Origin: Butyrivibrio sp.
GTDB lineage: Bacteria > Bacillota > Clostridia > Lachnospirales > Lachnospiraceae
Direction: 5' to 3'
NCBI RefSeq assembly: GCF_017433805.1
Contig: NZ_JAFRGN010000021.1
Coordinates: forward strand, 1-32,958
Length of the DNA: 32,958 bases
In this document: piece after piece, positions 1-32,958 of the stretch
Numbering within the stretch: position 1 is the stretch's first letter
How the letters are laid out: every line of letters begins with the position of its first letter
Notes under the pieces: model-generated
Database searches by the model: none
Seen by the model: the letters and a program-made list of their open reading frames with translations, nothing else
Told to the model about the DNA's origin: nothing
Made by a program: the position numbers and the translations under genes

Positions 1-4
1 CATG

Positions 5-31
5 AAAAAAGCTGCGTCATATGACGCAGCT
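5..31 (-). terminator. Rho-independent terminator of the HU gene
   Basis: Positions 10-31 form a perfect 22-nt palindrome (arm agctgcgtcat). On the minus strand it is followed by six T residues. It begins about 25 nt after the HU stop codon, as expected for an intrinsic terminator. Confidence 0.9.
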
Positions 32-56
32 CTCTCATTATCATTAGTAAAATAAA

Positions 57-335
57 TTATTTCTTGTTTACAAGATCCTTAAGAGCCTTACCAGCCTTGA
101 ACTTAGGTGCTACAGATGCAGGAATCTTGATAGCAGCGCCAGTCTGAGGATTCTTACCTGTTCTAGCAGCTCTCTTTGTTGTCTCGAATGTACCGAAACC
201 AACAAGCTGAACCTTACCCTTCTTCTTAAGCTCCTTTGTTACTGTGTCTGTGAATGCGTTAAGTGCTGCAGCAGCGTCCTTCTTTGAAAGTCCTGCTTCC
301 TTAGCGATTGCATCGATAAGTTCTGTCTTGTTCAT
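57..335 (-). CDS. hup: HU-family DNA-binding protein
   Basis: This is a 92-aa histone-like nucleoid protein, the normal HU length, that binds and bends DNA as a dimer. The N-terminus MNKTELIDAIAKEAGLSKKD and the helix FTDTVTKELKKKGKV are typical of HU. The beta-arm region contains VGFGTFET, RAARTGKNPQTG and IKIPASVAPKFKAG, with the conserved arm proline in NPQTG. The start is supported by TGGAGGG eight bases upstream. The gene is monocistronic, with its own promoter (377-405) and terminator (5-31). HU is known to be abundant, and the strong promoter agrees with that. An IHF subunit is the only real alternative and is unlikely in a Firmicute. Confidence 0.97.
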   Translation of the reverse strand: MNKTELIDAIAKEAGLSKKDAAAALNAFTDTVTKELKKKGKVQLVGFGTFETTKRAARTGKNPQTGAAIKIPASVAPKFKAGKALKDLVNKK

Positions 336-376
336 TAAATTTTCCCTCCAAAAAGAAATATTTTACTACATTGCCC

Positions 377-405
377 ATTCTACCACTATTTTGTACCACA
401 AACAA
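377..405 (-). promoter_or_regulatory. Sigma-A type promoter of the HU gene
   Basis: On the minus strand, TTGTTT (400-405) and TAGAAT (377-382) are separated by 17 bp. A TG dinucleotide one base before the -10 makes it an extended -10 element. It lies about 40 bp upstream of the HU start. No experimental support; the call rests on match and position. Confidence 0.65.
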
Positions 406-462
406 CCCATAAACGCCGAAAAATCCACAAAAATCTAAAATTTTTATAATTTTTTCCTTGTT

Positions 463-1848
463 TTATCGGGTTTTGAGCGCAACCTCTATCATTTTACTCA
501 GATATGTAAAGTCAGTTATATCTGGTTGAGGGAATTTTCGTGATAATTCATTCGTATTGTAGAAGAATACATATCCCCCATCCTCTACATCTTTCATCTT
601 ATAGATAAAGGCATGTTTGATATCATTGGAAGTAAAGTATCTATCCGCTCTCATACTTGCACTTAATTGCGCCTCAGGACTATCTACAACAAATACGCCA
701 TTGGCATTAAATAGCGCATCAAAATCACCATCTCTTACAAAGGAAATATCAGTAGTTACTTCTACTATACGTTTGATTCCCTTGTTCTCTGCTACTTCCG
801 TGCTCTCAAGCCGTTTATATCCAGAGTAGCTCTTAGCAACATTCCCGTAGAATACATAAACATAGTCCAGATCATAAGTAGCGATGATCTTAGTAAGCTG
901 ATCGGCAACATCCAGTTCTTTACATCCCAGGAATCCATCAATTGCTTCCAGCACAAGCTTAGTCTTATCTACAGGTGTTGCATCCTGTACTGTCTTATTC
1001 TCTTCCTTGTACATTCCATCCACTATCTGTCCATGGATATCAGGATTGTACATTACATATCTGTTCTTACCTCTGTTCTTGGCGCGATACAGCATCCTGT
1101 CAGCGAGATCAAACAATGTATCATACTCAGAAACATCAGTTGGATACCTGGCTGATCCGATTGATACTGTGATAACAGGAAATCCATTCTGATCTCTATG
1201 GAGATTCTCCACACTCTCACGTATAGGCTTAAGATATCCACGAAGCGCAGAATTATCTGCAGCGTCATCAATTATGATCATTATCTCATCGCCGCCGATA
1301 CGTCCTGCTTTGCCATGGCTTCCAATAATATTTCTGATTATTGTACTAACCTCTTTGAGTACCTCGTCGCCAAAAGAATGTCCCTTGTTATCATTGATGT
1401 TTTTAAAATTATCAATATCGAGTATGCACAGGTTAAAAACACCAGCATGGTGCTCGCACTTATCTACAGCATACTCAACAATAGATTTCTTATCTAAAAG
1501 ACCCGTTCCAAAATCAATACTACTTTCTGTAGCCATTTCAGCTATATCAGAAATATCCTGAAGCGCTATCTGAATATTATCGCCATCAGCTGTCTCTTTT
1601 TTATTACAAAGAGCAATTGCCCAGTTATATTCTTCCTTCTTGTCCCTTAATCTAAAGCACAATGAATAGGGTTCATTATCACTGATGTGCTCTGCCATTT
1701 CCTGGACCAAATGCTTATCCTCTGGCCTGACATGGTCAAGAAAGCTCTGACCTTTTGCCAGCAAATCATAGCCAGAATACCCCGCGTTAACTTTAACAAC
1801 ATTCAATTCCTTATCTACTGTAACAGTCCCAATACCGTGTCTGATCAT
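463..1848 (-). CDS. PAS-like/GGDEF protein, putative diguanylate cyclase
   Basis: A 461-aa protein with no obvious membrane segment. Residues 1-105 look like a PAS-type sensor (includes HVRPEDKHLVQEM). Residues 110-270 form a GGDEF domain (DFGTGLLDKKS, CILDIDNFKNINDNKGHSFGD, RIGGDEIMI, VSIGSARYP, DRMLYRAKNRGKNR). The signature is GGDEI rather than GGDEF; the metal- and GTP-binding G-G-D-E residues are kept, so activity is plausible. The four residues where an RxxD inhibitory site would sit read GSHG, so product inhibition is probably absent. Residues 290-461 form a second alpha/beta domain, perhaps GAF-like, that I cannot place. The start has GAGG about 8 nt upstream. The gene follows pfp after a hairpin at 1873-1906, so read-through from pfp may supply transcription. 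Confidence 0.85.
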   Translation of the reverse strand: MIRHGIGTVTVDKELNVVKVNAGYSGYDLLAKGQSFLDHVRPEDKHLVQEMAEHISDNEPYSLCFRLRDKKEEYNWAIALCNKKETADGDNIQIALQDISDIAEMATESSIDFGTGLLDKKSIVEYAVDKCEHHAGVFNLCILDIDNFKNINDNKGHSFGDEVLKEVSTIIRNIIGSHGKAGRIGGDEIMIIIDDAADNSALRGYLKPIRESVENLHRDQNGFPVITVSIGSARYPTDVSEYDTLFDLADRMLYRAKNRGKNRYVMYNPDIHGQIVDGMYKEENKTVQDATPVDKTKLVLEAIDGFLGCKELDVADQLTKIIATYDLDYVYVFYGNVAKSYSGYKRLESTEVAENKGIKRIVEVTTDISFVRDGDFDALFNANGVFVVDSPEAQLSASMRADRYFTSNDIKHAFIYKMKDVEDGGYVFFYNTNELSRKFPQPDITDFTYLSKMIEVALKTR

Positions 1849-1872
1849 ATCTGCGCCTCAAAATAATGAATA

Positions 1873-1906
1873 GACCATGAACCACCCGCCTTGGTAGTCC
1901 ATGGTC
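1873..1906 (-). terminator. Hairpin after pfp, weak terminator or attenuator
   Basis: Arms gaccatgaaccacc and ggtagtccatggtc pair over 14 bp with two wobble pairs. On the minus strand only a loose T-rich run (TATTCATTATTTTG) follows. It sits between the pfp stop and the GGDEF gene start, so it probably reduces rather than ends transcription into that gene. Confidence 0.5.
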
Positions 1907-1922
1907 ACCTGTTAGTTCAATA

Positions 1923-3182
1923 TCAAAGAAGGTCCTGGAAACCAGGTCTGTACAAATGTCTTGGAATACCATCAACCATGATAGGTCCTACATCACCCTG
2001 AATAAGAGGTCTTACATAGGTGATAAACTCGTTAGTAACATATGTACCATCCTTATTGATCCAATCTCTAGGAACTGTACGCTCATCATTAGCAATCTTA
2101 TGAACATCCTTAACTTCAGTTCCTGCCTGATAAGGATCATCAGAAAGTCTTTCAATAACAACCATCTTGCCGCTGTCGCCTTCATCAGCAGCCTTCATAG
2201 CAGCACCACCAACCTCGTAAGCTTCAAGGATATCTACACGGCTTGCGCAGTGGCTGGCAGCTCTCTGAAGTGTTGAAAGCTCGATAGCACGAGTCTTACA
2301 TCCGCATTCCTGAGCGACTACTTCGCAGAGGTATCTGGCTGTTCCTGTAAGCTGCTTGTGTCCGAAAGCATCTACATATTCAATGCTGTTACCAAGCTCA
2401 CTTACATACTTGCCATCCTTAGTTCTGATACCCTCAGATACTGCAACAACGACTGATGCCTTATTCTTAAGAAGACCTTTGATCTTCTTGATGAAAGCAT
2501 CCATATCAAATGGAAGCTCTGGAAGATAGATAGCATCTGGTCCGTCGCAATCCTCGCCCTTTGCAAGAGCTGTTGCGCCTGTGAGCCATCCTGCGTTTCT
2601 GCCCATTACTTCTACGATAATTACCTGTCCGCTGGTTGTTTCAAGAGACCAGCTATCTCTGATAATCTCTTTTACTGATGTTCCAATATACTTGGCTGCT
2701 GAGCCATATCCAGGAGTATGATCTGTAAGAGCCAGATCGTTATCGATTGTCTTAGGACATCCTACAAATCTGATGTCTGATCCTGTGATAATAGCGTAAT
2801 CTGATAACTTCTTGATGGTATCCATTGAGTCGTTACCACCGATGTAGATGAAGCAGTCAATTTCAAGCTTAACGAGAATCTCGAAGATCTTCTCGTATAT
2901 TTCTTTACTCTCAAAAATCTCAGGAAGCTTATATCTGCATGACCCCAAATAAGCTGATGGTGTTCTCTTCAGAAGCTCTATATCCAGCCCACTCTGGATA
3001 TGCTCAGAAAGATCTACATATCTTCCTTCCATCAGGCCCTGAACGCCGTGGATCATTCCGTATACCTTCTGATATCCACGATCGATCGCAGTCCTATAAA
3101 CTCCTGCAAGAGATGAGTTGATAGCGGCTGTAGGACCTCCCGATTGCCCAACAATAACATTACGTTTCTTTTTCTGTACCAT
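1923..3182 (-). CDS. pfp: Phosphofructokinase, PPi-dependent type by active-site residues
   Basis: A 419-aa PfkA-superfamily enzyme that phosphorylates fructose 6-phosphate at C1 in glycolysis. It starts with the Rossmann-type RNVIVGQSGGPTAAINSSLAG. Phosphoryl-donor residues read GGNDS in place of the ATP-enzyme GGDGS, and PKTIDND in place of PGTIDND. Asp and Lys at these two places are the established signature of pyrophosphate-using enzymes. Substrate-binding motifs include VEVMGRNAGWLTG. The reading frame stays open for 24 more codons upstream, but that stretch covers a promoter (3226-3254). ATG at 3182 has an AGGAG site just before it, so I chose that start. Length above 400 aa also fits the PPi-type group. 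Donor specificity is inferred from sequence. Confidence 0.92.
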   Translation of the reverse strand: MVQKKKRNVIVGQSGGPTAAINSSLAGVYRTAIDRGYQKVYGMIHGVQGLMEGRYVDLSEHIQSGLDIELLKRTPSAYLGSCRYKLPEIFESKEIYEKIFEILVKLEIDCFIYIGGNDSMDTIKKLSDYAIITGSDIRFVGCPKTIDNDLALTDHTPGYGSAAKYIGTSVKEIIRDSWSLETTSGQVIIVEVMGRNAGWLTGATALAKGEDCDGPDAIYLPELPFDMDAFIKKIKGLLKNKASVVVAVSEGIRTKDGKYVSELGNSIEYVDAFGHKQLTGTARYLCEVVAQECGCKTRAIELSTLQRAASHCASRVDILEAYEVGGAAMKAADEGDSGKMVVIERLSDDPYQAGTEVKDVHKIANDERTVPRDWINKDGTYVTNEFITYVRPLIQGDVGPIMVDGIPRHLYRPGFQDLL

Positions 3183-3225
3183 TAACTCCTGTCCCCTTTC
3201 AAGTAATAAAAAATACCTTATAACT

Positions 3226-3254
3226 AGTATATGTGAAAAACCGTCTAAGCTCAA
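3226..3254 (-). promoter_or_regulatory. Promoter of pfp
   Basis: On the minus strand TTGAGC (3249-3254) and TATACT (3226-3231) are 17 bp apart, placing the transcription start about 35-40 nt before ATG 3182. This supports the shorter pfp start. Confidence 0.6.
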
Positions 3255-3283
3255 TCAAAACTTAAACGTTTTCATATACAATT

Positions 3284-4372
3284 TTACTCACTTTTTAGAA
3301 CGAACTTCATTACCACAGGATTATGATCCGAACACTTAAATTCCGTATTAATTGTTTCAACATTATTAACCTGCACATTGTCGGAAACTATGCATCCATC
3401 CAGCATATAGTACTGGAAATGCTCTGGAGTTTTATCGTCTGCATCAGTTAACGTTTGATCGAGAGATCTGCAGGTTGGATATGTGTCATCATAGATAAAG
3501 CTAAAGTTGCTGCCGAAATCCTCAACGTTGATGGTTCCAGCCTCCCACTTACCCTCAAGTACAGGATACTTAGAGATATCAATGTTAGAAAAGGTCTGAT
3601 TAAAGTCACCAGCTACAATGATGTAGTTCCCCTTAGCTACTTCATTATTCATCAGCTCTTTTAACATATTGGTCTGTGCAATCTTGCCCTCTCCTGAGTC
3701 ATAAGCTTCAAGATGAAGGTTGATGATCACAAGCTCTCTGGAAGTTCCCTCTACAGGGAATCTTGTCACCAAAAGACATCTCTTTAAATTAAAGGTTCTG
3801 AGCGGCCATTTGAATGGACATGGAAGTGCAACTCTCTCAGCGGATGTCATTTCATGAGAAGAATATGTTGTCTCTCCAGCCAGTACACGACCTATTGGAG
3901 GTACTGGAAGAGGAACAAAGGACACCTTAAAATTAGGTGCAAAGCAGCTCTGATATTTGAAGACATTGGCTTCACCCTCACTCTTTAATCGCTCAAGCTC
4001 ATCGATAAAATATGATCTGGAAGAATTTCTATCAAGCTCCTGCATCACAAGAAAATCTGGCGAAAGAGCATCAACCTGTCTGGCTATACCTGACAGATTC
4101 TCCCTGACTCTGGACTCATCTGCAGTGTAAACCATCTTACCGCCATCCATAAAGAAGTCAGCGTTATCTCCCAGAGCGCCATAACCGATATTCCAGGTCA
4201 CAAAAGTGTACTCCTTGTCGGTTTCTGTGCCAACTCCCTCATTGCCAATAATCTCAACCTGCTCAACGTTTGCAGGTTTATATTCATCAATAGTGAGATA
4301 TGCCATAAGTGTAATGACAACAAAAACAGCAACAAGTAGCACCGCGCCTACAAACTTAAGTATATTCTTCAT
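3284..4372 (-). CDS. Membrane-anchored endonuclease/exonuclease/phosphatase family protein
   Basis: A 362-aa protein with one N-terminal hydrophobic helix (KFVGAVLLVAVFVVITLMAY, residues 5-24) that acts as an uncleaved anchor or signal. The rest is an EEP (DNase I-like) domain with the metal-binding and catalytic motifs in order: FVTWNIGYGALG, VMQELDRNSS, VIINLHLEAYDSG, IVAGDFNQTF and the terminal SDHNPVVMKF. The domain therefore faces outside if the anchor topology is as usual. Family members cleave phosphodiesters or phosphomonoesters of nucleic acids, lipids or sugars; the substrate cannot be read from sequence. The frame is open 17 codons further upstream, but ATG 4372 has AGAGAGGTG at the right spacing and precedes the hydrophobic helix, so it is preferred. 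Confidence 0.85.
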   Translation of the reverse strand: MKNILKFVGAVLLVAVFVVITLMAYLTIDEYKPANVEQVEIIGNEGVGTETDKEYTFVTWNIGYGALGDNADFFMDGGKMVYTADESRVRENLSGIARQVDALSPDFLVMQELDRNSSRSYFIDELERLKSEGEANVFKYQSCFAPNFKVSFVPLPVPPIGRVLAGETTYSSHEMTSAERVALPCPFKWPLRTFNLKRCLLVTRFPVEGTSRELVIINLHLEAYDSGEGKIAQTNMLKELMNNEVAKGNYIIVAGDFNQTFSNIDISKYPVLEGKWEAGTINVEDFGSNFSFIYDDTYPTCRSLDQTLTDADDKTPEHFQYYMLDGCIVSDNVQVNNVETINTEFKCSDHNPVVMKFVLKSE

Positions 4373-4390
4373 TTTCACCTCTCTTAGACA

Positions 4391-4421
4391 CAAAAGGGCA
4401 TCTGCACAGCGTGCAGATGCC
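4391..4421 (-). terminator. Terminator-like hairpin between a small membrane gene and the EEP gene
   Basis: Perfect 11-bp stem ggcatctgcac/gtgcagatgcc at 4397-4421 with a 3-nt loop. On the minus strand it is followed by CTTTTGTG. It lies 13 nt after the 71-aa gene and just upstream of the EEP ribosome site, so it may end the upstream transcript or attenuate read-through. Confidence 0.6.
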
Positions 4422-4434
4422 ACTTAACATCAAC

Positions 4435-4650
4435 TTAAAAATCTTCTTCCTCAAGGGCAATTCTCTTCCCCTGAGCCTTGCCAAGTCCATACGCAATCCC
4501 TGCCACAACAATCACTGCTGCAACACATACTGCGCACCCAATGAGAAGCTTCTTTTGATCTTCATCGAAGCTATCCCAAATATCCATGGCCTTATCTATC
4601 TGAGTCTTGCAAAAATCTACTGTTGTATCAACTATTTTTACAAAATCCAT
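4435..4650 (-). CDS. Small single-pass membrane protein, unknown function
   Basis: A 71-aa protein not recognised as a named family. Residues 1-35 are an amphipathic acidic region (FCKTQIDKAMDIWDSFDEDQ), residues 36-56 a hydrophobic helix (LLIGCAVCVAAVIVVAGIAYG), and the tail KAQGKRIALEEEDF is charged. The start is well supported by GGGGGTAAGG upstream of ATG 4650. The gene lies 38 bp downstream of the AI-2E permease in the same direction and is followed by a terminator-like hairpin. Its general shape is that of a small membrane-anchored accessory protein; nothing shows its role. Confidence 0.75.
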   Translation of the reverse strand: MDFVKIVDTTVDFCKTQIDKAMDIWDSFDEDQKKLLIGCAVCVAAVIVVAGIAYGLGKAQGKRIALEEEDF

Positions 4651-4688
4651 AATCGCCTTACCCCCATAAAGTGTATTATGAAACCCTA

Positions 4689-5834
4689 CTAACTATGATA
4701 AACCTTTGAGTGTCTTTCCTCAAGTTTTTTTAGTACATAATCTCTCCAGATGAAGTCTATGATAGCTGCAAATGGGATTGCCAAAAGGATTCCTGCCACA
4801 CCAAAAAGTCTGCCACCAATTACAATTGCTATGAGAATCATGAGAGGCGATACTCCAAGGCTCTCTCCGAATAGTCTGGGCTTTAAAATATAGCCATCTA
4901 CAGTCTGAAGCACAATTGTAAAGATGATAAAAGCAAGTGCATACCAAGGCTGGATCAGTACAAGAATAAAGGCTCCGATAACACATCCAATAATAGGACC
5001 AAATGTAGGCGCCAGGTTAGTTACACCAACAATAACTGAGATCAGCACTGCATATGGTATTCCGCCAACCAGCATGAATATCAGATTTATAACTCCGACA
5101 ATTATTCCTTCTACAATATCCATACTGATGTATCTGATGATAATGGTGTTGCATCTCTGGAAAAATATAGCAGCATTTTTGTGAGCCTCTGGCTTCATGA
5201 TAAGGCCTGTAAATCTCGCAAAACCGCTTTTAAGTCTTGCCTTATCCAGTAAAAGATATATTGCCAGGATAAAAGCCATCACAGCATCAAAGATGCCCTT
5301 TCCAATATTGGCAGAGGTTGTAACCACATTGCCCACATTATTAGAGAAATACTCTCCAATCTTGTCCAGTATCTTATCACCCATGGTAGCAAGAGCGCCC
5401 AGCTCTCCGCTAAAAATACCAGTAGTATCGTTTTTCTCAAGGTCTCTTAGTATTCCCTGTGTTGTTGCAACATATCCATCAACATTGGATGCAAATGTAC
5501 TGACACTGTCCACAAGCTGAGGGATAAGAGCCACAAACAAAAGAACTACTGCAACTATCAGTACTACAAGTGAACATACAACAGAAAGCCTCCACTTGGC
5601 AGTTTCGTTCTTCATTTTCTTAAAAACTTTGTCATTAAACACCTTGGAAAGCGGATTAAAGACATAAGCAACAATAAGTCCGCTCACTACCGGCTTGATA
5701 TAGCCATATAACGAGCTAAAGCCCTGTGCTATGTTACTAAAGTTTGACATTATCATATAAAGAATAACAGCTGAACATGTGGCAATCGAATAAGAGAACC
5801 ACTTTTTCTTGGTCAGATGCTTAAAAAACTTCAT
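4689..5834 (-). CDS. AI-2E family (UPF0118) membrane transporter
   Basis: A 381-aa polytopic protein with about eight hydrophobic segments. The family hallmark is the C-terminal stretch with YILKPRLFGESLGVSPLMIL followed by IGGRLFGVAGILLAIPFAAI. A central non-membrane region (about residues 115-180) separates the first pair of helices from the rest, also typical. Members export small molecules: autoinducer-2 in TqsA, Na+ or protons in others. The substrate cannot be assigned. GGAGG lies six bases before ATG 5834. It follows yihY by 66 bp and a weak promoter may lie at 5881-5909. Confidence 0.88.
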   Translation of the reverse strand: MKFFKHLTKKKWFSYSIATCSAVILYMIMSNFSNIAQGFSSLYGYIKPVVSGLIVAYVFNPLSKVFNDKVFKKMKNETAKWRLSVVCSLVVLIVAVVLLFVALIPQLVDSVSTFASNVDGYVATTQGILRDLEKNDTTGIFSGELGALATMGDKILDKIGEYFSNNVGNVVTTSANIGKGIFDAVMAFILAIYLLLDKARLKSGFARFTGLIMKPEAHKNAAIFFQRCNTIIIRYISMDIVEGIIVGVINLIFMLVGGIPYAVLISVIVGVTNLAPTFGPIIGCVIGAFILVLIQPWYALAFIIFTIVLQTVDGYILKPRLFGESLGVSPLMILIAIVIGGRLFGVAGILLAIPFAAIIDFIWRDYVLKKLEERHSKVYHS

Positions 5835-5880
5835 GTAGCGCCTCCATCAAATTACTCTTTTATGTATTACTACAAACAAT

Positions 5881-5909
5881 ATTATAACTCTTTTTGTGCA
5901 TTACCTAAA
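5881..5909 (-). promoter_or_regulatory. Possible promoter of the AI-2E family gene
   Basis: On the minus strand a perfect TATAAT (5881-5886) lies 17 bp after TTTAGG (5904-5909), a poor -35. It overlaps the 3' end of yihY and is about 45 bp upstream of ATG 5834. Confidence 0.4.
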
Positions 5910-6818
5910 CTCATTATATTCTCTATGCTTCCTGATAACCTTGGTACTCTTTTTCTTAACATTCTTTCTGACCTTATTCTTGTGATGATCATCATAGAGC
6001 ACCTTAACTGCCGGATGGAAGAATCTGTTGATAAAAGCGCCTATCAGGAAAATGTAAATACAAAAATATAGCCAGAACATCATGACAACCGGGGTTGCCA
6101 GACTTCCATATATGGAATATGAATTGGGAAGACTCACATACAGGGAAAAGAGCCATGAAAAGACATACCAGACCACCGCAGAAAAAATTGCTCCAGGAAG
6201 CTGATATATAAATCTCATCTTGGCACTTGGCACAAAGGTATAGATAAGAGCGAATGCCAAAGTTGCTATTCCTATGACCATTACAAATTTGAAATTAACA
6301 AAGAAATCAATAGCCGTCCAGACATGCGGATATGCATTCATTATCAGCTGTTTGACAAAGTTGCCAAAGACCATGATCACAAGCATTATCAGCACGATAA
6401 CGATCATAGCGATGGTATATAAGGCTGCAATAAATCTCAGGTAAAAATAATTACGACGCTCATCCACATCATAAATAATGTTAAGCCCCTTGATAAGAGC
6501 AAGCATTCCAAGTGCTCCTGTCCATATAGCTACAACAGCGGAAATAGAAAATACTGCAACAGACTGTTCATAAGCCTCATCAACAAGTCTGGTCATAATA
6601 TTATCAGCAAAATCAGGCGTAATCTCAACCATTACGCGTACAAGATCTTCCTCTGTAAGAACTGTATAGGGGAGAACTGAAGAAAGCAGAATGAGCATAG
6701 GGATAAGGGACACAATAAGAAAAAAAGCTGTACTGCTGGCATAAGATTGCATATTCTTTTTCTGTATGCGGACTGAAAAGTCTCTTGCAAGCGCAATTAG
6801 TGCAGCTCTTACGTTCAT
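5901..6818 (-). CDS. YihY/BrkB family inner-membrane protein
   Basis: A 305-aa protein with six predicted membrane segments and the usual family length. Recognisable pieces are SYASSTAFFLIVSLIPMLIL near the N-terminus (residues 24-45), IWTGALGMLALIKGLNIIYD in the middle and SYSIYGSLATPVVMMFWLY toward the end. The C-terminal tail is short and strongly basic (HHKNKVRKNVKKKSTK), likely cytoplasmic. The family was once called ribonuclease BN, which is known to be a misannotation; its true role is unclear. GGGGG lies before ATG 6818. The gene starts only about 17 nt after the terminator of the 6S RNA gene. Confidence 0.88.
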   Translation of the reverse strand: MNVRAALIALARDFSVRIQKKNMQSYASSTAFFLIVSLIPMLILLSSVLPYTVLTEEDLVRVMVEITPDFADNIMTRLVDEAYEQSVAVFSISAVVAIWTGALGMLALIKGLNIIYDVDERRNYFYLRFIAALYTIAMIVIVLIMLVIMVFGNFVKQLIMNAYPHVWTAIDFFVNFKFVMVIGIATLAFALIYTFVPSAKMRFIYQLPGAIFSAVVWYVFSWLFSLYVSLPNSYSIYGSLATPVVMMFWLYFCIYIFLIGAFINRFFHPAVKVLYDDHHKNKVRKNVKKKSTKVIRKHREYNEFR

Positions 6819-6835
6819 GTTGCCCCCTCACATGG

Positions 6836-6861
6836 AAAAAGCAGCCATTTACATGACTGCT
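6836..6861 (-). terminator. Terminator of the 6S RNA gene
   Basis: On the minus strand AGCAGTCAT pairs with ATGGCTGCT (one wobble) around a GTAA loop, followed directly by five T residues (6836-6840). Confidence 0.85.
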
Positions 6862-6879
6862 TTATTTTCCAAAAGAAAT

Positions 6880-7080
6880 TCCCAAAATGCCGGTTCCTGT
6901 TATTTGACTCCTAGCTAACGCCAGGTGGGTTACCGCAACCATAATCGCTGCCTCCCTCTCCCGTAGCTGGTCTGCGCATGCGCAGGGCCGAAGGTGTGAC
7001 ATTGAAAATGATGATGTAGGAGTCCCGTTTAAAGTAATGTAGGTTCAAATTACACAGGAGTTGTCGGACATCCCAGGAGA
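6880..7080 (-). ncRNA. ssrS: 6S RNA
   Basis: 6S RNA binds the housekeeping RNA polymerase and mimics an open promoter. Reading the minus strand, three nested pairings give the known architecture. A 12-bp closing stem joins 7067-7078 (tail UCCUGGGAUGUC) with 6880-6891. CCUGU then pairs with ACAGG. Beyond a large central bubble containing UUGAACCUACAUUACUUUAA, GACUCCUA pairs perfectly with UAGGAGUC. The apical arm contains the hairpin CUGCGCAUGCGCAG. The predicted length of about 200 nt is normal. The unit has its own promoter (7108-7135) and terminator (6836-6861), and no reading frame. The primary transcript probably runs from about 7101 to 6836, with an extra 5' hairpin (7080-7094), so ends are likely processed. 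Exact ends are inferred. Confidence 0.85.
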
Positions 7081-7107
7081 ACTACGTTGTAGTTCTTTTA
7101 TACCTTT

Positions 7108-7135
7108 ATTATAGCCATAGGCTCCCATTTTTCAA
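7108..7135 (-). promoter_or_regulatory. Promoter of the 6S RNA gene
   Basis: On the minus strand TTGAAA (7130-7135), 16 bp, and a perfect TATAAT (7108-7113). The start would fall near 7101. There is no reading frame between it and the 6S stem. Confidence 0.75.
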
Positions 7136-7182
7136 GGGGTTTACGGCATTTTTAACACATATTTTATTTTGGTTTAACTAAG

Positions 7183-7229
7183 GTGAAATTATGATTCTAA
7201 TATCGTTTATATTAGCGAAGCATAATCAC
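7183..7229. repeat. Nested inverted repeat downstream of the M24 peptidase gene
   Basis: Inner arms ctaatat/atattag (7197-7215) are perfect. Outer arms gtgaaattatg (7183-7193) and cataatcac (7221-7229) pair with a small bulge. The stem starts right after the peptidase stop codon but has no clear T-run on the minus strand, so it is a weak terminator or an mRNA end-protecting structure. Confidence 0.4.
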
Positions 7230-7230
7230 A

Positions 7231-9051
7231 TCAGATAGCTCTTGTAGCCTCTTTTAACCACTCTTTTACCGCCTCATCCTCGATGAGTGGGCTTACCTTG
7301 TCATAAACCATCTTGTGATACTTATTAAGAAGCTCAACATGCTCAGGCTTCATAAAGCGAGTATCAATAGCATCAAGATCAATTGGTGCATAAGTCAGAT
7401 GCTCAAAACCAAGGAACTTACCATACTCATTCTCAGAGCGCTCAACAACCTCAACGATGTTCTCGATACGGATACCATGGCTTCCCTCGATATAAACACC
7501 AGGCTCATCAGAAACGATCATACCAGGCTCAAGAAGAGCTTCTGAAGCCCCCTCAACATATCTCCATCTAAGGCTGTGAGGACCCTCATGTACATTGAGG
7601 ATATAGCCAATGCCATGACCAGTTCCGTGGTTGTAATCAATTCCGATATCCCACAGAGGTCTTCTAGCGTATATATCAAGGTTTCTGCCAGTGCAGCCCT
7701 CAAGGAAAAGAGCATCAGCCATCTGAAGCATTCCTGCTACAGTTGCTGTGTAGTGCTTCTTGATCTCGTCAGAAATCTCGCCAACTACAATAGTTCTGGT
7801 AACGTCTGTTGTACCACCCATGTATGTTCCGCCTGAATCAACAAGGAGCATGCCCTGTGCCTTAACCTGTGCAGCGTTATCCTTGGCAGCCTCATAGTGC
7901 GCCATAGCTGCATTTGCATTGTATGCGCTGATAGTTGGGAATGACAGCTCAATGAAACCTGGAAGCTCAGCTCTCATGCTATCAAGCTTCTCAGCTGCTG
8001 TATACTCTGTCATCTCTATCTTACCGACATTCTGCTTAACCCAGTAGATGAACTCAGTGAGCTTAGCACTATCTCTAAGATAAACTTCTCTGATATTCTT
8101 AAGCTCTGTCTCATTCTTGACAGCCTTCATGAGCTCTGTTGGATCCTTCATATTCTTCATCTGAACGCCAGCAGCCTTAGTCTTCTCAGAAAGAGTCTTG
8201 AAGGTAAGGAAGTTTGTATTTCTCTTATCATAGAGAATATCGCCATCAAGCCCTGTCTCAGAAATAAAGCTCATGATCTCATGATAATCTCTAAGCTCAA
8301 TACCAACCTTGTCGCAATATGCCTTAGCCTCAGCTGTAACCTCAGCAGGCTGAACAAAGAGGATGAACTTGTCCATAGTAATAAATGCATAAGCAAGGAT
8401 TACTGGATTGCACTCAACATCATTACCACGAAGGTTTGTAAGCCAGCAGATATCATCAAGCTTGGATAAAAGATGTGCCTTAGTATTCTCTTTTTCCATA
8501 GCCTTTCTAACATCTGAAAGCTTCTGCGCAAAGCTCTTACCGCAAAGCTCATCTGAAAGAACATAAATATCATGACAAGGAAGTGCTGGTCTGTCTGTCC
8601 AGATCTCGTCAGCAAGATCCTTGTCAATCTTGAAGCTAACCTTCTTGTCAGAGAGCTTTTTCTCAAGTCTCTCACCGATACTTGTAGAAACTACTCTTCC
8701 GTCAAAGCCAAGAGTCTGTCCCTCTTTCATGTTCTGGAAAAGATATTCCTCAATAGTAGGAACACCAGGATTGCCCATCTTGTAAAGGTCAACTCCTGTT
8801 CCCTTCATCTGATTCTCAGCCTGTATAAAATATCTGCCGTCTGTCCACATTCCAGCGAAATCCTGTCCTACAACAAGAGTTCCGTTTGATCCGTCAAATC
8901 CGCAGAAGTACTCTCTAACCTTGAAAAAGTCAGCTGAGTACTCTGAGTTGTGGAAATCAGAAGTAGGCATCATGTAATAATCTATTCCGTACTCTGCCAT
9001 CTTGGCACGAAGCTTAGAAAGCCTCTCTTTGATAACTGTATTCTCTGCCAT
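7231..9051 (-). CDS. pepP: Xaa-Pro aminopeptidase (aminopeptidase P), M24 family
   Basis: A 606-aa cytoplasmic metallopeptidase that removes N-terminal residues preceding proline. It has the three-domain layout of the long, eukaryote-like aminopeptidase P: two creatinase-type N-terminal domains (MPTSDFHNSEYSADF, YFCGFDGSNGTLVVG) and a pita-bread catalytic domain from about residue 310. The dinuclear metal ligands are visible: two Asp in LLVDSGGTYMGGTTDVTRT, His in NHGTGHGIGYILNVHEGPH, Glu in VSDEPGVYIEG and Glu in GIRIENIVEV. Length near 600 matches this subgroup. AAAGGAG lies before ATG 9051, and a promoter is seen at 9087-9114. It is transcribed alone, divergently from deoC. Confidence 0.95.
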   Translation of the reverse strand: MAENTVIKERLSKLRAKMAEYGIDYYMMPTSDFHNSEYSADFFKVREYFCGFDGSNGTLVVGQDFAGMWTDGRYFIQAENQMKGTGVDLYKMGNPGVPTIEEYLFQNMKEGQTLGFDGRVVSTSIGERLEKKLSDKKVSFKIDKDLADEIWTDRPALPCHDIYVLSDELCGKSFAQKLSDVRKAMEKENTKAHLLSKLDDICWLTNLRGNDVECNPVILAYAFITMDKFILFVQPAEVTAEAKAYCDKVGIELRDYHEIMSFISETGLDGDILYDKRNTNFLTFKTLSEKTKAAGVQMKNMKDPTELMKAVKNETELKNIREVYLRDSAKLTEFIYWVKQNVGKIEMTEYTAAEKLDSMRAELPGFIELSFPTISAYNANAAMAHYEAAKDNAAQVKAQGMLLVDSGGTYMGGTTDVTRTIVVGEISDEIKKHYTATVAGMLQMADALFLEGCTGRNLDIYARRPLWDIGIDYNHGTGHGIGYILNVHEGPHSLRWRYVEGASEALLEPGMIVSDEPGVYIEGSHGIRIENIVEVVERSENEYGKFLGFEHLTYAPIDLDAIDTRFMKPEHVELLNKYHKMVYDKVSPLIEDEAVKEWLKEATRAI

Positions 9052-9086
9052 ATTAAACTCCTTTGCTCAATTACAATCTAAAGAGA

Positions 9087-9114
9087 ATTTTATCACAGAC
9101 AGGCAGACTTGCAA
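9087..9114 (-). promoter_or_regulatory. Promoter of pepP
   Basis: On the minus strand TTGCAA (9109-9114), 16 bp, TAAAAT (9087-9092) with a TG one base upstream of the -10. It lies about 35 bp upstream of the ATG. Confidence 0.6.
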
Positions 9115-9153
9115 CGATTAAAATTCTCAGGATTTTATATCTATTTACCAATA

Positions 9154-9162
9154 TGCTATAAT
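9154..9162 (+). promoter_or_regulatory. Extended -10 promoter of deoC
   Basis: TGCTATAAT, a full extended -10 element, lies about 70 bp before ATG 9231. No good -35 is visible at 16-18 bp upstream. Transcription would start near 9169, immediately before the leader hairpin at 9173. Confidence 0.6.
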
Positions 9163-9172
9163 AATTTCGTTC

Positions 9173-9202
9173 AATCAGATTGGTGGTACTTCCCACCTGA
9201 TT
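9173..9202 (+). promoter_or_regulatory. Leader hairpin in the deoC 5' untranslated region
   Basis: AATCAG plus GTGG (with ATTG bulged out) pair with CCACCTGATT, giving a 10-bp bulged stem that would sit at the very 5' end of the deoC mRNA. No T-run follows, so it is not a terminator. It could stabilise the mRNA or be a binding site. Confidence 0.45.
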
Positions 9203-9230
9203 CCAAGAATATCATAAGGGAGAATTTATA

Positions 9231-9890
9231 ATGGAAGAAAAAGAAATACTTAAACTCATTGATCACACACAGCTTCAGGCTAACGCAACATGGGAGGACA
9301 TCGTTTCTCTTTGCGACGAGGCTGTTAAATATGGCACAGCAACAGTTTGCATCCCTCAGACATACCTTAAGAGAGTACACGACAAGTACGGTGATAACTT
9401 AAAGCTCTGCACAGTTATCGGCTTCCCTCTTGGTTACAACAGTGCTTCATCTAAGGTTGTTGAGGCCAAGGATTCAATCGCTGACGGTGCTGAGGAGATC
9501 GATACAGTTGTTAATATCAGCGATGTTAAGAATCACAGATACGACGAAGTTAAAAAAGAGCTTCAGATGATCCGCGAGGCTTGTGGCGACAAGCTCCTTA
9601 AGGTTATCATCGAAACCTGCTACCTCACAGAGGAAGAAAAGATCGAGCTCTGCAAGATCGTAACAGAGGTTAAGGCTGATTACATCAAGACTTCTACAGG
9701 CTTTGGTTCAGCTGGTGCTACTATCGCTGACATCGAGCTCTTCAAGAAGCACATCGGTCCTGACGTTAAGATCAAAGCTGCTGGCGGTATCCGTACAATC
9801 GAGGATGCTCTTGCATATGCAGAAGCTGGCTGCAGCCGTATCGGTTCTTCCAAGGTTGCTCCACTCATCGCAGCTAAGTATAATCTGTAA
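9231..9890 (+). CDS. deoC: Deoxyribose-phosphate aldolase
   Basis: A 219-aa class I aldolase that cleaves 2-deoxyribose 5-phosphate to glyceraldehyde 3-phosphate and acetaldehyde in deoxynucleoside salvage. It keeps the Schiff-base lysine in ADYIKTSTGFGSAGAT, the second active-site lysine region VKIKAAGGIRT, and IIETCYLTEEEK. The N-terminal LIDHTQLQANATWEDI is typical. The length is standard for the short bacterial type. AAGGGAG is 8 nt upstream. Codon choice is strikingly uniform (GCT, ATC, AAG, CTT or CTC), more biased than neighbouring genes, suggesting high expression. It is monocistronic, with promoter and terminator visible. Confidence 0.97.
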   Translation: MEEKEILKLIDHTQLQANATWEDIVSLCDEAVKYGTATVCIPQTYLKRVHDKYGDNLKLCTVIGFPLGYNSASSKVVEAKDSIADGAEEIDTVVNISDVKNHRYDEVKKELQMIREACGDKLLKVIIETCYLTEEEKIELCKIVTEVKADYIKTSTGFGSAGATIADIELFKKHIGPDVKIKAAGGIRTIEDALAYAEAGCSRIGSSKVAPLIAAKYNL

Positions 9891-9935
9891 TTCATTATAT
9901 GAATTTTGATGCGCTGGTTATGGCGCATGCAACAA

Positions 9936-9966
9936 GAGGCCGTCACTAAGTGACAGCCTCTTTTTT
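9936..9966 (+). terminator. Terminator of deoC, possibly shared by the converging gene
   Basis: The stem gaggc/gcctc extends through gtcact/agtgac with one mismatch on each side, followed by six T residues on the plus strand. The T-run contains the stop codon of the opposing 52-aa gene. Confidence 0.88.
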
Positions 9967-10123
9967 ATTCCTGCTTATCTGCAGGTCTTATTCCGTTTTT
10001 CTCATGCTCTTTTACCAAAGCTTCATGTATAGCCCTGGCGATAACTTCTTCGGGAGCTCTTTTCAGCGCTTCAGCCTTCTGATTCTTTTTTATCTGTATC
10101 TCTTTCTTTGGTTCCTCTGCCAT
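9965..10123 (-). CDS. Small 52-aa protein overlapping the DUF1622 gene
   Basis: A short frame starts MAEEPKKEIQIKKNQKAEAL and ends EHEKNGIRPADKQE. It is highly charged, mostly predicted helix (PEEVIARAIHEALVKEH), soluble and without cysteine. It begins inside the 3' end of the DUF1622 gene in another frame, overlapping by 53 nt, with GGAG seven bases before the ATG. The sequence reads like protein rather than noise: acidic and basic residues alternate and there are no rare-residue runs. The stop lies inside the T-run of the deoC terminator. The function is unknown. The arrangement suggests translational coupling to the DUF1622 protein. Confidence 0.6.
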   Translation of the reverse strand: MAEEPKKEIQIKKNQKAEALKRAPEEVIARAIHEALVKEHEKNGIRPADKQE

Positions 10124-10475
10124 GATGCTTCTCCGCAAGTTTCGGTTCCAGAGCCTGCTTCTCGTTCTTGATTTCCCAATGGATAAGGAAAGTAAGTGCA
10201 GCTCTTAGGGTTATTATCGCGCCCAGAATTCCGAGCTCAGCCCAGTCTCTGACTACTACAGTCCTAAGCACCTCTCCGCCAAGCTTAAACTCAAGTGCCA
10301 GTGCAATTCCCTGCGCCAGCTGAAGCCTTATGGATTCATCCTTTTTGAGCCAAAAGATAAAGCTTTTGACCGCTGTAAAAACAAGAATACAGATTCCGAA
10401 AAGTTCCAGTAACAGTGTTGAAAACTCAACCACATAACGAAGTAAACTTTCTGCGCTCTGATATGCTGCTTCCAT
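10071..10475 (-). CDS. DUF1622 family membrane protein
   Basis: A 134-aa protein with two or three hydrophobic segments: VVEFSTLLLELFGICILVF (residues 15-33), a middle conserved loop IRLQLAQGIALALEFKLGGE, and ELGILGAIITLRAALTFLIH (79-98). The pattern LALEFKLGGEVLRTVVVRDW followed by a helix ending in HWE is characteristic of DUF1622. The polar tail (KHHGRGTKERDTDKKESEG) overlaps the next gene. GGGGG is placed before ATG 10475. It lies 18 bp downstream of citrate synthase and is probably co-transcribed with it. The biochemical role of this family is unknown. Confidence 0.85.
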   Translation of the reverse strand: MEAAYQSAESLLRYVVEFSTLLLELFGICILVFTAVKSFIFWLKKDESIRLQLAQGIALALEFKLGGEVLRTVVVRDWAELGILGAIITLRAALTFLIHWEIKNEKQALEPKLAEKHHGRGTKERDTDKKESEG

Positions 10476-10493
10476 AAGTTACCCCCTTTTTAG

Positions 10494-11867
10494 TCACTTA
10501 CGATCTGCCATATCCACATAATTTTTTCTTGGTTCAATAGCCATATATGCTGGACGGATGATCTTGCCATTGTTAGCAAGCTCCTCCATTCTGTGAGCAC
10601 TCCAGCCGACAATTCTTGCAATAGCAAAAATAGTAGGATAAAGCTCTTCTGGAAGCTCAAGCATTCTGTAAACAAAGCCTGAATAGAAGTCCACGTTGGC
10701 ACTAACGCCCTTGTACATGGTTCTCTCTCCTGCAATAAGCTCAGGAGCGATTCTCTCAACCATCTCATAGAGAGCAAGCTCATCCTCTTTGCCCTTTTCT
10801 ACAGCAAGCTTCTCTACAAAGCTCTTTAAGATGACAGCTCTTGGATCAGACTTGGAATAAATAGCATGTCCGATACCATAGATAAGTCCAGCCCCATCAA
10901 AGGCCTGCTTGTTGAGAATCTTATCAAGGTAAGCTCTTACCTCATCTTCATCCTTCCAGTTCTTAACATTGGTCTCAATATCATCAAACATGTGCACAAC
11001 CTTGATGTTGGCACCGCCGTGACGAGGTCCCTTAAGAGAACCGATAGCCGCTGCTATTACAGAATAGGTGTCTGTAAGCGAAGAACTGACAACATGAGTT
11101 GTAAAAGATGAATTGTTACCACCGCCATGCTCCATATGAAGCACAAGGCAGATATCAAGAAGTCTTGCTTCAAGCTCAGTGTACTTACTGTCAGGACGAA
11201 GCAGATAAAGGATGGTCTCTGCTGTAGACAATTCCTCTTTTGGTGGATGGATTATAAGAGAATTGCCCTCATGATAGTGATTATAGGCATGATAGCCGTA
11301 TATTGACAAAAGTGGGAACATGCTGATGAGCTGAAGCGACTGCCTCAGGACGTTGGGAAGCGACACATCATCAGCATGATCGTCGTATGAATACAGAGTA
11401 AGTACGCTCCTTGCAAGAGTATTCATCATATCTCTGCTGGGAGCTTTCATAATGACATCTCGAACAAAGCTTGTAGGAAGTCCCTTGTAGATTCCCAGAA
11501 GCTTTTCGAATTCAAATAGTTCTTTTCCTGTTGGAAGCTTGTCAAATAACAGAAGATACGCACATTCCTCGAATGCAAATCTCCTCTCTTTTACAGCAGC
11601 TTCAACAAGCTGATGAACATCATATCCTCTAAAATAGATTTCTCCATCAGCCGGCACTTCTTTGCCATCTATTTTCTTTTTGGCGATAATTTCAGATATT
11701 CTGGTAAGTCCTGTCAGTACGCCCTTACCATTAAGATCACGAAGTCCTCTTTTGACATCGTATTTGATAAAAAGATCATTCTCGATTAGATCTGCTTCTC
11801 TTGAAAGCTCAGATAGTTCAACAATTTCCGGTGTGTTTTCCGAGTAGTAGCCTTTGCCTAAATCCAT
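10494..11867 (-). CDS. gltA: Citrate synthase
   Basis: A 457-aa enzyme that condenses oxaloacetate and acetyl-CoA. The active-site regions of the family are present: the first His in HMEHGGGNNSSFTTHVV, GPRHGGANIKVVHM, the second His in GIGHAIYSKSDPRA, and the catalytic Asp in NVDFYSGFVYRML. The N-terminal extension and overall length match the long clostridial type. The frame also allows GTG at 11873, but GGAGG would then overlap the start, so ATG 11867 with a 5-nt spacing is preferred. It lies downstream of thrC, separated by a strong hairpin without T-run (11935-11961). A 2-methylcitrate synthase cannot be excluded from sequence alone, but no prp genes are nearby. Confidence 0.95.
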   Translation of the reverse strand: MDLGKGYYSENTPEIVELSELSREADLIENDLFIKYDVKRGLRDLNGKGVLTGLTRISEIIAKKKIDGKEVPADGEIYFRGYDVHQLVEAAVKERRFAFEECAYLLLFDKLPTGKELFEFEKLLGIYKGLPTSFVRDVIMKAPSRDMMNTLARSVLTLYSYDDHADDVSLPNVLRQSLQLISMFPLLSIYGYHAYNHYHEGNSLIIHPPKEELSTAETILYLLRPDSKYTELEARLLDICLVLHMEHGGGNNSSFTTHVVSSSLTDTYSVIAAAIGSLKGPRHGGANIKVVHMFDDIETNVKNWKDEDEVRAYLDKILNKQAFDGAGLIYGIGHAIYSKSDPRAVILKSFVEKLAVEKGKEDELALYEMVERIAPELIAGERTMYKGVSANVDFYSGFVYRMLELPEELYPTIFAIARIVGWSAHRMEELANNGKIIRPAYMAIEPRKNYVDMADRK

Positions 11868-11934
11868 ACGCACCTCCTATATATAAACAATCAGTAGTAC
11901 TTTCTAATCCCCCTCCCAACGAGAACACTGTAAC

Positions 11935-11961
11935 GATAGCAGCACAAAAAGTGCTGCTATC
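11935..11961. terminator. Perfect hairpin between thrC and citrate synthase
   Basis: gatagcagcac and gtgctgctatc form 11 bp around an aaaaa loop, 19 nt after the thrC stop. Neither strand has a proper T-run, so termination may be partial or the stem may protect the thrC mRNA end. Confidence 0.5.
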
Positions 11962-11979
11962 TAAATTATATCATACTTA

Positions 11980-13473
11980 TTACTTGGCAAGAAAATCCAT
12001 AACTGCAGACTGCATCTGAGTCTTATCAACAACAGTCTTATGTCTGATCTCAGCAGTTCTGATAGATGAAACTGCCTCAGGAATCTCTACGCCTGATACA
12101 GCAGAAAGCTCATCTGCAAGAGCAAAATCATCCTTGCTCTCATCGCCCTTACCAAGAGCATTCATAACGCTTCTGGTAAACTTGAATGGGCTTGCTGTAG
12201 AAGCGATAACAGTTACTGTCTTGTCGCCAGTCTGCTCAACATACTTGCTGTAAACAGAGCTTGCAACAGCTGTGTGTGTATCCATGAGATATCCAGTCTT
12301 GTCGAATACTTTTTTGATAGTAGCTGCTGTCTCTTCCTCTGTAGCAAATCCGCCAAAGAAATCAACAAGCTTTTCTCTCATTGCAGGTGTAATCTCATAC
12401 TTACCAGTCTGAGTCAGCTGAGCCATAAGGCTTGCATCCTTTTCTGCATTATCACCAGCGATGTGATAGATAAGTCTCTCAAGGTTACTAGAAATAAGAA
12501 TATCCATTGATGGTGATGAAGTAAGGACAAACTCACGGTTTCTGTCATACTCACCAGTCTGGAAGAAGTCGAAAAGTACCTTGTTGGAGTTAGATGCACA
12601 GATAAGCTTGGCAATCGGCACACCCATATTCTTGGCATAATATGCTGCAAGAATGTTACCAAAGTTTCCTGTAGGAACAACTACGTTGATAGAATCTCCC
12701 TCAGCAATTCTGCCCTCCTTGAGGAGTTTAGCGTAAGAGTATACGTAGTAAACAATCTGTGGAACCAGTCTTCCGATATTGATTGAGTTAGCTGATGAGA
12801 ACTGGAAGCCCTTGGCATCAAGCTCAGCAGAAAGCTCTTTATCTGTGAAGATCTTCTTAACTCCAGTCTGAGCATCATCGAAGTTTCCTTCGATACCGAT
12901 TACGCAGGTATTATCACCCTTCTGAGTAACCATCTGCTGTTCCTGAATCGGGCTAACGCCGTGCTTAGGGTAAAAGACAATTATTCTTGTGCCAGGCACA
13001 TCGGCAAAACCTGCAAGTGCTGCCTTACCTGTATCTCCACTTGTAGCTGTGAGAATAACGATCTCATTTTTTACATTATTCTTCTTGGCTGCTGTAGTCA
13101 TGAGATATGGAAGGATTGAAAGAGCCATATCCTTGAAGGCGATTGTAGCGCCGTGATAAAGCTCAAGATAGAAAGCTCCGTCAGCTTCAGAAATTGGAGC
13201 AATCTCCTCTGTATCAAATTTAGAATCATACGCATGAGAAATGCAGTATTTGAGCTCTTCCTCAGTATAATCTGTCAAAAGAAGCTTCATAACTTCATAT
13301 GCTGTTTCTCTATAGTCAAGCTGTGCGATTTCTCTAAGAGTCTTTTCCAAATGTGGAATGTGATCAGGGACATATAATCCTCCATCTGGAGCAAGTCCTC
13401 TTAAAATAGCTTCGGATGCCTTAATCTGCCCCAAAGCGCCTCTAGTGCTACTGTACAAAACTTCCTTTGCCAT
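11980..13473 (-). CDS. thrC: Threonine synthase
   Basis: A 497-aa PLP enzyme that converts O-phosphohomoserine to threonine. The N-terminal domain starts YSSTRGALGQIKASEAILRG with LAPDGGLYVP. The PLP lysine lies in LYHGATIAFKDMALSILPYL, and the phosphate-binding loop is ATSGDTGKAALAGF. The SSANSINIGRLVPQIVYYVY and VPTGNFGNILAAYYAKNMG motifs are also typical. The length fits the longer bacterial/yeast type. AGAGGAG lies 8 nt upstream of ATG 13473. It starts divergently from the AP2-domain gene. No T-box was seen upstream; the leader is too short (about 100 nt) for one. Confidence 0.97.
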   Translation of the reverse strand: MAKEVLYSSTRGALGQIKASEAILRGLAPDGGLYVPDHIPHLEKTLREIAQLDYRETAYEVMKLLLTDYTEEELKYCISHAYDSKFDTEEIAPISEADGAFYLELYHGATIAFKDMALSILPYLMTTAAKKNNVKNEIVILTATSGDTGKAALAGFADVPGTRIIVFYPKHGVSPIQEQQMVTQKGDNTCVIGIEGNFDDAQTGVKKIFTDKELSAELDAKGFQFSSANSINIGRLVPQIVYYVYSYAKLLKEGRIAEGDSINVVVPTGNFGNILAAYYAKNMGVPIAKLICASNSNKVLFDFFQTGEYDRNREFVLTSSPSMDILISSNLERLIYHIAGDNAEKDASLMAQLTQTGKYEITPAMREKLVDFFGGFATEEETAATIKKVFDKTGYLMDTHTAVASSVYSKYVEQTGDKTVTVIASTASPFKFTRSVMNALGKGDESKDDFALADELSAVSGVEIPEAVSSIRTAEIRHKTVVDKTQMQSAVMDFLAK

Positions 13474-13613
13474 TGCGTTTACTCCTCTTTTATTGGTAAA
13501 ATATAAATGCAGTATAACATAATACTATCTGATATATCTACACAATATTTTAGCACTTTGAATTATTAAAGTTATGCGTTTTGCCAATTATTCTTGTCTT
13601 ATGGGGGAATATC

Positions 13614-14414
13614 TTGAAGACTAGTAAGAGTATCGGTGTATATTATACAACCTTAAAAGATGGCACACCTTCTTATAGAGCTTCCATAACCTATGGAGGT
13701 AAGCATATCTCCCTTGGCTCTTTTGACAATGCAAAAGAAGCTGCGGCTGTTTTTCGCGAAGCATCTAAGATTCTCAACTCCCCTTCCATCAAGCTATCTT
13801 CATATAAAGAAAAGATGCACATTCCTTACGAGAAGTTTGTTTGCCTTATCAACTACCGTGACAAGGGAATGTACATTCCAACTCCAATATATCTGGAAAA
13901 GACTTTTTTCACCTATCATCTGGCTCCTGATCTGGCTCTCAAATTCGATATTGAGGATCTCTTTTACTACTCATCTCACAAGATCATGAAAAGAGGCTCT
14001 CACCTGTTCGTCGCTGACTACGGAAGCCAGTTATCTGTTCTACAGCGCTACGGAATCCAGAGCTACGCAGTAGAAGGAAGGGACTATCAGTTTGCCAACG
14101 ACGATCCCACCGATTTCAGATACGAAAATATCATTATCCTGAACAGATACCGCGGTGTCAGACAGTTCGCCGAGAAAGGCTTTATCAGATATAAGGCCGT
14201 CATTCACGTGCGAAGCAACTATGTGATCGGCAAATACAACTCTGAAGCCGAGGCGGCGATTGCCTACAACAAAGCTGCCGATATCCTCACAAAAAATGGG
14301 ATAAAGAAGAACTTCCAGCCCAATTTTGTGGAAGATCTCACTCCATCCCAATACGCAGATATATATATGAAATTAAAGATTTCACCAAAGATTGAAAGAG
14401 TTAAACCGAAATAG
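13614..14414 (+). CDS. AP2 - HNH-like - AP2 DNA-binding protein
   Basis: A 266-aa protein with two AP2/ERF-like DNA-binding repeats. The first covers residues 6-57 (IGVYYTTLKDGTPSYRAS, HISLGSFDNAKEAAAVFREA). The second is near residues 180-230 (YRGVRQFAEKGFIRYKAV, VIGKYNSEAEAAIAYNKAAD). Both match the YRGVR-x-W/Y-A-x-I-x-LG-x-F-x-EAA-x-AY pattern. The middle (LKFDIEDLFYYSSHKIMKRG to ANDDPTDFRYENIIILN) resembles the HNH fold of homing endonucleases, where a D-H-x-D-G-x-N-R-x-E-N-L motif is expected; the His is missing and only the Asn end is kept, so cleavage is unlikely. Start: TTG 13614, because GGGGGA lies six bases upstream; an upstream TTG at 13581 lacks a ribosome site. It ends one base from the MATE stop. 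It may be a domesticated homing endonuclease used as a regulator. Confidence 0.75.
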   Translation: MKTSKSIGVYYTTLKDGTPSYRASITYGGKHISLGSFDNAKEAAAVFREASKILNSPSIKLSSYKEKMHIPYEKFVCLINYRDKGMYIPTPIYLEKTFFTYHLAPDLALKFDIEDLFYYSSHKIMKRGSHLFVADYGSQLSVLQRYGIQSYAVEGRDYQFANDDPTDFRYENIIILNRYRGVRQFAEKGFIRYKAVIHVRSNYVIGKYNSEAEAAIAYNKAADILTKNGIKKNFQPNFVEDLTPSQYADIYMKLKISPKIERVKPK

Positions 14415-14415
14415 G

Positions 14416-15783
14416 TTATATAATTAGTCCTTGTCTCCAATCTTTCATGTGGAAGCGGACGAAGGCGGTGGCACCTACTATTGTCCAGGTAATTCCTGTT
14501 GAAATCCACAGTCCCCATGCTCCGATAAATGGAATAGCACAAAGGAATGCTGGGAAGATTATTCGTCCTATCATCTCTGAGGCTCCGGAAATTGCTGGGA
14601 ACTTGGCATCGCCAGCACCATTTAATATTCCTCGGCATACATAAATGGTTCCAAGTGGCAGATAGAAGTATGACAATATACGCATAGCACTTGAACCGTA
14701 AGCTATTATCTCTGTTTCTGAGCTGTCTATGAATATCTTTACCAGAACGTCTCCGAACAATCCCATAACTATGATCATGACGATGGCGTATATCACCATC
14801 ATCTTCATTCCGTTCTGATAGCCCTTTCTTACGCGATCGCCCTTGCGAGCTCCGATGTTCTGACCTGTAAAGGTAGAAAGAGAATCCTGGAGAGCTTTGA
14901 ACTGCATATTTACAAGGTTTTCAATCTTACTTGTAGTGGTAAAGGCTGCGACAACCACAGAGTCAAAGGAATTGATAACTCTCTGTAATATTACGAAGGA
15001 AAGAGCTACAAGTCCGCTCTGAAGTGCCATTGAACCTCCGATGGTATAGCACTTGGCAATGATATAACCATCTAGCTTCCAATCAGATCTGTCTATCTTG
15101 AAAACAGGATTCCTAAGGAATGCATAGAGTATCGAGCATGCTGCGGATAGAATCTGTGCTGTGATAGTAGCAATAGCAAGTCCTGATACACCAAGGTCAA
15201 ATACAATAACAAATACCAGATCCATGGCTACATTCAAAAAACTGGAAATAATGAGGAAATAGAGCGGTGTTTTGGAGTCGCCGATTCCTCGCATTATATA
15301 AGAAATAGTATTGTATAGTGCTGTTCCAAAGAAGCCTATGCAGGTTATGGACATATATGCTACAGCATTTTCCAGGATATCTTCTGGAGTCTTCATGACA
15401 TAGGTCAGTACTGGTCTTGAGAAAACAAAGCCAAGAAAGCCTACAAATAAAGAAGTTGCTGTCACGATTACAAGTGCATTGGTGATGACCTTTTTAACGC
15501 CCTTCATATTACCGGCGCCAAAAAACTGTGATACAACAATGCCAATACCTGTGGCAAGTCCGTTACCTAGTGCAAAGAAAAGGTTTGTAACGTGACCAGT
15601 AGAGCCAACAGCCGCAAGAGCTCTGGCATCGATGAATCTGCCTGCTATGATCGTGTCGACAATGTTATAGAATTGTTGGAAAATATTTCCCATCATCATG
15701 GGAAGCATGAATGCAAGGATCAGTTTGGTAGGATCACCAACTGTCATATCCTTGGCATATTTATCTGCCATTGGGTTAGCCAT
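14416..15783 (-). CDS. MATE family efflux transporter
   Basis: A 455-aa membrane protein with twelve predicted helices in two homologous halves, the normal MATE layout. Recognisable parts are PTKLILAFMLPMMMGNIFQQ and YNIVDTIIAGRFIDARALAA at the N-terminus, and LPLGTIYVCRGILNGAGDAK in the second half. MATE proteins use Na+ or H+ gradients to export cationic compounds and drugs; the substrate is not predictable here. AGGAGAT precedes ATG 15783. Its 3' end meets the AP2 gene with one base between the stops. A long inverted repeat (15815-15870) occupies its promoter region and may serve regulation. Confidence 0.93.
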   Translation of the reverse strand: MANPMADKYAKDMTVGDPTKLILAFMLPMMMGNIFQQFYNIVDTIIAGRFIDARALAAVGSTGHVTNLFFALGNGLATGIGIVVSQFFGAGNMKGVKKVITNALVIVTATSLFVGFLGFVFSRPVLTYVMKTPEDILENAVAYMSITCIGFFGTALYNTISYIMRGIGDSKTPLYFLIISSFLNVAMDLVFVIVFDLGVSGLAIATITAQILSAACSILYAFLRNPVFKIDRSDWKLDGYIIAKCYTIGGSMALQSGLVALSFVILQRVINSFDSVVVAAFTTTSKIENLVNMQFKALQDSLSTFTGQNIGARKGDRVRKGYQNGMKMMVIYAIVMIIVMGLFGDVLVKIFIDSSETEIIAYGSSAMRILSYFYLPLGTIYVCRGILNGAGDAKFPAISGASEMIGRIIFPAFLCAIPFIGAWGLWISTGITWTIVGATAFVRFHMKDWRQGLII

Positions 15784-15814
15784 ATTATCTCCTGCTCAAA
15801 TCAATAAGACATGT

Positions 15815-15870
15815 TCCGAAATAAAGTAGGAATTCTTACACAATATAGATTGTTCTCAATTTATTTCGGA
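15815..15870. promoter_or_regulatory. Nested inverted repeats in the MATE promoter region
   Basis: Outer arms tccgaaataaa (15815-15825) and tttatttcgga (15860-15870) are perfect 11-mers. Inside lies acaat-atag-attgt (15840-15853), an operator-like dyad. On the minus strand TTGAGA precedes the inner dyad and AAGAAT follows it at promoter spacing, so the inner dyad would sit between -35 and -10. Operator function is inferred. Confidence 0.45.
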
Positions 15871-16000
15871 GATTATCGTAACTCATGATTGAATATAAGG
15901 CAACACCTATCGTAAAAGTACACATTTATCTATCATTGAAGCATTGAATAATTATTACTGCAAAAATATGTCTAGTTCCTCACTGTTTTCTTTCCCATAA

Positions 16001-16870
16001 TTACATTATATACTTTTTTATCATCTGTCTTATCATTTTATCATTGAGCACTACTCCTGATGATTCATAGGATATGATCAGTTTGTCTCCTGGATAGATT
16101 CCATTTGCTATATATGAATTTATCTTCCTTATGGCATTCTCGGCATATGCTGGATCATCCATTCTTCCATCATGTTCCCAGTACACTTCTTTTCCATCTC
16201 TTTTTCTTAGAAATGTAAAGTCAGGATACACTGTTCCAAAGCCCTTTAGACTTATAGGACACTCATATTTATATTCAATTCCTATGTCATAGAAGGTATC
16301 AGCAAGGATTTTCTCAGATTTAGAGCGGACTCTTTCCCCTTTCTTGGTGTATATTTCAGGTATCCCGGGCATAAACTCTTTGCCTACATACGGAGTATTC
16401 TTCCACTCTTGCAATTTTTGCTCCCATGGCACTTCTACGGGCTTGATCATTGTCTTTCTGATTGGATGAAGCTTTTCGTAGATTTCCTCTATTTCATTGT
16501 CATCGTACTCTTTTACCAGCTTTCCAAGCTGCTTTAGGCGCTTATCGACTAGTCTTTGGATTTTCTGGTCATAGGACTTCTGCGCAAGGCGATACGCCAA
16601 TGGAATGTCTTCTTTCTTGATGTATACTCCCTGTTTTCTGCTTTTTGCCTGGCTTTGATTCTGATTTTGTTTCTGGTTTGGTGTCAGGTTTGATGTCTGG
16701 CTTTGTTTTATGTCAAACTCATCCAAACAATGCATGTACTGCGGGTGCTTGCCACTTGAAGTTATCCTAAGATTGCCATCTGGGACATTGATTAATCTCT
16801 CATCCACTATATGCTTGATAGCAATTAGCCTCTCTTCCTCTTTAACAAGCATTTCTTTTAATCTTTTCAT
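16001..16870 (-). CDS. PD-(D/E)XK nuclease-like protein downstream of a hairpin array
   Basis: A 289-aa protein in three parts. Residues 1-60 are charged helix. Residues 55-80 are a Q/N/S-rich linker (SNLTPNQKQNQNQSQAKS). Residues 85-140 are a basic coiled-coil-like region (YDQKIQRLVDKRLKQLGKLV). The C-terminal half has a restriction-endonuclease-like core: helix with Glu at about 186 (RSKSEKILADTFYD), YECPISLKGFGTVYPDFTFL with Asp at about 217, and KEVYWEHDGRMDD with Glu at about 232, where E-H replaces the usual E-x-K. These fit the alpha-beta-beta pattern of the fold. Start: ATG 16870, with AGAGGAG eight bases upstream; the GTG two codons earlier is too close. The leader upstream is the 53-bp repeat array. 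Nuclease activity and target are not established. Confidence 0.65.
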   Translation of the reverse strand: MKRLKEMLVKEEERLIAIKHIVDERLINVPDGNLRITSSGKHPQYMHCLDEFDIKQSQTSNLTPNQKQNQNQSQAKSRKQGVYIKKEDIPLAYRLAQKSYDQKIQRLVDKRLKQLGKLVKEYDDNEIEEIYEKLHPIRKTMIKPVEVPWEQKLQEWKNTPYVGKEFMPGIPEIYTKKGERVRSKSEKILADTFYDIGIEYKYECPISLKGFGTVYPDFTFLRKRDGKEVYWEHDGRMDDPAYAENAIRKINSYIANGIYPGDKLIISYESSGVVLNDKMIRQMIKKYIM

Positions 16871-16917
16871 TATCACTTCTCCTCTAATTATTGTTGCAGT
16901 TTTGTTTTATGAAGTTG

Positions 16918-17366
16918 TAGTTTTTCTTTTGAGGCAGCTTTCTGCCTAATATGAACATTCCTTGAATTTAGTCAGTTACTTTTCTAGGCTATTATCTGCC
17001 TATTTTTGACTTTCTAAATTTGTGGCAGTTCATTTTCTCATCATTTATCTGCCACTTTTCAAAAATATGCAATTGCGGCAGTTCTTTTCCCATCTATTTA
17101 TCTGCCTATATTCATAGATACTAAAATTAGGCAGATTCACTCCTTGTAAATCAACTGCCTAAATCACGGCACCTTTAATTTAAGCAGATTTCATCAGCGA
17201 AAAGAGCCTGCCGCAAAATCAAATATCTTGATTCAGGCAGTAAACGCCCTCGTTTTCGTACTGCCGAAATCCGAAAAGCAGCAATTCCAACAGGAAACGC
17301 ATTCAATTCACACCTGTTGAAAAGCGCAAAATCACCATTCCAGCAGTCTCAAAACCTCATTTGCTC
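16918..17366 (-). repeat. Array of degenerate 53-bp repeats, each with a GGCAG...CTGCC inverted pair
   Basis: The left motif GGCAG starts at 16971 (GTCAG), 17024, 17077, 17130, 17183 (AGCAG), 17236, 17289 (AACAG) and 17342 (AGCAG), always 53 bp apart. The right motif CTGCC starts exactly 25 bp later at 16996, 17049, 17102, 17155, 17208, 17261 and 17314 (CTGTT). A further CTGCC at 16942 belongs to a decayed unit. Stems differ but pair: GTGGCAG/CTGCCAC, TTAGGCAG/CTGCCTAA, GGCAGTA/TACTGCC, CAACAGG/CCTGTTG. Units at 17024 and 17077 share 35 of 53 bases by hand alignment. The array has no reading frame and lies between a promoter at 17475-17502 and the nuclease-like gene. Strand is given as that of the likely transcript. 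Confidence 0.85.
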
Positions 17367-17428
17367 AATACAAATGGAAAAAAATCCGATCACAACAGCC
17401 GAATTTACTGTCATGTGGAATTAGATAC

Positions 17429-17450
17429 GCGGCTGGTCATAGCCAGCCGC
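17429..17450 (-). promoter_or_regulatory. GC-rich hairpin at the start of the array transcript
   Basis: gcggctgg and ccagccgc form a perfect 8-bp stem with a 6-nt loop. On the minus strand it would start about 18 nt after the predicted transcription start. No T-run follows on either strand, so it is not an ordinary terminator. Confidence 0.6.
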
Positions 17451-17474
17451 CATAATCAGAATAAATCCTAGAAA

Positions 17475-17502
17475 AATATATCACAGTCTCAATATTTGTC
17501 AA
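17475..17502 (-). promoter_or_regulatory. Strong sigma-A promoter reading through the hairpin array
   Basis: On the minus strand TTGACA (17497-17502, perfect), 16 bp, TATATT (17475-17480). Predicted start near 17468. It points away from the ABC-F gene end and toward the array and the nuclease-like gene; no other gene lies downstream before 16870. Confidence 0.75.
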
Positions 17503-17517
17503 CAAGCATCATCATAA

Positions 17518-17558
17518 ATAATCATCTACAACAAATCATCCACAATAATCATCTACAA
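17518..17558. repeat. Direct repeat of 14 bp at 27-bp spacing
   Basis: ataatcatctacaa occurs exactly at 17518-17531 and 17545-17558, with related aatcatc copies between and before. It lies between the ABC-F stop and the array promoter. It may be simple-sequence drift or a pair of protein sites upstream of the promoter. Confidence 0.5.
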
Positions 17559-17593
17559 TACTCAACAAATATCGTCATCAACGCATCCCCACA

Positions 17594-19153
17594 TCAAACT
17601 CGTGTTGTCCACTTAGTGCAGTCGATTATCTCTGTAGCCAGAGACTGGTAGAAATCTGGTTCGTGGCAGACCATGAGGATGCTGCCCTTGTATTCCTTGA
17701 GGGCGCGAAGGAGCTCTTCCTTGGCATCGACATCAAGGTGGTTGGTAGGCTCGTCGAGAACGAGAAGGTTGGACTCGCGGTTGATGAGCTTGCAAAGGCG
17801 AACCTTGGCCTGCTCTCCTCCGGAGAGAACCTTGCACTTACTCTCGATGTGCTTGGTTGTGAGGCCGCACTTAGCTAGTGCACTACGAACCTCATACTGA
17901 GAAAAGCCAGGGAATTCCTTCCAGATTTCCTCCATACAGGTAGTCTCAATATCTGGAGACATCTCCTGCTCGAAGTAACCTATAGCTACGTTCTCGCCCG
18001 GCTCTACGCTTCCGCTGATAGCCGGGATAAGTCCCAGGATACTCTTAAGAAGTGTTGTCTTACCGATTCCGTTAGCGCCAGTAAGGACAATCTTGGACCC
18101 ACGCTCCATAGTGATGTTAAGAGGTGACGAAAGTGGCTCGTCATATCCGATGACAAGATCCTTGGTCTCAAATAACACCTTACCAGGAGTACGAGCAACC
18201 TTGAAGTTGAACTCTGGCTTGGGCTTTTCCTGAATCTTCTCGATAATATCCATGTTATCAAGCTTCTTCTGACGAGCCATAGCCATATTTCTGGTGGCAA
18301 CTCTGGCCTTATTTCTGGCAACGAAGTCCTTGAGGTCAGCAATCTCCTGCTGCTGTCTGTTATAAGCAGCCTCTCTCTGAGCCTTCTTCATCTCATAAAC
18401 TTCCATAAACTTGTCATAGTCGCCAACATAGCGGTCAAGGCTGTGTGTCTGACCATCCATGTGGTAGATGATGTTAACAACACTGTTAAGGAATGGTATG
18501 TCATGAGAGATCAGGATAAATGCATTGTCATAATCCTGAAGATATCTTGTAAGCCATACAATATGCTCAGCATCGAGGTAGTTAGTAGGCTCGTCCAGCA
18601 AAAGAATGTCAGGCTTCTCTAAAAGAAGCTTAGCAAGCAGGATCTTGGTTCTCTGTCCACCTGAGAGCTCAGTAACATCTCTATCAAGACCTAAATCCAG
18701 AAAGCCAAGAGCTCTTGATACCTCTTCAATCTTGGAATCGATCAGATAGAAATCTCTGTTAGTAAGAAGATCCTGAATAGTTCCAAGCTCCTCCATATAT
18801 GCCTCAAGCTGTGCTTCATCAGCTGCTCCCATGGCATCGCAGATCTCATTCATTCTGGTCTCCATAGCATAAAGAGGCTCATAAGCAGATGCAAGTACAT
18901 CACGGATTGTCATTCCCTCTTTCAAAACAGCATGCTGATCAAGATACCCAACCTTAACATTCTTGGCCCATTCGATCTTGCCAGCGTCAGGCATAAGCTT
19001 GCCAATAATGATATTCATAAATGTGGACTTGCCTTCGCCATTAGCTCCGACAAGTCCAATATGTTCACCCTTTAGTAATCTAAAAGAAACATCGTCAAAA
19101 ATCGCTCTATCACCAAAACCATGGGTCAGGTGCTCAACATTTAAAATACTCAT
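17594..19153 (-). CDS. ABC-F family ATPase
   Basis: A 519-aa soluble protein with two ABC domains and no membrane segment. Walker A motifs are GLVGANGEGKSTFMN and VLTGANGIGKTTLLK. The signature/Walker B pairs are ELSGGQRTKILLAKLL with ILLLDEPTNYLD, and VLSGGEQAKVRLCKLI with LLVLDEPTNHLD. The linker between domains (about residues 240-320, basic, NKARVATRNMAMARQ) is the region that contacts tRNA in the ribosome E site in this family. ABC-F proteins act in translation and some protect ribosomes from antibiotics; this one cannot be assigned to either role. The frame extends 13 codons upstream, but ATG 19153 has GAGGAG and aligns with family starts (MSILNVEHLTHGFGDR). It is the last gene of a long co-directional run. 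Confidence 0.93.
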   Translation of the reverse strand: MSILNVEHLTHGFGDRAIFDDVSFRLLKGEHIGLVGANGEGKSTFMNIIIGKLMPDAGKIEWAKNVKVGYLDQHAVLKEGMTIRDVLASAYEPLYAMETRMNEICDAMGAADEAQLEAYMEELGTIQDLLTNRDFYLIDSKIEEVSRALGFLDLGLDRDVTELSGGQRTKILLAKLLLEKPDILLLDEPTNYLDAEHIVWLTRYLQDYDNAFILISHDIPFLNSVVNIIYHMDGQTHSLDRYVGDYDKFMEVYEMKKAQREAAYNRQQQEIADLKDFVARNKARVATRNMAMARQKKLDNMDIIEKIQEKPKPEFNFKVARTPGKVLFETKDLVIGYDEPLSSPLNITMERGSKIVLTGANGIGKTTLLKSILGLIPAISGSVEPGENVAIGYFEQEMSPDIETTCMEEIWKEFPGFSQYEVRSALAKCGLTTKHIESKCKVLSGGEQAKVRLCKLINRESNLLVLDEPTNHLDVDAKEELLRALKEYKGSILMVCHEPDFYQSLATEIIDCTKWTTRV

Positions 19154-19177
19154 AAAACTCCTCAAAAAACATATATT

Positions 19178-19191
19178 TGCAGTAAACTGCA
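19178..19191. promoter_or_regulatory. Perfect 14-bp palindrome upstream of the ABC-F gene
   Basis: tgcagtaaactgca lies 25 bp before ATG 19153 in the 64-bp gap after the membrane glycosyltransferase-like gene. A 2-nt loop makes it a poor RNA hairpin, so a dyad protein site is possible. Confidence 0.35.
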
Positions 19192-19217
19192 TCTCAAATA
19201 GTCAATACTACTGACTA

Positions 19218-20729
19218 TCATCTGACTTTCTTATAAAGGTAATACATAAAATCATAATCTCCCCAGCCATACTCTTCTGAATCGATCAGATCATAGTGAT
19301 CATCAATTGATTCGGGGATAGAATCTCTCACGAGAACATAATCAATAAGGCCTTCTCTCACATATCTCTCCTGCTCCATGTATGGATTGTTAGCAGGATC
19401 ATCAATATCAAGAGTCTGCGTCTGGAACCATCTGCAGCTGGGCACAATATCGCAAAGAGTATAAAGCCCCGCATCAAGACAGCCAACATTTAAAAGAGTA
19501 GGTTTCTCTGTCTGCAAAACCTCATCTCTGAATCTGTACATGAAATAGTTTTCTTTTCTCTCTGCCATAAATGGAACATTCATAGAAAAAGTTGCTATCT
19601 GCATAAGGGCCATCATTATAGCAAATACAGGAAGTCCCACAAAGCCAAAACCGGAAGTCTCGTGCTGAACAGCTTTGTCAAGTCGATTTGCCAGAAAGGC
19701 TCCGCCAAAAACAGCAAAGACGCTAAGTGGAAGTGAGTAATATGGAAGCTCTCTTCCGCCGCCAAATATACCAAGAAAAGTAAACACAAACAGGACAACA
19801 ATACTAATTCTTGTCAGTATCATAGCCTTTCTATCAAGAACACTTGCAACTAATCCAATAATAACCAGAAACATATACATCCAGTTATCCCAGATAAGTC
19901 CATAGAAGATCTTGATCATAGCCTTGATTGACTGCAAAACACTTGTGTCTGCGCCTACCTTGCTGTACACAAAGACATTTACATGGATATAGCCCCAGTA
20001 CCATTCATAAAGGCCGCCCTGAACCCCAAAATAAATTATCCATGGAATAAAAGGCACAAACATACCAAGCAGGAATACCAAACATGCCTTGATGCCTTCT
20101 TTCAGTTCCTTATAAACAAGGAATGAAACAAATACCAGCATCATCCATGCAAAGAAAAAACCAAGTCCTGTAAACTTGATATTAGCTATCATACCTGCTA
20201 GAAGGCCACCAATAAACACTCTCCTAAAGCTCATGGCACCATCCGGATACTGCTTCTTAAAATACTCAATAAACAGATATAACGCAGCTACGATGAACGG
20301 AAGACATATCTCTTCAGCAGACCCGCCCCACCAAAAGCTCCTGGAGCTGAAAATACCACCCATGCTCAGAATAGTAAGAGTTATAGATGTCTTCTCCCCA
20401 GCATAGAGACGTATAATCTTGTAAAAAAAGATTGCGTCAACCAGAGCAAATATTATCTCCATTATAAACACGCCTATAAAGGTTGTATGAGAAATCAGAT
20501 AGCACAAACCATAGAAAAAGTACAGATACATACCCTTCTGGTCAAAAATATCTCTATATGGCATCCTGCCATTAAATATGCCTTTCCCAACACTAAAGTA
20601 GCTATTAGCATCATCCCAGTTATTGAAACAATATAAATAAGATGATCTGCTGGCAAAAGAAAGGCCGGCAATAACTGCCACTAATAATATTATGCACTTG
20701 GAAATAAAGGCTTTATCCTTTTTCAGCAT
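19218..20729 (-). CDS. GT-C type polytopic membrane glycosyltransferase-like protein
   Basis: A 503-aa protein with about ten to twelve hydrophobic segments. The first extracellular loop contains NNWDDANSYFSVGKGIF and GRMPYRDIFDQKGMYLYFF, matching the acidic D-D/E loop and the P-Y-R-D-x-x-x-x-K-G pattern of the PMT/ArnT-like GT-C superfamily, whose members transfer sugars from polyprenyl-phosphate donors outside the membrane. The C-terminal 100 residues form a soluble domain (ETEKPTLLNVGCLDAGLY) ending YDFMYYLYKKVR. Donor and acceptor are unknown. It follows prsW by 15 bp, so it is in the same transcript. A member of the DUF2029-like families is an alternative name for the same fold. Confidence 0.75.
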   Translation of the reverse strand: MLKKDKAFISKCIILLVAVIAGLSFASRSSYLYCFNNWDDANSYFSVGKGIFNGRMPYRDIFDQKGMYLYFFYGLCYLISHTTFIGVFIMEIIFALVDAIFFYKIIRLYAGEKTSITLTILSMGGIFSSRSFWWGGSAEEICLPFIVAALYLFIEYFKKQYPDGAMSFRRVFIGGLLAGMIANIKFTGLGFFFAWMMLVFVSFLVYKELKEGIKACLVFLLGMFVPFIPWIIYFGVQGGLYEWYWGYIHVNVFVYSKVGADTSVLQSIKAMIKIFYGLIWDNWMYMFLVIIGLVASVLDRKAMILTRISIVVLFVFTFLGIFGGGRELPYYSLPLSVFAVFGGAFLANRLDKAVQHETSGFGFVGLPVFAIMMALMQIATFSMNVPFMAERKENYFMYRFRDEVLQTEKPTLLNVGCLDAGLYTLCDIVPSCRWFQTQTLDIDDPANNPYMEQERYVREGLIDYVLVRDSIPESIDDHYDLIDSEEYGWGDYDFMYYLYKKVR

Positions 20730-20744
20730 ATACTTCCTCTATGA

Positions 20745-21728
20745 TCAAGATTCTGGATTTATTACAGGCTGGCCCGTAACTGGGTCATACTGAACTGGCT
20801 GTACTGGAACAAATTCCTGAACCGGAGCCTGTGGTGCTGGCTCAACCGGAGTAAGTCTCTGACCTGTCATCGGATCAAAGTTCATTGCAAATTTCTGTGG
20901 TTCAACTGGAGTAAGCCTCTGACCTGTCATCGGGTCAAAATTCATTGCAGGCTTCGCTGGTGCTACCGTCTGACCTGGCACAACTGACTGAACCGGAGTA
21001 AAACCTGGCATAGGAGCAATTGGCTGCGCCTGTGCAAAAAGAGCTGTATCTGTCTTAGAAAGCGTATTAACCTTTCTGATAGCATAGATTGTGATCACTA
21101 CCTCGAAAAGGAAGAACACAAACATAGCAAATGGATATATATCAGCCACAGACAGAACAAAGTCGTAGAAACCATGTACCATCACCGGAATAATAAGAGC
21201 CAGCTTAAGGTTTCTGTCTCTTCCATTATTATCTCCAAGTACCTCGCACTTTTTGGCTGCGCCAAAATAACATCCCATAAATACCGCATCTATAGCGTGA
21301 CCTGGCACTGCGAGAAGAGCTCTCATAATAGCTGTAAAGAATGTTCCGTCAGCTATATACAAAATATTCTCAAGAAGAGCAAAGCCAAGAGATGCAAATA
21401 CCGCATAAACAACAGCATCGAAAGTATAATTAAAAGCTGGATGCTTCCATGTAAGCTTCTTGACTACAACGTACTTACCAGCCTCTTCAGCAAGCGCTAC
21501 AACAAGGAAATTCTCAAGGGCCATATACAGAACGCTCTCTTCATAGAAGAAAAGCCCCAGAATTCCTCCGCCAACAACCTCTAAAATATATGCACTGAGT
21601 GTTGATAAAACGCCGAAAAGAAATATCTTAACCAAAAGATCTGCCGGCTCTTTCTCAATCTTGTCAGCCTTGTAGATATAATACAAAAGAACTGCTGCAG
21701 GCAATATTGCCAGGTACATCATTAACAT
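20745..21728 (-). CDS. prsW: PrsW family intramembrane metalloprotease with a repeat tail
   Basis: A 327-aa protein. Residues 1-225 carry about seven to eight membrane helices and the PrsW motifs in order: LAEEAGKYVVVKKL (E-E-x-x-K), YTFDAVVYAVFASLGFALLE with following N, AVPGHAIDAVFMGCYFG, and VMVHGFYDFVL. PrsW in Bacillus cleaves an anti-sigma factor within the membrane; the substrate here is unknown and no sigma/anti-sigma pair is in the window. Residues 230-327 are a Pro/Gln-rich cytoplasmic tail with two exact-length 20-aa repeats (core FDPMTGQRLTPVEP) and a third partial one (YDPVTGQPV). GGGAGA precedes ATG 21728, inside the end of the upstream gene. The family core usually lacks such a tail. 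Confidence 0.88.
   Translation of the reverse strand: MLMMYLAILPAAVLLYYIYKADKIEKEPADLLVKIFLFGVLSTLSAYILEVVGGGILGLFFYEESVLYMALENFLVVALAEEAGKYVVVKKLTWKHPAFNYTFDAVVYAVFASLGFALLENILYIADGTFFTAIMRALLAVPGHAIDAVFMGCYFGAAKKCEVLGDNNGRDRNLKLALIIPVMVHGFYDFVLSVADIYPFAMFVFFLFEVVITIYAIRKVNTLSKTDTALFAQAQPIAPMPGFTPVQSVVPGQTVAPAKPAMNFDPMTGQRLTPVEPQKFAMNFDPMTGQRLTPVEPAPQAPVQEFVPVQPVQYDPVTGQPVINPES
20841..20949 (-). repeat. 60-bp tandem repeat encoding the PrsW tail
   Basis: Two copies offset by exactly 60 bp (for example gacctgtcatcgg at 20861 and 20921) differ at a few mostly silent positions. They encode two 20-residue units in frame. Confidence 0.85.
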
Positions 21729-21731
21729 AGT

Positions 21732-22400
21732 TTAATCTCCCATAACAAAATTTATTTCATCCGAAAAATTATCATATCCGGAGCACACTGTAATATAATA
21801 CCCCGAAAGCTCATATCCCGTAAAAAAGATATTCTCAAGAGCTTCCCCTTCGTAGTAAACACTGTTCCCCTGTTCCAAATCTATGAAAATCCTGCGAGGA
21901 TCCATTGATAAGCCCTTGCCATAGTACTTCATAACGCTTTCCTTCATGGTCCACATTTTGGTACACAGAAGGTCTGTATCAACCCGATTCTTCGAACGAT
22001 ATTTAATATACTTTATCTCCTCATCCTTGTAAACAAAATTCATTAAATTCCCGCTGAATCTCTCAGTTTCCTGGACGTCAATACCTACACTGGCATCAGA
22101 AAAAGCGCATACAGCCAGGTTCCCCGAATGGGAAAGATTAAACTCAAGGTCTGTAGCGCCCTGCACATGCGGTTTCTGAAAATCATCATCAAAAATCACA
22201 GCATCGCTTGCACCAAGCATTTCAAGGCCTTTGTATAGTAAAATCCCAGCCCCGAGTGACAGTCTTTTGCTCTGCTGTGGTTTAAATCTATCTATCTTAT
22301 TCTTCCTGTATTCTGGCATCTTATAATACCAGTCATCAAAAACTTCCTGATCTTTGAGAAAATCAACATCTATCCCCAGAATAAAATTATCTTGTTTCAT
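21732..22400 (-). CDS. 4'-phosphopantetheinyl transferase, Sfp type
   Basis: A 222-aa enzyme that attaches the phosphopantetheine arm of CoA to carrier proteins. The family motifs are LEFNLSHSGNLAVCAFSD, SVGIDVQETERF (Mg-binding Asp) and WTMKESVMKYYGKGL (W-x-x-K-E-x-x-x-K). The N-terminal PEYRKNKIDRFKPQQSKRLS also fits. The frame is open 38 codons further upstream, but that part lies inside the preceding gene and reads as non-protein. ATG 22400 overlaps the upstream stop by 14 nt and has GAGGAAG just before it, so coupling is likely. Sfp-type enzymes usually serve polyketide or peptide synthetases; no such gene is in the window, so it may act on the fatty-acid carrier or on a distant cluster. 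Confidence 0.9.
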   Translation of the reverse strand: MKQDNFILGIDVDFLKDQEVFDDWYYKMPEYRKNKIDRFKPQQSKRLSLGAGILLYKGLEMLGASDAVIFDDDFQKPHVQGATDLEFNLSHSGNLAVCAFSDASVGIDVQETERFSGNLMNFVYKDEEIKYIKYRSKNRVDTDLLCTKMWTMKESVMKYYGKGLSMDPRRIFIDLEQGNSVYYEGEALENIFFTGYELSGYYITVCSGYDNFSDEINFVMGD

Positions 22401-24366
22401 CTTCCTCAAGTCTCTCCACCCCATCTCCTGTAACAACAAGATACTCCCCATGCCAGAACTTATTCTGAAGTTCATTCTTGGTGATGGTAGGTGAAAGAAA
22501 AACGCCTTCCGCAAAATCTATAGGTACACCCATCATTTTATCATAATACTCGTAGGTGTCTATTCCAGAGATGATAACCGTCTTTTTCAGCTGCATGATC
22601 ATATTGATCCTGTTCTGAAGCACAATATCAGCATTTTTCGCATCATCATTCTCATAGATATTTCTGATATCAATAATAACGCCCTCGAAATCGTAATTGA
22701 TCAGAGCATTCAATCCAAGGAATCCAGCTTCATACTCACTTATGTACATTCTGATTCCGTATTTAACCAGATTTCCCATGGTCTGTGACAAGACATCCTT
22801 GGTATACATAGCAAAGGATTCCTTCATCACAAACGCTATAAGTGATGGATCAACGCCATAATGATCCACTATTTCTTTTACCTTCCTGACAAATTCGCTC
22901 CTGATAACAGAGGCTGACACAATTGGCACAAGAACAAAATCCATCTGCATGTCAGACTTATCTACACCATAAGATAAGAATCTGCAGACTTCCTCTAGCA
23001 TCTTATACTGGATCTCATCGATAAAGCCTGTTCCCTCTGCAACCTCCATAAACTCTTTGGGAGATATTTCACCCAAAACCTCATCCTTAAGGCGCAGTGT
23101 CATATGCGCAAGCTTAACCTTAAGACCATCCTTGGTATAAACCGGTGTGTACATATAACTAAAGGTTTTATTGCTGATTCCGCGACCAATGGCCTTCTCA
23201 ACCTCAATCCTCCTGACAAGGAAATCAAGGTCCGAACCAATGAGAATACGTTTATCTGTGCCAGCAATACTGGAGGAATCCAGCAAAAAGATATCATTCA
23301 TGGTAGGAAGCTGACTTGGACAATCTGCCACAAGGATCCTGACATCAAGCTTAATACTGCTGCCATCGTTATCCCAGGTCTCATCAAACCTGTCTGTTAT
23401 TCTGGCTATAAGTTCATCTATCTCGTCATCGGAACAGTCAGTGCAGAGCATATAAAAGACTTCAAAGCCCGTATGATACACATTTAAGTCGTTTCTAAAA
23501 TCAAGCAGGAACTCTGCAACCTGAACTATAAGCTTATCTATACTCTCATATCCAAAGAGCTTTCTATAGCTCTCAAGATTTTCTATTCTGATACATAGAG
23601 CCTTAAACTGTCTTCCCAGCTTGAAAAAAGCCGAAACATCCTGAACAAAAGCACTTCTGTTATATGCTTCTGACTGTGAATCAATCCTGTCATCATCCTT
23701 CTCTATCATGATCATGAGGCCGCTCAAACCAATAGCCTCACAGAGAAGCTCGCATTTTATCTGAGGGAACAGCATCTGAACCACAGTTCCCACCATCGCA
23801 AGGGCCATGAAATAAATCATGGCAACTCTTTTCATACCATTTATGACATACCAGCTTCTAATAAGGAGGAAAACTCCAAGTAAAAAATATGCTGCGGAAA
23901 GCGCATAGGCAAGATATACTCCCGGGCCTCTGCCATATTCCAACGGTCCTGTAATCTTGAAAACAAGCTCTGTAACCGGATTAGTAAGGAGCATCAGCTC
24001 AAGGAAATAGAACGGGAACTTTATAAGGTTTTTCATTCCTTTTGAGAATTTAAAGCCAGTTCCAGTAATCGTAATAATATAGAAAACCAAAATAGGTGTA
24101 ATGCCAAAATGGGTGAAATAGTAAATCATCTGGCAGGAATAACTGATAGTCCACCTGAAAAAGGCCGGAATATGAGAATGAATTGCAATATAACCTACAG
24201 GCTCAGTGACACAGCCAATGAGCGTGAAAGCTACAAGCATCATAAATAATCGATTTCTGATACGATTTCTCTTTGGCATCATCGTCGAGTAGAAAAGACA
24301 CGTTATGCAAATAATTGCAGCAGCTATTCTGTAGGTAGTGCTGTCAAGAAGTGTCAGATCCAGCAT
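22387..24366 (-). CDS. Membrane protein with degenerate GGDEF and EAL domains
   Basis: A 659-aa protein. Residues 1-220 hold about seven membrane helices. Residues 225-375 form a GGDEF fold in which the signature is TGFEV and catalytic residues are gone. Residues 390-640 form an EAL fold in which EAL reads AHM, the N-L-S strand reads VSASV, and D-D-F-G-T-G reads SEYEAGF. Both domains are therefore predicted inactive and more likely sense or bind. The N-terminus is clearly paralogous to the hybrid kinase two genes upstream (both start MLDL and share the C-x-FY and R-x-R-x-x-LF patterns, and the E-x-DDDRID block). It starts five bases after the response regulator and overlaps the next gene by 14 bases. 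Confidence 0.82.
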   Translation of the reverse strand: MLDLTLLDSTTYRIAAAIICITCLFYSTMMPKRNRIRNRLFMMLVAFTLIGCVTEPVGYIAIHSHIPAFFRWTISYSCQMIYYFTHFGITPILVFYIITITGTGFKFSKGMKNLIKFPFYFLELMLLTNPVTELVFKITGPLEYGRGPGVYLAYALSAAYFLLGVFLLIRSWYVINGMKRVAMIYFMALAMVGTVVQMLFPQIKCELLCEAIGLSGLMIMIEKDDDRIDSQSEAYNRSAFVQDVSAFFKLGRQFKALCIRIENLESYRKLFGYESIDKLIVQVAEFLLDFRNDLNVYHTGFEVFYMLCTDCSDDEIDELIARITDRFDETWDNDGSSIKLDVRILVADCPSQLPTMNDIFLLDSSSIAGTDKRILIGSDLDFLVRRIEVEKAIGRGISNKTFSYMYTPVYTKDGLKVKLAHMTLRLKDEVLGEISPKEFMEVAEGTGFIDEIQYKMLEEVCRFLSYGVDKSDMQMDFVLVPIVSASVIRSEFVRKVKEIVDHYGVDPSLIAFVMKESFAMYTKDVLSQTMGNLVKYGIRMYISEYEAGFLGLNALINYDFEGVIIDIRNIYENDDAKNADIVLQNRINMIMQLKKTVIISGIDTYEYYDKMMGVPIDFAEGVFLSPTITKNELQNKFWHGEYLVVTGDGVERLEEDETR

Positions 24367-24371
24367 TCGTC

Positions 24372-25127
24372 TTATTTCCTCTGTTTAAAAAATGCATCAA
24401 GTGTACTAAGAAGCTTATCTCTACTGATAGACTTAAGAAGGTAATCTGCAGGTTTAAGAGCAAGGACATCAGTTACACTCTTTCTATCGCTCTTACCAGT
24501 AAGGAACATAACTGGAATATTGCTTGAGAAAGACTCGCTCTGAAGCATCTGAAGAACCTTAGGTCCATCCAGTACCGGCATATCATAATCCAAAAGGACA
24601 AGATCTGCCTTATTACTTGCCAGCCACGCTACCGCCTGAGTTCCGGAATTAGCCATTCCAACCCTGTATGTGTCCTTGAGCCACTCTCTTATCATCTGGA
24701 TAAAAGTAGGATCATCATCCACGATCAGAATACACTTTCTCCTCTGAAGTTCGAACTCATCATCCGTAACAATGGATACCTTCTCCATCAGATCTGCCAT
24801 ATCAAGAGGCCTTGTCACCTCAAACGCAATATCTTCCTTAGGTATATAGTGATGAAGCAGCTCAAAGGCAGCCTTATCACCTATTACAATAATGATGATA
24901 TTGTCGTCCATGCACTTATCCTTGAAATAAACCATGGCATCCGTATGATCTTCAAGATTTTCATCAGTGTATAGGATGACAAGACTCACTCCTGTTACTT
25001 TGGCACTTAAATCTCCGACAGCATACGTCGAATCCACCACCTCGAAGTTATTTCCTTTGAGCAAATTCTTGATGGCGTTTACCATAAAGGTCTCTTCATT
25101 TCGTACAAGCATTATTTTCTTAAACAT
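24372..25127 (-). CDS. Response regulator with two receiver domains
   Basis: A 251-aa protein with two receiver modules and no DNA-binding or enzymatic domain. Residues 1-125 form a pseudo-receiver: MFKKIMLVRNEETFMVNAIK has Asn-Glu where acidic residues bind Mg, and the phospho-Asp position (VILYTDENLEDH) is poorly defined. Residues 130-251 are a standard receiver: CILIVDDDPTFIQ, phospho-Asp in LVLLDYDMPVLDG, the T switch in VMFLTGKSDR, and Lys in ADYLLKSISRDK. AGGAG precedes ATG 25127. It sits ten bases after the hybrid kinase, whose HPt domain is a natural phosphodonor. Output is probably through protein contact. Confidence 0.88.
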   Translation of the reverse strand: MFKKIMLVRNEETFMVNAIKNLLKGNNFEVVDSTYAVGDLSAKVTGVSLVILYTDENLEDHTDAMVYFKDKCMDDNIIIIVIGDKAAFELLHHYIPKEDIAFEVTRPLDMADLMEKVSIVTDDEFELQRRKCILIVDDDPTFIQMIREWLKDTYRVGMANSGTQAVAWLASNKADLVLLDYDMPVLDGPKVLQMLQSESFSSNIPVMFLTGKSDRKSVTDVLALKPADYLLKSISRDKLLSTLDAFFKQRK

Positions 25128-25137
25128 GTTATGGCTC

Positions 25138-28100
25138 CTAACTGTTCAATTTATTTTGTACAAGTTCCGTTATCTCATCCCATTTAAGTTTATAGGAAAG
25201 CTTGGAAATATTGTTTATCAGCTCCTGATCATCATCTGGAAGCTTATATTCTTTAAGGGAATCCAGAATAAACATCAGAGTGTCGTAGTCGAGCATCTTG
25301 CTGACCTCAAGGATACTGTTGTAGGCATCCAGGAGCTGTGCATTGGTAATATCTTTTTTATCTATTACCTCTTCTTCCTGCACTCCGGCTATTTCAGGTA
25401 TTTCCATGAGACTCTTTTGAATAACATCGTACTTGCCCATAAGCTCATCATAATGAGCTCTGATGGTATCCAGGTCTCCTGCATTGCCGGCTGCCTCAAG
25501 ATTTTCAGCAAGCTTGGACAATTTCATTGCTCCTATTGTCCTGCTGGTACTCTTAAGCGAATGAACATAGCTCGTGTAGTCCTTCCAGTTCTCTTCTTCA
25601 TAAGCATTAACTACATTTCCTCTTGAGCTGTCGATGGACTCGAAATATACCTTGATGATGCTAAGGTAACTATCCATAGTTCCGCAGTTCTTAAGACCTT
25701 GCTCCGTATCAATCTCATCTATCTTTTCAAGAGCTTTGAACCACTCTTCTGCCCAGGCTGCCTCATTATTAGTATCCGAAGTCTCCTCTGTGCCATCCTG
25801 TACTCCAGGAGAAGCTTCGTCCAGTTCAATTCTGGTAATTGTAACCTTATCCTCAGGAAGGAACTTGATAAGTGTTTCCTCAAGCTTGTCACTTTCTACC
25901 GGTTTACTCAGGTAATCATCAAATCCAACCCTAAGGAAATTATCTCTTGCTCCCGAAATAGCATTAGCAGTAAGAACAACGATAGGTGTGTCTAGGTTTG
26001 GACTCTCCTTATCATCCTTGATTGCCTTGAAGGTTTCTGTTCCATCCATTCCCGGCATACGATAATCCAGGAAAATAAGATCATATTTTTTCTCATGCTG
26101 CTTTTCAAGACATTCCATTCCGCTTCTGGCAGATTCAAGATGTATCTTGGTAGGCTTAAGCAGTTCTCTGATAACCACATGGTTCATAGGAGTATCGTCT
26201 ACAACAAGCACCTGCGCATCTGGTGCGGTAAAAGATTCTTTGTACGGCTTTCTGTCCTGTACATTCTTGTTGATCCTGCTCCTGAAATCACCAATCTTGG
26301 TATCGCCAATAACCTTCTGTGGAAGGAAGAACGTGAATGTTGAACCTTTTCCATAGACACTTTCAACTGTAACAGAACCGCCCATAAGATCCAGCAGGGA
26401 GCTTGTAATTGCAAGACCGAGTCCACTTCCTTCGACTGTCCTGTTCTTTTCTGTATCAAGTCTCTTGAACTTATCAAACAGCGTTGGTAGGTCTTCTTCC
26501 TTGATTCCCATACCTGTATCTGAAATAGCAACCTTAAGCGTGATCGTATCATTAAGGTTCATTTCGCCTGAGGCTTCGAGTGTTACACTACCCTCCTGAG
26601 TATACTTAACCGCATTATTAAGAAGGTTGACCATTATCTGACGAAGTCGCATTTCATCGCCATACAATGTATCCGGCAAATTCTCATCTACTTCAAACTT
26701 AAGCTCCAGTATCTTTTGCTCTGCCTTGATATGGATCATGTTATAGACATCATTAAGAACTGAGCTGAAATCATATTCAGCCTCAGTTATTTCCATGCTG
26801 CCCGCTTCAATCTTGGAGAAGTCAAGGATATCATTGATAAGTGATAAAAGAGTTCTTCCTGCTCCCTCAATATTCTGGGCGTATTCAAGTATCTTTTTAT
26901 CCTTACATTCTCTAAGGATAACCTCATTCATACCAAGAACTGCATTGATAGGTGTTCTGATTTCATGAGACATATTTGCAAGGAAATTACTCTTTGCTTC
27001 GTTAGCTGCTTTTGCTCGTCTTTCCTCCATTCTGGCCATTTCAGTAGCTCTGAGTATTGTAATAAACTCATTCTTACTAGCAGGCTGTGAGAAGTAACGT
27101 CCCTGCGTATAATCTGCCTTGATGTCACTTATAACATCATAGCAGTCCTGATAATCTACATCTGAGAGTATTATCTTCTTCCCCATCTGTCCTATCATCT
27201 TAAGCCTGTTTTCCAGGATGATCTTGCTCTGAGGATTTTTCATTGCATTCTGTATAAGCCTTGCGTCGATCTTGACTCCTTCGAAAACTGATGAAGCTGC
27301 TGATTGCATGTTAAAAACGCCAGTTCCGTATTCATCCATAAAGAATCTGATACCGATCTGGTTAAGGCGTCTCATTGTCTCATATAGAATACTCTGATCA
27401 GTAGCTGCTGCAGATTCTGAGATGTCAAATACGATCATTGCAGGAGAAACACCGTATTTGTCTACAAGAGTCTTCACTCTTTCCACAAAATCAGCCTTAA
27501 TTATCTGAACAGAGGACAGATTTACACTGATAAATTCAATTCCCATTTCATCGACAATACCACCGCCAAGGAAATAGAAAACCTGCTCCAATATGTACCA
27601 GCCAAGAGTTTCTATCATTCCTGTCTGCTCTGCCACAGGAGTAAACTCTTCTCTGTGAATATGTCCGAACTCATTATCTCTTAACTGCAAATAGGCTTCA
27701 GCAGCGCATATCTGAAGCTCGCCCTTTGTATAGATCGGGTTGAAATAAACCCTGAAATTATCATTTTCTATTCCGCGTCTTACAGCCTTTTCCACATCGG
27801 CTCTACGCAGCAGGAAATGTAAATTATCTCCTGAAAGAACATGGTCATATTCTTTATCAATAGCACTGTCTGACAAAAGAAGCAGATACTCAACACTACC
27901 AAACTGCTCTGGCGCTCTTGCTTCCAGTATAATTGCTTTTAATAAAACTTCTCTTTCTTCAACTACCCATTCTGTTTTGAAGCGCTCATATATCTGCTCG
28001 CCTATGTCATCCGCTGTGCTCTTTGTTATCTCCGGGCATAGCAAAATGAAAGTATCTGCGCTCATTCTGTAAACTTCAAAGTTCTTGCTGATACTTCCGA

Positions 28101-28959
28101 AATATTCCGCACAGCTTCTCAGGATTTTCTCAAATTCCTCATAACCTGTAATCTTCCTGTAAAGCTCCGCATTAGTAATTCTGATACAGATATTGTAAAA
28201 GCTTCTTTTGTACTTATAATAACTTCTGGCGTCACGAATAAAGGCGCTTCGGTTATAGACTCTGGTGGATGCATCTATCCTGTCATCATCATTTTCGAGC
28301 ATCATCATAAGCCCCATGAAGCCGATGGCCTCTGCCATAAGTTCGCTTCTTATCTCAATAACCGCCATCTGAAGCGCTGTTCCAATTATGACCAGCAGTG
28401 AAAAATAAACTATTGCAGTTCTTTTCACTTTGTTAAGATCATTCCAGTATAAAAACAGCGCAACTAAGGAAAACAGAATATAGAATGCACTTATTCCGTA
28501 TGCTATATAAACTCCAGGGCCTCTATGAAAATACAGATTCTTATCGATGGTAAATACAAAATCATTCAGGGGAGTTGCAAGGACCATAAGCTCCATAAAA
28601 ATGAATGGAATGCTTAGCATCAGGCGAGCTCTTTTAGAGAACCTGAAAGAAACGTTACAGACAAGAATAATATACAGCGCAAAGATTGGCGCTATAGCAA
28701 AGTGTGTGAAGAAATAGATAAAATTACAAATATACAAAAAAGCAAACTTGATACCCTCAGGAAAAAAAGCAGCCTTGGACAGCTCTCCAAAAATCGCCAT
28801 AAGGGAATCAAGGGCCACAATTGAACAAAGAGAGACAAAAAGCACACTTCTAAGTCGCTTTTTGCCTTTCATCAAAAGCGTATAAAAAACACATGTAATA
28901 CTGATAATGATGGCAGCCAGGTTAAAGGTAATGCTGCCTATTCCCTGAAGATCAAGCAT
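25138..28959 (-). CDS. Hybrid histidine kinase with 7TM, GGDEF-like, EAL-like, HisKA, HATPase, REC and HPt domains
   Basis: A 1273-aa protein. Residues 1-215: about seven membrane helices. 225-375: GGDEF-like, signature SADTF, so not a cyclase. 385-635: EAL-like; the first Glu (AEAYLQL), Asn (VNLSSVQ), a Glu (FDISES), Lys (VKIDAR) and Gln (YTQGRYFSQP) are kept, but DDFGTG reads DEYGTG and the loop Glu region reads LSDVDY, so activity is doubtful. About 655-720: HisKA with phospho-His near 665 (LANMSHEIRTPINAVLG). 770-890: ATPase (NLLNNAVKYT, DTGMGIKEED, GSGLGLAITSSL). 910-1035: receiver with Asp near 966 (IFLDYRMPGMDG). 1085-1190: HPt with His near 1132 (YVHSLKSTSRTIG). It thus carries a whole phosphorelay. 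It follows the HDOD gene by 12 bp. Confidence 0.9.
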   Translation of the reverse strand: MLDLQGIGSITFNLAAIIISITCVFYTLLMKGKKRLRSVLFVSLCSIVALDSLMAIFGELSKAAFFPEGIKFAFLYICNFIYFFTHFAIAPIFALYIILVCNVSFRFSKRARLMLSIPFIFMELMVLATPLNDFVFTIDKNLYFHRGPGVYIAYGISAFYILFSLVALFLYWNDLNKVKRTAIVYFSLLVIIGTALQMAVIEIRSELMAEAIGFMGLMMMLENDDDRIDASTRVYNRSAFIRDARSYYKYKRSFYNICIRITNAELYRKITGYEEFEKILRSCAEYFGSISKNFEVYRMSADTFILLCPEITKSTADDIGEQIYERFKTEWVVEEREVLLKAIILEARAPEQFGSVEYLLLLSDSAIDKEYDHVLSGDNLHFLLRRADVEKAVRRGIENDNFRVYFNPIYTKGELQICAAEAYLQLRDNEFGHIHREEFTPVAEQTGMIETLGWYILEQVFYFLGGGIVDEMGIEFISVNLSSVQIIKADFVERVKTLVDKYGVSPAMIVFDISESAAATDQSILYETMRRLNQIGIRFFMDEYGTGVFNMQSAASSVFEGVKIDARLIQNAMKNPQSKIILENRLKMIGQMGKKIILSDVDYQDCYDVISDIKADYTQGRYFSQPASKNEFITILRATEMARMEERRAKAANEAKSNFLANMSHEIRTPINAVLGMNEVILRECKDKKILEYAQNIEGAGRTLLSLINDILDFSKIEAGSMEITEAEYDFSSVLNDVYNMIHIKAEQKILELKFEVDENLPDTLYGDEMRLRQIMVNLLNNAVKYTQEGSVTLEASGEMNLNDTITLKVAISDTGMGIKEEDLPTLFDKFKRLDTEKNRTVEGSGLGLAITSSLLDLMGGSVTVESVYGKGSTFTFFLPQKVIGDTKIGDFRSRINKNVQDRKPYKESFTAPDAQVLVVDDTPMNHVVIRELLKPTKIHLESARSGMECLEKQHEKKYDLIFLDYRMPGMDGTETFKAIKDDKESPNLDTPIVVLTANAISGARDNFLRVGFDDYLSKPVESDKLEETLIKFLPEDKVTITRIELDEASPGVQDGTEETSDTNNEAAWAEEWFKALEKIDEIDTEQGLKNCGTMDSYLSIIKVYFESIDSSRGNVVNAYEEENWKDYTSYVHSLKSTSRTIGAMKLSKLAENLEAAGNAGDLDTIRAHYDELMGKYDVIQKSLMEIPEIAGVQEEEVIDKKDITNAQLLDAYNSILEVSKMLDYDTLMFILDSLKEYKLPDDDQELINNISKLSYKLKWDEITELVQNKLNS

Positions 28960-28971
28960 AAATCTACCCTA

Positions 28972-30198
28972 TCATTTTTGAGGGAAAAGATCACGATACC
29001 ACTTAAGAGCGTTAAGATAAGCCTCGTATACCTCATCCATATCAATATTATCCAGTACCATTAACCTTGAAACCTCTGTCCAGTCCGCATCCTCATATCT
29101 TCGTATGAAGTTAAGTATCTTCGCAAAGTCTCCCTTGTTTTCCAAAAGAGCCTCTCTTACATTCTTGGAAACCTGAACCATATTAAGAGCTTCTTCCATA
29201 GTCTTATCCAGCATGATATCAATAGCTGAGAACAGTCCCATGATAAAGAGCTCCTGTGACGCCATAGCCATCTCAAAAGGCTGTGCAAGCCCTTCTGCGA
29301 ATTTCGCCCTGATCATTGAAAGCCTTGTAATCTCAGATGGTTTATCAGAACACAGTTCTTTGGTAACTGCGGTATTGATCCATCTCTTAAGCTCTTTCTG
29401 ACCAAGCATGGCAGCTGCATGGCGAATAGAAGTGATGTCTGAATTAAGAGCCATTCTGTTGACCATTTCCAAAAGAGAAATAACAAGCGCCGGGTCTTTT
29501 CCGATAACATCAGCAGCCTTCTGAAGATCAAAATCAGGAGCATTAACAACATTAAGAAGTTCAACATAGTTAACCTTAAGAGGATTAACCTCTGTCTCTG
29601 ACTTCTTGACAGGCATTCTAAAGAAGCTTCCTTCGTACAGGTCATAGCCGCCATCTTCCTTGAGTACCTCATAATCCTCCTGAGACTCAACATTAACAGC
29701 TATCAGCTTCACATTAGGGTAAACCTGACTGAAATATATCTTTGCTTTTGAAATGTCAATCTTTGAATGATTCAAAAGAATATAATCGCACTGACCAATA
29801 ATATCTTTATATGGTTCAAAATCTGCTATCTGCAGTTTTCTGATTGCCAGCTTGTAGCCCTGTGACTTAAGCTCTTTTACTCGTTTAATATACTGCTCAT
29901 TAGGAACTATTGTGTTATCCATCAAAAGGACAACTTTATTAGCTGGGACAGTACACTGAAGCGAAATCTCAGCATAAATGGAAAACTGATTAACTGGAAC
30001 AAAAACTTCCTTGCCACCTGAAAGCGTACCAACTCCCATACTGCTGACCACTTCAAGTTCATGCACAGTTCCAGCGCCATCATATCTAGCACCACCTTCA
30101 TAATTAGGATTTAGAAAGTGGTTTTCTTTTCTGGCAAAAACAGAATATGCGCAAACAAACATATTATCGTCAAATAATGGAATCAGTGTAGCTAGCAT
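28972..30198 (-). CDS. EAL-HDOD (YuxH-like) signalling protein with degenerate EAL
   Basis: A 408-aa soluble protein. Residues 1-195 correspond to the reduced EAL part of the YuxH/COG3434 family (PVNQFSIYAEISLQ, VVLLMDNTIVPNEQYIKRVK, CDYILLNHSKIDISKA, KLIAVNVESQEDYEVLKEDG, LYEGSFFRMP), with no EAL motif, so it is not a phosphodiesterase. Residues 200-400 are HDOD (VNYVELLNVVNAPDFDLQKA, DPALVISLLEMVNRMA, IRHAAAMLGQKELKRWI), a domain used in signalling and adaptor roles; the metal-binding HD pair is not kept. AAAGGAG precedes ATG 30198. A promoter at 30245-30272 makes this the first gene of the signalling operon. Confidence 0.85.
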   Translation of the reverse strand: MLATLIPLFDDNMFVCAYSVFARKENHFLNPNYEGGARYDGAGTVHELEVVSSMGVGTLSGGKEVFVPVNQFSIYAEISLQCTVPANKVVLLMDNTIVPNEQYIKRVKELKSQGYKLAIRKLQIADFEPYKDIIGQCDYILLNHSKIDISKAKIYFSQVYPNVKLIAVNVESQEDYEVLKEDGGYDLYEGSFFRMPVKKSETEVNPLKVNYVELLNVVNAPDFDLQKAADVIGKDPALVISLLEMVNRMALNSDITSIRHAAAMLGQKELKRWINTAVTKELCSDKPSEITRLSMIRAKFAEGLAQPFEMAMASQELFIMGLFSAIDIMLDKTMEEALNMVQVSKNVREALLENKGDFAKILNFIRRYEDADWTEVSRLMVLDNIDMDEVYEAYLNALKWYRDLFPQK

Positions 30199-30244
30199 TT
30201 GCTGCTCCTTTCATCGAGGCAAAGACATATTCCCACTTATCTAT

Positions 30245-30272
30245 ATTTTAGCAAAAACGCACCTCTAAACAA
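30245..30272 (-). promoter_or_regulatory. Promoter of the signalling operon
   Basis: On the minus strand TTGTTT (30267-30272), 16 bp, TAAAAT (30245-30250) with an upstream TG (TGCTAAAAT). The start would be near 30238, about 40 nt before ATG 30198. Confidence 0.55.
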
Positions 30273-30305
30273 ATTAAATTCTTATAAAATTCCGTAAATA
30301 TCCAA

Positions 30306-30342
30306 TCAAAAAAGAGATTAGCAATTTCTTACTAATCTCTTT
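30306..30342 (-). terminator. Terminator of the glgCD operon
   Basis: AAAGAGATTAG pairs with CTAATCTCTTT (11 bp) around a 10-nt loop, followed by a T-run on the minus strand. It begins about ten bases after the glgD stop. Confidence 0.9.
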
Positions 30343-30352
30343 AAAAAGGTCT

Positions 30353-31474
30353 TTATAATGTGTCTCTACGTTTGATGTATTGAGGGTGTTCCTGAGTGCC
30401 CCTAATGTCTTTGGCATGGATGATATGAGCCCATTTATCTACGACTGCATTCTCAATATGAACACCTTCCTCTATGACTGTGTGAGCCATAATGATCGAG
30501 TTCTTGATAACAACACCCTTTTTAATGGTTACTCCACGTCCAATTATCGAATTCTCAACAGTTCCCTCAATCAGACATCCATTAGATATAAATGCATCTG
30601 AAATCTTGGCTGTCTCGAAATACTGTGTAGGACAAGAGTCTGTTGTTCTGGTATAGATAGGCCATCCAGCTCTGAAAAGCTCGCTGGCTACGTTATAATC
30701 CAGAAGTTCAAGTGAAGCCCTGTAATAATCCTGAAGGCTAAGAAGTGATGCAAAATATCCCTTATGCTGGTAGCCTCTTATATCAAGCTCATTACACTTG
30801 AGATTGATTATATCTGCAAGTGTATAGATTGAAGAAGCCTTGTGCGCAGTACGAACTAGCGATACAAATACTTCCTTACTCATGCAGTAGGTATCCATGA
30901 AGATGTTCTTTTCCTTGGCTGTACCAAGGTTCTTGTCAATGGATGAAATACCCTTCTGCCTGTTGATCTCAACTGTCTTACAGTTCTGGTAACGCTCCTT
31001 GGCATTATCAACCTTGTGATAAAGCAGTGTAACATCTGCGCCAGATGCCACGTGAGCATCAAGAAGCTGACCGTAGTCCTGCTTGTAAACCATAAAGCTT
31101 GGAGCAATAATGACATAATCCTGATGCATACGCTCGATGATATCTATATTCTCCATGTATGCACAGATGTCATTATTGTAAAGAGAATGAACATTGCTGT
31201 CCTCTGAGAACAGCATCTGGATCTTACCTCTTTTACTGTTGATATTGTAATGTCTGCCCGATCCAATGTGCTCTGTAATAGATCTTGGCCTTGAACGGAT
31301 GTAAACCTGAATCCTGTTCATACCACTGTTACTCATGTTGGATATAGGAAAATCTATTACTCTGAATCTTCCGAGGAATGAAAACGAACCAATAGGTCTG
31401 TAATCGTGAAGACCTTCTACGTGAATAGAGTTATCTGCTGAAGAGACAATTCCAAAAGCTCTGTTTGCCTGCAT
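30353..31474 (-). CDS. glgD: Glucose-1-phosphate adenylyltransferase regulatory subunit GlgD
   Basis: A 373-aa GlgC paralogue. It keeps the fold (FLGRFRVIDFPISNMSNSGM, VYIRSRPRSITEHIGSG, and a left-handed beta-helix tail with IGRGVTIKKGVVIKNSIIM) but lacks the G-G-x-G-x-R-L nucleotide loop; the N-terminus reads AFGIVSSADNSIHVEGLHDY. Firmicute GlgD is known to be catalytically poor and to activate GlgC in a heteromer making ADP-glucose for glycogen. The TAA stop of glgC and the ATG of glgD overlap as TAATG, and GGGAGG lies inside the glgC end, so the two are coupled and likely made in equal amounts. Confidence 0.95.
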   Translation of the reverse strand: MQANRAFGIVSSADNSIHVEGLHDYRPIGSFSFLGRFRVIDFPISNMSNSGMNRIQVYIRSRPRSITEHIGSGRHYNINSKRGKIQMLFSEDSNVHSLYNNDICAYMENIDIIERMHQDYVIIAPSFMVYKQDYGQLLDAHVASGADVTLLYHKVDNAKERYQNCKTVEINRQKGISSIDKNLGTAKEKNIFMDTYCMSKEVFVSLVRTAHKASSIYTLADIINLKCNELDIRGYQHKGYFASLLSLQDYYRASLELLDYNVASELFRAGWPIYTRTTDSCPTQYFETAKISDAFISNGCLIEGTVENSIIGRGVTIKKGVVIKNSIIMAHTVIEEGVHIENAVVDKWAHIIHAKDIRGTQEHPQYIKRRDTL

Positions 31475-32616
31475 TACTTTGTACCTCCCTTCACGTTTTC
31501 TGCCACAAGAAGAATCTCTTCACTGCCCTTTGATCCTACTTTAGCTTTTTTACCAATATGAACGTTTTCTGCCACCAAAGCTCTGGTAACAGTAGCGCCA
31601 TCTTCCACCACAACTCCCGGCATCAGTACACTATCTACAACCTTGGCACCCACTCCAACAACAGCTCCTGTGAAAAGAACTGAGTTAGTAACTGAACCTT
31701 CTACTCTAACGCCCTGGGTGATATAAGCTCTTTTTATCTTGGCTTCCTTACCGATGTACTGAGGAAGTGTAGATACATCCTCTGTGTAAATAAGCCAGGA
31801 AGAATCATTTAAGTTAAGCTCATTCTTGGGATCAAGAAGATCCATGTTGGCTTCCCAAAGAGAGTCTATGGTACCAACATCCTTCCAGTATCCACTGAAC
31901 TCATAAGCAAAAAGATTTCTATTTTCCCTGAGCATTCTAGGAATGATATCCTTACCAAAGTCATGATCTGATTCAGGATTGTTCATGTCCTCAACCAGCA
32001 TCTTTCTCATAAGCTTCCAGCTAAAAATATAGATACCCATAGAAGCGAGATTACTCTTAGGCTTTTTGGGCTTTTCTTCGAATTCGACGATCCTGCCATT
32101 GCCATCTGTATTCATGATTCCAAAACGGCTTGCTTCTCTCATTGGAACTCCTCGAACTGCGATAGTAGCATCAGCTCCCATCTCTTTGTGGTATGCAAGC
32201 ATCTTGGCATAATTCATCTTGTAAATATGATCACCAGACAGGATCAGAATATACTCCGGATTATAATTGTCGATGAAATCAATATTCTGAGAAATAGCAT
32301 CAGCAGTTCCTCTGTATACGTCGAGGCCTTCATCCGCTTTTTCTCTTGGTGTCAGGACATAAACGCCACTGTCCTTGGAGTCAAGTCCCCAACGACCATC
32401 CTGAGCAACATAACTGTTCAAAAGGACAGACTCATACTGGGTCAACACTCCAACAGTGTCAATTCCGCTATTTGCACAATTACTAAGTGGAAAATCAACG
32501 ATACGATACTTACCGCCGTAATACACAGCAGGCTTGGCTACTTTGTTTGTCAGATCTTTCAGTCTGCTACCACGACCGCCAGCAAGTATCATGGCAAGCA
32601 TTTCGGTTTGCGCCAT
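31474..32616 (-). CDS. glgC: Glucose-1-phosphate adenylyltransferase catalytic subunit GlgC
   Basis: A 380-aa enzyme that makes ADP-glucose from ATP and glucose 1-phosphate. It has the nucleotide loop [72 protein letters not shown] and the C-terminal beta-helix repeats ([17 protein letters not shown]). The frame also permits a TTG at 32622, but GGGGGA would be one base from it; with ATG 32616 the spacing is seven, so that start is used. Promoter 32713-32721 and a 5' hairpin at 32675-32701 precede it. Confidence 0.97.
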
Positions 32617-32674
32617 ACACAAATCCCCCTATCCTAAATAATTGACATACATTAACGTACAAAGAAACTTCCCC

Positions 32675-32701
32675 GTCAGCTGACCACAGAAATCAACTGA
32701 C
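32675..32701 (-). promoter_or_regulatory. 5'-end hairpin of the glgC mRNA
   Basis: On the minus strand GTCAGTTGA pairs with TCAGCTGAC (9 bp, one wobble) around a 9-nt loop, starting about five nt after the predicted transcription start. It may stabilise the message or bind a regulator. No T-run follows. Confidence 0.5.
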
Positions 32702-32712
32702 CCTATGCATCT

Positions 32713-32721
32713 ATGATATCA
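32713..32721 (-). promoter_or_regulatory. Extended -10 promoter of glgCD
   Basis: On the minus strand TGATATCAT (TG, one base, TATCAT) about 95 bp before ATG 32616. A -35 match at normal spacing is not evident. Confidence 0.45.
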
Positions 32722-32868
32722 CAACTATTGCACCCACGCACCCCAAAGCATTATGTAAAAGAAAGTTTTATCAAAACATCAAAGTAGCATAAATAAAAAA
32801 GGAGCCTTGAATTCGTATTGAACAGGGGTCTGTCAAGTAAACAAGTTAAATAAACAAATTAAGCATAG

Positions 32869-32908
32869 AAAAAAGGTGATCACTTCATAGGATGTGGTCA
32901 CCCTTTTT
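32869..32908. terminator. Bidirectional terminator left of the partial gene at the right edge
   Basis: ggtgatcac and gtggtcacc form a 9-bp stem (one wobble), with aaaa on one side and ttttt on the other, so T-runs follow in both directions. It lies 18 bases after the stop of the partial minus-strand gene and ends that transcript. The span 32722-32868 beyond it holds no gene that I can see. Confidence 0.85.
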
Positions 32909-32925
32909 GATTATCGAGATTATAT

Positions 32926-32958
32926 TCAGCTTGCAATGATGACGGCCTTAGCTGTCAC
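32926..32958 (-). CDS. C-terminal end of an unidentified gene (partial)
   Basis: On the minus strand the last ten codons read VTAKAVIIAS and then TGA, followed by a terminator hairpin. The sequence enters from the right edge. Ten residues are too few to name a family. The terminator position supports that a real gene ends here. Confidence 0.45.
   Translation of the reverse strand: MTAKAVIIAS

Follow-up and report, generated by a model that had tools for sequence, protein, structure and literature searches.

The window, by which we mean the whole stretch of 32,958 nucleotides from a Butyrivibrio sp. genome that was analysed here, carries on its minus strand a gene for a 289-aa nuclease-like protein (16004-16870, with the ATG at 16870 and the stop codon at 16001-16003). 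On the 5' side of this gene lies an array, not assigned to either strand (16934-17346), in which the inverted words GGCAG and CTGCC alternate with a period of 53 bp, equal to five helical turns, and whose outermost complete unit reads CAACAG/CTGTTG. When one mismatch was allowed, the 53-bp register contained 15 half-sites between 16942 and 17346, of which two have a mismatch, while further one-mismatch words at 16971 and 16891 were left out. Words of the GGCAG type start at 17024, 17077, 17130, 17183 (AGCAG), 17236, 17288 (CAACAG) and 17341 (CAGCAG), and words of the CTGCC type at 16942, 16996, 17049, 17102, 17155, 17208, 17261 and 17314 (CTGTTG). The steps measure 52-54 bp, mostly 53, the words within each unit are about 25 bp apart, and a short palindrome, GGCAG-CTTT-CTGCC (16934-16946), marks the gene-proximal end. 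The original prediction had described a real array with this period and this distance within the unit upstream of a nuclease-like gene, and both the half-sites in register and the position of the array 5' of the minus-strand gene bear it out. The change of GG/CC to AA/TT that it had noted at 17289/17317 is real as well; it belongs to the CAACAG/CTGTTG unit, which carries the word of several close relatives (loci L008, L012, L013 and L017). The word of the window array appears to be changing, with GGCAG inside and the sister-clade CAACAG at the outer end.

Tandem Repeats Finder covered only part of the array (16992-17128, period 53), and an exact 6-mer chain search missed drifting arrays, scoring only 3 for that of the window. 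It was replaced by a drift-tolerant chain search (7-mer, one mismatch), which gave 10 half-sites for the window locus and at most 6 for all of the 348 dinucleotide shuffles of 116 loci. A three-half-site pattern matched six times in the window's own genome, always inside this array (reversed-pattern control, 0), so that by pattern search the window's own word forms a single array there. ARAGORN found no tRNA.

Farther 5' of the gene, a conserved leader block (17377-17503, minus strand) with two predicted hairpins (17429-17450 and about 17391-17417) is common to 8 of the 116 loci, in eight genomes (L001, L008, L009, L012, L013, L014, L017 and L039). The fold of seven aligned sequences, L039 being left out, scored -21.8 versus a mean of -0.3 for shuffled columns. 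The covariation term of +1.0 offers no net support, and the hairpins therefore rest on conservation, not on covariation; the block may nevertheless be a regulatory RNA of its own. A promoter-like site, TTGACA-16-TATATT (17475-17502, minus strand), is located 5' of leader and array and agrees with the consensus at 11 of 12 positions; it is a consensus match only, and the stretch holds five such sites versus 2.8 in shuffles. Judged from this arrangement, the array is probably part of the transcript leader of the nuclease gene, which would allow autoregulation as well. Just outside the leader, on the side of the ABC-F gene, there is a degenerate tandem repeat with short 13-bp units of the ATCATC type (17508-17581).

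The nuclease-like protein family

An AlphaFold2 model of the window protein displays an N-terminal helix with a beta-hairpin, a long helix and a C-terminal PD-(D/E)XK-type domain, and this last domain is predicted to be homing-endonuclease/Vsr-like and may resemble that of I-Bth0305I. Residues E186, E203, D217, E232, H233 and E269 are invariant across 38 aligned homologs. At E<=0.001 the window protein had no Pfam or NCBIfam match, and for seven family members a Pfam limit of E 1 brought only weak and scattered matches; among solved structures there was no sequence relative, the best match (E 0.084) being to unrelated enzymes. The C-terminal domain is homologous to the nuclease domain of the PADLOC candidate PDC-S68 (E 5.8e-26). 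The family is multicopy, with up to 11 paralogs per genome, and in the samples searched its full-length form was found only in Lachnospiraceae, by named records, and in one other family of the order. In a viral collection nine contigs matched, mainly in the nuclease domain. In G349, G395, G509, G636, G680 and G690, from other families of the phylum, different ORFs carry the C-terminal nuclease domain; they are often much larger, reaching 1,269 aa, which is in line with the PDC-S68 match.

The predicted beta-hairpin (codons 33-48; 16727-16774, minus strand) is a candidate for the element that reads the array word, on the basis of the AlphaFold2 model and of an association test. For this test, 181 pairs of 50 representatives with 52-75% identity were compared, 20 of which share a word. 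Word-sharing pairs resembled each other more over residues 33-48 than in other parts, by an excess of 0.188 that was reached by 2 of 1839 permutations; this stretch had been picked after an earlier comparison of words and identities, and the permutations ignore kinship. In a test over all windows the best one, residues 37-47, was reached in 40 of 1839 permutations. Seven listed proteins combine a hairpin ending of the form Q(Y/F)MHC with a word that contains CTGC, and four combine QYIQC with CTGTTG, while other combinations of ending and word are found at L015, L020, L022, L027, L039, L044 and L021 (HYMHC with AGGCATG). Residues of the predicted hairpin vary with the array word, which is an association and not a proof.

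Arrays at homologous loci and their helical register

Of more than 150 family loci, 116 were examined over 800 bp upstream and 60 bp of the gene. Alternating inverted arrays (score >=7) were present at 72 of them and in none of the 348 shuffles, whereas the other 44 loci scored <7. Outside the genus, arrays were found at 24 of the 42 loci analysed, a set of 50 from which seven same-genus loci (five of them repeats of earlier ones) and one that was too short had been removed. The site chains of family loci count 7 to 24 per array, and sequence logos of arrays scoring >=9 reveal that 7-12 positions are conserved in each half-site and that the spacers mostly are not. Near relatives use words such as CAACAG and GCAGA, distant ones TACGTGA, TCGATGC, TTAGCC, TATATAC and others; a word 5-mer was shared by 16 of 19 protein pairs with more than 80% identity and by 48 of 1504 pairs with less than 50%. 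It had been asked whether homologous genes are preceded by the same array, and the answer is positive for the architecture and negative for the sequence, as the words differ by lineage. Downstream of the gene, exact cognate words within 500 bp occurred at five loci only (arrays scoring >=8), amounting to 9 matches in 28.8 kb versus 1 in 42.6 kb of genic control.

Among the 72 arrays, periods fall into clusters of 51.4-54.4, 62.0-64.3, 73.4-75.2 and 83.7-84.2 bp, which are separated by empty intervals and correspond to classes of five, six, seven and eight turns that lie about 10.5 bp apart. Periods outside the genus were 52.0-54.0, 61.2-64.7, 71.0-74.0 and 84.3 bp, L158 (71.0) fitting least. 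A Rayleigh scan of the periods indicated a step of 10.4-10.7 bp (R 0.87-0.88), with p values of about 1e-22 for 64 proteins, 1e-15 for the 44 under 70% identity and 2e-7 for the 20 under 50%. The turn class requires at least 10 changes on a tree of 71 members that was built with FastTree and is weak in its deep forks. As the step equals the pitch of B-DNA, the arrays are spaced by whole helical turns, which argues for a protein on DNA, rather than RNA, as the determinant of the spacing.

Dispersed arrays, co-occurrence with the gene and insertion

Arrays also occur away from family genes. A scan of 380 kb of the window's genome detected two gene-linked arrays and three without a family gene; when this whole genome was searched for the words of two paralogs, the TTAGCCG word was found at nine places (33 sites; control 0) and the GATGC word at 20 places (58 matches; control 4), where several single matches may be due to chance. 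The family gene beside one TTAGCC array (L007; G000:C57:177979-178284) has an in-frame stop, even though the genome contains nine arrays of its word. The placement of 25 listed arrays was judged with a crude gene caller: two are gene-linked, one lies inside an ORF, one lies in a coding repeat and one overlaps an ORF end by 154 bp, and the remaining 20 lie between ORFs, save for overlaps of at most 20 bp or with doubtful ORFs of 70-76 aa. Five dispersed arrays are situated between convergent 3' ends of ORFs (C64:45k, C64:99k, C64:114k, C34:98k and C35:15.7k). At one locus (L359; G000:C74:1-298), GATGC words with a 63-bp period lie inside the coding repeat (63 bp, 21 residues) of a 485-aa ORF, and this array may have become coding sequence.

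Fifteen GATGC arrays were compared with each other, namely the gene's own and 14 without a gene that had been picked from the 20 places. Beyond their words, 45 of the 105 pairs were similar at E<1e-3 and 17 at <1e-10, versus 0-2 and 0 pairs, respectively, in ten spacer-shuffled controls. Five of the most similar arrays are colinear; on visual inspection, the stretches of similarity begin and end roughly where words lie. Many GATGC arrays are thus copies of an element and did not originate independently.

Co-occurrence of gene and array could be tested cleanly for one word, TTAGCC. Among 61 genomes, a triple TTAGCC pattern was present only in G000, G001 and G031, which are the genomes where a nuclease with the TTAGCC word was found; the chance of this set is 2.8e-5, in a count that includes the genes' own arrays and in which two of the three genomes look closely related. 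Among 29 hand-picked arrays, the repeat spacing follows that of the local gene's array: TTAGCC words are spaced by 64-65 bp in G000 and by 74-76 bp in G001 and G031, TACGTGA words by 63-64 bp in G026 and words of the GGCAG class by 53-54 bp in G012. One step of 55 bp, about one turn short, stands among the 64-bp steps of the G000 TTAGCC array at C64:45k, and the TTAGCC arrays at C64:109k and C64:114k, which are outside the set of 29, have steps of 54 bp that are likewise about one turn short. In G012, where a gene of the window's word class is present, the GGCAG/CTGCC pattern matched 41 times at many places (control 0); across relatives this pattern is too permissive for a clean count of co-occurrence. 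Two exceptions were encountered. TCACGTA arrays exist on C44, C47 and C48 of G000, in which no cognate nuclease was found, and the gene may have been lost or may lie in a gap; G016 has an orphan CTGCC array whose period is unlike that of the weakly scored gene array there.

A 1711-bp segment that comprises gene, array and leader (15881-17591, minus strand) and lies between the ABC-F and MatE genes is absent from the relative G330; there, an inverted MatE gene comes after the ABC-F gene at a distance of no more than about 70 bp. The MatE gene of the window (14416-15880) is inverted relative to that of G330, with the segment at one edge of the inversion, and arrays may have promoted this inversion. 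Between ABC-F and MatE in G014, inspection by eye revealed an array with another word (GGTATTAC/GTAATACC; L258), and the stretch that was read showed no nuclease gene. A further gap, flanked by genes that we take from their translations to be coaX and coaBC, was comparable in 13 of 28 loci. It measures 11-47 bp, or the genes overlap, in nine of them and 107 bp in G002. In G000 it is occupied by a GATGC array (403 bp), in G330 by an AATACCA array (302 bp) and in G014 by a partly unreadable stretch of 555 bp. Arrays thus enter gaps in which there is otherwise next to nothing.

Interpretation and comparison with known systems

REP/BIME repeats with their RAYT enzymes are well-studied dispersed bacterial repeats tied to an enzyme of their own. 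Arrays and gene family probably form a partnership of a similar kind, in which arrays that would be bound at the DNA level are associated with a resident PD-(D/E)XK-type endonuclease; binding, cutting and mobilisation are what we infer from the sequences. The protein would read the array word with its beta-hairpin and bind the inverted half-sites as dimers, or as a regular oligomer on one face of the DNA, and its nuclease domain would cut or nick in or near the array. Repair of the breaks would then lengthen and shorten arrays and seed copies at other places, which would make the arrays non-autonomous mobile repeats and the gene their resident enzyme, following the logic of REP/BIME and RAYT with unrelated parts. 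If so, partnerships of repeat and enzyme arose more than once, here with an unrelated endonuclease and with sites set by the pitch of DNA. The partnership would account for the repeat arrays scattered through genomes of a common rumen and gut bacterial family and would offer a large natural series of proteins, words and spacings for learning sequence recognition, and a possible movement of repeats by the enzyme is directly testable in culturable Butyrivibrio. We see an even chance that the arrays constitute a separate class of miniature mobile elements, with short words in helical register as their ends and internal sites, which are moved and amplified by a hairpin-reading enzyme of homing-endonuclease-like type. 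In that event, repeatedly diverged words and turn numbers would amount to a natural protein-DNA recognition code, exemplified by QYMHC or QFMHC hairpin endings with CTGC words and by QYIQC with CTGTTG.

Among the alternatives, the protein might be a sequence-specific regulator that uses a nuclease fold for binding, represses its own gene by way of the leader array and regulates other operons through dispersed arrays. The window array does lie between the promoter-like site and the gene, and some dispersed arrays lie 5' of genes, for example at C57:137k, ahead of what its translation leads us to regard as a glycosyltransferase-like gene, and at C29:8.4k, ahead of a run of genes that are presumably flagellar. 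Such operators are nevertheless unlikely, because five dispersed arrays are located between convergent ORF ends, many GATGC arrays are copies of one another, the residues of the nuclease core are invariant and 7 to 24 sites per chain are many for an operator. We give still less credence to dispersed anchors that would serve host DNA topology or segregation in the manner of parS or of gyrase-binding BIMEs. Helical phasing, dispersed and mostly intergenic placement and alternating orientation would suit this role, but several private words per genome, a patchy occurrence (TTAGCC in 3 of 61 genomes), an operon gap invaded by arrays with different words and up to 11 paralogs per genome speak against it.

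The original prediction had preferred selected base pairing in RNA and had named phased protein sites, 53 bp being five turns, as an alternative; it is the alternative that the homologous periods of five to eight turns strongly support. Hairpins of a leader transcript acting as decoys, processing sites or guide-like RNA would be in agreement with the stable folding of the window array (z-score -6.48), with its possible location in a transcript leader and with the two hairpins into which the leader block 5' of it folds. However, the z-score is identical on both strands, and in 61 arrays mismatches between partner words were of the G-U type in 271 cases and of the A-C type in 259 (869 others; 4873 matches), so that wobble pairs are not in excess. 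Also, the periods step by 10.5 bp, sister arrays are dispersed and mostly intergenic, and 23 of the 25 listed arrays are outside any family gene's leader. We consequently rejected base pairing in RNA, and a functional RNA array is highly improbable; a gathering-threshold scan of Rfam yielded no match. The resemblance to guide-RNA arrays that had been pointed out fails as well, as the short words are constant within an array and the spacers drift. Drifting outer units and the 44 homologous loci with scores <7 are what chance or a decaying tandem repeat without a partner would lead one to expect. Yet as a general account this is refuted by the shuffle controls and the clustering of periods, and conserved words between drifting spacers and recurrence across genera leave it a negligible probability.

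The preferred reading, a REP/RAYT-like partnership, can be compared with known systems. The passages of the RAYT paper that bear on this report that repeats alternate in orientation, that enzyme and repeat co-evolve and that the presence of the gene correlates with that of the repeats (PMC2817692), and REP repeats are described in a passage of PMC8266576 as hairpins headed by GTAG. As in the REP/BIME and RAYT systems of these passages, the repeats studied here are dispersed, mostly extragenic, alternating and regularly spaced; as in the REPtrons described there, a resident enzyme goes with a repeat word of its own, the words change together with the enzyme lineage and repeat presence follows the cognate gene (TTAGCC, 3 of 61 genomes), TCACGTA in G000 excepted. 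In contrast to RAYTs, the enzyme is predicted to be a PD-(D/E)XK-type endonuclease and not a Y1/HUH tyrosine transposase (IS200/IS605-type), and the Y1 family is absent from the Pfam matches of seven members up to E 1. The words, of about 7-12 positions, are not hairpins, unlike REP as presented in those passages (a palindrome of 20-50 nt with a GTAG or similar head), and spacing quantised by helical turns figures in none of the REP/RAYT passages of PMC2817692 and PMC8266576. Unlike in REPtrons, the gene is not flanked on both sides by repeats, cognate words being found 3' in five loci only.

I-Bth0305I dimerises on nearly 60 bp according to a passage of PMC3943268, so that a dimer spanning a pair of inverted half-sites is plausible; in contrast to this EDxHD homing endonuclease, no intron or intein location was seen for the present family, and its arrays offer many sites instead of one target. 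The Rpn nucleases (YhgA-like, Transposase_31) are, in the abstract of PMC5350276, likewise multicopy PD-(D/E)XK nucleases linked to DNA mobility, but RpnA has little sequence specificity and arrays do not appear in that abstract; none of the members scanned, seven of them up to E 1, matched the Rpn models of Pfam. The PADLOC PDC-S68 models span about 1,200-1,270 positions, and the match here is confined to about 115 C-terminal residues. Among the matches listed from the open-access literature, judged by title and opening abstract, none described such a pairing of array and nuclease. We rate the partnership of array and nuclease as categorically new in its parts and as working like a known kind, that of REP and RAYT.
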